A stretch of DNA of 64,000 nt from Leuconostoc mesenteroides subsp. mesenteroides ATCC 8293 (lineage in GTDB: Bacteria > Bacillota > Bacilli > Lactobacillales > Lactobacillaceae): NCBI RefSeq assembly GCF_000014445.1, contig NC_008531.1, positions 1,680,001 to 1,744,000 on the forward strand, in the 5' to 3' direction. Positions 1 to 64,000 of the stretch are shown here, one piece after another; position 1 is the stretch's first letter, and each line of letters opens with the position of its first letter. The position numbers and the translations under genes are program-made. The notes under the pieces were generated by a model. The model did no database searches. It saw only the letters and a program-made list of their open reading frames with translations, and was not told the origin of the DNA.

Positions 1-231
1 ATCGATTTTTCTTTCTGCTCCTGCTGCTAATGAGATGTTTCAGTTCACAGCGTATTCCGTCAAATATCCTATGTATTCAGATACAGACAACTCTTACGAG
101 TTGGGTTTCCCCATTCGGAAATCTTTGGGTCATAGCGTACTTACCGCTCACCAAAGCTTATCGTAGTTAGTCACGTCCTTCATCGGCTCCTAGTGCCAAG
201 GCATTCACCACGCGCCCTTATTAACTTAACC
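1..231 (-). rRNA. 23S rRNA, 5' end only
   Basis: The complement reads from position 231 downward as the conserved start of a bacterial 23S rRNA (GGTTAAGTTAATAAGGGCGC and onward). The gene runs off the left edge of the window, so only about 230 nt are present. It is the downstream member of a 16S - tRNA-Ala - 23S operon. Confidence 0.93.
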
Positions 232-419
232 TATACAACCGAAGTTGTGGTTTAAGTTTATGAGTTGGTCATTTTTCAGACCTGCGATTAAACCGTTCTT
301 TTTAAAGAACTTTTTGTGTTGTTTCTCGGTTCATTTTAGTGCAATCTTACGATTGCTTTTAAAAGAATTTGTTACTATTCAGTTTTCAATGTACAACATG
401 CTAGCCTTTCGACTAGCTA

Positions 420-492
420 TGGAGAATAGCGGGATCGAACCGCTGACCCCCTGCTTGCAAAGCAGGTGCTCTCCCAGCTGAGCTAATTCCCC
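420..492 (-). tRNA. tRNA-Ala (anticodon TGC)
   Basis: The complement folds as a 73-nt tRNA. The 7-bp acceptor stem pairs GGGGAAT with ATTCTCC, with one G-U pair. The anticodon loop CTTTGCAAG gives anticodon TGC, and the T arm contains GGTTCGATCC. The 3' CCA is not encoded. It is the only tRNA in the 16S-23S spacer. Confidence 0.96.
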
Positions 493-597
493 ATAGGATC
501 ACTTTGAGACCATGATACCTATTAAAGTATCACACTCAAAACTAAACAAAACTTTGAAACAAACAAATTGACACTTAAGTCCCTGTCGCTTTCCGAT

Positions 598-2156
<1,559 letters not shown>

Positions 2157-2351
2157 GAAAATTTGAAGATTGCTCTTCGATTAAACTGACTATATTTCGC
2201 TATATCTCTATAACGTAATCCGTTTATTGTTTGTTACGAATTGACTTCGCAAATTTGTTTTTGTTACTTTACGTAACAGCTACAGATTCGTTTGTTCAAA
2301 GTTTTGTTCAGTTTTCAATGTGCTACTCGTTGTCGCTGAGACAACTATATT

Positions 2352-2380
2352 ATCTTACCACGCTCGTTTCGCTTTGTCAA
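2352..2380 (-). promoter_or_regulatory. rRNA operon promoter P2 (proximal)
   Basis: On the minus strand there is a perfect -35 TTGACA (2380-2375), a 17-bp spacer and a -10 TAAGAT (2357-2352), about 200 nt before the 16S gene. The 2157-2488 gap holds only the rRNA leader and two promoters. Confidence 0.75.
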
Positions 2381-2452
2381 CTACTTCTTTTAAGAAGTTT
2401 TCGTCGACCTCACTGCCCTTGCGTTGCTGCTTCGTAAGAAACAACTCCTATA

Positions 2453-2480
2453 ACTATACTCGCTTTATTAAAAAAGTCAA
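2453..2480 (-). promoter_or_regulatory. rRNA operon promoter P1 (distal)
   Basis: On the minus strand there is a -35 TTGACT (2480-2475), a 16-bp spacer and a -10 TATAGT (2458-2453). With P2 it makes a tandem pair, as is usual for Gram-positive rRNA operons. It starts directly after the stop region of the gene ending at 2489. Confidence 0.6.
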
Positions 2481-2488
2481 CCTTTTTT

Positions 2489-2860
2489 TCAATTTTCTTC
2501 AAAACTGACAAATAATGTGGTTTTTAAGGTTTTTAAGAGCTCATGAATCTTATTGGCCGGCATGAATTTAAGTTTAAAATTTAATTCTTGTTCAATCTTC
2601 TCAGTATCTTTTACCTCAAAAGAATAAATTGATAACAACTCACCCTCAACTTCCACGCTAGTCAATTCACCAAGACGCCAATCATCAAAATTTACTGCCC
2701 CCAACTCTTTTAAACCGCGTAGTGCTGCTCCCAAGGATGTATCATTATTGTGTTTATGCATCTTTGTAGTGAAGAACTGGTAGCCATTTTCTTTTTTTTG
2801 TACCAAAAAATAAGGTAGATTATCTTTCACTGCAATTGCTGTAACTGCTATCAACGACAT
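2489..2860 (-). CDS. hypothetical protein, degenerate Nudix-like fold possible
   Basis: This is a 123-residue soluble protein with no signal peptide or membrane segment. Residues around 42-64 (GAALRGLKELGAVNFDDWRL) recall the outline of a Nudix box (G-x5-E-x7-REU-x-E-E-x-GU), but the catalytic glutamates are missing. At most it would be an inactive Nudix-like domain, and I cannot name a function. It starts 6 bp after the stop of the S1-domain gene and probably shares its transcript. Its end lies directly before the rRNA promoters. Confidence 0.6.
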   Translation of the reverse strand: MSLIAVTAIAVKDNLPYFLVQKKENGYQFFTTKMHKHNNDTSLGAALRGLKELGAVNFDDWRLGELTSVEVEGELLSIYSFEVKDTEKIEQELNFKLKFMPANKIHELLKTLKTTLFVSFEEN

Positions 2861-2866
2861 ATTTAC

Positions 2867-3250
2867 TCACTTTCCGAGACGCTCAAGTGCCTCTTCAATC
2901 CATTCATTCTGTTTATTAGCAATAGATGTAAAGCCGTATTCTAAATGATAGTTTGTCCAAAAACGTTTTTTAAAATTGTGGTTTTTGCCCATCATTTTTT
3001 TGTTAGTGTTTATCATTTCATCTTGACGCAATGATAAACTTATTTTGCCATTATACTGTTCAATATCCATAATTACGATATTGACTTCTTTGCCCACTTT
3101 TAATTCACCATTCAAATCACGGACAATACCAGATTTACATTCCGAAATATGAATTAATCCTTGTGTGTGATCGTCTAATGATACGAATGCCCCATATGGT
3201 TGAATCCCTGTTATGCGTCCTTTTAGTTTTTGACCTACAGAATACTTCAT
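2867..3250 (-). CDS. S1 RNA-binding domain protein (CvfD/YugI type)
   Basis: A single S1 domain fills residues 1-75 (MKYSVGQKLKGRITGIQPYG, then GLIHISE and GKISLSLRQ). It is followed by a basic tail of about 50 residues. This is the layout of the Firmicutes general-stress/CvfD family, small RNA- and ribosome-associated proteins. I chose the ATG at 3250 because AGAGG lies 8 nt upstream; an ATG at 3271 would add seven residues but has no ribosome site. It is followed closely by the hypothetical gene ending at 2489. Confidence 0.85.
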   Translation of the reverse strand: MKYSVGQKLKGRITGIQPYGAFVSLDDHTQGLIHISECKSGIVRDLNGELKVGKEVNIVIMDIEQYNGKISLSLRQDEMINTNKKMMGKNHNFKKRFWTNYHLEYGFTSIANKQNEWIEEALERLGK

Positions 3251-3309
3251 TATTTTGCCTCTATGTTTCATTATATCATGGTCTCTTAGTTGTTCGTTCT
3301 TTTGAACAA

Positions 3310-3335
3310 TAAAAAAAGCAGGTTATGCACCTGCT
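3310..3335 (-). terminator. terminator after the cyclophilin gene
   Basis: On the minus strand AGCAGGT and ACCTGCT form a stem around a 5-nt loop, followed by seven T. The stem includes the last codons of the cyclophilin gene. Confidence 0.8.
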
Positions 3336-3910
3336 ATCTCAATCGTATTGATAACTACGTCTACACGTGGCTTATCCGCCATATCAACTTTTACTTTCGC
3401 TATTTCATCGACAATATTTAATCCTTCAATCACTTGACCAAACACAGTATGTTTGCCATCAAGCCATGGTGTACCACCTTTTTGTCGATAAAAATCAGCT
3501 ACCTCTGCCGGTAAATCACGCAATGCCGAAACCATTTGTGATGGAAAATTAGATGCCTGTACAATAAAGAACTGCGATCCATTCGTATTAGGACCAGCGT
3601 TAGCCATCGAAAGAGCCCCATACGTATTAAACAAACGATCGCTAAACTCATCTTCAAAACTGCCGCCCCAAATACTTTCACCGCCCATACCGGTTCCTTC
3701 AGGATCGCCACCTTGAATCATAAAGTCACTGATCACACGATGAAAAATGCCATTGTTGTAATATCCATTTTTTGCATGTGTAATGAAATTTTCGACAGTT
3801 TTTGGCGCAATATCAGAAAACAATTTAATTCTAATATCACCCTTATTTGTTTTAAAAATTGCAACAGGGCCACTATAATTAGCAGCGTCTAATTGTGGAT
3901 AATCTACCAT
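3323..3910 (-). CDS. cyclophilin-type peptidyl-prolyl cis-trans isomerase
   Basis: This 195-residue cyclophilin catalyses cis-trans isomerisation of X-Pro bonds during protein folding. The family core is clear: [21 protein letters not shown], the catalytic [44 protein letters not shown], and [10 protein letters not shown] near the end. There is no signal peptide or lipobox, so it is cytoplasmic, like PpiB. It has its own terminator overlapping the stop and a separate terminator upstream, so it is transcribed as a single gene. Confidence 0.93.
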
Positions 3911-3930
3911 GAATTTTCTCCTAAAATTAT

Positions 3931-3951
3931 AAAAAACGCCTAGTGGCGTTT
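3931..3951 (-). terminator. terminator after rpoZ
   Basis: On the minus strand AAACGCC-ACTA-GGCGTTT is followed by a T run. The stem overlaps the rpoZ stop codon and ends the gmk-rpoZ unit. Confidence 0.8.
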
Positions 3952-4162
3952 ATACTTCGTCTTCAAATTTGGGGTCAATAATGACAGCGCCATTTTCAAT
4001 TTCTTCTAACGCTTGCCCAACAGACTTATTCGATTCAAATGTTTCTTGAGTTGCTGGTAAACCAGCATCCAATTCACGAGCACGCTTTGCGCCTAAAGCA
4101 ATTAGCTTATAGCGTGAGTCAACTTTTTCTAATAGCTTATCAACTGATGGATATAGTAACAT
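3950..4162 (-). CDS. rpoZ: DNA-directed RNA polymerase omega subunit
   Basis: Omega supports assembly of RNA polymerase by binding the beta' subunit. The product is 70 residues from the ATG at 4162: [34 protein letters not shown] and [11 protein letters not shown], the standard omega signature. This start has AAGGAGA 5-6 nt upstream, while the longer frame from 4195 has none. It starts 10 nt after the gmk stop, the usual gmk-rpoZ arrangement in Firmicutes. Confidence 0.93.
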
Positions 4163-4172
4163 GTCTCTCTCC

Positions 4173-4769
4173 TTATTGTATCTTATCAAATACACGCGTT
4201 ACGCGTAGGCGTTCTGCTGTAATGATTGATTTGATTCGTTCAACTGCGTTTGAAACCACATCGTTTTCAACAGCATAATCGTAATTAATCATCATTTTAA
4301 GTTCGTCACGCGCCGCTGCAACTCGTTTTTCAATCACATCAGCAGAATCTGTACCACGACCGACCAAACGGTCGCGTAGATTTGCCAAATCCGGAAGTGT
4401 CAAAAATATGTAAATACCTTCTGGCATTTTTGATTTAACTTGCAAGGCACCTTGTACGTCTATTTCCAAAAAAACATCACGCCCGCTCGCCAACGTCTCG
4501 TCTATAAAGCTTTTAGGTGTTCCGTAATAGTTGCTGACATATTTTGCATACTCTAACATGTCACCATTATTAATTTTTTCTTCAAACTGTTCACGGGTTA
4601 CAAAGAAATAATCTTCACCGTCTACTTCTCCAGCACGGGGCTGACGTGTTGTAGCGGAAATCGAATATTGAAAATCAATGCTTTCTTCTTCAAAAATTGC
4701 TTTACGTACAGTGCCTTTTCCGACACCTGAGGGTCCTGAAAGTACGATTAATAAACCACGCTGAGTCAT
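4173..4769 (-). CDS. gmk: guanylate kinase
   Basis: Guanylate kinase phosphorylates GMP to GDP with ATP. The 198 residues begin with the P-loop GPSGVGKGT (about 12-20), followed by the GMP-binding part ([20 protein letters not shown]) and [13 protein letters not shown]. The length is normal. SD AGAGGA precedes the start. A promoter lies at 4799-4827. It is first in an operon with rpoZ. Confidence 0.97.
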
Positions 4770-4798
4770 AATATTCCTCTTTATAAACTAATAAGAAT

Positions 4799-4827
4799 AT
4801 TATAGCAATGTACAGCCACAATATCAA
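4799..4827 (-). promoter_or_regulatory. gmk-rpoZ promoter
   Basis: Minus strand -35 TTGATA (4827-4822), 17-bp spacer, perfect -10 TATAAT (4804-4799), about 30 nt before the gmk start. Confidence 0.75.
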
Positions 4828-4854
4828 TGTTAACATAAATACAGCCACTGTAGT

Positions 4855-4866
4855 GAATATTTGTTC
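4855..4866. promoter_or_regulatory. imperfect LexA/DinR-like box
   Basis: GAAT-ATTT-GTTC differs by one base from the GAAC-N4-GTTC core. The following bases CGTATA match the downstream copy at 4974, so the two sites share a 13-bp stretch. It lies 28 bp upstream of the gmk -35. Confidence 0.4.
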
Positions 4867-4963
4867 GTATAGACAAATATAGACTTTATAAACAGAATAT
4901 GCCTATTTATCAACATAATGATCATAATAATATTCAAGAAACGTTTAAGAAACTTTCCATGAT

Positions 4964-4992
4964 TTGCTTATTTGAACATTTGTTCGTATAAT
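4964..4992 (+). promoter_or_regulatory. SOS-type promoter with LexA/DinR box
   Basis: -35 TTGCTT (4964-4969), 17-bp spacer, -10 TATAAT (4987-4992). Inside the spacer at 4974-4985 is GAAC-ATTT-GTTC, followed by G, a good match to the Gram-positive LexA (DinR) operator CGAACATATGTTCG. A repressor bound there would block the promoter of the YolD-like gene. Confidence 0.65.
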
Positions 4993-5025
4993 AAATTTAT
5001 ACAATAACGAGTGGAGAAGACTGGT

Positions 5026-5352
5026 ATGCAAAATTATATTGTCCAACATCAATTTCAAGCACCATTACATCATTTACTTCAAAAACTTATTAAATACGTT
5101 GCTTCAAAAAAAGCAGTGCCTTTAAAGCGCCAATTAAATGCACAGGAAATCATTGTACGATTAGAACTAGCGCTAAATACAACTGATCCTGTAACCGTTC
5201 AGCTCAATGATTCTTTGTTCAATGAGCGCATTACGCAGTTGTCTGGATACATTTACCAAAATAATCATGGCCAGCTTTTTGTGCAATCCTATAAGACTCA
5301 TAAGTTCTCTAATATAACACCAGGAATGATTCGACACATTTCATTTAATTGA
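5026..5352 (+). CDS. YolD-like protein, probably SOS-regulated
   Basis: This is a 108-residue soluble protein. Its C-terminal half (ERITQLSGYIYQNNHGQLFV, then FSNITPGMIRHI) resembles YolD-like proteins, which in Firmicutes are often LexA-regulated and paired with Y-family DNA polymerases. No polymerase gene is adjacent here. I chose the ATG at 5026 with GGAG 9 nt upstream; a GTG at 5011 is in frame but overlaps that site. The promoter carries a LexA-type box. The biochemical function of the family is not established. Confidence 0.6.
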   Translation: MQNYIVQHQFQAPLHHLLQKLIKYVASKKAVPLKRQLNAQEIIVRLELALNTTDPVTVQLNDSLFNERITQLSGYIYQNNHGQLFVQSYKTHKFSNITPGMIRHISFN

Positions 5353-5380
5353 CTGTCAACCAACCATATGTGTACGTAAA

Positions 5381-5404
5381 AAAGCACAATCATAGTTGTG
5401 CTTT
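5381..5404. terminator. bidirectional terminator
   Basis: AAAGCACAA and TTGTGCTTT form a 9-bp stem with a 6-nt loop, A-rich before and T-rich after. It separates the convergent genes ending at 5352 and 5403. Confidence 0.75.
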
Positions 5405-6479
5405 AACTAAGTTTCTCTATATCTTTCATATCTAACTTTTCAAGTAAAGAATTAATCGCAATTACATCAATATAACGATCAATATCAAGAGTCCCTGCTA
5501 CAAGGTCACCTAATCCTGTGAGGGCTTTTTTACTACTCAAAAAAGTTAAATAAGATTTGACCTCACCACCAATGCCATCTAAATCACGCCACTGTGGTGT
5601 CCAATAATCTAACAGATGTTTTTCAGCAAATGCATTTAACAAATTTGCTCGCCATAATTTGTGAGTTGCATTAAACTCGCGTGCCATTCCCTCGTGAAAG
5701 GCATGAAGCATATTAATGACATTATCACTGACAACATCTTTAACAGAAGCTTCTTGGAACTTTTGTAGACTTTTATCAGCAAATTCAATTTCTGTTTGCA
5801 TTTCGTCTGGTGACAACGATGGTTGCAATTTTTGCACATCATCAGTATTCTTCAAAGGCTTCATTTTAGGTGATAGTCCGCGGAATGTTTCATTAATAAT
5901 TTCAAGATTAAAGTCATCATCATCTTCACTTTCTGACAAAAACTTAAATTGCAGTTCATCAATGGCGTTTGACGTTTTCATCATTTCCGCAACATCTTTA
6001 CCTTGCCACTTGAAAAAATTAATCGCGATTACCGTGCGCATAATCATACGCCAAAAATTAATATCAAATTTTGGTGCGTGAGCGATAAATCTCTTGTTAA
6101 CACTACTTTCTTTTACCAAGAATTGTTGCATATCATACAAGACGGGTACCAACAGTACAAAGTAACGCCAATCACGATCATCGCTATTCACTAATGCTGC
6201 TTGCATAACCTCGTTCAAATTAACTGTGGCCCGTTCGTTGCTAGTAAATTTTGTAAAATTTTGTTGCACAATCGTAGCAATCACGTCATCCAAGAAAAAA
6301 GAAGCTACTTCAAATGTTTCTGTAGAATATTTAGTATTGTATGTCAAATAATATCGTGCACGCAAAAAGCCCGCAAAATCATTGTAGTTAAATTCTGGCA
6401 ATACACTTTTTGAAGTGAATTTCTGCTTTGATTTTATATGACGCATTTTTTTTATTTGCGCTGATTTCCCTTGTTTCAT
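5403..6479 (-). CDS. hypothetical protein, 358 residues
   Basis: I do not recognise this protein. It is soluble, has a basic start (MKQGKSAQIKKMRHIKSKQK), then mostly helical sequence rich in aromatic residues, with an acidic run LSESEDDDDFN near residue 190. There is no signal peptide. The start is uncertain: the ATG at 6479 has no ribosome site, and the strong AGGAGG at 6540-6535 instead precedes a seven-codon reading frame. It follows the 116-residue gene on the same strand and may share its transcript. Confidence 0.6.
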   Translation of the reverse strand: MKQGKSAQIKKMRHIKSKQKFTSKSVLPEFNYNDFAGFLRARYYLTYNTKYSTETFEVASFFLDDVIATIVQQNFTKFTSNERATVNLNEVMQAALVNSDDRDWRYFVLLVPVLYDMQQFLVKESSVNKRFIAHAPKFDINFWRMIMRTVIAINFFKWQGKDVAEMMKTSNAIDELQFKFLSESEDDDDFNLEIINETFRGLSPKMKPLKNTDDVQKLQPSLSPDEMQTEIEFADKSLQKFQEASVKDVVSDNVINMLHAFHEGMAREFNATHKLWRANLLNAFAEKHLLDYWTPQWRDLDGIGGEVKSYLTFLSSKKALTGLGDLVAGTLDIDRYIDVIAINSLLEKLDMKDIEKLS

Positions 6480-6542
6480 ATCATAAAAGTATCAAATTAA
6501 ATCACTTATAATTCGTGATCTGCATTCAACACATCCTCCTTT

Positions 6543-6893
6543 TTAAATACTCAAATCTAGATTGTACTTCCCACTACCAAACTCGCGTAACTTGAACTGA
6601 AATACTTGCTCGTTACGCTCTAAATTAGGTGTGACAACGGTTGCCTGTTGCTTGCCCTCTAATTCGGCAATTTCAATTGCACTATTAATAGCTGACATCA
6701 CTGGGGCAAATTCCTTTGGATCCGCAGACACATAAAACATTTCTGCATTCCCGTATGTTGCTGACCTGCGCATCAAACTAACTGAGACCCTATATCTGTT
6801 TGCATCAAAAATAATATGATTAAAGTTAAATCCGTGCGCATAATGAAATAATGATGATAAAAATTCTTGAGAGTTAAATTTTTCTTTTGCCAT
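6543..6893 (-). CDS. hypothetical protein, 116 residues
   Basis: This is a small soluble protein without recognisable motifs. A mix of strand and helix is suggested by FNHIIFDANRYRVSVSL and PVMSAINSAIEIAELEG. It ends three bases before the AGGAGG that lies upstream of the 358-residue gene, so the two are likely co-transcribed. I cannot assign a function. Confidence 0.6.
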   Translation of the reverse strand: MAKEKFNSQEFLSSLFHYAHGFNFNHIIFDANRYRVSVSLMRRSATYGNAEMFYVSADPKEFAPVMSAINSAIEIAELEGKQQATVVTPNLERNEQVFQFKLREFGSGKYNLDLSI

Positions 6894-7000
6894 GTGTTTT
6901 CCTTAAAATAGTTTCAATACAAGTATACTATAAAAAATCAATCAAATTGAACAATCAATGTTCGTCGTATTAATCCCAATTTATTACCCGTTCTTACGAA

Positions 7001-7033
7001 AGAAGAAGGCTTTCGACGAGAAAGCCTTCTTCT
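7001..7033 (-). terminator. terminator after mutS2
   Basis: AGAAGAAGGCTTTC and GAAAGCCTTCTTCT make a perfect 14-bp stem with a 5-nt loop just beyond the mutS2 stop codon. Confidence 0.85.
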
Positions 7034-7048
7034 TAATCAATAGTTAAA

Positions 7049-9451
7049 TTACTTCAATTCCACAATCGTTGCACCGTCACCACCTGCATTTGCACTAGCA
7101 AAATGATACGACTTCACGCGACGATCAGATCTCAAAAACTCGGTAACACCTTGACGCAACGCACCTGTGCCTTTTCCATGTATAATTTCAACAGGACTAA
7201 TGTTTGCTAATACTGCCGTATCTAAATATCGATCTAGCTCGGTTAAAGCAGCTTCATAACGTACACCACGCAAGTCCAATGAAGATTTTACAGAAGCCCG
7301 CGTTGATCCACTGCTTGTTGTTTTTCGAATAATTTTTTGTTGTTTCTTCTTAGCTTTACCTTTTTGAGCCTTCACAGTTGCTTCAGTTTTAACAATATCG
7401 TCTTCATCAACAAGCATTTTTAAAATGCCCATCTCCACTTCCCATTGACCATTCTTGTGCTTTTTGACTAAAGTACCCTGCTGGCTGTAAGAACGGACGG
7501 TAATTTCATCCCCAGGGGCTAATTCTTTTACCTTTTTTGCTTTTTGCAAAATTTTATTTTTTTCCAAAGAGTCATTCTGCCGTAACTGATCTAGCTTTCC
7601 TTTTCTGGCTTGCAGTTCTTGCTCAGTTAACTCACCACGCTGTCCTGCTCTTAAACGCTCTTTACGAATTTCACTAATCAATTGCTCTGCCTGTTTTTTG
7701 GTTGCTGCGACAATATGATTAGCTTCATTTTTAGCGTCTAAAATAACATGCGCGCGCTCTTTTTCCAACTTACTTTGTTCTTCGCTTAAGGCTTCTGACT
7801 TTTCTTCCGTCGCCTTTAGTTGTGATCTAAGTTCTTCATTATTTTTTTTGACTTCATCTCGCTGTGCAACCAAATCAGCAATCATATTATTCAAGTCTTG
7901 ATCCGATTCGTCAGTCAAAGCCATCGCTGCACCAATGACATCTTCACCAAATCCTAAACGCTTCGCAATTGCTAAAGCATTAGATTGTCCTGGCACACCC
8001 ATCAAGAATTGATAAGTTGGTTGTAATGTTTCCACATCAAACACCATGGAAGCGTTTTTAGTTTCTGGTCGATTATAACCGTATAACTTCAACTCAGGAT
8101 AGTGTGTCGTAGCTATCGTATACGCCCCTAGGCTAGCAACTTTGTCTAATATAGCAATTGCTAGTGCCGCCCCTTCTGCCGGGTCAGTTCCAGCGCCCAG
8201 TTCATCGAAAATAACTAATGTTTTATCATCAATGTGGTCAAGCATTGACACAATGTTGGCCATGTGAGAGCTGAAGGTAGACAAGTTTTGCTCAATTGAT
8301 TGTTCATCACCAATATCTGCAAAAACCTCATCAAAAATACCTATCGTAGAGGGTTGCCTTGTCGTTATAAATAATCCAGATTGAGCCATTAATTGTAATA
8401 GCCCAAGCGTTTTAATCGTGATCGTTTTACCACCAGTGTTAGGACCAGTAATAATGATAGTTTTGTAGCTATCCCCAAGGCTTATATCGTTAGCTACTGC
8501 AATTTTTTTATCCAGCAGTGGATGCCAAGCTTGTCGCAAGCTAATGTGGTTCTCTACGCTGACAGTTGGTTGCATAGCATCTAAGCGGGCTGCTAACCGC
8601 GCTTTGGCATTAACAAAGTCAAAGTGCCCTAAAATTTGAACATTTTGTTGAATCTCATTTGTATGTGGCTCTAATTCTGCTGATAGTTCTTGCAACACTC
8701 GCTGCTCTTCTGCACTTTCTTTCACGCGAAGCTCGCTTAGTTTGTTACTCAATTCAACAACAGCTTGTGGTTCAATATAAAGTGTCAATCCTGTTTGACT
8801 TTGATCATGAACAACACCACCAAATTGACTTCTATACTCTGCTTTTACTGGTAAAACATACCGATCACTTCGAATAGTAACAATCGGATCACTCAAATAT
8901 TGTGCAGTTTTGCCTTTAGTAAATTCCTGCATCTTATTTTTAATGGCATTTTCGTGACCGACTATTTTGCCTCGAACTGATTTTAACTCATATGATGCTT
9001 CATCATTAATACGACCAGTTGAGTCAATAGCAGTTTGAATTGATTTGGTAACCTCAGGCAACGTTTCTAATTGCTCAGCTTGTTCAATAAGCACTTCTAA
9101 AGATTCACCAATTGACTCATCTTTCATCTGTATGAAAAAATTAGAAATAGCACTTGTATTACGTAAAACATTTCCTATTTCAGCTAATTCAGTAGCACTT
9201 AAACTTGCTTGAATATTTAGTCTTTTCAAATGCGGTGTGATATCGGCTAATTTAGCTAGCGGGATGCCGCCTTTCAAACGATCAATCATCATCGCATCTG
9301 CTGTTTCTTGCAGCCAATAATTAATTATATGTACATCAGTAATTGGCTGCAGCGCGTCTGCTTCTTGTCGTCCAATGGGCGTTGATAAAAAATCACTCAG
9401 TTGTGACTTGATTTTGTCATATTCTAATGTTTGTAGTACTTTTTGATTCAT
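7049..9451 (-). CDS. mutS2: MutS2 family ATPase/endonuclease
   Basis: MutS2 (RqcU) is an ATP-dependent clamp-like protein. It is linked to suppression of recombination and, in Bacillus, to splitting of collided ribosomes. The 800 residues show the MutS core and clamp, Walker A GPNTGGKT, Walker B LVIFDELGAGTDP, a long lysine/glutamate-rich coiled coil, a basic KOW-like segment and a C-terminal Smr domain (LDLRGVRYEAALTELD, IIHGKGTGALRQGV). It lacks the N-terminal mismatch-binding domain, which separates it from MutS. It lies downstream of zapA and cvpA, as in many Firmicutes. Confidence 0.96.
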   Translation of the reverse strand: MNQKVLQTLEYDKIKSQLSDFLSTPIGRQEADALQPITDVHIINYWLQETADAMMIDRLKGGIPLAKLADITPHLKRLNIQASLSATELAEIGNVLRNTSAISNFFIQMKDESIGESLEVLIEQAEQLETLPEVTKSIQTAIDSTGRINDEASYELKSVRGKIVGHENAIKNKMQEFTKGKTAQYLSDPIVTIRSDRYVLPVKAEYRSQFGGVVHDQSQTGLTLYIEPQAVVELSNKLSELRVKESAEEQRVLQELSAELEPHTNEIQQNVQILGHFDFVNAKARLAARLDAMQPTVSVENHISLRQAWHPLLDKKIAVANDISLGDSYKTIIITGPNTGGKTITIKTLGLLQLMAQSGLFITTRQPSTIGIFDEVFADIGDEQSIEQNLSTFSSHMANIVSMLDHIDDKTLVIFDELGAGTDPAEGAALAIAILDKVASLGAYTIATTHYPELKLYGYNRPETKNASMVFDVETLQPTYQFLMGVPGQSNALAIAKRLGFGEDVIGAAMALTDESDQDLNNMIADLVAQRDEVKKNNEELRSQLKATEEKSEALSEEQSKLEKERAHVILDAKNEANHIVAATKKQAEQLISEIRKERLRAGQRGELTEQELQARKGKLDQLRQNDSLEKNKILQKAKKVKELAPGDEITVRSYSQQGTLVKKHKNGQWEVEMGILKMLVDEDDIVKTEATVKAQKGKAKKKQQKIIRKTTSSGSTRASVKSSLDLRGVRYEAALTELDRYLDTAVLANISPVEIIHGKGTGALRQGVTEFLRSDRRVKSYHFASANAGGDGATIVELK

Positions 9452-9509
9452 TTTATCTTCCCAAATATCTAGAACAAAAATGTTACTAGATTCTGTTCTA
9501 TGTCAGATT

Positions 9510-10031
9510 CTATAGCCACCAATTATATATTTGATTAGCAAAAAATGGCATATTGTCTAATATATCGTTTAATAGCGGCGTTTTTAAGAATTGGTCTTGG
9601 ATCCAGACGTTAGGCATTACAGACAGTAGTTCTAGGGCAAAAAATGCTATAACAGCGCCCATGATACCATACAGCAGACCACCGAGGATCGCGTCAAACC
9701 ATCCCAATAATGGAATGTGTCGGACAACGCTAAAAGATTTTAATATCCAGTGACTAACAATGCCACCCAGGATGAATATTATTGTAAATACTAATCCTGA
9801 TGCTAAAAATTGTGAACCGTCACCAACAACACTCTGTGGTATTGTCGTTCGCACAAATTGCCCCGAGACAAAATCAGTTAATAGCTGTCCAAACGGCTTA
9901 GAAAATTTAATGGCAATATACCAAACAATTACCCACAATATAAAACGAAGCACCGCATTGACTAATCCCATGCGATAACCCATTCTAATAGTAATTAAAA
10001 TAAAAATTATTGCCAATCCTAATAAAATCAT
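9510..10031 (-). CDS. CvpA family membrane protein
   Basis: This is a 173-residue integral membrane protein with about four hydrophobic segments, starting ILLGLAIIFILITIRMGYRMG and including FILGGIVSHWILKSF and LGWFDAILGGLLYGIMGAVI. The glycine-rich pattern fits CvpA (colicin V production) proteins. Their molecular role is unclear; in some bacteria they matter for envelope stress. It overlaps the zapA stop by 4 bp and precedes mutS2, the common zapA-cvpA-mutS2 order. Confidence 0.88.
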   Translation of the reverse strand: MILLGLAIIFILITIRMGYRMGLVNAVLRFILWVIVWYIAIKFSKPFGQLLTDFVSGQFVRTTIPQSVVGDGSQFLASGLVFTIIFILGGIVSHWILKSFSVVRHIPLLGWFDAILGGLLYGIMGAVIAFFALELLSVMPNVWIQDQFLKTPLLNDILDNMPFFANQIYNWWL

Positions 10032-10420
10032 TTGTCAGTTTCCTTAAATATTTTGTTTGATGCGCGCGTACGGCTTTCTTGCTTAGCTGTAGCGATAATA
10101 CTTGAAACGGCACTTTTTTTAGGCTTCAGCCTTTCTTTTTGCGATTGTAGCAAATTAATTTCTGCTTGCATTTCAGCTATTTTTTCACGTAATTCATCAA
10201 TTTCTGCTTGTTTATACAACTGATCAGATATTGAATTGAATGTCAAAAGAATCGCCTGATCCAATTGTGACAACTTTGGAGCAACAACTTTAATTTGCTT
10301 AATCTGTTTATTAAGTAATTCCTCTGTTGATTTAAAATGGGGCAGACTCGCTTCCCCAGAAATAACATATGTTTTACCGGCAATAGTTGCCTTGTATTGT
10401 CTTCTTTGTTGTTTTGTCAT
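10028..10420 (-). CDS. zapA: cell division protein ZapA
   Basis: ZapA bundles FtsZ filaments at the division site. The 130 residues start with the ZapA head (YKATIAGKTYVISGE), then a helix and a C-terminal coiled coil (EIDELREKIAEMQAEINLLQSQKE), and end in a basic tail. It is longer than the usual 85-100 residues because of that tail. No Shine-Dalgarno is present: a perfect -10 TATAAT ends 6 nt before the ATG, so the mRNA may be leaderless. Confidence 0.87.
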   Translation of the reverse strand: MTKQQRRQYKATIAGKTYVISGEASLPHFKSTEELLNKQIKQIKVVAPKLSQLDQAILLTFNSISDQLYKQAEIDELREKIAEMQAEINLLQSQKERLKPKKSAVSSIIATAKQESRTRASNKIFKETDK

Positions 10421-10426
10421 ACTTTA

Positions 10427-10432
10427 ATTATA
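10427..10432 (-). promoter_or_regulatory. -10 box of a possibly leaderless zapA promoter
   Basis: TATAAT on the minus strand ends six bases before the zapA ATG. Transcription would then start at or next to the A of the ATG. No convincing -35 was found. Confidence 0.45.
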
Positions 10433-10527
10433 CAATAAATCCCATAATTGCGCGGAAAAACTACCAACACCGTTAGTTTAGTTAATGAGCACTGGAGAAA
10501 CTGGAGACTATCCTTTCATTTCATGAA

Positions 10528-10905
10528 TTATTTAATATCGGCGCTCACAACATAGAAATTATCTCTAATTTTTACACTACGATTAAGTTTTACCGTAATT
10601 ATATCTCCAACTTTAAATATCCTATCAATATGATTATTATCAACTAAAATGCTAACCTTTTTATTATTATTTTCTGGCAAATTCAAAAGTATTGAATCCC
10701 CTTTAATCACTTTATCATTAATTTTAAATTGGAGGATTTTATCAGACACATCAGTTTTATGAAGAACCTGATAAAATTTCCTTTCATCATCTTTATTCAC
10801 CACTGTGTAATCTGCCCCCGTCGTGAACTCCCACAACAGAATAGCTACCCCACCAAAAACTACTACTATTATTATGGCTATTAATAGTGACTTAGTTTTT
10901 AACAT
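10528..10905 (-). CDS. membrane-anchored hypothetical protein
   Basis: A 125-residue protein with one N-terminal hydrophobic segment (LLIAIIIVVVFGGVAILLW) without a lipobox cysteine, followed by an extracytoplasmic part of about 100 residues that looks like a small beta domain. I do not recognise the family. It stands alone, divergent from rnhC across 178 bp. Its AT-rich codons differ somewhat from its neighbours. Confidence 0.65.
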   Translation of the reverse strand: MLKTKSLLIAIIIVVVFGGVAILLWEFTTGADYTVVNKDDERKFYQVLHKTDVSDKILQFKINDKVIKGDSILLNLPENNNKKVSILVDNNHIDRIFKVGDIITVKLNRSVKIRDNFYVVSADIK

Positions 10906-11047
10906 ACTTTATTTTCTCCCCATGTGACTATAATTCAACAGCAATAACCCATACTGCGATTATATAATATTAACATATCTCAAACTGATTTTGAGAATGT
11001 TATCACTAACAAGTAGAAAACCAATAATAATAAGATGAATTTTTTTC

Positions 11048-11077
11048 TAAACACACAGTGCCAAAAACTGCTATACT
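11048..11077 (+). promoter_or_regulatory. rnhC promoter, possibly giving a leaderless mRNA
   Basis: -35 TAAACA (11048-11053), 18-bp spacer, -10 TATACT (11072-11077). Only six bases separate the -10 from the rnhC ATG, and no Shine-Dalgarno is visible. Confidence 0.5.
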
Positions 11078-11083
11078 GCTAAT

Positions 11084-11995
11084 ATGCAAAAAGTTATTCA
11101 AGTCAATAATCAAAAATTAAAACAAATGGCTCATTATTATAGTCAATTTTCCAGTAAGAAAGTGCCTACTGGAGCCTTGTTCTCAATTAGTAGTGGATCT
11201 GCCACTGTAACTGGCTACTACTCTGGTAAAGTCATGTTTCAAGGCAAAACTGCTAGTGCTGAGGCTGCTAAGTGGCAATCAAATTCAATTCACAGTCTTG
11301 ACACGCCTAAAAAAATGAGCACAACTCTTCCAGCTGATTTCGCTAACTGGTCGGTTCTAGGTTCTGATGAGGTAGGTGCTGGTGCCTATTTTGGTCCACT
11401 AACAACAGCCGCCGTTTATGTATCCCAAGAAAACTTAGAGTGGGTGCGAGCACTAGGTATTGCTGACTCCAAAACCTTAACAGATGACAGAATGAAAAAA
11501 ATTGCTCCTCAAATTATTGCTAAGCTACCTCATCATGTTGTTAATTTAATGCCTGAAAAATATAATCAACTGCAGCCATTGCATAATGTGAACCAGATGA
11601 AAGCAATTTCTCATAATTTTGCCTTAGGTAAAGTATTGGATAAAATTTCCCCAATCACACCCCAAGCCATTTTAATTGATCAATTTGCACAACAAAGCAC
11701 ATACTTTAATTATCTCAAGAATGCCAAGCAACAACGGATAATCCATGAAAATGTATACTTCACTACTAAAGGAGAGCAATATCATTTGAGTGTCGCCGCT
11801 GCTTCTATCTTAGCTCGTGTAGTAGAGTTAGACGCCATGTCTAAATTAAGTGTCGAAGCTGGTATCAAGCTGCCTATTGGTGCAGGACGTGAAGTTGATA
11901 CTGTTGCTGCGGAATTATTACGACGAGGTATTGATTTGAAACACTACGCTAAACTACATTTTGCCAACACTAAAAAAGCAGAACGCCTATTATAG
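11084..11995 (+). CDS. rnhC: ribonuclease HIII
   Basis: RNase HIII cleaves the RNA strand of RNA-DNA hybrids. The 303 residues have the N-terminal substrate-binding domain of this type (about 1-85, ending [17 protein letters not shown]). The catalytic domain starts at [22 protein letters not shown], contains SKTLTDDRM, and continues to [10 protein letters not shown]. The first acidic residues are in GSDEVG. The N-terminal domain distinguishes it from RNase HII. It is a single gene closed by a bidirectional terminator. Confidence 0.95.
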
Positions 11996-12010
11996 ACATT
12001 CTGCTTTTTT
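11972..12010. terminator. bidirectional terminator
   Basis: AAAAAAGCAGAA and TTCTGCTTTTTT form a 12-bp stem. It overlaps the last codons of rnhC and serves the convergent YtxH-like gene too. Confidence 0.85.
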
Positions 12011-12012
12011 AT

Positions 12013-12543
12013 TTATGCTTCTGGTTTTGCTGTTGTTTCTGAAGTATCGTCATCTTTAATCGATGATGCTTCAGCATCTTTTACATTTTCATCGTCGGCC
12101 AAATCAGCCAAAGCTTCTTCCAAATCAACATCATCTTGTGTTAATTCGATATCCTCACTGGCGAATTTATCTCGTAAATCAGTAAGTGCATCTTGTGTTT
12201 TTTCAATATAAGGAGTAACAAAATCTTTAGCTTTATCAACATATGGCGCTGCTTGATCTGTTAAATCCTTAATTTTTTCAGTTGCAGCGTCAATTTGGTC
12301 AGCATATTTTTCTTGACTATCCGTCTTCAAGGCAGCGGTTTTTTCTTTGGCTTTTTCTGTCACATCAGCCGCTACATCCGCTGCATTGTAAGCAGCATCA
12401 TAAGCCTTATCACGTAGCAATGCACCCGTATTATGTGCTTTGGCTGACAATTCATCCTGCTTATCTTTGGGCAATGCTTTATAAGCAACATATGCTGCCG
12501 TAGTTGCTAAAACACCTGCAATAAATACTTTTGTCTTTGACAT
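12013..12543 (-). CDS. YtxH-like amphipathic stress protein
   Basis: A 176-residue protein with a hydrophobic N-terminus (FIAGVLATTAAYVAYKAL) followed by long alanine-, lysine- and aspartate-rich amphipathic helices (KAKEKTAALK, ATEKIKDLTDQAAPYVDKAK) and a very acidic tail. This resembles YtxH/general stress proteins, probably membrane-associated. The SD is AGGTC/GGAGG-like, directly after the DUF948 gene stop. The partnership with a DUF948 gene is typical for lactic acid bacteria. Confidence 0.78.
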   Translation of the reverse strand: MSKTKVFIAGVLATTAAYVAYKALPKDKQDELSAKAHNTGALLRDKAYDAAYNAADVAADVTEKAKEKTAALKTDSQEKYADQIDAATEKIKDLTDQAAPYVDKAKDFVTPYIEKTQDALTDLRDKFASEDIELTQDDVDLEEALADLADDENVKDAEASSIKDDDTSETTAKPEA

Positions 12544-12545
12544 AA

Positions 12546-12938
12546 TTAGACCTCCGTCTTCTTTTTATTTCTAAACTTACCCATAGCCGCTTTTGTTGCG
12601 TTTTTAGTCATAGCAGCCGCCACACCAGTTGCACCGGCCTTAACACCTGAAAACTTGTGAGTCACATTTTGCGCTGAATTATTTAGTTTTGACACAGTTA
12701 CTGATAAATCAGCCATTGCCTGTACCGTTGGATCAAGGGTTTTAACTTTGCCATTGATATCATTTAGCAATACATTAGCATTTCCCAAAATCTCATTACT
12801 TGAACGTGCGATCGTATCGACATCCATTGTTATAACACCCAATGAACGTGTTAGACGTAACAAGAATATGCCAATAAAAATCACCAAAAGTAGAAAGGCT
12901 ACGGCAAATATAATTAATGCTAATTGTCCTGGTTCCAT
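12546..12938 (-). CDS. DUF948 family membrane-anchored protein
   Basis: 130 residues with one N-terminal membrane segment (LALIIFAVAFLLLVIFIGIFLL), then a coiled-coil-like region (LNDINGKVKTLDPTVQAMADLSVTVSKLN) and a basic tail. This is the DUF948 (YoxC-like) pattern. It lies 2 bp upstream of the YtxH-like gene and almost certainly forms an operon with it. Its function is unknown. Confidence 0.82.
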   Translation of the reverse strand: MEPGQLALIIFAVAFLLLVIFIGIFLLRLTRSLGVITMDVDTIARSSNEILGNANVLLNDINGKVKTLDPTVQAMADLSVTVSKLNNSAQNVTHKFSGVKAGATGVAAAMTKNATKAAMGKFRNKKKTEV

Positions 12939-13029
12939 AAAATCCTCCGCTAAATATCATAGTTATGATTATACTTTGTTTAACTTTTTATGAAAAATTT
13001 AAAACATTCTCACTTGTATTAATTATAAC

Positions 13030-13051
13030 AAAAAAAGACGCTCTACGAACG
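13030..13051 (-). terminator. terminator after rny
   Basis: The minus strand has AAAAAAGTCG paired with CGTCTTTTTTT (one mismatch), ending in seven T, about 35 nt beyond the rny stop. Confidence 0.55.
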
Positions 13052-13082
13052 ACTTTTTTATTAGTGTATTATTTATAATGGC

Positions 13083-14639
13083 TTAATGTGCATAGTCAAT
13101 TGCACGTGTTTCTCGAATAACCGTAACTTTAATATGTCCGGGATATTCCAGTTTTTCTTCGACATCCGACTTAATGTCGTGTGCCAATACTTTAGCTTGC
13201 AAGTCTGTAACCTTTGTAGGTTCAACAATCACGCGCACTTCTCGACCTGCTTGAATAGCATATGCTGTGTGAACCTCCTGATTATTATTTGCAATCGCTT
13301 CAAGATCCTTTAAACGTTGCACATAATTTTCTAGTGACTCGCTACGAGCCCCCGGACGAGCAGCGCTAATAGCATCAGCCGCAGCTACTAATTCAGCAAT
13401 CGGCGAGATTGCTGCAACATCACCATGATGAGAAGCAATTGCATTGATTACAATTGGCTTCTCATTAAACTTCTCAGCTAATCTGACGCCTAATTCCACA
13501 TGGGAACCTTCGACCTCAGCATCAACTGCTTTTCCAATATCGTGTATTAATCCAGCGCGTTTCGCAAGCGCGACATCCATTTTAAGCTCTGCTGCCATCA
13601 TTCCCGCAAGTTTTGCGACCTCGATTGAATGCTGGAGCACATTTTGACCGTATGAAGTTCGATAGTTCATACGCCCTATCATCTTAATTAAGTCTGGGTG
13701 CATGCCTCGTAATCCTAGTTCAAAGACAGCTTGTTCACCCTTTTCACGAATCGTTTCATCCATTTGACGTCGTGATTTTTCAACCATTTCTTCAATACGA
13801 GACGGATTAATTCGACCATCCGCAACTAAGGCATCTAATGCCATTTTTGCGATTTCACGTCGAACAGGATCAAATCCACTCAAAACGACTGATTCTGGTG
13901 TATCATCAATAATTAAATCAATGCCAGTTAGGGATTCTAAAGTACGAATATTACGGCCTTCACGACCAATAATTCTTCCCTTCATATCTTCACTTGGCAA
14001 ATTGACAACAGAGACAGTCACGTCAGCAACAGAATCAGCTGAGGAACGTTGAATAGCTTGCACAATAATATTACGAGCACGCTTCTCAGCTTCGCTAGTT
14101 GCTTCTTCTTCCGCTTCTTTAATCAAGGCTGCTCGTTGACGAGTCAAACTTGCTTTAGTTTCACTTAAAATTTGTTTCTTAGCTTCATCAGGAGACAGTT
14201 GAGCAATTTCTTCCAACTTGTCTTGTTGTGTAGTCAACAACTTCTGTGCTAATACTTCTTTTTTATCTGCGTCATCAAGGCGTGTCTGTACTTGATTTTC
14301 TTTTTGAATCAATGATGCATCACGTTGATTCAAGGCCGCATCTTTTTTATCGAGGTTATTGATGCGATCTTCTAGCCTTTGTTCTTGTTGCTGCAGATGC
14401 TTTTGACGATCATTATACGAATCATTAACTTGATTTCGATAAGTTTGTGCCAAATCTTTAGCATCAACTTCTGCTGCACGTTTCAAACTCTTAGCTTCAT
14501 TATTTGCTTGTTCAAGAATGTTAGTTGCCATTTGCTCGGCAGAAATAACTTTATGCGCGTCTTGTGACTTGCGCACATAGTATCCAATACCAAGACCAAT
14601 CACAATTGCGAAAAACACTGAAATGATTGTAACTACCAT
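13083..14639 (-). CDS. rny: ribonuclease Y
   Basis: RNase Y is the membrane-bound endonuclease that starts mRNA decay in many Firmicutes. From the ATG at 14639 it has 518 residues: an N-terminal membrane anchor ([20 protein letters not shown]), a long coiled coil, a KH domain ([17 protein letters not shown]), and an HD domain ([26 protein letters not shown]). This start has GAAAGGA upstream, and the family length of about 520 fits. An ATG at 14678 would add 13 residues and lacks a site. Confidence 0.95.
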
Positions 14640-14760
14640 GTTAGTATATCCTTTCAGCTTGTGAATATTAGATTTCACATATATTAAGTATATATGTTAA
14701 TTCATGACGGGTCAATAGAGTATTCCAGAGACCGATGAGTTGTTTTACAAAAATAAAAAA

Positions 14761-14774
14761 GAGCGTTTTAGCTC
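14761..14774 (-). terminator. short terminator after smpB
   Basis: On the minus strand GAGC-TAAAAC-GCTC is followed by six T. The stem is only 4 bp, so it is weak. Confidence 0.5.
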
Positions 14775-15239
14775 CTAATTTTTAAATCGACGGCTTAATT
14801 CTCGCTCTTGATCACGTTTTTTAATATCTTCTCGTTTATCATATTTTTTCTTTCCACGACCTATACCGACTAAAACTTTAGCAAAGCCATGTTTCAAATA
14901 AACCTTCAAAGGGACAATTGTTACACCTTGTTCCTGTGTTGCCTTCTCAAGAACTCGAATTTCTCGTTTGTGCAACAGTAATTGTCTGGTCCGTAATGGG
15001 TCAACATTAAATTGATTTCCTTGCACATAAGAGGAAATATGCACGTTGGTTAGTAAAGCATTACCATTGTGTATCGTTACAAATCCATCCCCTATGGTAA
15101 TTTGACCCGCCCGAACTGACTTGATTTCCGTTCCCGTTAATGAGATACCGGCTTCAAAAGTTTCCGCAATGGCATAGTTAAATCGCGCTTTACGATTTTG
15201 AGCAAGATAATTTTCAGTATTTTGTTTCTTTTTTGCCAT
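14775..15239 (-). CDS. smpB: SsrA-binding protein SmpB
   Basis: SmpB binds tmRNA and brings it to stalled ribosomes for trans-translation. The 154 residues show the beta-barrel core (NRKARFNYAIAETFEAGISL, GTEIKSVRAGQITIGDGFV), the loop GNQFNVDPLRTRQLLLHKRE and the basic C-terminal tail (GRGKKKYDKREDIKKRDQER) that enters the ribosomal A site. It is 11 bp downstream of rnr, the usual rnr-smpB order. The ssrA gene itself is not in the window. Confidence 0.96.
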   Translation of the reverse strand: MAKKKQNTENYLAQNRKARFNYAIAETFEAGISLTGTEIKSVRAGQITIGDGFVTIHNGNALLTNVHISSYVQGNQFNVDPLRTRQLLLHKREIRVLEKATQEQGVTIVPLKVYLKHGFAKVLVGIGRGKKKYDKREDIKKRDQERELSRRFKN

Positions 15240-15250
15240 GACAAACCACC

Positions 15251-17575
15251 TTAAAAGTTACGTTTGCTATCCTGTTTATGCCCCTGTTTACTATCTAAGG
15301 GTGCTCTCTTTGGACGTGGTCCTTCTGATTTACCACGGCGCTCGTTTTTACGCCTCTCATCACGATTGCGACCTTTACCGAACTTACCATGTGCCTTTGA
15401 AGCTACACGAATATCTGTCGTTGGCGCATCTTCTGGATTAACCAATACAAAATCAACTACGCGCTCATCTTTATTAACACGCAAAACCTTGACTCGTACT
15501 TTTTGCCCAATTTGGAAAATACGATGCTTCGAACGGCCAATTAATGCAGCATGAGACTCATCATACTCATAATGATCATCAGTTAAGTTCGAAATATGAA
15601 CCAGTCCTTCAACTGTATTCTCAAGACTAATGAACAAGCCAAACTTCAACGCTGAATTGACTACTCCATCAAACTCAAGGTTAACTTTATCCATCATGTA
15701 TTCAGCCTTCTTCAAAGCATCAACGTCACGTTCAGTATCAATGGCTCGACGCTCACGTGAGCTTGTATCTTCACCAATTTTACCAAGATGACTAGCATAC
15801 TTTTCTTGTGCTTGAACACCATGACCATGTCTCTCATACCATTTAATCAACCGATGAACTGTCAAATCGGGGTAACGTCGAATTGGTGAAGTAAAGTGAG
15901 TATAATACTCCGCACCCAAACCAAAGTGTCCAACTGGATCCGGTGAATATTTCGCTTGCTTCATCGCGCGCAACATCATCGTAGAAATCATTTGTTCAGC
16001 AGGATCACCGGCAACATCTTCCATTAACTTTTGTAACATGATCGGTGTTACTTTACTTGGATCACCAACAACTGGGTGCCCTAAAGCCTTTGAAAATTCA
16101 AAAAACGACTTAGCACGATCAGCATCAGGCGTCTCGTGAATACGGTACAAGAATGGTACTTTAAGTTTATCAAAATGCTCGGCAACGGTTTCATTGGCCG
16201 CTAGCATGAAGGATTCAATCATTCGTTCAGCGGTACCGCGTTCTCGCAACTTAATATCAGTGGCTTTACCATCTTCATCAACAATAATTTGTGCCTCAGG
16301 TGCATCAAATTCTATTGCGCCACGCTTTTTACGCATATTATACAGAATTTCATGTAGCTCACCCATCACTTTAAACATGGGTACTAATTTTGCGTACTCA
16401 TCTTGGACGAAAACATCACCCTCTAAAATTTTATTGACTGCATCGTAAGTCATACGAGCATGAGATTTCATAACTGAGGTATGAAGTCTATGATTCACTA
16501 CATTTCCTTGTGGATCAATTTCCATCTCTGCAGACATTGCCAAACGCACAACGTTTGGATTTAATGAAGCAATACCGTTAGATATATTTCTAGGCAGCAT
16601 TGGAATAACACGATCAGTCAGATAGACAGATGTACCGCGATTATAAGCCTCAGCATCAATACTAGAACCTTCCGTCACATAGTGTGAAACATCTGCAATG
16701 TGCACACCCAGATGGTAGTTGCCATTGTCTAACTTCCAAGCAACTACAGCATCGTCAATATCTTTCGTGTCAGCACCATCAATTGTAACTAATGTTTGCT
16801 CTGTGATGTCCTCTCGGCCAGCCCATTCAGATTCGGAAACTTCACTTGGAATTTCGAGTGCATCATCTAACACCTCTTGCGGGAATTCATTTGGAACTTT
16901 CTTACTGTAGACGATTTGTAAGATGTCCATTCCTGGTTCATCTTTATATCCAAGTGTTTCGGTTACCGTAGCAATTATTTCTCGTGGATGGATTTTATCA
17001 GGAAAACGAGTAACTTCCGCTACGACTACCTGACCATCATTAGGTGTTAATCCGTCACCGCTAACTAACACTTTAAAATTCATTGTTTTCTTGTCGCTGA
17101 GGTGTAATTCACCAATCATGTTGCGAGCTTCTGAACCTAATGAAAAAGTACCTACTATACGCTCGTAAGCATGTTCAAGAATCTCTTCTACTTTACCTTC
17201 TGGTCCACGATCTGGTGTTGGTGATGGTTTTAATGTTGAAACACGTACCGTATCGCCCTGCATTGCTTGTAGTGTATTTTCTGGGTTAATAAAAAAGTCA
17301 GGTAATTCGTCATCGTATTTAACAAACCCAAAGCCCTTATCATTAGCACGATACTCGCCAATTGTATAGCCAGCATTTTTGTTATATTGATAACCATTTT
17401 TGATGTCGATAGCATCCCCGTCACGTACACTAGCGTTTAAAGCATTGACAACCTGCTTGTATTCTTGGCTATCTGTCATTCTTAAGCCGTCAGCTAAGTT
17501 TTGTGCGGTAAATATTTGCTCACGGTTAGCTTTCAAGAAGCCAGTAAGCTGTGATTTTAATTGTTCTAGTTCCAT
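15251..17575 (-). CDS. rnr: ribonuclease R
   Basis: RNase R is a 3'-5' exoribonuclease that degrades structured RNA and helps in trans-translation. The 774 residues comprise an N-terminal winged-helix part, two cold-shock domains (from about 65; YRANDKGFGFVKYDDE), the RNB catalytic domain (ITEQTLVTIDGADTKDIDDA, MLPRNISNGIASLNP), an S1 domain (FDGVVNSALKFGLFISLENT) and a lysine/arginine-rich tail. Catalytic aspartates lie in DGADTKDIDDA. It is followed by smpB. Confidence 0.96.
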   Translation of the reverse strand: MELEQLKSQLTGFLKANREQIFTAQNLADGLRMTDSQEYKQVVNALNASVRDGDAIDIKNGYQYNKNAGYTIGEYRANDKGFGFVKYDDELPDFFINPENTLQAMQGDTVRVSTLKPSPTPDRGPEGKVEEILEHAYERIVGTFSLGSEARNMIGELHLSDKKTMNFKVLVSGDGLTPNDGQVVVAEVTRFPDKIHPREIIATVTETLGYKDEPGMDILQIVYSKKVPNEFPQEVLDDALEIPSEVSESEWAGREDITEQTLVTIDGADTKDIDDAVVAWKLDNGNYHLGVHIADVSHYVTEGSSIDAEAYNRGTSVYLTDRVIPMLPRNISNGIASLNPNVVRLAMSAEMEIDPQGNVVNHRLHTSVMKSHARMTYDAVNKILEGDVFVQDEYAKLVPMFKVMGELHEILYNMRKKRGAIEFDAPEAQIIVDEDGKATDIKLRERGTAERMIESFMLAANETVAEHFDKLKVPFLYRIHETPDADRAKSFFEFSKALGHPVVGDPSKVTPIMLQKLMEDVAGDPAEQMISTMMLRAMKQAKYSPDPVGHFGLGAEYYTHFTSPIRRYPDLTVHRLIKWYERHGHGVQAQEKYASHLGKIGEDTSSRERRAIDTERDVDALKKAEYMMDKVNLEFDGVVNSALKFGLFISLENTVEGLVHISNLTDDHYEYDESHAALIGRSKHRIFQIGQKVRVKVLRVNKDERVVDFVLVNPEDAPTTDIRVASKAHGKFGKGRNRDERRKNERRGKSEGPRPKRAPLDSKQGHKQDSKRNF

Positions 17576-17641
17576 ATGTTTTCCTTGTTAGTTTAATTTA
17601 CTACCATGTAGTATGTATGTTATTTACTATAAATTGAGATA

Positions 17642-17680
17642 AAAAAAACCAGTTTACGAAAAAAGCGTAAACTGATTTTT
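17642..17680 (-). terminator. terminator after secG
   Basis: CAGTTTACG and CGTAAACTG form a 9-bp stem (17650-17658 and 17666-17674), with A and T runs at the flanks. It separates secG from rnr. Confidence 0.85.
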
Positions 17681-17917
17681 TTAATGTGCTGAAATGTACA
17701 TTAAGGCAAATCCAATGACAAACCATAATGCCCCAAGCACTGCTGTTGTACGACGCATAACAGCTTCAAATCCACGCGACTTACGTTCTGCGAACAAATC
17801 TCCTGCGCCACCTGATAATGCTGATAATGCATCTTGTTGTTTACTTGGTTGCATCATAACTGTCATAATAAGCAAAAAGCCTACAACAATTAGAGCAATA
17901 GTAAGTAGTTTTTCCAC
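17681..17917 (-). CDS. secG: preprotein translocase subunit SecG
   Basis: SecG is the small non-essential subunit of the SecYEG channel. The 78 residues have two membrane segments (LLTIALIVVGFLLIMTVMMQ and VLGALWFVIGFALMYI), separated by the typical SALSGGAGDLFAERKSRGFE loop. The next gene upstream is the TrmH-type methylase; rnr follows after a terminator. Confidence 0.93.
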   Translation of the reverse strand: MEKLLTIALIVVGFLLIMTVMMQPSKQQDALSALSGGAGDLFAERKSRGFEAVMRRTTAVLGALWFVIGFALMYISAH

Positions 17918-17994
17918 AGTTATATCCTCTATTAAATCGTTAACATTTATTATAGCAAATTTTACGCTAAATCGCCAATTTTGGCAAAATGTTA

Positions 17995-18768
17995 TTAGTT
18001 TCCCAATGCCAAACTAAACATTAGAATACCACCAGCAATAGCTACATTCAAACTTTCAGCCTGTCCTTGAATAGGAATGTATAAGTTGGCTGTTGTTTTT
18101 TCTGCTAATTCAGCTGACATGCCTTGTCCCTCATTACCAACAATTAAACCAAATTGTGTGCTTGGTTCAACATCGCGATATGATTTTGCTTTTTCATTTA
18201 ATTGTGAACCATAAACTGGAAGATTATTAGTTGCCAAGGCAGCAACCCACTCGCTTAAGTCTCCATTCAAGACTTCTAAATGGAATTGAGATCCTTGCAT
18301 AGCACGTACAACTTTGGGAGCAAATGCATCAGCTGTGCCAGCACCTAAAACAACACCTTTAAAACCTGCTGCGTCTGCTGTTCGCACTAATGTGCCAACA
18401 TTTCCAGGGTCTTGAATCTTATCTAACAACAACCATGCACCATCGTGAACATAGCTGGGATCAAATGTCTTTTCAGGTAAACTAATCTCTGCAAAAATAC
18501 CTTGTGGAGTATTCGTACCAGCAATATGTTTGGCAACTTCTTCACTGATTTCAAAAGCCGGAACACCATGAGGCACATTTGGGAGATAGTCAGCCATTTG
18601 TTTTTCTGTAGCCATTATTGCATGGAATTTTGCACCAGCCTTAACCGCCTCTTCAACTAAATGCAAGCCATCGAGCAAATAAGTATGATTCTCTTGACGA
18701 CCTTTCTTTGTTGCAAGTTTTGCCCATGCTTTCACACGTGCATTTTGATTTGAAATAATTCTTTCCAT
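17995..18768 (-). CDS. TrmH/SpoU family RNA methyltransferase
   Basis: A SAM-dependent 2'-O-ribose RNA methylase with a knotted SPOUT fold. The 257 residues have an N-terminal substrate-binding part (ISNQNARVKAWAKLATKKGR, YLLDGLHLVEEA) and the three SpoU motifs: LLLDKIQDPGNVGTLVRTAD, FGLIVGNEGQGMS and the final LNVAIAGGILMF. It resembles YsgA-like 23S rRNA methylases, but the exact target nucleotide cannot be read from the sequence. Confidence 0.9.
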   Translation of the reverse strand: MERIISNQNARVKAWAKLATKKGRQENHTYLLDGLHLVEEAVKAGAKFHAIMATEKQMADYLPNVPHGVPAFEISEEVAKHIAGTNTPQGIFAEISLPEKTFDPSYVHDGAWLLLDKIQDPGNVGTLVRTADAAGFKGVVLGAGTADAFAPKVVRAMQGSQFHLEVLNGDLSEWVAALATNNLPVYGSQLNEKAKSYRDVEPSTQFGLIVGNEGQGMSAELAEKTTANLYIPIQGQAESLNVAIAGGILMFSLALGN

Positions 18769-18803
18769 GTGTATTTCTTTCTGTTCTTTCTAAGAACTGA
18801 CAA

Positions 18804-18829
18804 AAGTACGTCAAAAAATTGACGTACTT
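18804..18829 (-). terminator. hairpin between yidC and the methylase gene
   Basis: AAGTACGTCAA and TTGACGTACTT form a perfect 11-bp stem with a 4-nt loop at the yidC stop codon. The T tail on the minus strand is short, so it may attenuate rather than fully stop transcription. Confidence 0.55.
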
Positions 18830-19751
18830 ACTTCGACCGCTGTTGCTTCCCAGCATTGCGATTCTTTTTGTTTTGATTTTTTACAACGTTTGGCGCATCA
18901 GTAACTTTTGTGTTTCCTGCATTGGCATTTGGTACTTTAATATCCTCTGCCATTAAATCATCAGCAGTCTTTTGAATTTTAAATTCAGCTGTAACGCGTT
19001 TTTCTAAACCAGGACGTTGATAGTGTTGAATTAATGTCTGGATTAAAGCAAATATACCGCCGATAACGAAGTATAGGCCAATAGCACCACTTGCAATCAT
19101 AGCAAAAACAAAAATCATTATAGGACTAACAAACATCATTGCAGCTGATGTCTTACGTTGTTCCTCAGGCATATGTTGCATCATTAACCAAGCCTGAATT
19201 AGATAAATAATACCGGCAACGATGGCAAAAACTAATTGTGGTTTCCCAAGGTCAAATCCTAAGAAGGATGCACCCTGCAAAGCTGGTGCATGCAAAATAG
19301 CAGAATATAATCCTGAGAAAATAGGCAATTGCATTGCCATTGTCAAAAATGAAATGCCACCAATAACACTGACATCATTTTCTCGATATAATGACATCAT
19401 CGCCATACTAGCTTTTTGTTGTTCTTCTGTCGTAGCTGCCTTACGAGATAAAGTTTGTAATTTATCAATTTCCGGCTTCAACTTCTGCATTTTAATTTGA
19501 TTGACAGTTGTATTAACTTGTTGATTCAAGAAAAATGGTAACAAAATCAAGCGGAAAATTGCAGTTATAACGATAATTGCCCACCCAATACCGTTTACAC
19601 CACCGATAAAATGAGCGATATTAGTCATTAATTCAGCCAATGGCTGACCAATCCAACGATACATTCTACTGTGTTGATTATAACCACCAGTAAGCAAAAT
19701 AATATCAAAAATAACAAACGCAAACGTCAGAACGCGTTTTAATTGTTTCAT
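18828..19751 (-). CDS. yidC: membrane protein insertase YidC/OxaA
   Basis: YidC inserts and folds membrane proteins with or without SecYEG. The 307 residues show the conserved core: INGIGWAIIVITAIFRLILL with the hydrophilic-groove arginine, FLNQQVNTTVNQIKMQKLKPEIDKLQ, and later LPIFSGLYSAI and IMIFVFAMIASGAIGLYFVI, ending in a basic tail. Gram-positive YidC is usually a lipoprotein, but here the expected lipobox cysteine position reads LLTGGYN (GGT GGT), so no lipid anchor seems possible. It lies downstream of acyP. Confidence 0.94.
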   Translation of the reverse strand: MKQLKRVLTFAFVIFDIILLTGGYNQHSRMYRWIGQPLAELMTNIAHFIGGVNGIGWAIIVITAIFRLILLPFFLNQQVNTTVNQIKMQKLKPEIDKLQTLSRKAATTEEQQKASMAMMSLYRENDVSVIGGISFLTMAMQLPIFSGLYSAILHAPALQGASFLGFDLGKPQLVFAIVAGIIYLIQAWLMMQHMPEEQRKTSAAMMFVSPIMIFVFAMIASGAIGLYFVIGGIFALIQTLIQHYQRPGLEKRVTAEFKIQKTADDLMAEDIKVPNANAGNTKVTDAPNVVKNQNKKNRNAGKQQRSK

Positions 19752-19822
19752 AATCAGGGTTTCTCCTTGAAAATCATGTTAAAAAAGTTGCGCACAATTA
19801 CAAGATACTATTATAGCAAGAA

Positions 19823-20095
19823 TTACCCACGAATAGCAAAGTCATTTGTTTCAAACAATGGAATATTTGTTGTGATAACTTTGTCAACGCGACTATAAAA
19901 GCCTGGCCCCTTCTCGAGCACCGACAAAAAATCTATTAAATCACTTTGTGAACCCTGAGCATGTATTTTAACAGAACCGTCTGTTTGGTTACTTACCCAA
20001 CCAACAATATTGTGTTGCTGTGCAGTTCGTTGTGCAAACCACCGAAAACCAACACCTTGTACTAAACCAAAAACATCAACTTCAATTGCTTTCAT
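19823..20095 (-). CDS. acyP: acylphosphatase
   Basis: This small enzyme hydrolyses acyl phosphates. The 90 residues from the ATG at 20095 include the signature VFGLVQGVGFRWFAQRTA, with the catalytic arginine, and GWVSNQTDGSVKIHAQG with the catalytic asparagine. The start has GAGGAAAAAA upstream and gives the normal family length; the longer frame from 20155 is not needed. It overlaps the end of the histidine kinase gene by 14 bp, which suggests co-translation, and yidC follows, a common Firmicutes order. Confidence 0.94.
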   Translation of the reverse strand: MKAIEVDVFGLVQGVGFRWFAQRTAQQHNIVGWVSNQTDGSVKIHAQGSQSDLIDFLSVLEKGPGFYSRVDKVITTNIPLFETNDFAIRG

Positions 20096-21182
20096 TTTTT
20101 TCCTCAACGTACAAAGGTAAATATACTGTGAAAATTGACCCTGAGCCTTCTGCACTTTCTAATGCAATTGTACCACCATAAGCCTCTACCAAACGTTGAG
20201 CAATACTTAGTCCCAGCCCAGTTCCCCCTTTGGCTCGTGATCTCGCCTTATCAACGCGATAAAAGCGATCAAAGACACGTTTTGCATCTTCCGGTTTCAA
20301 CCCTTCACCAAAGTCTTGTACGCCAATTTCAACACGATTTGCTGTCTGTGACAAGGCAAAATGAATTTCATGACGATCTAGAGAATACTTTACAGCATTG
20401 TCAGCTAGAATAATTAGAATTTGTTCCATATGATCTTGACGAATCTTAACCCTTGCCTTCGTTGATAAATCATCATCTAGGGTAAAAGAAAAGTCAGGAT
20501 GTATCATTTTAAAGTTGTCATAAACACGATGCATTGTACCGCCAACATCAGTAATTTCTTTCACGTTATCAACTGGAATTTGCTCAGCACGTGTTAAATT
20601 GAGCATTTCGTTAATCAGTGTCTCCATTCGTTGTACTTCTGCCAGAGAGGATTTGATTGAATCTTCCAAAACCTCTGGATCATCTTTACCCCAGCGATTC
20701 AGAAGTTCCATGTGGCCTTTCACGATTGTTACCGGCGTACGGAGTTCATGGGAAACATCTGAAACAAATTGCTGTTGCGCACTGATTAATGCTTGTAGAC
20801 GGTCAATTGTGCGATTTAAAATACGTGTTAAATCAGAAAACTCATCATTTGCACCAACTTCACTGGCACGTACTTCTGTCATCGGATCATCTTCAAAAGC
20901 TTCAATGGTGGTTTCAATTAATCGGACTGGTCGTAAAATTACTTTAGTTAAGATAAGTGCAAATATGAATATTGCCAAACCACCGAAAGCAATAATAACC
21001 CACAACCAAAAAATAACTTCATTCGGCAGTGCACCATAGTGATGCTTTATCAACCCAGAAAGCAATAAAGCAAATACTATAAATATAACAAAAAAGCCGG
21101 ACGCCATTCCAAGTGCTAACTGCCAGCGCAGTGAGAATCGGCGTACAGCTTTTTTAGTTGTTTCTTTTTCATTATTGTCCAT
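20082..21182 (-). CDS. sensor histidine kinase, ArlS-like
   Basis: A membrane kinase that should phosphorylate the response regulator encoded 12 bp upstream. The 366 residues contain two N-terminal membrane helices, a HAMP linker (LILTKVILRPVRLIETTIEAF), a HisKA domain with FVSDVSHELRTPVTIVKGH (phospho-His), and HATPase N, G1 (DFGEGLKPED) and G2 (KGGTGLGLSIAQRL) boxes. The two membrane helices are separated by only about ten residues (KHHYGALPNE), so there is no extracellular sensor domain, unlike typical ArlS. The signal is probably sensed in or at the membrane. Confidence 0.9.
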   Translation of the reverse strand: MDNNEKETTKKAVRRFSLRWQLALGMASGFFVIFIVFALLLSGLIKHHYGALPNEVIFWLWVIIAFGGLAIFIFALILTKVILRPVRLIETTIEAFEDDPMTEVRASEVGANDEFSDLTRILNRTIDRLQALISAQQQFVSDVSHELRTPVTIVKGHMELLNRWGKDDPEVLEDSIKSSLAEVQRMETLINEMLNLTRAEQIPVDNVKEITDVGGTMHRVYDNFKMIHPDFSFTLDDDLSTKARVKIRQDHMEQILIILADNAVKYSLDRHEIHFALSQTANRVEIGVQDFGEGLKPEDAKRVFDRFYRVDKARSRAKGGTGLGLSIAQRLVEAYGGTIALESAEGSGSIFTVYLPLYVEEKNESN

Positions 21183-21194
21183 AATTAATTAGAA

Positions 21195-21884
21195 TTAGCT
21201 GCGCATCACGTAGCCAGTACCACGTACTGTTTGGATATATGATGCCTTACTTTCAGGATCATCAATCTTATTACGCAAGTAACGAATATACACATCAACA
21301 ACATTCGTTTCTACTTCAGAATCAAAACCCCAAACTTCTTTCAATAATTGCTCACGAGATTGAACCACATTAATATTTTCTACTAATGTTAATAGCAAGT
21401 CGTATTCACGCTTTGTCAAATTAATAATTTGATCATCGCGACGTGCAATACGATTTTCCTTTTCAATACGGAGGTCTTTGAAGTTAATAATTGAACGATG
21501 CTTATCGTTTGTTTCAGTCTCAATTGCAATACGGCGCAAAAGCGAACGAATACGAGCCAATAATTCTTCAATTGCAAATGGCTTTACCAAATAATCATCA
21601 GCGCCATAATCCAATCCAGAAACACGATCAATCACTGAATCACGAGCAGTCATCATGATGATTGGTGTTTTTTTAACTTCACGCAATCGACGTGCAACTT
21701 CTAAACCGTTTAGTTCAGGCAACATCAAATCGAGCAAAATAACATCGTAATCATTTTCTAATGCTAAATCTAGCCCAGAACGACCATCATTCACCGTTTC
21801 AGCTTCATATCCTTCATGTTTAAGCTCAAGACCAACAAACTTTGCCAAGTTTTCTTCATCTTCAACAATCAATACTTTACTCAT
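21195..21884 (-). CDS. OmpR-family response regulator, ArlR-like
   Basis: A 229-residue DNA-binding regulator. The receiver domain has the acidic pair near DEEN, the phosphorylation site in VILLDLMLP, the switch residue T in IIMMTARD, and K in YLVKPF. The C-terminal winged-helix domain (NLTKREYDLLLTLVENINVV, VDVYIRYLRNKID, VRGTGYVM) is of OmpR type. Sequence and order with the kinase match ArlR/CovR-type regulators of Gram-positive surface properties. It is the first gene of the operon with the kinase and acyP. Confidence 0.92.
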   Translation of the reverse strand: MSKVLIVEDEENLAKFVGLELKHEGYEAETVNDGRSGLDLALENDYDVILLDLMLPELNGLEVARRLREVKKTPIIMMTARDSVIDRVSGLDYGADDYLVKPFAIEELLARIRSLLRRIAIETETNDKHRSIINFKDLRIEKENRIARRDDQIINLTKREYDLLLTLVENINVVQSREQLLKEVWGFDSEVETNVVDVYIRYLRNKIDDPESKASYIQTVRGTGYVMRS

Positions 21885-21980
21885 TTTTTGTCCTCAATGT
21901 TTTAAATCGGCAGAAGCCGAGTCTATTTGTATTACTTCCCTTTATTTTAGAGCATTTGTTTAACTCTTGCAAGTGTTTTC

Positions 21981-22526
21981 TCATTCTTTGAAAAAATCGT
22001 CTAATTTTGACAACCGAGGGTCAATTTTGGGTTCGTCTTCTATCATTTTCTCATTTTCATAAGCTTCTTGACTGATAACATGCCAATCTTTTCCGGAGGG
22101 CAAATTATCGCCGGTCTCTTCCTCAGGGGTTAAAATCTGTAAAGGCAAAGTTGCTATAATATTATCCAAAATAGCATCGTCCACATTTAAGGAATCATTC
22201 TCAAGTACAAAAACAGCCTCGGTTTCTTCAAAATCCTTGAGACGACTCTCATCTTCAATGTATAATTCAGAAAATGCTAAATTAATTGGCACAACCACGG
22301 GGTCTAATGACCGTGAAGATGGTACTGTGATATTTCCTAGAACATTCACGTCTAAAGTGATATCATCATTATCTAAATAGTTAATGCTCCCCGTAACTTC
22401 AAGGGGTGATAACGCTAAGACAGTTTCTGAAAAACGACTTTTAGCTTGTTCCTCCAAATTCAAAGTTTCTTCGATAATTAACGGACTTTGACGGTATTTT
22501 AATAATTGATTTTTTGCATATTTCAT
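21981..22526 (-). CDS. YceD/DUF177 family protein
   Basis: A 181-residue acidic soluble protein of the YceD family, often encoded before rpmF and linked to 23S rRNA maturation. The pattern SPLEVTGSINYLDNDDITLDVNVLGNITVPSSRSLDPVVVPI fits. No rpmF follows here. It starts 1 bp after the tmcAL stop and closes the yqe-type gene series. Confidence 0.82.
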   Translation of the reverse strand: MKYAKNQLLKYRQSPLIIEETLNLEEQAKSRFSETVLALSPLEVTGSINYLDNDDITLDVNVLGNITVPSSRSLDPVVVPINLAFSELYIEDESRLKDFEETEAVFVLENDSLNVDDAILDNIIATLPLQILTPEEETGDNLPSGKDWHVISQEAYENEKMIEDEPKIDPRLSKLDDFFKE

Positions 22527-22527
22527 A

Positions 22528-23700
22528 CTATTTCTCCCAATATAATGGCATTCGTGTCACATCTTGTGTCGGCGCACCTTCATTTGCCAGTAATTGCCAC
22601 ACTTTACCAGCTTTATAATCTAAGCGCAGATTACTTTTAGCCAAACTTGAATCAACTTTACTGATAAGGGGCAATGTTACTTGTTTTTTAATTTCATTTA
22701 AGTATTGCTGCCCCGTTGAAGTAAATCCTAGAATACGCAAGTATGGGTCCTGCATAGCTGCTTGCATCTGGTCTACCTTAATATTAAGCAAAGTATATAA
22801 TAATGTACGCTGTATTCGAGTAAACGTATAACGTTTAGATTTGGTCGATTTAATAAAGCTTTGATAGCTTTGTGGACCAGAATCATTTAGAGCTGTTTTA
22901 GCAAAACGATGCTCCAACCCCTCGGCCATTTGATAAATTTGACCTAGTTGACCAACTGTATCTGTTGTTAACCGGTACTTCAGCATTGACCAGAATTTAC
23001 TTTCGAAATCAATTGTATTGGCAGCGGTATCTAATGCTACTTTGGTCGCTTCAGGCACCACATTTTTGATTTTTTCAGTTTTTCCCTTGTGTAAAGCTAA
23101 ACGAATAGATGACGCTGAGGCAATCGATTGTTCGTCTGTAAAGTTGGCATCATGATAATTTGCTTCAGCGCGTTGAATAGGTATAATGCCAATGTTAGCC
23201 TGTTGGTTTAGAATAGCACTAGCATAACCAAGCGCTAGAATATCATTAGGCTCTTCCAGTTTAAAGCTAGTTTCAGCCTCTAATTGTTTAGCATACGCAC
23301 TAGCAAAGGTTTGCGTATGATTCTTAAATTCTTGTCCTTCTGCAATAGTTGGTGCTTGTTTAGCTATGGATAGAAAATCAACCTCTGGATGCTCACTGCC
23401 AAATACAATATTATCGACACCAAGAGCGGATAATAATTGAATCGCTCCATCAGCAAAAATATGACTTGGTTGCACTGCAAAAAAAGTGGGTAACTCAATG
23501 ACTAAATCCACACCATTTTCCAAAGCCATTTGTGTTCTTTGCCATTTGTCAAATAAGGCTGGTTCACCACGTTGCACAAAGTTACCAGACATAACGGCCA
23601 CCACTACATCCGCACCAGTTAATTTCTTGGCTTGTTGAATATGATAAATATGCCCATTATGAAATGGATTATATTCCGTTATTATTCCGACTGCTTGCAT
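22528..23700 (-). CDS. tmcAL: tRNA(Met) cytidine acetate ligase TmcAL
   Basis: TmcAL activates acetate with ATP to acetylate C34 of elongator tRNA-Met. The 390 residues start with the nucleotidyltransferase motif GIITEYNPFHNGHIYHI (HxGH type) and VMSGNFVQRGEPA, with FGSEHPEVDF and ASASSIRLAL further on. It overlaps the methyltransferase stop by 1 bp (ATG at 23700) and is followed by yceD, a common arrangement in lactic acid bacteria. Confidence 0.92.
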   Translation of the reverse strand: MQAVGIITEYNPFHNGHIYHIQQAKKLTGADVVVAVMSGNFVQRGEPALFDKWQRTQMALENGVDLVIELPTFFAVQPSHIFADGAIQLLSALGVDNIVFGSEHPEVDFLSIAKQAPTIAEGQEFKNHTQTFASAYAKQLEAETSFKLEEPNDILALGYASAILNQQANIGIIPIQRAEANYHDANFTDEQSIASASSIRLALHKGKTEKIKNVVPEATKVALDTAANTIDFESKFWSMLKYRLTTDTVGQLGQIYQMAEGLEHRFAKTALNDSGPQSYQSFIKSTKSKRYTFTRIQRTLLYTLLNIKVDQMQAAMQDPYLRILGFTSTGQQYLNEIKKQVTLPLISKVDSSLAKSNLRLDYKAGKVWQLLANEGAPTQDVTRMPLYWEK

Positions 23701-24452
23701 TATTTCACCGCCCTAAAAAACCAACGTTCTGTGTTTTCATCAATATTATTTTGTCCAAAGTTCGCAAAAACTTCAATATTATGAAAACCAGCACTTCTTA
23801 AGGTTTCTTGATATGTCTTTAAATCATAGGTTTGCTCATGATGAATTTCGCGCATAATCTTAAAAGCGTCAATTGCCTCATCATACACAAAAAACTTTAA
23901 GTCATGGTCAACACTATTCTCTTGCTCACCAGGATAACTAGTCCACATAAAAATGTTTTCATCGTCGTCATCATTATTGTAGTAATAATTATCGTACAGC
24001 ACGTTAACCTGGTAAGGTGTTATCACATCAAATAAAAATTGTCCGCCAACCGCTAAATGGTCATACACTTGTTGAATAGCTAATTTAAAATCAGATAAAT
24101 TTGGTAAATAATTTAAAGCATCTGCAAAACTAACAATGATAGGGTATTCCTTTTTCCAATCAGAAAAGTCACGCATGTCAGCTTGCAACAAAGATAAGTC
24201 AACGTTTGCTTCATTAGCATGCTTTTGTGCCAATGACAGCATTTCAGGTGACAAGTCTAGCACATCAACAGTGTAGCCAAGCTGTGCTAATAAAACTGCT
24301 AATCGTCCAGCACCCCCACCTAAATCCATAATAGATGTAGCTTTACTATTTTTTGTCACGAAATCAACCCACTCTTGATATAATTCTGAATCAAACAGTT
24401 GGTCATATTTTTCCGAAAATGTAGAGTAATTGTTATTTATTTCATTATTCAT
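23700..24452 (-). CDS. class I SAM-dependent methyltransferase (YqeM-like)
   Basis: A 250-residue Rossmann methylase. Motif I is IMDLGGGAGRLAVLLAQLG, motif II VDVLDLSPEMLSLAQK, then LLQADMRDF and FADALNYL. It sits in the position where Bacillus has yqeM, after rsfS and before the tmcAL gene. A terminator separates it from rsfS, so it likely has its own promoter. Its substrate is unknown. Confidence 0.88.
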   Translation of the reverse strand: MNNEINNNYSTFSEKYDQLFDSELYQEWVDFVTKNSKATSIMDLGGGAGRLAVLLAQLGYTVDVLDLSPEMLSLAQKHANEANVDLSLLQADMRDFSDWKKEYPIIVSFADALNYLPNLSDFKLAIQQVYDHLAVGGQFLFDVITPYQVNVLYDNYYYNNDDDDENIFMWTSYPGEQENSVDHDLKFFVYDEAIDAFKIMREIHHEQTYDLKTYQETLRSAGFHNIEVFANFGQNNIDENTERWFFRAVK

Positions 24453-24511
24453 AATTTTAATTTTAACATGGTGTCGGTCTGAACGGTTATATTATTGTTC
24501 TTACAAACTAA

Positions 24512-24537
24512 AAAATCGAGACAGTGGCCTCGATTTT
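24512..24537 (-). terminator. terminator after rsfS
   Basis: AAAATCGAG and CTCGATTTT form a 9-bp stem with an 8-nt loop and T tail on the minus strand. Confidence 0.82.
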
Positions 24538-24539
24538 GC

Positions 24540-24914
24540 TTAATTTTCTGTTAATAGATTATCAAGATTAACATAGGGGGCATCATTCCACAAACGTTCT
24601 AGGTTGTAAAAATCGCGACCTTCTGTCGAGAATATGTGGACGATAACATCCCCTAAGTCCATAAGAACCCATTCCCCTGCTTGGAATCCTTCCATAAAGC
24701 GAACCGATCCGCCCGCTTCTTGTATTTTATCTTTAACTTCCGTAGCAATAGCTTGCACCTGTCGTGTAGACGCAGCGTCTGCAATGACGAAGTAATCTGC
24801 CATTAAGCTCACTTTGCGCATATCAAGTGCAACAATATTGTTTGCTTTCTTATTATCAACTGCCTCCACGGCAGTATTTAAAGTATCTTGTACATTTAAT
24901 GCTGTTGTTGTCAT
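24540..24914 (-). CDS. rsfS: ribosomal silencing factor RsfS
   Basis: RsfS binds L14 on the 50S subunit and blocks subunit joining in starved cells. The 124 residues contain the family core: NIVALDMRKVSLMADYFVIA, STRQVQAIATEVKDKIQEAG, GEWVLMDLGDVIVHIF and FYNLERLW. It lies 3 bp after yqeK, part of the conserved nadD-yqeK-rsfS group. Confidence 0.96.
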   Translation of the reverse strand: MTTTALNVQDTLNTAVEAVDNKKANNIVALDMRKVSLMADYFVIADAASTRQVQAIATEVKDKIQEAGGSVRFMEGFQAGEWVLMDLGDVIVHIFSTEGRDFYNLERLWNDAPYVNLDNLLTEN

Positions 24915-24917
24915 ATT

Positions 24918-25502
24918 TTATTTTTCTTTCTTAACCCAATAATTATACGTTTCAAGTGATTTAGGATAAATTGGTGTTTCTTTGTGAATCAAACGTGCTA
25001 AGGTATGAACGATTTGATATTTAATGCCTTGCGCTAAACTTTGGTCAGTAATCGTACGGGCTTCCTCTACCCCTTTGAAATCACGACCTAATTCTAAATA
25101 ATCTGCCATAAATATAACTTGTGACAACTTATTCATACTAGCGCCCGCACCTGTTGTGTGCTGACGGACAGCAGTTAATATATCTTCATCAACAATTCCT
25201 AGCTCGTTACGGATCATTTCCGCCCCAACAATACCATGCCAGACATAATTTCCCCAGTTAATCAAATCCGGATCCATATGCTGGGTTTCAATAACCTTTA
25301 AAAAATCATTATCTGATCGCTCTTTGGCATAATCATGGACCAAAGCAGCAACTTCTGCCTTGTCAACATCAACATCATTGGCCTTGGCCAATTTCACTGC
25401 ATAGTCTCGTACACGCAAAACATGCTGGTAACGATAATCAGATAATTTTTCGGAAATTTTTGCTTCTAAATCAGTAATTGTACCATTAAAATACTTAGTC
25501 AT
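24918..25502 (-). CDS. yqeK: HD-domain phosphohydrolase YqeK
   Basis: YqeK-family proteins hydrolyse diadenosine tetraphosphate. The 194 residues carry an HD domain: YRYQHVLRVRDYAVKLA, VAALVHDYAKERS, the WHGIVGAEM histidine and AVRQHTTGA. The ATG at 25502 has AGAGG upstream and overlaps the nadD stop by 8 bp (ATGACTAA), a sign of translational coupling. The longer frame from 25547 lies inside nadD. Confidence 0.92.
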   Translation of the reverse strand: MTKYFNGTITDLEAKISEKLSDYRYQHVLRVRDYAVKLAKANDVDVDKAEVAALVHDYAKERSDNDFLKVIETQHMDPDLINWGNYVWHGIVGAEMIRNELGIVDEDILTAVRQHTTGAGASMNKLSQVIFMADYLELGRDFKGVEEARTITDQSLAQGIKYQIVHTLARLIHKETPIYPKSLETYNYWVKKEK

Positions 25503-26139
25503 ATAAGCCTCTATACAAATCGTACTCTCGAATAAATAGTGCTTCACGTTCTGGCACCAAATAATTAATACTCTGATTCATACGAATTCGCGTCCGTACT
25601 TCTGAAGCGCTGACGCTAATGTTTGGAACATCAAACCATAGCACGGGATAATCGGACGTTGTCTCTTGTCCAGAATGGACACCTGCAGCAAACGTAACAA
25701 TTTGACTTAACTCATCAATATGATCCCAAGTGGGTAACTTTCTCACTGTATTTGCACCCATGATAAAATAATATTCATTTTCTGGATGCGTATCCACAAG
25801 TTCTTTCATTGATTGGTAAGTATGAGATTCACCGCCATTACGGATTTCCAATAATTCAAGTTCAAAAAAAGGATTATCCAAAATTGCCATGTGAACCAAT
25901 TGCATTCGATAAGACGGTTCAATTGCGCTAGCATGAGTAGCATCAACCGGCTGTGCATTAGGCATCCAATAAACTTTTTCAAGTCCAAGCTGTTTCCCAA
26001 CACATTCTGCTAAAACCAACTGCCCAACGTGCGGTGGATTAAAGGTACCACCAAAAATTCCAATACGATGTTTGGTCTCACTTGGTTCTAGTTCTAATTG
26101 ATGTTTTAGTGCAGTTGTTGATGTTCCAATCATAGCCAT
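25495..26139 (-). CDS. nadD: nicotinate-nucleotide adenylyltransferase
   Basis: NadD converts nicotinate mononucleotide to deamido-NAD in NAD synthesis. The 214 residues have the nucleotidyltransferase motif IGIFGGTFNPPHVGQLVLAE and the C-terminal ISVSASEVRTRI in place of the ISSTxxR motif. It has an N-terminal extension of about 24 residues before the core, as in some other lactic acid bacteria. It starts 4 bp after the yhbY stop. Confidence 0.94.
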   Translation of the reverse strand: MAMIGTSTTALKHQLELEPSETKHRIGIFGGTFNPPHVGQLVLAECVGKQLGLEKVYWMPNAQPVDATHASAIEPSYRMQLVHMAILDNPFFELELLEIRNGGESHTYQSMKELVDTHPENEYYFIMGANTVRKLPTWDHIDELSQIVTFAAGVHSGQETTSDYPVLWFDVPNISVSASEVRTRIRMNQSINYLVPEREALFIREYDLYRGLYD

Positions 26140-26143
26140 CTCC

Positions 26144-26455
26144 TCAGATTTTTGCTAGATCTAATGAAATCTTCTTATATTTGTCTTCTTTTGCTGGTAA
26201 ATACAAAACAACCGTACGACCAATTGTCTGTGCAACCGTAATATCTGAATGTGCTTCAATAAAATCAGCAACTTCTTTTGCTGTTTCGTCAGCACTTTGC
26301 TGCAAACTAATTTTGACTAGCTCTCTTTTAGCCAGTGCCAGAACAATTTCATCAACCCAATTCTGAGTCAATCCATTTTTTCCAACTGAAAAAATTGGCG
26401 ATAACGTGTTTGCTTGTGAACGTAAATAACGTTTTTGTTTTCCTGTTAATTGCAT
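26144..26455 (-). CDS. yhbY: YhbY-type CRM-domain RNA-binding protein
   Basis: The 103-residue CRM domain protein binds pre-50S ribosomal particles. MQLTGKQKRYLRSQANTL, FSVGKNGLTQNWVDEI and the GRTVVLYL end fit. I chose the ATG at 26455, which overlaps the yqeH stop as TAATG, with GAAAGGC upstream. The longer frame from 26503 would lie inside yqeH. Confidence 0.93.
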   Translation of the reverse strand: MQLTGKQKRYLRSQANTLSPIFSVGKNGLTQNWVDEIVLALAKRELVKISLQQSADETAKEVADFIEAHSDITVAQTIGRTVVLYLPAKEDKYKKISLDLAKI

Positions 26456-27594
26456 TAAATCATTGCCTTTCGAATGAGGACGCTGACGCCCTTTGGTGCC
26501 CAACCAGCTACTTTTATACCAGCCGGTACGCTAATCCAACCTAAACCTGAAAAGACAATGTCACTGTCTTCAGTAATGCTGAATTCGTGTTTGATTAGAT
26601 TTTGTAGCTGACTTGGTGCTGGTACTAGCAGCCCACCTGCATGCTGTTCATAAAAATCATCCGCACCGATAAGCTTCGTACGGTGCAAGTTCAAGTTATT
26701 TTCAAAATAAGCCGTTATGGCACTACGCGCACCACTGATAAAATCAAAACGTGCCAGACCGCCAATGAAAATTGTTTGTTCTGGATTTAATTGATACGTC
26801 CGTGGCTTAATTTCATTTTTTGGTAGTGCAAACTTTAAGTCCTTATCGGTTAGCACATGAGCCATCTGATCGCGCTTAATAATTCCTGGTGTGTCAATTA
26901 GTTGCTGACCATCTTCCAATGGAATTTCAATGCGATCAAGTGTGGTCCCTGGAAATCTCGATGTAGTAATCAAATTTTGAATCCCTGTACGAGACTTGAT
27001 AATTTGATTGATTAATGTTGATTTACCAACGTTGGTAACCCCAACGACGAAGACATCACGTCCGTCACGGAAATTATCGATGGTATCCAATAAGTCGTCT
27101 AAATTTTTGGGACGGGTTGCAGACGTCAAGAAGACGTCGACGGGTTGAATACCTTGTGCCTTCAATTCAGTGCGCAGCCAATTTTTCAAACGATTCTTAT
27201 TTAATAGCTTAGGTAATAAATCAACCTTGTTAGCTACTACTAAAATTGGATTATCTTTTCCAACAAAGCGAGGTAATCCAGAAATTGCAGAACCAGTTAC
27301 ATCAAACACATCAATAACATAAACAATCAATGCCTTGGTATCTGAAATTTGATGAAGCAAGTTGGCAAAATCATCATCAGTAAGTTCTACTGGCTGAATT
27401 TCGTTATAGTGACGTAAACGAAAACAACGTTGACAAAATAATTCTTCACTGCTAATAGATTTTTTGAGGGCGCTCATTGGCAAGTAACCTATTTTGTCTT
27501 TATCTTCGACTTGCATCAAAGCACCACAGCCAATGCAGCGCAATCCTTCATTTAATTGTTCTTGAACATATTCATCAGTAATTTCAGTTGTCAC
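26455..27594 (-). CDS. yqeH: ribosome biogenesis GTPase YqeH
   Basis: YqeH is a circularly permuted GTPase needed for 30S assembly. The 379 residues start with a zinc finger (CIGCGALMQ ... CQRCFRLRHY). The GTPase motifs come in permuted order: G4 VANKVDLL, G5 LTSATRP, then G1 GVTNVGKSTLIN and G3 DTPGI. A C-terminal RNA-binding part follows. It overlaps yqeG by 11 bp and yhbY by 1 bp, so translation is coupled. Confidence 0.96.
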   Translation of the reverse strand: MTTEITDEYVQEQLNEGLRCIGCGALMQVEDKDKIGYLPMSALKKSISSEELFCQRCFRLRHYNEIQPVELTDDDFANLLHQISDTKALIVYVIDVFDVTGSAISGLPRFVGKDNPILVVANKVDLLPKLLNKNRLKNWLRTELKAQGIQPVDVFLTSATRPKNLDDLLDTIDNFRDGRDVFVVGVTNVGKSTLINQIIKSRTGIQNLITTSRFPGTTLDRIEIPLEDGQQLIDTPGIIKRDQMAHVLTDKDLKFALPKNEIKPRTYQLNPEQTIFIGGLARFDFISGARSAITAYFENNLNLHRTKLIGADDFYEQHAGGLLVPAPSQLQNLIKHEFSITEDSDIVFSGLGWISVPAGIKVAGWAPKGVSVLIRKAMI

Positions 27595-28120
27595 GTAACG
27601 TTTTCTCCCATTTTAAGTGTGGATGTGCTTGAAACACAATTTTTTTGACATATTTCTCAATCCGACGATTTAACCATGTTTGCCACATGTCTGACTCAAT
27701 TAAGCGTTGTACAAGTACACTACGTACGCCAGCACTATGCGCTGCCCAGACATCAGTCAACAGTTGGTCTCCCACCATAATGACTTCTTGTCGCTTTAAA
27801 TGGTGCGTGCGCAATACATGCAAGATACCTCGCGGCAATGGTTTTAACGACCATGAAACAAATTTGACATCAAGTGGTTTAACTGCTTTTTCGACGCGTT
27901 TCGTAGTATTATTAGAAACCACAATTAATTCAATACCACCATCCCGTAAATCTTGTAACCACTGCTTTAATTCAGGTGTTCCATCTGGGTTGTTCCACGC
28001 TAACAATGTATTATCTAAATCCGCGAGTACGGTTTTAATACCACGCGCTTTCAAATCTTCAACAGTTAAATCGTAAATTCGTTCAACCATATATGTTGGT
28101 GTAAAGTGTTCTAAGCGCAT
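27584..28120 (-). CDS. yqeG: HAD-family phosphatase YqeG
   Basis: YqeG is a HAD IIIA-type phosphatase of unknown substrate, always near yqeH in Firmicutes. The 178 residues contain the DxD motif VLADLDNTLL, the second motif VVSNN, and the lysine and final acidic motif in GRGILHV/MVGDQLLTDVWAA. It is the first gene of the yqeG-yqeH-yhbY-nadD-yqeK-rsfS run. Confidence 0.93.
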   Translation of the reverse strand: MRLEHFTPTYMVERIYDLTVEDLKARGIKTVLADLDNTLLAWNNPDGTPELKQWLQDLRDGGIELIVVSNNTTKRVEKAVKPLDVKFVSWSLKPLPRGILHVLRTHHLKRQEVIMVGDQLLTDVWAAHSAGVRSVLVQRLIESDMWQTWLNRRIEKYVKKIVFQAHPHLKWEKTLRDN

Positions 28121-28167
28121 TATGTCCCATCGTCCGTTTATTTTATTCTTTTCCCATTATAACAAAA

Positions 28168-28193
28168 AAACACGTATGTCGTGTTACGTGTTT
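28168..28193 (-). terminator. terminator after the muralytic-like gene
   Basis: AAACACGTA and TACGTGTTT form a 9-bp stem, followed by a T run on the minus strand. Confidence 0.8.
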
Positions 28194-28195
28194 GA

Positions 28196-28864
28196 CTAAT
28201 ACCAATTATTAACTTGCCAATGAGCAATAGCATTAGCAACAGTTCCATAGCGAGCAGAGATATACTTCTGCATTGCTTCTAACTGGACTGCATAATTACC
28301 ATGATAATCTTTTCCCGGAACATATTGCGCGTAGTAATTTTCAGACAGCTGACCAATACCATAGTATGCACCGTTTTGAGCATTGACGTTTCCGCCACTT
28401 TCATGTTGGATTAACCATTGTATGTCTGATGATGCAACCGGTGTTTCTGTTACGGTTGTATTCTGTGTTGACTGATTACTTTCTGCAACGACCTGTGTTG
28501 GTTGCGTCTCATTCACTGTAACAGCTGTTTTTGACACTTCGGCAGTCGTTGTTGCAGAAGATACACTGGTTACTTGCGCTATATCTGCAGCTTTTTCTTG
28601 TGCTTCACTTGGTTGCGAATTCGCTTTAACTTCATTTTTCTCACTAGAAGTTACTACTTTTTTAGGTATTGCTTCAACTTTAGTAAGCTTAACATCCGTA
28701 AATGATGAAATGGCAGAACTAACTGCTTTGACATTCACGGTTTGATTCATACTGGCGGCTTCAGCAGGCTGGTTTTCTGTTTCAAGTTGCGTTCCCAAAA
28801 CAACTAAAGATAAACCAGTTAATAGGGCACTTATTATTATTATTCTCTTCATCATGTAATCCAT
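28196..28864 (-). CDS. secreted Apf/transglycosylase-like cell-wall protein
   Basis: A 222-residue secreted protein. The N-terminal signal peptide (RIIIISALLTGLSLVVLGTQ) is followed by a low-complexity serine-, threonine- and valine-rich linker of about 110 residues. The C-terminal domain of about 75 residues contains WLIQHESGGNVNAQNGAYYG, IGQLSENYYAQY, and ISARYGTVANAIAHWQVNNW. This end is typical of aggregation-promoting-factor and IsaA-like lysozyme-fold proteins, with E of HESGG as probable catalytic residue. The first ATG and an ATG-ATG pair 9-12 nt downstream are all possible starts. It is a single gene. Confidence 0.8.
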   Translation of the reverse strand: MDYMMKRIIIISALLTGLSLVVLGTQLETENQPAEAASMNQTVNVKAVSSAISSFTDVKLTKVEAIPKKVVTSSEKNEVKANSQPSEAQEKAADIAQVTSVSSATTTAEVSKTAVTVNETQPTQVVAESNQSTQNTTVTETPVASSDIQWLIQHESGGNVNAQNGAYYGIGQLSENYYAQYVPGKDYHGNYAVQLEAMQKYISARYGTVANAIAHWQVNNWY

Positions 28865-28970
28865 TGTGCCGCCAAAATATTACGTAAATATTACAAATGA
28901 TGATAAAAACGTGGTCTAAAAATACTTAATATACAAAACTTTGATAAGCGTTTAACTAAATGTGTAATAT

Positions 28971-29474
28971 TTAGTAATTTGGTAACCAATTAGTTACCAC
29001 AATCAGTGCAATCATTATTAAATACATTGACCAACCCCATACAATGTGACCCAAAAATTCAGAGAAATGTTCTGAAAACGGTTGTTTTAAAGCGGATGGA
29101 ATGGTTTTCGTAGCTGGTAAAATAATAATATGGAAAATGATCCAAATCACAACACCATACACGCTACCTTGTCCAAACGTAACAATAGGGAAATATTGAT
29201 CAAGCAAAACTAACAATACACCGAAGGCAATCGAAAAAGAAAAGTGCATGATTAGCGCTACATAGTGCACTTTTTGATCAGTAGCATAATAAAAATAGGC
29301 GTGCGTCCATTTTCGTGGTATACCCATTTGTTGCAGCAACCGCTGTGGCGGATTAGTTTCATCACGTTCTTGTGTTCTTGGTGGTAAAATCGCTTCCCAG
29401 CCGATTTTAACCATTCCAGAAATAACCCCTGCAATCGTTCCAATTACAACGACAGCCAACAAAAATTTCAACAT
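28971..29474 (-). CDS. YagU family (DUF1440) membrane protein
   Basis: A 167-residue protein with about four membrane segments (FLLAVVVIGTIAGVISGMVK at the start; VALIMHFSFSIAFGVLLVL; GSVYGVVIWIIFHIIIL; a final one). PPRTQERDETNPPQRLLQQM in the first loop is characteristic of YagU-like proteins, whose E. coli member is tied to acid resistance. I chose the ATG at 29474 with AAGGGAG upstream, rather than the TTG at 29492. Confidence 0.82.
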   Translation of the reverse strand: MLKFLLAVVVIGTIAGVISGMVKIGWEAILPPRTQERDETNPPQRLLQQMGIPRKWTHAYFYYATDQKVHYVALIMHFSFSIAFGVLLVLLDQYFPIVTFGQGSVYGVVIWIIFHIIILPATKTIPSALKQPFSEHFSEFLGHIVWGWSMYLIMIALIVVTNWLPNY

Positions 29475-29534
29475 AAATTTCTCCCTTACCAACTAAAATA
29501 TTTCACTTTTTATACTACACGTTATTTTTATATT

Positions 29535-29572
29535 ACAAAAGAGCAACGCTCATAAGAAGGTCGCTCTTTTGT
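29535..29572 (-). terminator. terminator after the NmrA-like gene
   Basis: ACAAAAGAGC and GCTCTTTTGT form a 10-bp outer stem around an 18-nt loop. Confidence 0.7.
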
Positions 29573-29580
29573 TCAAACTA

Positions 29581-30231
29581 TTAAGCATTAACCACTGTGA
29601 AACGCTTTTTTTCCGAACTTGGTTTAATAATTTCTGACACAATTGCTTTGGCCATCGTACCACTGTTTGTAACAGATTCGTTATCTTCACCAAAAAGCAG
29701 ATAGTCTGTTCCTAACTTATATTGGGTTGCTTCGCCTGCTTGGAAAGTAATACCAGGTGATACACCAGTCCAATTGACATTATCAATATTTCGTAAAAAG
29801 TCTAGTTCCTTTTTCTGATTATCTGGTATTGATACCCAAGAAGCAGCATCTGGCAATTTTTTTAAATCCTCTAATAGTAAATGGTTGTCTTCCCCAGTCA
29901 TCAAGCTGCCTGCACCTAAAATAAAGATTAAACGTGGAACAGTTGTTTCTCGGAACAGTCCAATAAGATAGGCTGCTAAATCAATATGTCGATATGCCAG
30001 CGCAGGAGCTGTAGCAAATGCATTAATAATTACATCAAACTGCAACAATTCTTCTTTAGTCAATGCAAACGCATCTTTTTCCAAGACTTTTGCGTCCTGA
30101 CCAAGTGTTTTGTGCGCTTTGACAGTAGATCTTACAATCGCGGTAACATCAAATCCCTGATCGAAAGCTTCTTGATATACTGCAGAGCCAGCCATACCTG
30201 TTGCGCCAATAACACCAATTTTAATTGCCAT
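29581..30231 (-). CDS. NAD(P)-binding (NmrA/SDR-like) oxidoreductase
   Basis: A 216-residue Rossmann protein with the dinucleotide motif IGVIGATGMAGSAVYQEA at the start. It resembles YhfK/NmrA-like reductases with NAD(P)H-binding domains; the C-terminal PGITFQAGEATQYKLGTDYL also fits. It lies 24 bp after the nitroreductase gene, probably in one operon under the Rrf2 regulator encoded divergently. A redox or electrophile-defence role is an inference from that context. Confidence 0.85.
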   Translation of the reverse strand: MAIKIGVIGATGMAGSAVYQEAFDQGFDVTAIVRSTVKAHKTLGQDAKVLEKDAFALTKEELLQFDVIINAFATAPALAYRHIDLAAYLIGLFRETTVPRLIFILGAGSLMTGEDNHLLLEDLKKLPDAASWVSIPDNQKKELDFLRNIDNVNWTGVSPGITFQAGEATQYKLGTDYLLFGEDNESVTNSGTMAKAIVSEIIKPSSEKKRFTVVNA

Positions 30232-30255
30232 GTTTGCCTTCTTTCTTAATACTAA

Positions 30256-30861
30256 TTACTTAAAGATCTTAAAGCGTGCATCATCCGTCATGTATTCTTT
30301 AGTACCTGCTGGTGCTTCAATTGATCCAAATGGCATCTGACCACGTAAGTTCCATGATTCAGGTATATCAAATGCTGTATGTACGTCGTCATCTATCAAA
30401 GGATTATAGTGTTGCAGGCTGGCACCAATGTCATTTGCTGCCAAGGCTTGCCAAACATTAATCTGGGCCATACCATTTGCTTGATCAGCCCAAATTGGAA
30501 AGTTTTCCGCATATAAAGAAAGCTGTTCTTGATATTGCTGAACAATATCATCATCCGTGAAGAACAGGATTGTTCCAACGCCCGCCTTGAAACTATCAAC
30601 TTTTTGACGAGTTGCTTTGTAACTTTCTTCATCAGGAACTTCTGACTTTAATCTTTCGGCAACTATTTCCCATAATTTATCAGATGATTCACCAAATAAA
30701 ATCGCAGCTCTGACCGTTTGGTTGTTAAAAGAGCTTGGTGATTCTTTAATTGCTGACTGAATTAATTGGGCAATGTCCTCATTGTTATCAGCTACATTCT
30801 TGCCTAATGCATAAATCGATCGCCTTTTCTTAATTGTTTCAATATAATCTTGATTAACCAT
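30256..30861 (-). CDS. nitroreductase family protein
   Basis: A 201-residue flavoprotein of the small nitroreductase group that includes yeast Hbn1/Frm2. The features are TIKKRRSIYALGKNV (FMN-phosphate binding), SPSSFNNQTVRAAILF, the central helix, and NDIGASLQHYNPLID with FGSIEAPAG. I chose the ATG at 30861 with AGAGG upstream. Its promoter contains the palindrome at 30905-30925 and faces the Rrf2 gene, so it is very likely the target of that regulator. Confidence 0.87.
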   Translation of the reverse strand: MVNQDYIETIKKRRSIYALGKNVADNNEDIAQLIQSAIKESPSSFNNQTVRAAILFGESSDKLWEIVAERLKSEVPDEESYKATRQKVDSFKAGVGTILFFTDDDIVQQYQEQLSLYAENFPIWADQANGMAQINVWQALAANDIGASLQHYNPLIDDDVHTAFDIPESWNLRGQMPFGSIEAPAGTKEYMTDDARFKIFK

Positions 30862-30896
30862 GTGTGACACCTCTTTCATTTTGTAGTATACTTTTA

Positions 30897-30902
30897 ATTA
30901 TA
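30897..30902 (-). promoter_or_regulatory. -10 of the nitroreductase promoter
   Basis: Perfect TATAAT on the minus strand. With a 17-bp spacer the -35 (CTGTAA, 30925-30920) is the outer arm of the palindrome, so a protein bound there would cover it. Confidence 0.65.
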
Positions 30903-30904
30903 GA

Positions 30905-30925
30905 CTGTAACAATATTTGTTACAG
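30905..30925. promoter_or_regulatory. Rrf2-type operator, perfect palindrome
   Basis: CTGTAACAA-TAT-TTGTTACAG is a perfect 9-bp inverted repeat with a 3-bp centre. It lies between the divergent nitroreductase and Rrf2 genes. It overlaps the -35 of the nitroreductase promoter and that of the rrf2 promoter (TTGTTA 30917-30922, 18 bp, GATAAT 30941-30946). Confidence 0.75.
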
Positions 30926-30999
30926 GTAAATCATACTACGGATAATGAAAATTTGTCAAGAAAAAAGTATCGAAAAGATACTAGAAAGTGAACATAACC

Positions 31000-31419
31000 A
31001 TGAAATACTCTACTAAGTTAAGCGATGCTATACATATTCTAACTTATATCGTCATTAATCAAGGCACTGACCTGTCAAGCACACAAATTGCTAAGAGTGT
31101 TAACTCTAACCCCGTGGTTATTCGACGGATTATGTCACAGCTCAAAAATGATGGTTGTTTATTATCTAGTAATGGACGTGCAGATCCAAAATTAGCTCGT
31201 CCAGCCGACACAATTAGTTTATTAGATATTTATCGCGCTGTGGAGGAAGACACCTCATTTCTCAAAATTGACACCAAAACAAATCAAAATTGTAATGTTG
31301 GTAGTCACATTCAGACAACTTTGGATAAATACTATAACCAAGTACAAGAAGCTGCCGAAAAAGAAATGAATAAAATTAAATTAGCCGATATCATCAAGGA
31401 AATTCAAATAGACAATTAA
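31000..31419 (+). CDS. Rrf2 family transcriptional regulator
   Basis: A 139-residue winged-helix regulator: KYSTKLSDAIHILTYIVINQ, then LSSTQIAKSVNSNPVVIRRI and MSQLKNDGCLLSSNGRADPK, which is the Rrf2 DNA-binding part. Only one cysteine (QNCNVG) remains of the three that bind an iron-sulphur cluster in IscR/NsrR, so it is more like the cluster-free YwnA/CymR group. I chose the ATG at 31000; a GTG at 30988 is also in frame. A small hairpin AGTATC/GATACT lies just upstream in the leader. Confidence 0.88.
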   Translation: MKYSTKLSDAIHILTYIVINQGTDLSSTQIAKSVNSNPVVIRRIMSQLKNDGCLLSSNGRADPKLARPADTISLLDIYRAVEEDTSFLKIDTKTNQNCNVGSHIQTTLDKYYNQVQEAAEKEMNKIKLADIIKEIQIDN

Positions 31420-31423
31420 ATCA

Positions 31424-31456
31424 AAAAGCCAAAGGTCAAAAGGACCTTTGGCTTTT
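31424..31456. terminator. bidirectional terminator
   Basis: AAAAGCCAAAGGTC and GACCTTTGGCTTTT form a perfect 14-bp stem with a 5-nt loop. It ends both the rrf2 gene and dsrS. Confidence 0.92.
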
Positions 31457-31475
31457 CACTATATATACAGAAAGC

Positions 31476-34400
31476 TTATGCTGACACAGCATTTCCATTA
31501 TTATCAAATTGGTAAACCTTACCCTGAGCACTTATTAAAGCACTATCTTTTGTTTGTACACCAGTGACTTCATCAAAATGTTGTAAGCTGTCGTCAACTG
31601 CTTTAAAACCTTTGATAAGTTGATAATTAGCATCTGTTAAATACCAATTACCTTGATACTCGAAATAATCATTTTTTACAGCGACACCTTGTGTTGCATT
31701 GAAATAATAACTCAAGTTAGTATCTGGATCCACAATGATAGCATCTTTCACTTGCTCACCGTTTTGATCGAAGTATCTTAGTACACCATCTTGCAATACA
31801 AACCCTGTTTTCGCACGACCACTATCATCTAACAACATATATTTACCATCTGCTAATTGATAATACTGATTTGTGATCAAATTTCCTGTGTTATCAAAAG
31901 CATAGGTAATACCATTAATCTTCTGAACACCAGTTACTAGGCGACCATCAGTGGCACTCGTATAGAAAGTATCACCGTCTGCATCAATGAATTCACCTTT
32001 ACTTTGATGACCATCATTATAGAAATATTGTTTCTTACCATTAATTGTTTGGAAACCAGTGACAGCATGGCCATTACCATCAAAATAGAACCATTGATTC
32101 TTACTGTTTTGCACATAACGTAGGATAGCTAAGTTACCACTACCTGGTTCAAAGTAATACTTATAACCATCAGTGCCAATCACAAACTTATCCTTAACCT
32201 GCACACCATTTTGATCAAAATACTGTTGATGTCCATCAATCGTTGCAAGCCCTGATTTAAGCATTACACCAGCATCATCAAAGTAATACGCATTTCCATT
32301 TTGATCAGTTATATATTGGTCAAAAACTTGATGACCTTTCTTATCGAAATAAACAATTGTACCATCTTCGTTTTGTAAGAAGCTCTTGACCAGTTCGATA
32401 CCATTAGGTAAGAAGAAGTAGGTATGGTTATTAATCTTTTGCAAACCTGTTACTAAATGACCTGTTTTATCAAAATAGTAATAGTTATTATCATCATCTT
32501 GAATAAATGCATTTTGGGCACGATAACCACTTAATGTATAATAGATGATTCCTTTATCATCGTGTGTAAAGCCAGTTTCTGACAGATCATTAGTTAACTG
32601 TTTTGGTAAGTAGTCACCATCTTCAGTGTTCGAAACGACCTTAAAATACTTATTAGAACCCATATCTTTCAATACGTATCCAGCACCTTTACCTTGGATG
32701 TTAGAGCCATTGAAGTACTTAGCCGCCCACTCAGTAATCTTTACACTGCCATCAATTGGAACGCCAGTTGAGATTTGATTCACTTTAAATAGGGATGGAT
32801 AGAGTGCCTGTAACTCTTCTAAGAAGGCACCACCATACATCTCTTGATATTGACCACCCCCACGACTTTGTACAACATATAAGGCATTGTCAATATCAGA
32901 ATCTGTATCGTCATCTCCAAATGAATTTGTTCTTGTGACAGTAGCTAATTCTTGCTCTGGCAAATTATAAATTTGGTCCGGCACCCAATCGGCAATGGCT
33001 TGAATACCGCTAGCATGTAAGGCTTTAATAGCATCGCGCAACTGATCAGCAGTTCCATATTTTGTCGGTGTGCCATAACCTAAGTCATAACGATCCGTGA
33101 ATGCATACCCGTTTTGAATAATTGAATCCAAGAAACTTGTATCTGTACTTGAACGATATTGTGGTGCCAATTGGAAGCTTGTCACACCCCATTGCTTAAA
33201 TTGGTCCGCATTCTGAGCGATGACTACGTTTGTATATTCACTGCTGTCTGTAGCAAATGCTTGGAAGTTTGAGAAACCTTCGTAGATGACTTGAGAATCA
33301 AGAGCAGCGTTTGAATGGAACACTTTATCACTCGTGTTTGTTGTTGTATCAGAGGCCGTTCGTGCATCTTGATCTTGTTGCGCACCTACCGGAACCCAAA
33401 CTGCCAAGTAACCAGAAACTTGTGGATTTTGTACACCATAAATTGATTCATTCGTAAAAATCAAATCGCCGTTAGCATCTGTGTACGCCACAGGTGCATT
33501 TTCATCAGTATCATAATAAGCTAATCCATCTGCAGTTGTTGATAACAAAGCACGATAAGCTTGGTTCTTATGAGCTGCCCCCATGTGCAATGTGACTGTA
33601 TGCCCATCCTCTAATTGTAGTTCCGCGTTGTTGCTGACGATGACCCCAACACCTTCAGTACGCGTCTCAGATGTTCCAGTGTCAGAAGCCGTCATGGCAT
33701 CTTTACCATAGCGAACACTTGTTAACACGTCATTACTATCAACGGACATCGATTGGCCACCAGCAACATATTGGACTCTAGCCTTCAGCAAAGTGTTAAT
33801 CGCATCATAGTATGGTGACTTTGTTGCCATATATTGACCATCATCTGTATATAAATCGCCATAATAGACACGAGGAACAGTATCCTTATTGGTTAGCAAC
33901 ATCGCATAAGCACTAGCCATATTATATTGTGTGTACTTTTTGTCTGCTAATTTTTCATCTTCATTGTATACTTTGAAAGCAGCTGCCAATTGTTCTGTTG
34001 TTGGTGCTAAACTATTTTCAACATCAGGATACAAATCGGAAACAATTTGGGCAATAACCGTTTGCACTTCGCTGTCGTGTGCACGTACAAAGCTGTAATT
34101 AGGAATGGCTTCGTTTTCTGTACTATCATTAGATCGATCAACCATATAATAATCCACGAAGCGCTGCATTGTACCTCGTATGTCAGATGATTTTGTTAGA
34201 GACCAGATTAATTGTGTGTGCACATAATCATCCATGGTTAATTGATTGCTTCCTTGATCTGTTACATACAAAGGATCATTGTGACTCCAATCTTCCAAAA
34301 TTGAAAGATGCTGATTAGCAGTAGCATCATTTTGATCAACACCGTAAGCTAGTTTGAAATAATCGGCAGCAATTTGTAACAAATCAGCATCCACATTGTC

Positions 34401-36059
34401 GACTGCATCTACACGAATACCATCAAAATTAGCATCCGCGTCGTTGGCCGTAATCGTACCAAAATTCATTAAATAATATAACCAATTCAATTGTTCTGCT
34501 TGTACTACAGGGTTTGAATTATCAACGTCATTGGCTAACAACAATTCAAAACCACCTTTTGAATTATCTAAATTATACGCTTGTTCACCAGTCTGGTTTG
34601 TTGGTGTCCGATTAAGTAGTCTAAAGTTTGAATTAGCATCAGGTGTCAGTGGACTGTTGACATAAGTTAATGCGCCATTTTGTAAATGGTCATTGCTCAT
34701 ATCTTCACTAGTTTCATTCCACTGTGGTTGCGTGACAATGAAGGCCGCCATTGCATCCTTTAACCACTCTGTACTTTGTTGCGCACTAATTTTCATTTCA
34801 ATTGATTTTTGAACATAGTTACTTGCTTCATTTAATAAGCTTTGGCTATCCCCAGTTTCAAAACTGTCCGCATTACTGATAAACCCTAAATCAGCCATGT
34901 AATTTAAATAGTTGACCTGGGTGTTCTTATCTGGCCACCACACTGACAATATTGGTCTGAAATCTGTATCTGTAGAAGGTTCCCAGTCTGTTCCGTTACG
35001 TAAAATATCTGTTGGACGATACCATGAACTAGCTGTTAAATAGCCGTCAATATTTTCAAAGTCCTCAGCATCCGTACCGTGGGCTGCATTATGTTCGCTA
35101 TAATCCGTGTTTTGTGTCGTCAAACCTTCTTTTATTTCAGAAGTTGTGTTAGAAACTTCTTGCCCTGTTTCCTGATCAAATGTCATTATTTGACCATCAA
35201 TCACACCAGAGAAGCCTTTTTTTAGTTGCCCAAGATTATCAAAATAATAATTTTTGCCTTCGATATTCTTAATACCGGTAGCAGCATGTCCTTTATCATC
35301 AAAATAGTATGTTGTACCATTTTCAGATTGGTAATATTGATTAAAAATTTGTTGCCCTTCATCGTTAAAAGCAACTATGTTCCCATCAATGCTTTGCAGA
35401 CCAGTTAACTCATCACCTGAGTCCTTATCAAAATAATATGTTTGATTATCAATTGTGACATACTGTCCTTTGACTTGTTTACCACTCTCGTCAAAATATT
35501 GAATATTGTTGTCTATCGTTGATAAACCTTTAGCATTTTTGCCATCATCAAAATAATAATACCAACTACCGTCTTTTTCAACGTACTTGCCGCTAACTTG
35601 TTGTGTTTCGTCAGTTGTCGTTTCAGCAGGATCAGTGTCAGTTGAAGCAACTGCTGATTCCTCATCTTTGCTAGTAACATTGGTTTGAGCGACTTCATCT
35701 TGTTTGTTATCGACTTTTTCATTATCAAGTGCATGATCATCTGACTGTTTTTCTGTCACATTATTATCAGCAGATTGCGTTGTGTCGCTTGCAGCTGTTG
35801 TTACATTATCATTAGTAGCTGCAGACTGTACTTTATCATTTTCTTCGGTAACCGTAGTGTTCTGCTGCGTATCCGTTGTATTATCTGAAGCAGATTGAAC
35901 GTTATTCGCACTCACATCAGGTACACTACTGTCTCCCAAAACACTTGGTGTTGCTAAAGCAAATGAGGCGGTTAATGCAAAAGCACAAACCCCACCAACT
36001 ACCCAACTTTTCCCAACTTTATAAAGCTTTTTCCGCATTACTTTTTCTGTAAATGGCAT
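31476..36059 (-). CDS. dsrS: dextransucrase (GH70 glucansucrase), DsrS type
   Basis: This secreted enzyme builds dextran, mainly alpha-1,6 glucan, from sucrose and releases fructose. The 1527 residues equal the known DsrS length. A KxYKxGKxW signal region ([10 protein letters not shown], then a hydrophobic stretch) is followed by an acidic variable part and YG-type glucan-binding repeats (about 160-300). The catalytic domain has D551 (nucleophile, in [10 protein letters not shown]), E589 (in ILEDW) and D662 (in RAHDSEVQT); I checked these by codon. SEVQT after D662 is typical of alpha-1,6 formers. About 450 residues of C-terminal YG repeats bind glucan. There is no LPxTG. SD AAGGAG lies before the start. 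It follows its own weak -35 promoter. Confidence 0.97.
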
Positions 36060-36100
36060 AAATTTTCTCCTTATAATATTCTCTTCTATTACATTGAAAA

Positions 36101-36106
36101 ATTATA
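36101..36106 (-). promoter_or_regulatory. -10 of the dsrS promoter
   Basis: Perfect TATAAT on the minus strand, 42 nt upstream of the dsrS ATG. At 17 bp spacing the -35 is CTGTTT, a poor match, which suggests that an activator is needed. Confidence 0.6.
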
Positions 36107-36117
36107 ACTTAATTTAT

Positions 36118-36182
36118 TTGTAAAAACAGTAAAAATTTCAATACATAATTGACATATTTTTAAAAAACATTGTAAAAACAGT
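36118..36182. repeat. two 13-bp direct repeats upstream of dsrS
   Basis: TTGTAAAAACAGT occurs at 36118-36130 and 36170-36182, exactly 52 bp apart, about five helical turns. The first copy covers the expected -35 position of dsrS. The spacing suits two regulator molecules on the same DNA face. The rest of the 36060-36480 gap is AT-rich and holds only this promoter region and the terminator at 36232. Confidence 0.6.
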
Positions 36183-36231
36183 CAATCAGAGAATTATATT
36201 AATATTATAAACATTAATTTTTTTATAAAAA

Positions 36232-36269
36232 AACATTGTTAACTTATCTAGTGATAAGTTAACAATGTT
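36232..36269 (-). terminator. long AT-rich terminator downstream of the collagen-like gene
   Basis: AACATTGTTAACTTATC and its exact complement form a 17-bp stem with a 4-nt loop, followed on the minus strand by seven T. It lies 212 bp beyond the stop of the surface protein gene. I see nothing else nameable in 36270-36480. Confidence 0.75.
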
Positions 36270-36480
36270 AATTATTATTAATTAGTCATTAATTTTATTG
36301 ATTATAAAATAATAAAAAAATAAAATAAAATCACATAATATATAAAAGAGGCATTTAACAAGACTAATATGTCTCGTAATAAATATACGAAATAATGAAA
36401 TTAGTATCTTTATAAATAAATCGTGTTGGTAATAATAAATATAAAGTAATTAAAAATAAATATTATTGTTATTTATTACA

Positions 36481-39400
36481 TCATATTCTAATCTTTTTGT
36501 ATAATTTAGAAATTATAAGCAACATCGCTAGTATAAAGGCTTCCAATGCCGATGCAAAATATCGGTGTCCATTTGTTTTAGGGAGCTGTAACCCATTATT
36601 TTTGGATTGATTTATTTTCTGTTTTTCAAGATCTTTTTGAGAAACTACAGCATTGGTAGTTTGATTTAATCTAGAAATATCATTGGCGTTATCTTTTGCT
36701 TCTAAATTATCCGTATGCAAAGTCTTTCCTTCATTCTGGTTTTGCTCACTTTTGTGGTAACTACTTGTCCCCCCAATGATAGCAGCTAAATCATTTTCCT
36801 TTAATTGATCGGCTGAAAAAGTGCTTTGATCAGAATTGTGATCGGCTTGATAATAACTCTCTAACCCTTGATTAGGTACGTTATCTGCATCGTTAGCTGA
36901 AACTTGCTCTTCTTGAACTTGATTGTTGTTTTCAGTAGGTGAGCACTCTTCTTTGACTATCATTTCCTCTATGGCATCACCGCTTGTTTTGGATGTACTT
37001 AAGGCATTACTTTTAAAGCTCTCCGTATTGTCTCGCCCTTTTTTAGTATCAATGCTGTCTGCAACATCTTTGTCCTCAATACTATTTGTGGCCTCTTGAT
37101 TATTTAAACTGTTCTTGCCATCGACACCATTCTGACCATCTTTGCCGTTTACGCCATCTTTGCCATCGACACCATTCTGACCGTCTATACCGTTTACACC
37201 ATTTTTGCCATCGATACCATTCATACCATTTTTTCCGTCGACACCATTTTGACCATTGATGCCGTTTACGCCATCTTTGCCATCGACACCATTTTGACCA
37301 TCTTTGCCGTTTACGCCATCTTTTCCGTCGACACCGTTCTGACCATCAATACCGTTTACACCATTTTTGCCATCGACACCATTTTGACCATCTTTGCCGT
37401 TTACACCACTTTTGCCATCGACACCATTCTGACCGTCTATACCGTTTATGCCATCTTTTCCGTCGACACCATTTTGACCATTGATGCCGTTTACGCCATT
37501 TTTGCCATCGACACCGTTCTGACCATCAATACCGTTTACGCCATCTTTTCCGTCAACACCGTTCTGACCATCAATACCGTTTACACCATTTTTGCCATCG
37601 ACACCATTTTGACCATCTTTGCCGTTTACACCACTTTTGCCATCGACACCATTCTGACCATCAATACCGTTTACACCATTTTTGCCATCGACACCATTTT
37701 GACCATCTTTGCCGTTTACACCACTTTTGCCATCGACACCATTCTGACCGTCTATACCGTTTATGCCATCTTTTCCGTCGACACCATTTTGACCATTGAT
37801 GCCGTTTACGCCATTTTTGCCATCGACACCGTTCTGACCATCAATACCGTTTACGCCATCTTTTCCGTCAACACCGTTCTGACCGTCTATACCGTTTACG
37901 CCATTTTTGCCATCGACACCGTTCTGACCATCAATACCGTTTACACCATTTTTGCCGTCGACACCGTTCTGACCATCGATGCCGTTTACGCCATCTTTGC
38001 CATCGATACCATTCATACCATCTTTTCCGTCGACACCATTTTGACCATCTTTGCCGTTTACGCCATCTTTGCCGTCGACACCATTCTGACCATCGATGCC
38101 ATTTACACCATCTTTGCCATCGACACCATTTTGACCATTGATGCCGTTTACGCCATTTTTGCCGTCAACACCGTTCTGACCGTCTATACCGTTTACGCCA
38201 TTTTTGCCGTCGACACCGTTCTGACCATCGATGCCGTTTACGCCATCTTTGCCATCGACACCATTCTGACCATCGATGCCGTTTACGCCATCTTTGCCGT
38301 CAACACCGTTCTGACCATCGATACCGTTCACGCCATCTTTACCATCGACACCATTTTGACCATCAATACCGTTTACGCCATTTTTGCCATCGACACCATT
38401 TTGACCATCTTTGCCGTTTACGCCATTTTTGCCATCGACACCATTTTGACCATCAATACCGTTTACGCCATCTTTGCCGTCAACACCGTTCTGACCGTCT
38501 ATACCGTTTACGCCATCTTTGCCATCGACACCATTTTGACCATCTTTGCCGTTTACGCCATTTTTTCCGTCGACACCGTTCTGACCATCTATACCGTTTA
38601 CGCCGTCTTTTCCATCAACACCGTTCTGACCGTCTATACCGTTTACGCCGTTTTTGCCATCGACACCGTTCTGACCATCGATGCCGTTTACGCCATCTTT
38701 TCCGTCTTGGCCGTTCTTGCCATCAACAGAATAAGTATAAATCACCCAAACATTCTGTTTTGGATTAGAAATATTTTTTTGCTCAGTAAATACACCGCCA
38801 TTACCATCTGCTGTATAAGTATAATGTAGTAATCCATCATTAGAATTGGTAATGCCTGCCACTTCTTGATTAAATGTTTCTGGAATCTCATATGTGGTTA
38901 CATCTTCGTCTGAATTATTGCTAATGAAATTACCTACTTCATCGTAATAAGATTGACCACTAGTTCCCTTAATAGTTTGCGTCGACTGTAATTCTTTGCC
39001 ATTTATCCTCTTAAGAACATAGTGAACTGTGACTTCAGATTGATTTTTCACGCTTGATTCTGTCAAAGCTGGGCTAGTTGCTGCACCATAACCCTTCTGA
39101 TTATTTTCAGGTGTTCTTGTATCATTTGATACTTCATTTTCCTGATGAACTTCGGGATCTGAATCAGTAATTTCTGCTACTAATGGTTGAATATTATTGT
39201 TTTTTTCGTACGTTATAGTATTTAAATGATAAGTAACCGTAACTGGATCAATCTTTTCCGGCTTTTTCAAAAATGCTAGTTCATCAGAATTCATATTATG
39301 ATTTTCATGCCACCAACGAGCATTTTTATTCATCGGAACTGCACCAATATACAATGTTGGTTTATCCGTTGTAAAATCTGTAAAAGATACACCTTCTTCA

Positions 39401-40623
39401 ATAGCATAATGTTGTGGGTTAGTATCCTCATCCCAATTTGGGGATTGGAAATCAGCACTTGTGTTTACATAGGCAAGTCCATCAGGGGCATTGTCTGCAA
39501 TGCCATCAGCGCTGATATAATCTAAGCCAATTGTTGATTGCTCATTAATAATAGCTGTTTTGGCGTCATTCGTTTGAACATACTCTTTGCGATTACCGTT
39601 CCAGTTATCCCACTCTGGACCAGCAAAATTTGTCGAACTTAAGGACCCAGACAAGAAATATACTTTAGGTTCCTCATTTGAACCGGAAACCTTAGAAATC
39701 GGTACAACTTCATGACTATCACTATAGGTAAACCAGAAAGTTGTTTGCCAATTTAGATTCGTTGCCCATATGTTATCAACGGCATTACTACTGATAGCTA
39801 AATGCGGAATGCCAGACTCCTTATAGTTGTTAGTGTCATTCCAATTGCCATTTTGTAATTGAAAATCATGGAAAATTTCGTGAAAATCGACACTTCGCTT
39901 ATTACCATCAGCATCCTCGATACTTCCTGAACGTGACCACGTTTTTTCGATTGTAGCATTCAATACCTGTGGCCCTACATATTCCCATACCTTCGTACTA
40001 TCGCTGAGATTTGAATGTGAACCAATACCCGTGCAGATTTTGCTGGGTTCTATATTCGACGTTGGACTACTCTCATCCGCCGGTTTTGAAGTATCAAAAT
40101 CCAATGCTTGTTTAGCAGCTGATGTTGCAATCTGTGTTTTGCCATCCTTATTTTGCTGTTTCCCCTTATGTAAAGCTGATTCGTATTCTTCAGTATGTTG
40201 ATTAAATTGTTGATTATTTTGCTGTTGCGTCTTTTCAGCATTCTGTAGTTCAGCAATTTGTTGTTCATAGTCACTTGCAATATCGTTTTTAACCTTAGCA
40301 ATATCCTCCGTATTCTCAGAATCACTCACTATATTACTTCGGGTGGGTTCCTGTTTAACAACAACCCCCACACTTTCAGCCGATTCAACAGCACTGACAA
40401 TTTCCGTATCATCTACCGCCATAGATGTCTGATTGTCCGATGGATTCTCTGATACGAGAGCGACATCTTTATCATTTTGAACTAAACTGCTTTGCTCTGT
40501 AGTCTTTCCATCATCAGCACTGACAACTGTTACAGATGCGTTAAACAACACCACAGCAACCGTTGCAGTTATCCATAATTTCCCTGACTTATATAATTTA
40601 TATTGATCTTTTCTATTTTCCAT
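36481..40623 (-). CDS. collagen-like LPxTG-type surface protein
   Basis: A very large cell-wall protein of 1380 residues from the ATG at 40623 (GGGGGAG upstream; the longer frame from 40707 has no site). In order: a KxYKxGKxW signal (YKLYKSGKLW), an acidic part, a helical stretch (about 95-165), an aromatic beta-rich domain (about 190-430) recalling GbpC/antigen I/II V domains, MucBP-like sequence (about 500-620; VTVHYVLKRINGKEL, GTSGQSYYDE), 179 uninterrupted Gly-X-Y triplets (635-1171) without proline, an acidic linker, and the sorting signal LPKTN (1347-1351) with a hydrophobic segment and basic tail. Likely role: adhesion or glucan binding at the cell surface, by inference from its domains and from its dextransucrase neighbours. 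Confidence 0.85.
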   Translation of the reverse strand: MENRKDQYKLYKSGKLWITATVAVVLFNASVTVVSADDGKTTEQSSLVQNDKDVALVSENPSDNQTSMAVDDTEIVSAVESAESVGVVVKQEPTRSNIVSDSENTEDIAKVKNDIASDYEQQIAELQNAEKTQQQNNQQFNQHTEEYESALHKGKQQNKDGKTQIATSAAKQALDFDTSKPADESSPTSNIEPSKICTGIGSHSNLSDSTKVWEYVGPQVLNATIEKTWSRSGSIEDADGNKRSVDFHEIFHDFQLQNGNWNDTNNYKESGIPHLAISSNAVDNIWATNLNWQTTFWFTYSDSHEVVPISKVSGSNEEPKVYFLSGSLSSTNFAGPEWDNWNGNRKEYVQTNDAKTAIINEQSTIGLDYISADGIADNAPDGLAYVNTSADFQSPNWDEDTNPQHYAIEEGVSFTDFTTDKPTLYIGAVPMNKNARWWHENHNMNSDELAFLKKPEKIDPVTVTYHLNTITYEKNNNIQPLVAEITDSDPEVHQENEVSNDTRTPENNQKGYGAATSPALTESSVKNQSEVTVHYVLKRINGKELQSTQTIKGTSGQSYYDEVGNFISNNSDEDVTTYEIPETFNQEVAGITNSNDGLLHYTYTADGNGGVFTEQKNISNPKQNVWVIYTYSVDGKNGQDGKDGVNGIDGQNGVDGKNGVNGIDGQNGVDGKDGVNGIDGQNGVDGKNGVNGKDGQNGVDGKDGVNGIDGQNGVDGKDGVNGIDGQNGVDGKNGVNGKDGQNGVDGKNGVNGIDGQNGVDGKDGVNGIDGQNGVDGKDGVNGIDGQNGVDGKDGVNGIDGQNGVDGKNGVNGIDGQNGVDGKNGVNGINGQNGVDGKDGVNGIDGQNGVDGKDGVNGKDGQNGVDGKDGMNGIDGKDGVNGIDGQNGVDGKNGVNGIDGQNGVDGKNGVNGIDGQNGVDGKDGVNGIDGQNGVDGKNGVNGINGQNGVDGKDGINGIDGQNGVDGKSGVNGKDGQNGVDGKNGVNGIDGQNGVDGKSGVNGKDGQNGVDGKNGVNGIDGQNGVDGKDGVNGIDGQNGVDGKNGVNGINGQNGVDGKDGINGIDGQNGVDGKSGVNGKDGQNGVDGKNGVNGIDGQNGVDGKDGVNGKDGQNGVDGKDGVNGINGQNGVDGKNGMNGIDGKNGVNGIDGQNGVDGKDGVNGKDGQNGVDGKNSLNNQEATNSIEDKDVADSIDTKKGRDNTESFKSNALSTSKTSGDAIEEMIVKEECSPTENNNQVQEEQVSANDADNVPNQGLESYYQADHNSDQSTFSADQLKENDLAAIIGGTSSYHKSEQNQNEGKTLHTDNLEAKDNANDISRLNQTTNAVVSQKDLEKQKINQSKNNGLQLPKTNGHRYFASALEAFILAMLLIISKLYKKIRI
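37111..38721 (-). repeat. 45-bp tandem repeats encoding Gly-X-Y collagen-like sequence
   Basis: About 34 units of 45 bp encode GVNGIDGQNGVDGKN-like 15-mers, with two 27-bp short units (GMNGIDGKD and GMNGIDGKN) and a 9-residue lead-in. All 179 triplets keep glycine first. Variation is almost only N, D, K or S at fixed places. A 233-bp stretch (37337-37569) is repeated without a mismatch at 37652-37884, exactly seven units away. Confidence 0.95.
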
Positions 40624-40654
40624 ATGCTCCCCCGAGTAATTATTGTAAGTGTTC

Positions 40655-40683
40655 ATTATATCATTTTGATAAACGTTAAACAA
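40655..40683 (-). promoter_or_regulatory. promoter of the collagen-like surface gene
   Basis: Minus strand -35 TTGTTT (40683-40678), 17-bp spacer, perfect -10 TATAAT (40660-40655). The spacer begins with AACGTT, part of AAACGTTAA at 40671-40679, a motif also present at the HTH gene promoter and upstream of the second glucansucrase. Confidence 0.7.
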
Positions 40684-40707
40684 TAATTGTATAACTTTAG
40701 CAAACAT

Positions 40708-40920
40708 TTAAATGAAAAAAATATCCTTGATTTCTTTATCAAGTCCTTTAGCAATTTTTTTAGCCGTTGGTGGTGATGGATGCTTCTTATTATTTAAATA
40801 TTCTGTCATCAATGAATAATTGACCCCTATTCTTTTGGAAAAAATCGCAATACTTTCCCCACGTATTGCGATTTCCTTTCTGACTGAAGTAGCATCTCGA
40901 AATTGTAGTGTTAGTGACAT
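40708..40920 (-). CDS. small HTH (Cro/XRE-like) DNA-binding protein
   Basis: A 70-residue protein that is little more than a helix-turn-helix: SVRKEIAIRGESIAIFSKRI, GVNYSLMTEYLNNKKHPSPP, TAKKIAKGLDKEIKDIFF. The size fits Cro-like or excisionase-like regulators. GGGGAAG precedes the ATG. It has a perfect-consensus promoter, lies 84 bp upstream of the surface-protein start on the same strand, and is divergent from an XRE/ImmA pair. It may act on the surface gene, on the XRE promoter, or both. Confidence 0.8.
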   Translation of the reverse strand: MSLTLQFRDATSVRKEIAIRGESIAIFSKRIGVNYSLMTEYLNNKKHPSPPTAKKIAKGLDKEIKDIFFI

Positions 40921-40949
40921 TTATCTTCCCCATTCTTTATCATAGTGTC

Positions 40950-40978
40950 ATTATATAGGCGTTGTATCACATTGTCAA
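40950..40978 (-). promoter_or_regulatory. perfect-consensus promoter of the small HTH gene
   Basis: Minus strand TTGACA (40978-40973), exactly 17 bp, TATAAT (40955-40950). The palindrome AAACGTTT (40977-40984) overlaps the -35. A promoter this strong normally needs a repressor; the divergent XRE gene is the obvious candidate. Confidence 0.85.
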
Positions 40979-41072
40979 ACGTTTTATATTCTGTTTTGCA
41001 ACTTATTGTGTTTATGTTTGTTTTTCATTTGTATATAATAAAAGTAAACAACTAACAGGAGGGTTTGCATAT

Positions 41073-41462
41073 ATGGTAACAAAAGAACAGTTCGGCCAAA
41101 AAATTAAACATATTAGAGAAAAAAAGCATTATACTGTTCGTCAAGCTGCCCTACAAGGTAATTTTTCATCCGCCTATTTATCTCAGATTGAAAATGGCAA
41201 TAAAAATATTCCTAAAGTCGAAACACTTTATCGCATTGCTAAAGGACTGAGAATATCAAAAGATGAAATATTACATATTGCCGGAATTACTTCCCATACT
41301 TCACCTAAACACCCCAATAGTGTAGATCTTGGCAAACAATTTGCCGATGATGATTTGCTCTTGTCTTTTGAAGGAAAACCTTTATCCCCAGAATATCGCG
41401 AAGCAATTTTGTCCATACTCCGCACCTTGCCAGATGTCGATGAAAAAACAAAAGAGGATTAA
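41073..41462 (+). CDS. XRE family transcriptional regulator (ImmR-like)
   Basis: A 129-residue repressor-like protein. The N-terminal HTH (about 1-65) reads FGQKIKHIREKKHYTVRQAA, NFSSAYLSQIENGNKNIPKV, ETLYRIAKGLRISKDEIL. A short polar linker follows, and then a C-terminal helix. Start at 41073 has AGGAGG nine bases upstream. Size and order with the ImmA-type protease gene six bases downstream recall ImmR of ICEBs1 and phage CI-type repressors inactivated by proteolysis. Confidence 0.88.
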   Translation: MVTKEQFGQKIKHIREKKHYTVRQAALQGNFSSAYLSQIENGNKNIPKVETLYRIAKGLRISKDEILHIAGITSHTSPKHPNSVDLGKQFADDDLLLSFEGKPLSPEYREAILSILRTLPDVDEKTKED

Positions 41463-41468
41463 TTTTCA

Positions 41469-41876
41469 GTGTACATAGATGACAGAATTTCAAACTATCT
41501 TGAACAAATCGTGCAAAAAAATGGTTTGACATTAATACATATTGATGGCACAGAACTTGACCCAGATGTGGCCAATGGTCGTAAAAGAGCTATCATCATC
41601 AACAATAATTACAAAACAAATTTCAGTCGCTATTTTCGAATTGCGCATGAAATATCTCATTTAATTTATACAAGAAGCAACGATACTTACGCGTTTTCTC
41701 CTCTTTCAAAATTATCAGATGAAACGGAAGCTAATTTACATGCTATCCAAATTTTAGTAGATTTTTATTTCTCAGAAATCCCCTTAAAACAAGAACGTTG
41801 GGAACGGCGGTTTCACTTTATTGAAGCGTTTGGTCTTGGTCAAATAACGCATCTTGTTGAAAAAATATTAGCATAA
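41469..41876 (+). CDS. ImmA/IrrE family metallopeptidase
   Basis: A 135-residue zinc protease. The HEXXH motif is in RYFRIAHEISHLIYT; the downstream acidic ligand is probably in SDETEANLHAIQIL. Family members (ImmA, IrrE/PprI) cleave XRE-type repressors under stress. The start is a GTG with AGAGGA upstream; no ATG is in frame nearby. It follows the XRE gene by six bases and should target that protein. Confidence 0.85.
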   Translation: MYIDDRISNYLEQIVQKNGLTLIHIDGTELDPDVANGRKRAIIINNNYKTNFSRYFRIAHEISHLIYTRSNDTYAFSPLSKLSDETEANLHAIQILVDFYFSEIPLKQERWERRFHFIEAFGLGQITHLVEKILA

Positions 41877-41911
41877 AAAAAGTGCCACCAATTAATTGAT
41901 GACACTTTTTT
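41875..41911. terminator. bidirectional terminator
   Basis: AAAAAAGTG(C)CA pairs with TG(A)CACTTTTTT, with one internal mismatch, between the convergent immA-like gene and the second glucansucrase. Confidence 0.75.
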
Positions 41912-41931
41912 GTGTTATTAGCTAAATTCGG

Positions 41932-44900
41932 TTAGCTTTTAATCATCTCTCCAGAATTTGCGTCATAATATTTTTGGCTACCGTCAGCTTGTGTTACTGC
42001 GGCTCCCTTAACTTGATGACCATTGGCATCAAAATACAGTTGTTGTCCATTTATATTTTGTTCCCCAGTTACAGCAACACCATTAGCACCAAAATATGCC
42101 CATGATCCGTCTGATATTCGTTCAAAGCGATTCGTCACCATATCACCAGAATCTGCATCATAGTAGCGCATCTTCCCATCAGTAGCCGTGTATTCACGAC
42201 CCTTAACTTGGTTACCGTTGCTTTCAAAGAACAAATGTTGACCATTAATGACTTGTGCGCCGGTTACGATGTTACCTTTTTTATTAAAGTACGCCCATGA
42301 TCCATCTGATAACTTTTCAAAACGATTAGTGATCATTTCACCAGAATTAGCATCATAATAATGCACTTTGCCTTTTTTATCAGTCGCTTCCTTACCTTTA
42401 ATCTGTTGTCCGTCGGCATCAAAGAACAATTTTTGCCCACTAATTGTCTGTGCACCAGTTACAGCGATACCGTCAGCACCAAAGTATGACCATGTACCAT
42501 CTGTGTTTTCACCAAAGCGGTTCGTCACCATATCACCAGAATCAGTGTCAAAGTAGCGTAGCTTTCCGTCTGCATCTTTCACGGAAGTCCCTTTGACCTG
42601 AATACCGTTCTTATCAAAGTATTGGATATGCTCCTGCCCATCAACAGTCACGGTTGTTAAGCCAGCATTAGCCATAACACCATTTTTGTCAAAGTAACGC
42701 CAAGTTTTATTAGCCAACATGTAGTATCCATCAACAGCTTGTTTGCCATATTGATTGAAATAATAAACATTTCCTTTACTATCTTCTAAGATAGCATCTT
42801 GTAATTCAATACCATTAGGCAAGAAGTAATAATTATTATCATTGACTGTCTGGAAACCATATGTCATATAACCATTCTTGTCAAAGTAATACCAATTAGA
42901 TTTGTCATCTTGGATGAATGTATCTTTTGCCTGGTATCCACTTGTAGAATAATATGTCATCCCACCATCAGTTGAAATAAATCCAGTGTTTGATTCTTCA
43001 TTCGTCAACTGCTTTGGCAAAAATACACTGCTGTTGCTTGAAGTGCTTACCTTGAAGTACTCATTTGTAGCCCAGTCCTTAAGGACATAGTAAGCACCAC
43101 GACCTTGAATGTTAGTACCGTTAAAGTACTTAGCGGACCATTCTTTTATCTTTTCACTAGCATCCATTGGTACGCCGGTTGAAATTTGATTTTTTTCGAA
43201 TAGAGAAGGGTACAATTTCTTGATTTCATCAAGGAACTCTCCACCATATAGTGCCTGATATTCTCCGCCACCAACGGTTTGTGAAGCATATAATGTTTTA
43301 TTAATTACAGAATCTTGATTATAGATTCCTGAGTTGTTGACACGTTGTACCGCAACCACTTCTTTACCTGTCAAATTATAAATCTGGTCTGGTACCCAAT
43401 CTGCCATTGCCTTGATACCTGTCGCATGCAAAGCTTTAATAGCTGTACGGAGTTGATCTACAGTACCATACTTCGTTGGTGTATTGAATCCAAGATCATA
43501 ACGATCAGTAAATGCATAACCATTTTGAATAATTGAATCTAAGAAACTACTATCCGTACTTGAACGATATTGTGGTGGAAACTCGAAGTTCGTAATTCCC
43601 CAACTCTTGTATAAATCAGTATTGTTTGCAATTTGCACATTAGCATATTCAGCTTCTGTTGTTGGTGTAGATTGGAAGTTAGAGAAACTTTCATAAATAA
43701 CTTGAGAATCAAGTGCGGCATTTGAATGTAATGTTTGTCCATCAGCAGTTGTTGCTGTACTACTTTCAGTTCGCGCATCTTGAGTATCTGAAGCACCAAC
43801 GGGTACCCAGACAGCCAAGTATCCAGAAACTTGTGGATTTGCTGTACCAACAATATCTGAACTATTGAAAATAAGTTGCCCATTACTATTTGTATATCTT
43901 ATTAAGCTTTGTGAGACATCACTATCAGATACATAAGTATCTATGCCATCTTTAGTTGTTAACAAAGCAGGACGATAAGCCTGGTTTTTGTGCGCTATGC
44001 CCATATCTACAACTACTTGATCTGTACTGCTCAACTTCAAATCTGGGTTATTACTTTCAATTACTGCAATACCTTGCGTACGTGTTTCATTTGTCCCTGC
44101 ATCGGTAGCAGTCATGGCACCATTACCATAACGAACTGATGTCAAAATGCCTCTATAACTGTCAGCAGCCATACTACTATCACCTTGCATATATTTCATA
44201 GACATTGTTTGCCCGCCAGAAACATACTTGATACGAGACTTCAGCAAAGTATCAATTGCATCGTAATAAAGTGACTTTGTTGCCATGTATTGACCATCAT
44301 CTGTATACATATCACCATAGTACACACGTGGCACTGTATCTTTATTCGTTAGTATTGTGGCATAAGTACTTGGAATGTTATATTGTGTGAATTCTTTATC
44401 CGTTTTCAACTGATCAGCATTATAAATTTTAAACGCTTCTGTTAATTGGTCCATCGTTGGTGATAAGCCATCAGAATCCGGATCAATTCTTTGTTTAATA
44501 ATTTCAGCAATAACTGTTTGTACTTCACTATCATGTGCACGAACAAAAGAATAATTTGGTTGTGCGGTATTATCTGTCGAATCATTTGTACGATCAACTA
44601 AACTATTTGTCAAAAAAGGTTCTAATCCACTTCTTTTATTACCATATTGATCGACTGCTGGCATAGTGAGTGAGTATTTTAATGACAAACGCAATTTATT
44701 ATCCATTGACAATTGATTGTCGCCATTGTCTTTCACATATTCAGCATCATTGTCACTCCAATCTTCAAGAATGGAAACATGTTGATTCGAAATTGCATCA
44801 CTCTTATCGACGCCATATGCTGCCTTGAAATAATCAGCTGCAATTTGCAATAAGTCGGCATCAACGTTATCAACAGCATCTACTCGAATACTATCAAAGT

Positions 44901-46476
44901 TAGCATCTGCATCGTTATTAGTAATTGATCCAAAGTTTAACAAGTAATACATCCAATTTAGTTGTTCTGCTTGAACAACTGGGTTTGAATTATCCACATC
45001 ATTGGCCAAGAGGAAGTCATAACCACCTTGAGTTGGATCTGTCGTATACAAAGGCGTGCCTGTTTGATTTGTTGGTGTGCGATTAAGTAATCGATAATCA
45101 GAATTGGCATCTGGTGTTTTATCACTATTGACATACAACAATGCACCACCTTGCAAATGATCAGTTCCTTTTGATTCACTAGCAATATTCCAATTTGATT
45201 GGCTATCAACAAATTTTGAAATATCATCCTTTAGCCATTGTGTTTGGCCTTCTTGACTAATTTTTTCTTCAATTTTCACTTGAATGTTCTGTGCTGCTTT
45301 GTTCAAAGCGTCTTGACTGTCATCTGAAGTATAAACAGTTTCCGTTTCAGTGGCATCTAAATACTTCATCGCATTCAAATAGTTTACTTGTGTTGCCTTA
45401 TCTGGCCACCAAGTCATTAACAATGGTCGTAAATCGTCATCCTTTGATGATTCCCAGTTTTGACCGTTGACTAATATGTCCTTAGGCCTGTACCAACTGT
45501 CGGCTGTTAGGTACCCGTCAACGTTTGTATAACTATCAGAAGATGTACCAACTGAGGCATTATGCTCCGTATAAGTATTATTTTCACTAGTCAATCCTTC
45601 TAAAAATTGATAGTCATTTGTATCAGCTAATGCGCCAGTCTCTTTATCAAAATAAAGTACCTTACCATCAATTACGGTAGCAAAGTTCTTTTTTACTTGA
45701 TCATCATCGTCGTAATAATATGTTTTGCCATCAATCGTTTTCAGATTCTTTGAACTAGCTTCTAATGCTGCAGTAGTATCGGCCGTCTTCGAATTGTTAT
45801 CAATCGTTTGACTTTTTTGTGCCGATGAACTTACATCTTTATCGCTCGCTGTAGCTGAATTGTTATTATCAGATGTGCCGACTGTTGTTGCTGTTTTATC
45901 ATCTGTTGATGTAGCTGCTGTTGTTGTAGCCTTATCATCTGTTGATGTAGCTGCTGTTGTTGCAGCTTTATCATCTGTTGATGTATCTGCTGTTGTTGCA
46001 GCTTTATCATCCGTTGATGTAGCTGCTGTTGTTGCAGCTTTATCATCCGTTGATGTAGCTGCTGTTGTTGCAGCTTTATCATCTGTTGATGTAGCTGCTG
46101 TTGTTGTAGCCTTATCATCTGTTGATGTAGCTACTGTTGTTGTAGCCTTATCATCTGTTGATGTAGCTGCTGTTGTTGTATCCTTATCATCTGTTGATGT
46201 AGCTACTGTTGTTGTAGCCTTATCATCTGTTGATGTAGCTGCTGTTGTTGCAGCTTTATCATCTGTTGTGATTGATTTGTCAGACGTAGTCGCATCCAAA
46301 TTCGATTGATCGACTGCCGTGGCCACTACTACCCCATTGTTTTGTGAAACATCAGCTTGTGCTTGTTGAATAAAACTGGTAACACCAATTATTGAAACAC
46401 TCCCTGCAATGACTAACATTTTCCCAGATTTATACATCTTTTTCCGGAAAACGCTTGTTGCATTTCTATTTCTCAT
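41932..46476 (-). CDS. second GH70 glucansucrase, dextransucrase-like
   Basis: A 1514-residue secreted glucansucrase, paralogous to the DsrS-type enzyme. A KxYKxGKxW signal ([10 protein letters not shown], then [19 protein letters not shown]) is followed by eleven 12-residue [12 protein letters not shown] repeats. The catalytic domain has D533 ([10 protein letters not shown]), E571 (ILEDW) and D649 (RAHDSEVQT), checked by codon. SEVQT suggests mainly alpha-1,6 linkages. C-terminal YG repeats include three long near-copies ([16 protein letters not shown] type). There is no wall anchor. It may match DsrB-like enzymes of L. mesenteroides, but I cannot confirm which. The upstream inverted repeat and Rgg-like gene suggest regulation. 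Confidence 0.93.
45885..46270 (-). repeat. 36-bp tandem repeats in the glucansucrase N-terminus
   Basis: About eleven copies of a 36-bp unit encode the 12-mer [12 protein letters not shown], with only A/T, A/V and a few single changes. The DNA is nearly identical between units, which allows length change by slippage. The reading frame is kept whatever the copy number. Confidence 0.92.
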
Positions 46477-46507
46477 TTACTTCTTCCCTTCATTCTTTCC
46501 CTTTTTG

Positions 46508-46552
46508 GCACAAATAACTACTATATTCTCTAATCAAAACGGTTATTTGTGC
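46508..46552. promoter_or_regulatory. 11-bp inverted repeat upstream of the second glucansucrase
   Basis: GCACAAATAAC (46508-46518) and GTTATTTGTGC (46542-46552) are exact complements with 23 bp between. A -10-like TATAGT lies between the arms on the minus strand. It could be a paired operator or a hairpin in the leader mRNA. A separate TTGACA is at 46594-46589, without a good -10. Confidence 0.55.
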
Positions 46553-46631
46553 TTGTGAGATCCTAAACATTTATGACTAAGAATGTTTTGTCAACAAATG
46601 TTTTTTACAAACGTTAATCATTAAAACTAAC

Positions 46632-46719
46632 TATTTTAATATATAATGAAACAAATATTTAAAATAAATTATGCAGAATTGAATAATTAGAAAATATTAA
46701 GGTTATTTTAATATATAAT
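46632..46719. repeat. 16-bp direct repeat upstream of the rgg-like gene
   Basis: TATTTTAATATATAAT occurs at 46632-46647 and 46704-46719, 72 bp apart. Each copy ends in a plus-strand TATAAT. No good -35 accompanies either. The whole 46477-46776 gap is AT-rich and holds only these control elements; no short hydrophobic peptide gene was found. Confidence 0.5.
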
Positions 46720-46776
46720 AAGTCACTGCTTTTAAATAAAATATAAAAAATTAAATAATTATAGGTTACTGAGGAT

Positions 46777-47660
46777 ATGAATAATAAAAAAGGATCTGTT
46801 ATCAAAGAAATTAGGAAAATACGAGGAATATCTCAACAACGGTTGGGTGTTTTAATTGGATCACAATCAATGGTGTCTAGAATAGAGAACAATAAGACAG
46901 AACCAACTGATCACACCATACTTTTACTGTGTGACGCCCTAAACATTTCATTTGAAGAATATTTTTCGGCTGCTTTTGGAAAAAAAAAAACAACTTAAAA
47001 ACCCTGACAACTGTTTTAAGTCAATATTATCAAGACAATGATCGTCAAAAATTGAATCAATTAACGCAATTATTACAAAATGATACAATCAAGAATCCTA
47101 GCGACCCATTCATGCGTCATTATTATTTAATGTCGCTGTCTACTTTGTATCACTTAGATTTCCTAGTCGCATCAATCGACGATCAGAATGAATTGATTGA
47201 TTACTTTTTTAATATTAGTTACTGGCAGTTCTATGACTTATGTTTACTGGCGAATGTAGTTAACATGATACATGTTGAAAGAATCACACCTTACATATTT
47301 GACATACTTAAACAGTACGCTACGAATAATATGCCAACGGCATCCGTTGAAACTGTGAGCAAAATATTGATTAACGCTTTGGAAACAAGTATTATACAAA
47401 AAAAAGATGACTTTACTAGATATCTATTAGATAAAATTAAAAAATATAAATTTAACACCGATGACTTTAAGTTTCAAACGTGGCTACTATTTTGGACTGG
47501 GGTGTTTGAGAATAATAATAACAAAGTTAGGCACGCCTATAGTATTGCTACGTACCTACATCAAAATATTACTTTGAAAAATTTTGATAAGTTTTTAACA
47601 ATTACTCAAACACCAAGTCCTTTTTTTGAAGACACTAAAAAAGACACACCTAAAAGCTAA
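46777..47660 (+). pseudogene. Rgg/GadR/MutR family regulator split at an A11 run
   Basis: The first frame (46777-46998, 73 codons) is an N-terminal HTH (VIKEIRKIRGISQQRLGVLI, GSQSMVSRIENNKTEP). The second (open from 46980 to 47660) is a helical C-terminal domain of Rgg type (PSDPFMRHYYLMSLSTLYHL and so on). They are separated only by eleven A (46980-46990): frame 0 stops at TAA 46996, while the -1 frame runs on with no stop through NNLKTLTTVLSQYYQD. One more A, two fewer, or a -1 slip gives a 294-residue protein, the normal Rgg length. It could be a true pseudogene, a phase switch, a slippage site or a base-calling error. Confidence 0.85.
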
Positions 47661-47691
47661 ACTCTTAGATGTATCCTTTATTAACTAATTA

Positions 47692-48930
47692 TTATAGCTC
47701 TTGTTGGAAATCCATTGGTGTATAAAGTTTCAATAGTTTACTAAACACAAATTGTGCAATGAATCCTGCAATGATGGGAATAACCAACCATGCCAGAACT
47801 GCAATCGCTGGATTAATGAAGTGATTCATAACTGTTGAAGGTACAGTAGGATCTTTGACCATTGATTGAATTGGTGATACCAATCCAATATAACCAAATC
47901 CAGCTGTTGTTGGTGTTCCTTGGATATTAAACAACGCAACTGGAATACCAGAAATCGCGGCTGCTAACAAGAATGATAGCATTGTCACCGGCTTTGCAAA
48001 GACTGATGGCATCATACCTTTCATGGCACCTAATGCAATAGCAACTGTTACACCTGGCTTATTGACTTTCCATGAATTAATCAATAGCACAATGGTTGTA
48101 GCAACAACACCCATGGCAGCCGCACCAGATCCAATTCCTGATAGACTAATTGCCAAAGCAATTCCAACAGTTGAAACTGGTGTAATAATGATAATGGCAA
48201 AAGCCATTGCAATTAACATTGCCATAGGTATAGGTGCTAATTTAGTAAATGTTTCAACTAATTGACCAATCCAAGTAGTAACATCCCCGACATAAGGCGC
48301 AATCATTTTACCGACCAAACCAACGCCACCACCAACAAGGATAGGACTTAAAATAATAGCAACTGATCCAAATCCTTTTAGGTAGCGGGCAACAAGCCAA
48401 GTAACGAAAACCGCAATAGCGGAAACGATCATTGCATTGATCACATCACCAGCACCAGATGCTATATAAACGTTAGCAGGTGCTACAGAGTTGAGGCCAG
48501 TCACTGGATTAAGCCACCCCTTGGGTGCAACGGCCCACTTGATTGATCCAGAAGCTACGGCTGTCGCTATCGCAACAACACCAACATCTAAGCTCTTCAT
48601 TTTGAACTGTAAAGCAACCGCCATACCAATCAAAAATGGAATCAATGATGTGAATAACGTTAAAATAGCACTCAAATTAGCGCCAAATGCTGTAGTACCC
48701 AGACCTGAATACTGAATGATGTACTTCATAACAGCTGATGGCAAAACACCAATTAAAATACCTTGCGCTGAACCTGACAAAACCTTAAAAAAGAAATCTT
48801 TCAAACGTAAATCAGTTTGACCACTAAACTCAACGGGGGCATTTTCTTTCGCTTTACGTGCATATTCTTCATTACGCAAATCCTGCGATTCTTTGGCAGA
48901 CCACTTCTCGCCTTCTGCTTTGATAGACAT
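47692..48930 (-). CDS. PfoR-like PTS EIIC family membrane protein
   Basis: A polytopic membrane protein of 412 residues. An N-terminal cytoplasmic part of about 40 residues is followed by about ten membrane segments, with GILIGVLPSAVMKYI, FLIGMAVALQFKMKSLDVGV, PVSTVGIALAISLSGIGSGA and KPVTMLSFLLAAAISGIPVA. It belongs to the EIIC-like family that includes clostridial PfoR. No EIIA or EIIB domain is adjacent, so transport of a named sugar cannot be assumed. I chose the ATG at 48930 with AGAGGA upstream. It is convergent with the rgg-like gene. Confidence 0.78.
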   Translation of the reverse strand: MSIKAEGEKWSAKESQDLRNEEYARKAKENAPVEFSGQTDLRLKDFFFKVLSGSAQGILIGVLPSAVMKYIIQYSGLGTTAFGANLSAILTLFTSLIPFLIGMAVALQFKMKSLDVGVVAIATAVASGSIKWAVAPKGWLNPVTGLNSVAPANVYIASGAGDVINAMIVSAIAVFVTWLVARYLKGFGSVAIILSPILVGGGVGLVGKMIAPYVGDVTTWIGQLVETFTKLAPIPMAMLIAMAFAIIIITPVSTVGIALAISLSGIGSGAAAMGVVATTIVLLINSWKVNKPGVTVAIALGAMKGMMPSVFAKPVTMLSFLLAAAISGIPVALFNIQGTPTTAGFGYIGLVSPIQSMVKDPTVPSTVMNHFINPAIAVLAWLVIPIIAGFIAQFVFSKLLKLYTPMDFQQEL

Positions 48931-49055
48931 ACTATCATTTCCTCTTTTCAATTCATATTTGTGACACATCCCTCACTGCGCCACACTCTCTCCCAAAACT
49001 ACGATACTATAATCAAAATTGTTTGATTATTCTTTCACAAACCCCTCGGATAAAA

Positions 49056-49082
49056 AATTCCCAAACACTGAATCTGGGAATT
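49056..49082 (-). terminator. terminator after D-LDH
   Basis: AATTCCCA and TGGGAATT form an 8-bp stem, followed on the minus strand by six T. Confidence 0.82.
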
Positions 49083-49090
49083 CCATCATA

Positions 49091-50107
<1,017 letters not shown>

Positions 50108-50272
50108 TCATCTATAATTGTACCCTATTTCACGAGCTAACGCACGCGATTAAGCCCATATAATGCATAGATTTCAGAAAAAATTTCACCCCTTACAAAT
50201 GACAGTCGTTAAGCAAATGTAACCCATTCCATTTTCTTTGCTTTAATCACTAATTAAAGCACTTTCTACTAA

Positions 50273-51163
50273 CTATAACAATATGCCTACTAATAAAGTA
50301 ACAAGCATCCCCATAAAAACGACAACTAAATTTTTAATGGCTAAAATGAATGTCTCTTTTTTGACAGGATGATTCACAAATGCACGTGCATTTTTGATAA
50401 TAATCGGCAGTAAAATTAATAAAGTATAAGAAGTTGTTGGCAACCAGCCAACTAGTGTCACGAGTATAATTTCAACAAAAGCTAAAATTGCCCAAAAGAC
50501 ATATATTTTTTTCGCATTTTTAATGCCTATGTAGTGAACTAACGTATGTCGATCATTTGCTTGATCCTCATCATAATCAGCAATGTTATTAGCAAACATA
50601 ATCTCTGCAATAAAAATAGTCAATGGTAAACTGACAATAAACCATTGAAACAGTACATTCCCTGTCGGCACCATGCGTGTGTTTACATATACTTGAGCCA
50701 CGAAAATAAAATAGCCCATTGTTATTCCAGACACAATTTCACCAAATGGTGTATTTGTGATCGGTTTTGGTCCGGCAGAATAAAAATAACCAATTAAAAA
50801 ACTAACAATTCCAATAATCCAAGTTATATAATCCGTTCGCAAAGCGACAATAACTCCTGCAAGCACTGCTATCAATGCCAGGCCTTCTGCAACATGCAAT
50901 ACTTGTTTATCAGTAATTGCTTCAACATCATCAGACTCCCTCAAAAAAGAGTTCTCTTTTTGGCGTTTATTATCCTCATAACGATTGAAAGTATTAACGG
51001 CTAAATGTACTGCAACCGTCGCAATAATTAACAATAGTGTATTCACCCAATTAACACGAGCATACTGCCACTGGCTATATGCTAAACCAACCAATAGTGG
51101 TGCAATACTCGGTACAACAACCCGAATCTCCACCAAGTCTAAAAACTGCTTATATGTCATCAT
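50273..51163 (-). CDS. menA: UbiA/MenA-type prenyltransferase
   Basis: A 296-residue membrane enzyme with eight or nine membrane segments. MenA attaches the prenyl chain to 1,4-dihydroxy-2-naphthoate in menaquinone synthesis. The first aspartate-rich motif reads NTFNRYEDNKRQ in place of NDxxDxxxD, and the second NNIADYDEDQANDRHTLV is well kept; GPKPITNTPFGEIVSG is typical of MenA. No other men gene is in the window. It has a terminator upstream, so it is transcribed alone. Confidence 0.85.
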   Translation of the reverse strand: MMTYKQFLDLVEIRVVVPSIAPLLVGLAYSQWQYARVNWVNTLLLIIATVAVHLAVNTFNRYEDNKRQKENSFLRESDDVEAITDKQVLHVAEGLALIAVLAGVIVALRTDYITWIIGIVSFLIGYFYSAGPKPITNTPFGEIVSGITMGYFIFVAQVYVNTRMVPTGNVLFQWFIVSLPLTIFIAEIMFANNIADYDEDQANDRHTLVHYIGIKNAKKIYVFWAILAFVEIILVTLVGWLPTTSYTLLILLPIIIKNARAFVNHPVKKETFILAIKNLVVVFMGMLVTLLVGILL

Positions 51164-51202
51164 TTTATAAATCCTCTGACATTTATTGTATCAGAAAACA
51201 AA

Positions 51203-51225
51203 AAACGACACCGCATCGTGTCGTT
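51203..51225 (-). terminator. terminator after the DUF421 gene
   Basis: AACGACAC and GTGTCGTT form an 8-bp stem with a 6-nt loop and T run on the minus strand, between the DUF421 gene and menA. Confidence 0.8.
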
Positions 51226-51260
51226 ACAATAAATGTTAACTTTTGAATTAGTGTGTACTA

Positions 51261-51899
51261 TCACTTACTTTCATACGGTGTTAAGCGAACTTTTCCGTCG
51301 ATGTACTCGCCAACGAATATGTCATTAATACTGTCATAACCTTGATTTTGTACAATATCAGTTAACCATGACTCATCACGATCAATGATGTCCAATACAT
51401 CCATGTTGATTTGCCCATCAAATATAATAGGATATTTCATATTCTCCTCACCGGCTAAGATTACTGTCAGCTGTCCATTTATTTCAAGCACAGCTCTTTT
51501 AACTTGAGACAAATCATAGACACTTTGTGATCGCAATTTAAACATTAAATCATTCGCTGATAAGCCAGAAGACAGGACGTTTTTGATGTTCACTTTTCCT
51601 CGTTCAATGACAACCTTAGGCTGACCATCAATTAATAGTTTAACGTAACGATTATGTTCTTTTAAAAACTTGAATGTCATTACTAACATTGTCCAAATAA
51701 TCAATACAATTGTAAATTGAAAAACTGTGATGGTGTCTGAGTAAATAACTGCGCCAATAATACCACCCAAAACATAATTTTGAACCTGATCTAACGCGTT
51801 TGTCGGTGCTAAGTTGCCCTTTCCCATAACATTAATCTGAATTATTAAAGCTACTAACCCAATTGCTAGCTTAGTTAATATGGGTAGATAAATACTCAT
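51261..51899 (-). CDS. DUF421 (YetF-like) membrane protein
   Basis: A 212-residue protein with three N-terminal membrane segments and a cytoplasmic C-terminal domain of the YetF/DUF421 kind (NRYVKLLIDGQPKVVIERGK, LSANDLMFKLRSQSVYDLSQ, VKRAVLEINGQLTVI). It overlaps the DUF3290 stop by 4 bp. The DUF3290-DUF421 pair is common in lactic acid bacteria. Its function is unknown; a link to envelope stress is often assumed. Confidence 0.87.
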   Translation of the reverse strand: MSIYLPILTKLAIGLVALIIQINVMGKGNLAPTNALDQVQNYVLGGIIGAVIYSDTITVFQFTIVLIIWTMLVMTFKFLKEHNRYVKLLIDGQPKVVIERGKVNIKNVLSSGLSANDLMFKLRSQSVYDLSQVKRAVLEINGQLTVILAGEENMKYPIIFDGQINMDVLDIIDRDESWLTDIVQNQGYDSINDIFVGEYIDGKVRLTPYESK

Positions 51900-52339
51900 T
51901 TGACCACCTTCACTTTCGAGTTAATTAGGTATGCACGTGTCAGGCTATAAGACTGTTGATCAGCACTAATTGTGAGCCGATAGAACTTTTTGTCCATTTT
52001 TACTAACATACCATCACTCACTGTTGTCGAATTAAAATATAATTTATCTTTAGAAACACCTTGCGTTTTGGCAAACTTAGTTACAAAAGCAGCCATTTGT
52101 GTCTTCTGATCGTCCTGCGATTTAGCTTGCTGATAATCTGTATATCGTGCACCAGCTAGGAATAAAAAAAGCAACAACGCTATAATGCTTAATTCGCGAT
52201 AGCGAGTTTGCAAACGATTTCTAACTGAAGCCACCGCACCGACTGCCATCAAAACAAAAACAACAACCATTAAATATTTACCAATAGTGTCGTTTATATT
52301 TGTTTGTTTTATTAAATAGTCAACGGAATAAAAATTCAT
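51896..52339 (-). CDS. DUF3290 membrane protein
   Basis: A 147-residue protein with two membrane segments (YLMVVVFVLMAVGAVASV and LSIIALLLFLFLAGARYTDY) and an extracytoplasmic C-terminal domain. It matches DUF3290 by length and layout, and by its position directly upstream of a DUF421 gene, with which it overlaps. The function is unknown. Confidence 0.83.
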   Translation of the reverse strand: MNFYSVDYLIKQTNINDTIGKYLMVVVFVLMAVGAVASVRNRLQTRYRELSIIALLLFLFLAGARYTDYQQAKSQDDQKTQMAAFVTKFAKTQGVSKDKLYFNSTTVSDGMLVKMDKKFYRLTISADQQSYSLTRAYLINSKVKVVK

Positions 52340-52472
52340 CTCAAAATACCTCGTTAATTATCATACCATATCTCTAAAAAGCCATTGAATCGAATTCACA
52401 ATGCTTGAAGCAACTATCAAAAAGCGATATATTATTTATATTATACTCATATAAATAAAAGGAGCTGCTATC

Positions 52473-53810
52473 TTGTTAACAGAAATTACAAATCAACAAA
52501 TTAAAGATTTTCGTACAGCAACAGACGATAAACACAACAACATTATTCGTCGAGCTGTTACCAAAAATGGTATTCACAGCGCGAGTTTTGACCAAGAGAT
52601 TGCAAATATTAACACACCAATATTCTCAATTGATCTAGACACTGGAAAAGTTGCTAACCAAAAGCAATCGGGGCGTTGCTGGATGTTTGCCGCCTTAAAC
52701 ACGATGCGCCATGATATTAAAGATAGGTTTCACATTAGTGATGAATTTCAACTTTCCCAAAGCTACACGTTGTTCTGGGACAAGTTTGAAAAAGCCAATT
52801 ATTTTTATGAAAATGTTCTCAAAACGGCAACTGAGCCTCTTGACTCACGTCGCGTTTCCTTCTTATTGACTACGCCTCAACAAGACGGTGGACAGTGGGA
52901 CATGATTGTCTCTATCATTGAAAAATACGGTCTGGTGCCACAAAGCATTTATCCTGAATCAAAAGCTTCTTCTGCCACTGCAGAACTCAACAACACGCTC
53001 AATACGCTTCTAAGACACGATGCAACTGTCCTGCGTGGGCTAGTGGCCCAGCAAGCCTCAAAAGACAAGATCTCTAATGCACGCAATGAAATGTTAGCTA
53101 ACGTCTACCGCTTGTTGTCACTAACTTTGGGTGAGCCACCTGTTCAATTCGACTTTGAATACCGAGATGAGCTGCACAACTTCCACGTTGAACGTCAATT
53201 AACACCACAGGATTATTACCAAAAATTTGTTAGTTGGGACTTAGATGAGTATATTTCTGTCATTAACGCACCAACTGCTGACAAACCATTTGATGCCACT
53301 TATAATGTTGACATGTTGGGTAATGTTGTTGGTGGTCGTGACGTCAAACACCTTAATGTGGATATCAACAAAATGAAAGCATTCGCCATTTCACAACTCA
53401 AAGATGGTCAAAGTGTCTGGTTTGGTGTAGATATGGGTCCTCAAGTTGATCGAGAGAGTGGTCTCATGGCCAGCGGTATTTTTGCTTCCGATGATTTATT
53501 TAACGTTGACTCAACGATGACCAAAGCACAGCGTCTTGACTACGGCGAAAGTCTAATGACACACGCAATGGTCTTGACAGGTGTAGATTTAGATGAAAAT
53601 GACCAACCAACAAAGTGGAAAGTCGAGAATTCTTGGGGCGAGAAAGTTGGTAAGAAAGGCTACTTCACAATGTCAGACGATTGGATGAGCGAATATGCTT
53701 ATCAAATTGTTGTCAAGAAGGAATATCTAAGCTCAGAACTAGTCAATATTTATGATAATTCAAAGCCAACATTGTTGTCTCCATGGGATCCAATGGGTGC
53801 ATTAGCTTAG
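52473..53810 (+). CDS. pepC: aminopeptidase C (bleomycin hydrolase family)
   Basis: A cytoplasmic C1B cysteine aminopeptidase used to break down peptides. The 445 residues have the active-site cysteine C69 in NQKQSGRCWMFAALN, the histidine in LMTHAMVLTGVD and the asparagine in WKVENSWGEKVG. The start codon is TTG, supported by AAGGAG 11 nt upstream. The DUF2785 gene follows 25 bp downstream and is probably co-transcribed. Confidence 0.95.
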   Translation: MLTEITNQQIKDFRTATDDKHNNIIRRAVTKNGIHSASFDQEIANINTPIFSIDLDTGKVANQKQSGRCWMFAALNTMRHDIKDRFHISDEFQLSQSYTLFWDKFEKANYFYENVLKTATEPLDSRRVSFLLTTPQQDGGQWDMIVSIIEKYGLVPQSIYPESKASSATAELNNTLNTLLRHDATVLRGLVAQQASKDKISNARNEMLANVYRLLSLTLGEPPVQFDFEYRDELHNFHVERQLTPQDYYQKFVSWDLDEYISVINAPTADKPFDATYNVDMLGNVVGGRDVKHLNVDINKMKAFAISQLKDGQSVWFGVDMGPQVDRESGLMASGIFASDDLFNVDSTMTKAQRLDYGESLMTHAMVLTGVDLDENDQPTKWKVENSWGEKVGKKGYFTMSDDWMSEYAYQIVVKKEYLSSELVNIYDNSKPTLLSPWDPMGALA

Positions 53811-53835
53811 AAAAAGATGAGGCGTCAATTTAAAT

Positions 53836-54639
53836 ATGACTCTAAAAGAACAGCTTCTTCAGATTAAACAAAATAGCCCTTCGATTATTTCTAACAAACT
53901 ACTTTTTGAAATGGTTGAAAACATTGGCTCGTTAGATTCTGAATTACGAGACACACTCATCTACAGTCTCTTTTCTGACTGGACTACAACCGGGAAGTTA
54001 TCAGTAAATCAAGAACAAAAGGTGTCGAGTTTCTTGCTTGATAACAGTTATCTATTACAAAATATCGATAATAAAAACGATAAACTAAGTATCTTTACTC
54101 GTAGCTTTGCAGCACTTTTTCTAGCCTCACTATCATACCGTCATAATAATCATTCATTTTTATCTCAAAGTCAACAACGTCAGATTATTGAACAAAGTAT
54201 TGATTATATTCAGAACGAACATGATTTTCGTGGTCTAACAAATGATGGTTGGGCTCATGGCATTGCCCATATTGCAGATTTGCTCGATGAAGTTGTTGAT
54301 TTCACTACTTTTACACACAATGACAGCATCCTTGTCATTAACGCCATCAAAAATATTTTACACAATTCATTTCTATTCACAGCTGATGAACCTGGTCGAA
54401 TGGTCGTTCCAGTTCTGCATTTGATTAATAAAAATATAATATCCGATGATGAGCTTAATAATTGGATTACTTTGCTTAATGACCTCAAAGTTGATAACTT
54501 CAATGCTTATAGTAATGTTTCACTTTTCATGATCAAGTTACAAGCACATTTATTAATAGCGTACCCAGATTCGAATAAATTAGTTTCGTTAGTCAATTGC
54601 ACAATTAAACAAAATTACCAGCGTTTCAAATATATATAA
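53836..54639 (+). CDS. DUF2785 family protein
   Basis: A 267-residue mostly helical soluble protein. The central DFRGLTNDGWAHGIAHIADL motif is typical for DUF2785 proteins, and it precedes helices like those of HEAT-repeat-like folds. It follows pepC closely. The function is unknown. Confidence 0.83.
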   Translation: MTLKEQLLQIKQNSPSIISNKLLFEMVENIGSLDSELRDTLIYSLFSDWTTTGKLSVNQEQKVSSFLLDNSYLLQNIDNKNDKLSIFTRSFAALFLASLSYRHNNHSFLSQSQQRQIIEQSIDYIQNEHDFRGLTNDGWAHGIAHIADLLDEVVDFTTFTHNDSILVINAIKNILHNSFLFTADEPGRMVVPVLHLINKNIISDDELNNWITLLNDLKVDNFNAYSNVSLFMIKLQAHLLIAYPDSNKLVSLVNCTIKQNYQRFKYI

Positions 54640-54667
54640 CCAAATTCTTTAAAAAATAAGGAATACA

Positions 54668-54699
54668 AAAAGACCAATCTATTACAAGATCGGTCTTTT
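54668..54699. terminator. bidirectional terminator
   Basis: AAAAGACC and GGTCTTTT with further imperfect pairing inside. It separates the convergent DUF2785 gene and groEL. Confidence 0.82.
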
Positions 54700-54715
54700 A
54701 ATTTTACTAATAATA

Positions 54716-56338
<1,623 letters not shown>

Positions 56339-56363
56339 TTAAATATCTCCTTTGATTTGATAA

Positions 56364-56648
56364 TTATTCGACAACTGCAACTATGTCTTTTTCGTGCAAT
56401 GCTAAGTAATCTTGCCCTTCAAATGACACTTCTTGTCCTGCATACTTATCAAACAAGACTTCATCACCGACTTTAACTGTCAAATCACGGACTGTGCCAT
56501 CATTTAAGACATAACCCGTACCCGCAGCTACAACTTTACCAGTAACAGGCTTGTCCTTGGCATTACTTGCCAAAACAATCCCACCGACAGTTTCTTCTGC
56601 AGCTTCCGTTACTTCAATAATCACACGATCACCCAATGGCTTCAACAT
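56364..56648 (-). CDS. groES: co-chaperonin GroES
   Basis: The 94-residue lid of the GroEL chamber. [20 protein letters not shown], the mobile loop [13 protein letters not shown] and the conserved [11 protein letters not shown] are all present. The first gene of the groESL operon; SD GGAGG precedes it. Confidence 0.98.
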
Positions 56649-56675
56649 GGATTCATACCTCCGAGATTTTCTTTT

Positions 56676-56702
56676 TTAGCACTCTTTAAACGTGAGTGCT
56701 AA
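56676..56702. promoter_or_regulatory. CIRCE element (HrcA operator)
   Basis: TTAGCACTC-N9-GAGTGCTAA is a perfect CIRCE. It lies between the groESL promoter and groES. HrcA bound there represses the operon until heat shock. Confidence 0.97.
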
Positions 56703-56713
56703 TTACAATTTTA

Positions 56714-56741
56714 AGTATAACACTATCATCAAAAATGTCAA
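56714..56741 (-). promoter_or_regulatory. groESL promoter
   Basis: Minus strand TTGACA (56741-56736), 16-bp spacer, TATACT (56719-56714), directly upstream of CIRCE. Confidence 0.85.
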
Positions 56742-56748
56742 CAAAAAA

Positions 56749-56770
56749 GACGTGATCTAGTTGTCACGTC
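56749..56770 (-). terminator. terminator after the YitT-family gene
   Basis: GACGTGA and TCACGTC form a 7-bp stem with T6 on the minus strand, just beyond the stop. It lies beside the groESL -35. Confidence 0.78.
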
Positions 56771-56771
56771 A

Positions 56772-57605
56772 TCAAAGAAAAGTCCCTCCATGCGCCTCAG
56801 AAATATCATAAGCGATCGTAAAAGCCTCCGGATCAACTTGATGAATGCCACGCAAAAAATGATTATACTCATGATTATCAAGGACCACCATCAACATTTC
56901 ACGTCCATCACCCATATAACCGCCACGAACATCCATAATTGTGAAGCCCTTGTCACCATCAAGCAAATATTTTTTCAAATCATCAATGCGATCATTTGTT
57001 GTAATGTAGACCATTTTACGACGATCCAAACCAGTTTCGATATAGTTCATCACAACCGCAGTAATAACTAATGAAAAAAGCGCCAAAATCAGTGCTTCTA
57101 ACCCTTGCGTTACCAAGTTCCCTAACGAAACAACTGTATCAATTGCCAGCAGAGATAAAGCTGGTGAAATGCGAAAATACTTCTTAAAAATCATCGGAGG
57201 CACTGCAGTTCCACCACTAGAAGCATCAATTCGATAAAGTAATGCTACACCAACAGCAAAAATACTACCACCAACAAGCACCGCAAAGGTTCGATCTTGT
57301 AAAACTTGAAAACTTGGTGTAACTTTCAATAACACCGGCAAAACAATACTGCCAAAAGCAATTCGCGCTGTGGTACCACGATCCAAAAAAACAGCTGCCA
57401 AAACAATCATAATCAAATTGACGATCAACACAGTAGCTGCTCGATCAAAACCCACCAATTCGTTAATTAAAATAGCCAATCCAGTTGCGCCACCAGCAGC
57501 AACTTTTGCCGGTGCATAAAAAAAGTTAATGCTGATTGCTACGATTTCGAGTGCCATTACAATAACAATATAACGTAGTGCTTGATAGTTTTTAAGTATT
57601 TTCAT
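56772..57605 (-). CDS. YitT family membrane protein
   Basis: A 277-residue protein with five or six membrane segments (LRYIVIVMALEIVAISINFF, GGATGLAILINELV, AFGSIVLPVLLKV and more) and a C-terminal cytoplasmic DUF2179 domain (VYITTNDRIDDLKKYLLDGD, FTIMDVRGGYMGDGREMLMV). This is the standard YitT arrangement. The family's role is not established. It lies 30 bp beyond the DUF956 gene and may be the last gene of the man operon transcript. Confidence 0.88.
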   Translation of the reverse strand: MKILKNYQALRYIVIVMALEIVAISINFFYAPAKVAAGGATGLAILINELVGFDRAATVLIVNLIMIVLAAVFLDRGTTARIAFGSIVLPVLLKVTPSFQVLQDRTFAVLVGGSIFAVGVALLYRIDASSGGTAVPPMIFKKYFRISPALSLLAIDTVVSLGNLVTQGLEALILALFSLVITAVVMNYIETGLDRRKMVYITTNDRIDDLKKYLLDGDKGFTIMDVRGGYMGDGREMLMVVLDNHEYNHFLRGIHQVDPEAFTIAYDISEAHGGTFL

Positions 57606-57634
57606 TTAATATCCTCATTGTTTGTGGCATTCAT

Positions 57635-57994
57635 TTATTTGCGTTTGAATCGTGACCGAATAGTATCCCATAAGGATGCAGTTCGTAATATTTTGTCGTT
57701 TCCTAGATGCTCACGCATCACTTTAAGTAAACTGCCCGACGACTTAGCAGAAAAATCTAAATCAATTTTATCTGTTTTAATTTTAAATCGGCGACTAACT
57801 CGATTCCCTGTGACGTGTACGTAGACAGCGCTTATGTTTTTCCAAGGAATTTGAATATAATCTTCAACATTATTATCATTAAAGAACTCGAACGCCTGAT
57901 CTCCTACTAAAATCTTACCATACTTCGCCCCAATACCTAGATAAGAAATGCCTTGCGTTGTATATTCTGCTTTTGCGTTTAAAGACTGTACCAT
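57635..57994 (-). CDS. manO: DUF956 family protein ManO
   Basis: A 119-residue protein with a PH-like fold of the DUF956 kind (QGISYLGIGAKYGKILVGDQ, IQIPWKNISAVYVHV). It is always encoded after mannose-family PTS genes in lactic acid bacteria, and may regulate them. Here it follows manN across an attenuator-like hairpin. Confidence 0.88.
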   Translation of the reverse strand: MVQSLNAKAEYTTQGISYLGIGAKYGKILVGDQAFEFFNDNNVEDYIQIPWKNISAVYVHVTGNRVSRRFKIKTDKIDLDFSAKSSGSLLKVMREHLGNDKILRTASLWDTIRSRFKRK

Positions 57995-58028
57995 GAATAT
58001 GTTCCCCTATTATTTTCTATGTACCATT

Positions 58029-58059
58029 AAAAGTGCTTGCCAGATTGACAAGCACTTTT
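58029..58059 (-). terminator. terminator or attenuator between manN and manO
   Basis: AAAAGTGCTTG and CAAGCACTTTT form a perfect 11-bp stem with a 9-nt loop. It probably lowers expression of manO relative to the PTS genes. Confidence 0.75.
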
Positions 58060-58072
58060 AACATGAATGCTA

Positions 58073-58990
58073 TTACATTATGTTTAAGGCATGCATTACG
58101 ATACCAAAGATAAAGATACCAATAATCATAACGATTGGTGATACTTTTTTCTTCAACAACCACATTGCCAAGAATGTCAGTAAGAGTCCCATCAACCCAG
58201 GAATCAAACTGTCTAAGTTACTCTGTAACGTATTAGGGGCTAACTTTGTCAATGATAATCCGGAAGCTTGCTCACCTAAGATCTTCTGCAACTGTGCGCC
58301 GGTAACATTCCCATTTGGGAAATTAATGTAGGCACCCTTTGCCAACTTCTTTGCTGGCAGTTCAAGAATAAATTTGATCGATACCCAGCGCTCAACCAAG
58401 ACAGCCAAGATGAACATACCAAGTATTGAAGCACCCTTTGTAATGTCCTTCAATAACCCACCAGACAAATCTTGCGTAATGGCACTTCCAGCTTTATAAC
58501 CAAATTCTTGTGTATACCACAAGAATGCCATACGAATAATGTTCCAAAGAACAAAGAATAAAATTGGTCCCAGAATATTACCACTAATTGCCAATGATGC
58601 ACCCAGTGCACCCAGAATTGGTCGGATTGTGAACCAAAAGACCGGATCACCAATACCTGCCAAAGGACCCATCATACCAATCTTAACACCCTGAATAGCA
58701 GTATCATCAATTGGCGCACCATTGGCACGTTCTTCTTCCAAAGCTAATGTCACACCAAGAATAGGTGAAGCAACATAAGGATGCGTATTGAAGAATTCCA
58801 AATGGCGCTGCAAGGCTAGCGCACGATCTTCTTTTGACTTATACAATTTTTTGATCGCAGGAATCATGGAATAAGCCCATCCAACGTTTTGCATACGTTC
58901 ATAGTTCCAAGAACCTTGGAGGAATTGTGAACGCCATGCAACTGACATACGATCTCTTTTAGTTAATTCAATTTTTCTTTCAGCCATCAT
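58073..58990 (-). CDS. manN: mannose PTS permease subunit IID
   Basis: IID forms the membrane channel with IIC for uptake and phosphorylation of mannose, glucose and related sugars. The 305 residues begin LTKRDRMSVAWRSQFLQGSW, with EDRALALQRHLEFFNTHPYV and GIGDPVFWFTIRPILGALGA, typical of EIID-Man. AAAGGGG precedes two adjacent ATG codons; I give the first. It follows manM by 11 bp. Confidence 0.95.
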   Translation of the reverse strand: MMAERKIELTKRDRMSVAWRSQFLQGSWNYERMQNVGWAYSMIPAIKKLYKSKEDRALALQRHLEFFNTHPYVASPILGVTLALEEERANGAPIDDTAIQGVKIGMMGPLAGIGDPVFWFTIRPILGALGASLAISGNILGPILFFVLWNIIRMAFLWYTQEFGYKAGSAITQDLSGGLLKDITKGASILGMFILAVLVERWVSIKFILELPAKKLAKGAYINFPNGNVTGAQLQKILGEQASGLSLTKLAPNTLQSNLDSLIPGLMGLLLTFLAMWLLKKKVSPIVMIIGIFIFGIVMHALNIM

Positions 58991-59001
58991 CTTGCCCCTT
59001 T

Positions 59002-59817
59002 CTAGTACTTGTTCAAAATGTCGCCGACTGGATCACTACCACCGCCGCCATTTGAACCGTTACTGTTACCACCCATTTTTGACAAGTTGATGTAGATCAA
59101 AGCAAGTGCAACACCAATTGCTCCTAACGCGATCAACGTTAGTTCACTAACAGCTGCTAACGCAAAACCAATAGCGAAGAATGGCCATACTTCACGAGTT
59201 GCCATCATGTTAATAACTAATGCATAACCAACGGCGACAACCATTCCACCACCTATAGCCATGCCACCAGTTAACCATTCTGGCATAGATGTCAAAGCTG
59301 CTCTCACTGCCGCAGCAGGTACAGCAATTAAAATAGCAGCAGGTACAGCTATACGTAGACCTTGTAGTACAAGTGCAAATAGATGCAAGCGTTCAATAGT
59401 ACCAATTTTTCCTTCTTTAGCAGCAGCATCAGCTCCGTGAGTCAATCCAACCGCAACAGTACGAACAAGCATTGTCAGGAACAAACCAGCAACAGCCAAA
59501 GGAATAGCTGAAGCTACGGCCACTGAGATTCCTGTACTAGAGAAATCGCCACCTTTAACCATAATGATTGAGGAAGCTACTGAGGCCAAGGCCACATCAG
59601 GGGCAACAGCCGCACCAATATTAGCCCAACCTAAGGCGATCATTTGCAATGTACCACCTAAAATTATACCCGCTGTCAGATGACCAGTTACTAAACCAAT
59701 TAGCGTGGCTGAAACTAGCGGTTGATGAATTTGAAATTCATCCAGAATACCTTCCATACCTGCAAAGAAGGCAATGATTACGACTAAAACTATCGCAATA
59801 ACAGACATATTAGACAC
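59002..59817 (-). CDS. manM: mannose PTS permease subunit IIC
   Basis: The 271-residue membrane subunit IIC has multiple hydrophobic segments and the family patterns GILDEFQIHQPLVSATLIGL, GGTLQMIALGWANIGAAVAP and GMAIGGGMVVAVGYALVINM. The C-terminus is a glycine- and asparagine-rich tail. It lies 30 bp after manL. Confidence 0.95.
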   Translation of the reverse strand: MSNMSVIAIVLVVIIAFFAGMEGILDEFQIHQPLVSATLIGLVTGHLTAGIILGGTLQMIALGWANIGAAVAPDVALASVASSIIMVKGGDFSSTGISVAVASAIPLAVAGLFLTMLVRTVAVGLTHGADAAAKEGKIGTIERLHLFALVLQGLRIAVPAAILIAVPAAAVRAALTSMPEWLTGGMAIGGGMVVAVGYALVINMMATREVWPFFAIGFALAAVSELTLIALGAIGVALALIYINLSKMGGNSNGSNGGGGSDPVGDILNKY

Positions 59818-59847
59818 CTTTCTTAATTAAACATTTTACATGTCAAA

Positions 59848-60792
59848 TTATTTAACATTTGCTTTCTTGATTAAATCAAACAAGTTAGCCTTACTATCAT
59901 TAGGCACTTTTCGAACATCAAATTCAACGCCTAAGTCGCGTAACTTTTCAAAAGTGGCAACATCATTTTTATCCATAGACAAAACTTTGTTGACCATTGT
60001 TTTTCCTTCTGAATGTGCCATTGAACCAACATTCAATGACTTAATCGGTACGCCACCTTCTACAGCAGTTAACACATCTTCAACCGTTTCAAACAGCAGG
60101 AATGCGTCAACACCACCAAAGCGATCGTCCTTAGCCACCTCAATCATTTTACTGATTGGTACAATATTTGCGCGCACATTGTTAGGCGCAGCTTGTTGGA
60201 TCAAGCTCTTACGCAGCTCATCCTTGGCCACCGCATCTGAAACAACAATAATACGATTTGCTTTTGAATCAGGTGTCCAAGCCGTGGCCACTTGCCCATG
60301 AAGTAAACGTGTGTCCAAACGGGCTAGCTTAATATTGATGTGTCCTTCTTTTAAGCCAACAATTTTTTCGGAGGTTTTAGCTTCCGTTTCTTCTTTGGCT
60401 TCTGGAACTGACTTCACACCATCCTTAGCAACTGGAACCAAATACGTAGCCAATCCAGCGGCTGTATCTTGGCTCAAACGGCCAGCATAGGCTTCAATTA
60501 ACATTGGTAAATTCAACCCTGCAATGATAGCCATTTTTTCTGGATTTTGCTTCTGAATTAAACTAGCGCGGTTAAATGGTGATCCTCCCCACAAATCAAC
60601 TAAAAATAGGATTTGATCATCATTATTAAACTTCGCCAATGCCTCCTGGTAATGCTTATCTAAATCGTCTGGCCCTTCGTTAGGCAAAAATGTAACAACT
60701 TCAACATTTTCTTGTTCACCGAAAATCATTGAACCTGACATCAGTATGCCTTTAGCAAAGTCTCCATGACTGGCAATAATTAGATTAACCAT
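59848..60792 (-). CDS. manL: mannose PTS subunit IIAB
   Basis: The 314-residue cytoplasmic phosphotransfer protein joins IIA and IIB. IIA (about 1-135) carries the phospho-histidine H9 in [12 protein letters not shown] glutamate- and lysine-rich linker ([16 protein letters not shown]) follows, and IIB (from about 150) has its phospho-histidine in [14 protein letters not shown]. It takes the phosphate from HPr and also signals glucose status. It is the first gene of manL-manM-manN-manO, with a promoter covered by cre sites. Confidence 0.95.
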
Positions 60793-60829
60793 CCGGTTAT
60801 CTCCTTCTCATTAAAATACTTACTATATG

Positions 60830-60858
60830 ATTATAACGGAACAAAACAGTTTTGTAAA
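60830..60858 (-). promoter_or_regulatory. manLMN promoter
   Basis: Minus strand -35 TTTACA (60858-60853), 17-bp spacer, perfect -10 TATAAT (60835-60830). The -35 is embedded in a cre site. Confidence 0.85.
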
Positions 60859-60866
60859 CGCTTTCA
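60853..60866. promoter_or_regulatory. cre site 1 (CcpA), over the man -35
   Basis: TGTAAACGCTTTCA matches the cre consensus TGWNANCGNTNWCA at every position. It exactly overlaps the -35 of manLMN, so CcpA would block the promoter. Confidence 0.85.
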
Positions 60867-60877
60867 AGTAAGTTTTT

Positions 60878-60891
60878 TGTTACCGTTTACA
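60878..60891. promoter_or_regulatory. cre site 2 (CcpA), upstream of man
   Basis: TGTTACCGTTTACA also matches the cre consensus fully. Its centre lies 25 bp from that of site 1. Confidence 0.82.
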
Positions 60892-61044
60892 TATTTAATT
60901 ATAATCCTAGTTTACCAAAAAGTACAAGCTTTCACTTTTTCTTACATACCTTGTATTTTCTTTTCATAAAATAGTTTTTCAAAAGGTAAATTGTGATGAA
61001 AACTAATGAAATAATAACTTACAATCTAGCGACATTTTCTAAAT

Positions 61045-62004
61045 TCATCTCACAAATACGTCTTTATTTGTTGTTGTAGGTGTGACAAAACTGCGTATGA
61101 GCGTCATATCACCATTTAATCGGTAGTTTTTTGCATCACTCAAAACTATAAAACTATCACCTTTTTTGATTTGATCGGCATCAATAAAACCGGACCCTTC
61201 GATCACCGTAAACAGTTCATAATGGTGAGTTAGTTCAAACAATGATGGACCGCGAACCAACAACTTATCTATGGTAAATTTTGTTGCTACTACCAAACGT
61301 TCAATGACAGTTTGGTCAACAATCGTGGTATCTTGAATTAAGGTAGGATCTACATGAGGTACAGTAGTGACTGCTAAGGCCTCTTCAATTTGAAGCGGAC
61401 GCTTTTCTTTTGTGGCGGCATCAATTCGATCAAAGTCGTAGAATCGATAAGTTGTGTCAGAACTCTGTTGTATCTCAAGAGCAATAATACCGGCCCCTAA
61501 AGCGTGAAATGTACCAGAAGCGACATAAAAGAAATCTCCCTTCTGCACTGGAATTGTGCGTAATAACTTGTCCCATTCTTTTTGATCAACCATCTTTTTA
61601 AGTTCATCTCGTGTTTTCGCATGATGACCATAATATATTTTAGAACCTGGCTTTGCATCTAAAATATACCAACTTTCTGTTTTGCCAAATTTTTCGTGAG
61701 ACTGTTTATCATTCGGATGAACCTGAATTGATAGATTTTCATGGGCATCCAAAATTTTCACTAATAGTGGAAATGCTTCATCACGTCCATGACCACCAAA
61801 CAATTCTGGATGATCTTGCCAAACTCGACTCAATCCTTGACCTGCTAATTTCCCGTTAATTACAGTAGATTGTCCATTGCTATGGGCAGCAATTGTCCAA
61901 GCCTCCCCAGTGTGATCACTCGGGATTTTATAATTAAAGTCTTCCAAGGCGTTTCCACCCCACATCTTTTCATGTAACTCTGCTTGTAAATGTAATATTG
62001 TCAT
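61045..62004 (-). CDS. manA: mannose-6-phosphate isomerase
   Basis: ManA converts mannose-6-phosphate to fructose-6-phosphate after PTS uptake. The 319 residues from the ATG at 62004 are a short cupin-type zinc enzyme (EKMWGGNALEDFNYKIPSD, LSIQVHPNDKQSHEKFG with metal ligands, FFYVASGTFHALGAGIIALE, SSDTTYRFYDFDR). An in-frame TTG at 62031 would add nine residues. The Shine-Dalgarno is weak and overlaps a cre site. It lies upstream of the man PTS genes, a sensible pairing. Confidence 0.92.
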   Translation of the reverse strand: MTILHLQAELHEKMWGGNALEDFNYKIPSDHTGEAWTIAAHSNGQSTVINGKLAGQGLSRVWQDHPELFGGHGRDEAFPLLVKILDAHENLSIQVHPNDKQSHEKFGKTESWYILDAKPGSKIYYGHHAKTRDELKKMVDQKEWDKLLRTIPVQKGDFFYVASGTFHALGAGIIALEIQQSSDTTYRFYDFDRIDAATKEKRPLQIEEALAVTTVPHVDPTLIQDTTIVDQTVIERLVVATKFTIDKLLVRGPSLFELTHHYELFTVIEGSGFIDADQIKKGDSFIVLSDAKNYRLNGDMTLIRSFVTPTTTNKDVFVR

Positions 62005-62006
62005 AA

Positions 62007-62020
62007 TGTAATCGCTTTCA
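62007..62020. promoter_or_regulatory. cre site 3, at the manA start
   Basis: TGTAATCGCTTTCA matches the cre consensus fully. It lies two bases before the manA ATG, where bound CcpA would act as a roadblock. Confidence 0.75.
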
Positions 62021-62038
62021 TTTTTATTCAAAAAAATT

Positions 62039-62782
62039 TTATTTTAGGTTAAATCCTTTATCTTTAGCATACTGCGTCAATAATGGTGTTGTTTTTCGTT
62101 CACGAGTTAACATTCGGGCATTGTTTTCTGTCCAAGAACGTTCAATACCTCGATTCGCATAATATTCAACCATCACTTTATTATACGCGGAAACTGACTC
62201 TTCTAGCTGTACTTGATTATAGCGATCTTTCATCAAAAATCCGCTTTCACCAAGTTTTGGCTTAATACCAGGATTATCCGCCGGATGACCAATTGAAAAG
62301 CCCATCACTGCTTTCACATAGCGTGGCAAGTTGAGATGCTCTTCGTAAATTTCAAAGGCCCCTAATGCACCAGCCATGGTCACACTACCTAATCCCAGCG
62401 ATTCAGCAGCGACTTGAGCCCGTCCAAGAGCAATGCCGGCACTCACAATACCACCTTCAAGTAATGCATAGCTCTGTATGTTCTCTTCTGCCTGGCGGCG
62501 CTGCTCATTGTTTAAGCCTATTAAATCTTTATTGTAGTCAACTGTTACAACAAAGTATCTTGCCGCAGTTTCAATATATTTCATGCCTACCTTAGTGGTA
62601 ATATCAGCTTTTATATCTTGTGATGTAATTTCTATAAAAGTTACTGGTTGGTAATTATTCATATTAGGCCCAGCAGTTGCCGCACGAATAATTTCTGAAA
62701 CCTGTTGATCAGAGACCATTTCATCTGTAAAGGAACGTATGGACATATGTTGATTAAGCACATCTAAGGTTGGGTTAGACAT
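62039..62782 (-). CDS. NADPH-dependent nitro/flavin reductase
   Basis: A 247-residue FMN oxidoreductase of the NfsA/FRP type. HMSIRSFTDEMVSDQQVSEI binds the FMN phosphate; AATAGPNMNNYQPVTFIEI, GIVSAGIALGRAQVAAESLG and AVMGFSIGHPAD are typical, and the C-terminal basic region fits the family. It starts 34 bp before the manA coding start (counted along the transcript), so it may be the upstream gene of a short operon. Confidence 0.9.
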   Translation of the reverse strand: MSNPTLDVLNQHMSIRSFTDEMVSDQQVSEIIRAATAGPNMNNYQPVTFIEITSQDIKADITTKVGMKYIETAARYFVVTVDYNKDLIGLNNEQRRQAEENIQSYALLEGGIVSAGIALGRAQVAAESLGLGSVTMAGALGAFEIYEEHLNLPRYVKAVMGFSIGHPADNPGIKPKLGESGFLMKDRYNQVQLEESVSAYNKVMVEYYANRGIERSWTENNARMLTRERKTTPLLTQYAKDKGFNLK

Positions 62783-62874
62783 AGTAAAATCCTTTCATGA
62801 AACCAAATAATATTCATAACTAGATAGTACCATAAAATTATGATAAAATAATAAAATATTAATTGGAGAAATTT

Positions 62875-63357
62875 ATGCAATTCGGGAAGTTTCGATTAGG
62901 ATTACGTACATTAAAGACTGCTCTAGCCGTTATGCTAATCATCACGTCATTTTATTTTTTTAATCGTCCGCCTTTTGTTGCGTGTTTAGCGGCAGTTTTT
63001 GCACTGCGAGAAAGTTGGGATAAAACGCTCAACTTTGCCAAAGTACGGTTGATTTCTAACACAGTCGGTGGTGCTTTTGCGCTATTTTATTTCATTGTTC
63101 ACCAACAAACACATCAAGCTGCCTGGGTTTCCATGATTCTTTTACCTCTACTTGTTATTGTTGTAATTGTTTTATTAGATGGCTTCAACTACAATAGTGG
63201 TGTTATTGGGGCCATGGCTGCCTTATTAATGATTTCATTAAACATTCCAGCTGGTGCAACCATAGTTTATGTCATTGATCGTATCATTGATACTTTCATC
63301 GGTGTGGTCATAGCAATCGCGATTAACCGATTCTGGTCACCAAAAAAAGCGACGTGA
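62875..63357 (+). CDS. aromatic acid exporter-like (ArAE_1) membrane protein
   Basis: A 160-residue protein with four or five membrane segments (LKTALAVMLIITSFYFFNRP, ACLAAVFALRESWDKTLNFA, NTVGGAFALFYFIV, MAALLMISLNIPAG, FIGVVIAIAINRFW). The RESW...R pattern is typical for the N-terminal ArAE_1/FUSC-like domain. The C-terminal cytoplasmic domain common in longer relatives is absent. I chose the ATG at 62875 with GGAG 7 nt upstream; a TTG at 62863 is also in frame. Confidence 0.82.
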   Translation: MQFGKFRLGLRTLKTALAVMLIITSFYFFNRPPFVACLAAVFALRESWDKTLNFAKVRLISNTVGGAFALFYFIVHQQTHQAAWVSMILLPLLVIVVIVLLDGFNYNSGVIGAMAALLMISLNIPAGATIVYVIDRIIDTFIGVVIAIAINRFWSPKKAT

Positions 63358-63368
63358 GCCGCTTTTTT
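63343..63368. terminator. bidirectional terminator
   Basis: AAAAAAGCG and CGCTTTTTT form a 9-bp stem with an 8-nt loop. It overlaps the ends of the two convergent genes. Confidence 0.85.
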
Positions 63369-64000
63369 AAATACCTAAATATTGCTCAATTGTCTTCAAA
63401 ACGCCATCGTTTGTGTTCACATCGACGGCTTTTTTAGTTACTCTTTGTTGCATAAACGGCTCCGCATTAGGCATCACGAACCCATTTTCGTATTTAGTCA
63501 GCATCTCTAAATCATTGCCATTATCGCCAAACACCATTACTTCACTATCTAAAACATTGTAGTAATCTTGCAAAACTTGTAGTCCGGCTGCCTTATCCAC
63601 ACCTTTTCCTAAAACATCAACAGAGCCAAATCCTGACCCAGTTGCATGCAATTCGTTGCCAAAAATATTTCTCAGCGCAGACACATGTTGATGCACTTCA
63701 TTATTTGGCCACACAAAAGTAATACCCAAAATGTGATCATCAACTTGCATTAATTTTTCAACTTGCTTGACGTTGGGATAAAATTGAAAAACCATTTCCG
63801 CGACTTGACCTGTCGCATGGTTAGACACATATGTTCCTTTATCACCTGTCATGATAATAATGTTTTCCGCTGACTCCGGATTTTTAGCATTCCAGTCAAT
63901 GACCTTTTCTAATTGATTAGCTGACAAATGTACTGAATACAATTGTTGTTCAAATGTTGATACAACTGCACCATTGGAACCAACAAAATCCATTTCAAAG
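63367..64000 (-). CDS. Cof-type HAD hydrolase, C-terminal part
   Basis: The frame is open to the right edge of the window, so the N-terminus with the catalytic DxDGT motif is outside. The visible part contains the typical Cof region FVGSNGA near the start, a cap domain, and the C-terminal motifs LGKGVDKAAGLQVLQDYYNV and VMVFGDNGNDLEML, followed by FVMPNA. These proteins are phosphatases of sugar phosphates or related metabolites; the substrate here is unknown. Confidence 0.9.
   Translation of the reverse strand, partial: FEMDFVGSNGAVVSTFEQQLYSVHLSANQLEKVIDWNAKNPESAENIIIMTGDKGTYVSNHATGQVAEMVFQFYPNVKQVEKLMQVDDHILGITFVWPNNEVHQHVSALRNIFGNELHATGSGFGSVDVLGKGVDKAAGLQVLQDYYNVLDSEVMVFGDNGNDLEMLTKYENGFVMPNAEPFMQQRVTKKAVDVNTNDGVLKTIEQYLGI

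Follow-up and report, generated by a model that had tools for sequence, protein, structure and literature searches.

A candidate GbpC-fold adhesin on a proline-free collagen-like stalk, preceded by a putative phage-type regulatory module, in Leuconostoc mesenteroides

The open reading frame on the minus strand at 36481..40623 of the window (the whole 64,000-nucleotide stretch of Leuconostoc mesenteroides DNA analysed here) encodes a putatively wall-anchored adhesin. We give an even chance to the reading that this protein is a sortase-anchored adhesin, with a GbpC-fold head on a stalk, which holds the alpha-glucan made by the cell itself and is controlled by a phage-type switch. The architecture, the predicted fold, the conserved linkage, the promoter-like site and the conserved element were computed here. 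L. mesenteroides is a classic dextran producer, and the titles and abstracts of open-licence papers described, among the matches listed, no dedicated adhesin tying it to dextran. If the reading is true, the protein and its phage-type control would give the species such a dedicated dextran-tethering adhesin, the polymer adhesin fold would reach beyond its sequence family, and the stress-induced dextran aggregation of oral streptococci would have a testable parallel. The gene and its surroundings are laid out as follows.

31476..36059, minus strand: GH70 glucansucrase a, 1527 aa
36232..36269, minus strand: terminator-like hairpin with a 17-bp stem, between the adhesin gene and the downstream GH70 gene
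36481..40623, minus strand: adhesin gene, 1380 aa, homologues found
36484..36585, minus strand: LPKTN-type sorting signal, residues 1347-1380, by eye from the sequence
37111..38721, minus strand: stalk, residues 635-1171, of 179 proline-free Gly-X-Y triplets in repeat units of 45 bp (15 aa)
38812..39033, minus strand: MucBP-like region, residues about 531-604, below cut-off
39271..40170, minus strand: head, predicted antigen I/II V-region/GbpC/PrgB fold, residues about 152-451 (AlphaFold2, Foldseek, VIA-align)
40153..40440, minus strand: Adhesin_P1_N domain, residues 62-157 (Pfam PF18652, over cut-off)
40513..40617, minus strand: KxYKxGKxW signal peptide, residues 3-37 (Pfam PF19258 and TIGR03715)
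41932..46476, minus strand: GH70 glucansucrase b, 1514 aa

An earlier note on this DNA had placed the gene between two dextransucrases and the KxYKxGKxW signal at the start of its product, and both observations were confirmed: both neighbours are GH70 (Pfam, E 0), and the signal is over cut-off with PF19258 (E 9.5e-7) and with TIGR03715. The term KxYKxGKxW also occurs in a paper on an L. mesenteroides levansucrase (PMC12215647). In the adhesin, the signal is followed by the N-terminal scaffold domain of polymer adhesin classes other than I (PF18652, E 3.2e-9). The MucBP-like sequence described earlier is present as a weak match to PF06458 (E 0.0055), but lies under the curated cut-off, with 17.9 against 23 bits. 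The C-terminus reads by eye as LPKTN, a hydrophobic stretch and a charged KKIRI tail, which is the make-up of an LPXTG-type anchor, but the Pfam Gram_pos_anchor model did not list this sorting signal at E<=0.1. An LPxT motif occurs in 50 of 52 relatives and the genome holds four sortase-family matches over cut-off. We infer a location on the cell wall.

The head, for which AlphaFold2 returned a model with a pLDDT of 80.9 and a pTM of 0.78, was matched by Foldseek and VIA-align to the GbpC/antigen I/II V-region fold, which is known from adhesins that bind dextran or teeth; antigen I/II V-regions are among the best fold matches (predicted models), and the GbpC rows of the comparison have a high rmsd (12.2-13.6). 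The suggestion of a GbpC/antigen I/II-like head had been made to depend in part on a structural match, and it passes on the fold, since the head is predicted with this fold. The GbpC model PF08363 does not reach the head at E<=5, nor does it match anything in G000 at E<=1; we therefore file the head as a fold relative only and not as a PF08363 member. A direct PDB sequence search with the head gave no match at E<=1, and a head-profile search of the PDB gave no V-region and one irrelevant chain at E 2.5, whereas the positive control for the profile search, built from 11 PF08363-bearing proteins, reached GbpC at 1.4e-69. Aligned by hhalign against this 11-protein set, the head gave a weak match (probability 54, E 1.3e-4 for one comparison); with the longer alignment, the single match falls in the P1_N region.

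Known polymer adhesins differ from the Leuconostoc protein in several respects. Streptococcus mutans GbpC (class I; 5UQZ/6CAM) belongs to a family whose model, PF08363, does not recognise the Leuconostoc head, and the Leuconostoc adhesin has, in addition, the collagen-like stalk, the KxYKxGKxW signal and a local phage-type switch in front. Unlike antigen I/II (SpaP, SspB, Pas; class II), it has no antigen I/II repeat among its Pfam matches, nor any C-terminal Ig-type surface antigen domain at E<=0.1. In a Lactobacillaceae adhesin (L025; KxYKxGKxW-Adhesin_P1_N-GbpC-MucBP), signal, P1_N and head succeed one another as in the Leuconostoc protein, with a further wall part behind them; its head, however, does belong to PF08363 (E 4.7e-46) and is followed by MucBP_2/Muc_B2 domains.

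In the stalk, the count of 179 consecutive proline-free triplets given earlier is exact, and the longest Gly-X-Y run in 1000 shuffles of the adhesin is 6 triplets. The residues previously assigned to X and Y together (D, N, K, V and I) are nearly right, but the division between the positions is strict: X is V (66), K (46), Q (35), I (30) or M (2), and Y is N (91), D (85) or S (3), i.e. Asn/Asp in 176/179. A long Gly-X-Y stalk and a wall anchor are shared with streptococcal Scl1/Scl2 and with PclA, a streptococcal collagen-like protein according to the excerpted text of PMC9276737, whereas the Leuconostoc stalk falls below the Scl cut-offs, is proline-free and has Asn/Asp nearly always at Y. 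The stalk would presumably form a triple helix, and its Gly-X-(Asn/Asp) pattern is a test case for a collagen-like fibre holding without proline. The antisense open reading frame at 37249-38829 is read as a shadow ORF of the repeat.

The region in front of the adhesin gene holds a compact regulatory module, which is listed here together with a distant junction of the window.

40708..40920, minus strand: 70-aa Cro-like HTH gene (HTH70), directly before the adhesin gene, conserved (E 8.4e-5 with Pfam HTH_3, right at cut-off)
40950..40978, minus strand: promoter-like TTGACA-17-TATAAT
40964..40980, minus strand: GTTTGACRATGTGATAC, a 17-bp element overlapping the -35 box, candidate operator
41073..41462, plus strand: divergent XRE-family regulator, ATG at 41073 (listed open reading frame: TTG at 40962; Pfam HTH_3, E 1.7e-11)
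41469..41876, plus strand: M78 (ImmA/IrrE-like) metallopeptidase with HEISH (Pfam PF06114, E 7.4e-6)
62032..62038, no strand: nitroreductase|manA junction, closed, the listed open reading frames lying 7 bases apart

The promoter-like site is the only 12/12 match in 30800-47200. The XRE regulator and the HExxH-bearing M78 protein have the composition of the ImmR/ImmA type. The 17-bp element, in which no perfect dyad symmetry was found, occurs in the window at its own site alone within 3 mismatches, and co-regulation of the GH70 genes through it, for which this single site offers no evidence, was set aside. At 2 mismatches, scattered matches in the genomes arise for the element as well as for its backward control, and therefore exact matches alone were counted. 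The element and the switch gene order are conserved in 12/12 genomes, which differ in chromosomal site (two) and in surface cargo (two kinds, the second being a glycosyltransferase operon). The cargo is other than the adhesin in 5/12 genomes, and the switch is therefore not adhesin-specific. The nitroreductase|manA junction, closed in this window, holds switch and cargo in 8/19 Leuconostoc genomes. Of two genome-contig scans, the first gave no loci and the second three. Neither this linked module nor the exchange of its cargo appears in the earlier note.

We propose that the antigen I/II V/GbpC-fold head is carried past the cell wall on the variable-length Gly-X-(Asn/Asp) stalk, where it most likely holds alpha-glucan from the cell's own GH70 enzymes; the cells would thereby be tied into the dextran matrix and aggregate. 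Judging from the sequence, one transcript would run from the strong promoter before the Cro-like gene through the adhesin gene to the terminator before the next GH70 gene. The conserved 17-bp element would be where the divergent XRE protein represses this promoter. ImmA cuts ImmR, and the M78 protease would lift repression by cutting the XRE protein in the same way. As in the Leuconostoc module, an XRE repressor adjoins an M78 protease in ImmR/ImmA of ICEBs1 and similar pairs, as far as excerpts of the literature describe them; however, the ICEBs1 pair serves an integrative element, whereas the Leuconostoc cargo is a surface adhesin or a glycosyltransferase operon. IrvR and IrvA of S. mutans resemble phage repressors. 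In the excerpted text of PMC7101444 they are side-by-side regulators that raise GbpC under stress, a likeness to the adjoining phage-repressor-like regulators and GbpC-fold adhesin of Leuconostoc, but IrvR is LexA-like, self-cleaving and acts on gbpC via irvA RNA, whereas the Leuconostoc switch is local, of XRE type and with an M78 protease. More tentatively, and with less than even confidence, the Cro-like HTH, XRE and M78 genes with their one operator may be a domesticated, exchangeable phage-type cassette for surface matrix genes, driving the adhesin or the glycosyltransferase operon by species and lying at one of two sites; under stress it would switch on dextran-dependent aggregation, in independent parallel to IrvR/IrvA-GbpC, with the adhesin as a polymer adhesin class unrecognised by sequence, on a proline-free Gly-X-Asn/Asp stalk.

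The head may instead bind a protein or mucin-type host or plant ligand, as antigen I/II V-regions do with salivary agglutinin, the dextransucrase neighbours being incidental. This is somewhat unlikely in our judgement, although it agrees with the antigen I/II V-regions among the best fold matches, with relatives in lactobacilli that carry MucBP_2/Muc_B2 domains, several of them named mucin-binding, and with three of the seven head-bearing genomes having no GH70 gene near the head gene in the stretches fetched (G005, 20 kb; L. inhae G004, 10.7 kb; L. citreum G002, 20 kb). Against it, the head is near-invariant among relatives named L. mesenteroides, and the gene is flanked by two GH70 genes in the other 4/7. 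The same three genomes, and the terminator-like hairpin before the downstream GH70 gene, weaken the earlier picture of the two dextransucrases as a unit around the adhesin. HDSEVQT in GH70 enzymes is an alpha-1,6 signature. GH70 is present in 19/19 genomes; its co-occurrence with the adhesin is therefore uninformative, and we rejected it as support for a dextran ligand. The GH70 enzymes bear glucan-binding repeats of their own, and through these repeats cells could be tethered to glucan even in the absence of the adhesin. Binding of DNA or lipoteichoic acid leading to aggregation, as in PrgB, appears very improbable.

Ligand binding by the stalk instead of the head, by analogy with streptococcal Scl proteins, is improbable; the collagen Pfam model PF01391 matches the stalk at E 4.3e-85 and the NCBIfam Scl2/SclB model gives 287.9 bits, but the curated cut-off of the latter is 325 bits (Scl1: 183.8 of 400). 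Furthermore, stalk length varies freely among relatives and the stalk is missing from 2/7 Leuconostoc heads (G005, G004), and for these reasons it behaves as a spacer. As for the switch, the XRE, M78 and HTH70 genes could be a phage remnant or a toxin-antitoxin-like pair lying beside surface genes by chance and without control over them, as related HTH70-XRE pairs in other Lactobacillaceae adjoin quite different genes (9/9 contexts, from 22 such genomes). We regard this as rather improbable given the conservation of element and gene order in all 12 genomes across both sites and both surface cargoes, and a scan that found no terminator-like site between HTH70 and the adhesin gene. A census of collagen proteins in Lactobacillaceae at a threshold of 1e-10 missed the adhesin gene of the window itself; this threshold is too strict, and therefore no frequency was drawn from it. 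Three non-Leuconostoc examples of collagen proteins have a composition unlike that of the adhesin stalk.

The conserved partner of the adhesin is a putative regulatory switch and not the pair of GH70 genes, as follows from linkage and from comparison of the chromosomal site across Leuconostoc genomes. The features concerned are:

36481-40623, minus strand: adhesin gene, encoding 1380 aa
Adhesin residues 62-157: Adhesin_P1_N domain, above the Pfam cut-off
40708-40920, minus strand, as the adhesin: HTH70, a 70-aa Cro-like HTH gene immediately 5' of the adhesin gene

An XRE regulator and an M78 peptidase, the latter bearing the motif HEISH, are encoded divergently from HTH70. HTH70 was found in 12 of the 19 Leuconostoc genomes sampled, each time accompanied by both XRE and M78 (12/12 for either); HExxH is present in 11 of these M78 proteins, the twelfth being a fragment. 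The pattern TTTGACRATGTGATACR has exactly one mismatch-free copy in every genome with HTH70 and none in the seven Leuconostoc genomes lacking it. A promoter-like site at 40978-40950 on the minus strand is the sole 12-of-12 sigma-70 match among 82 in 30800-47200 (shuffle mean 64.7). The terminator scan returned 17 sites against 8.5 in shuffles; none separates HTH70 from the adhesin gene, and 3' of the latter it placed a terminator-like hairpin of 17 bp with a T run.

The gene 3' of HTH70 encodes the adhesin in seven of the 12 genomes with the switch; in the other five (G006, G008, G009, G014 and G017) a glycosyltransferase operon stands there instead. This operon (L058-L062, five Leuconostoc species) encodes two glycosyltransferases, one a GT2-GtrA protein and the other a further GT2, together with unassigned membrane proteins and a phage-lysozyme-like protein of PF18013, as annotated by Pfam on five proteins from four of the five loci (the two glycosyltransferases in L058 only) and otherwise from length and sequence start. 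In 8/19 genomes the cassette of switch and cargo separates a nitroreductase gene from manA, three with the adhesin and five with the operon; in the remaining 11, nitroreductase directly precedes manA. Four of these 11 (the window's genome, G018, G010 and G013) carry switch and adhesin together, flanked by two GH70 genes, some 18-22 kb from the nitroreductase-manA junction. Outside Leuconostoc, related HTH70 genes occur in 22 of 286 genomes of the family sample (E<=1e-3); an XRE match adjoins HTH70 in all nine contexts fetched, and an M78 match in none of the nine. In six genomes from a single further genus of this family (L073-L075, L077-L079), a related HTH70-XRE pair is followed by similar proteins of 433-437 aa, membrane-like from their sequence start.

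The protein itself is very probably a surface adhesin with the antigen I/II V-region/GbpC fold. It comprises, from the N terminus, a signal, Adhesin_P1_N, the head, a MucBP-like stretch, the Gly-X-Y run, a spacer and an LPKTN end. The KxYKxGKxW signal proposed in the earlier note lies above the Pfam cut-off (residues 3-37), and the proposed sorting signal is evident as LPKTN followed by a hydrophobic stretch and a basic tail; the genome has four sortase-family matches. The MucBP-like sequence did find its Pfam match, but below the cut-off (E 0.0055). The head gave no Pfam match at E<=5. Residues 150-640 share 99-100% identity with their nearest relatives, mostly named L. mesenteroides where named, which assigns the window to that species. 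Titles and abstract openings of the openly licensed Leuconostoc literature on collagen-like, GbpC, KxYKxGKxW and adhesin topics (longer result sets covered in part) contained no description of the adhesin. L. citreum G002 has a second, distant head copy on contig 6 (L012; 32% identity), and one Leuconostoc genome encodes, in addition to the adhesin, a true PF08363 GbpC-domain protein (G010:C1:1542142-1542867, L022; E 8.2e-23).

The 179 Gly-X-Y triplets counted previously are indeed present, at residues 635-1171. Position X holds V66 K46 Q35 I30 M2 and position Y N91 D85 S3, with a periodicity of 15 residues (identity 0.87 at lag 15) originating in a 45-bp DNA unit. According to a review (PMC8968730), X in bacterial collagens is most often proline and Y most often threonine. 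Across the stalks compared, X drifts and Y remains Asp/Asn: Y is D89 N57 K1 in G010 (X chiefly K, N, V and R) and D72 N57 A25 T1 in L. citreum (X being K, Q, L and E). The rule is not absolute, because 15 of 84 Y residues are Ala in the protein entry P0057 and the readable part of the L. litchii stalk has Pro (4/44). Stalks range from 27 to 169 triplets, with 33 distinct totals among 52 protein entries whose heads are at least 98.4% identical, some entries being two start choices of one gene; this variation need not all be assembly artefact, since some entries come from contigs near 2 Mb. Five of the seven Leuconostoc genomes with the head have a collagen stalk; the heads of G005 and G004 (L. 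inhae) have none. A 526-aa antisense ORF (37249-38829, plus strand) overlies the repeat and is regarded as its shadow.

We propose that XRE would keep the promoter repressed until a signal leads M78 to eliminate XRE, whereupon HTH70 would lock the state; the adhesin would then reach the surface and could tether cells to dextran of their own making. In Streptococcus mutans, stress acting via the IrvR/IrvA pair raises GbpC and yields a stiffer glucan biofilm (PMC7101444); the likeness of the Leuconostoc switch and adhesin to that system is functional, not by descent. Whether the head binds glucan is evenly balanced. The head is near-invariant and negatively charged (24 K/R against 44 D/E in residues 151-472), and GH70 genes adjoin the adhesin in four of the seven genomes with the head, all of which indirectly favours a glucan ligand; however, the other three have no GH70 neighbours in the 10.7-20 kb fetched around the gene, GH70 is common to all 19 genomes, and the GH70 enzymes carry glucan-binding repeats of their own.

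Both genes flanking the adhesin, read earlier as dextransucrases, do belong to GH70, a family detected in 19/19 Leuconostoc genomes. Their products have C-terminal glucan-binding repeats and the motif HDSEVQT, which we take to mark alpha-1,6 linkage, and the top-scoring solved chains for both bear the name Glucosyltransferase-S. Upstream of one of them, GH70b, at about 46777-47660 on the plus strand, an HTH-like reading frame recognised by eye is followed, across an A-run, by an Rgg_C domain (Pfam) in a different frame. The frame change is conserved, since the alignment is ungapped there in all four species compared, and the two frames may be read through by slippage.
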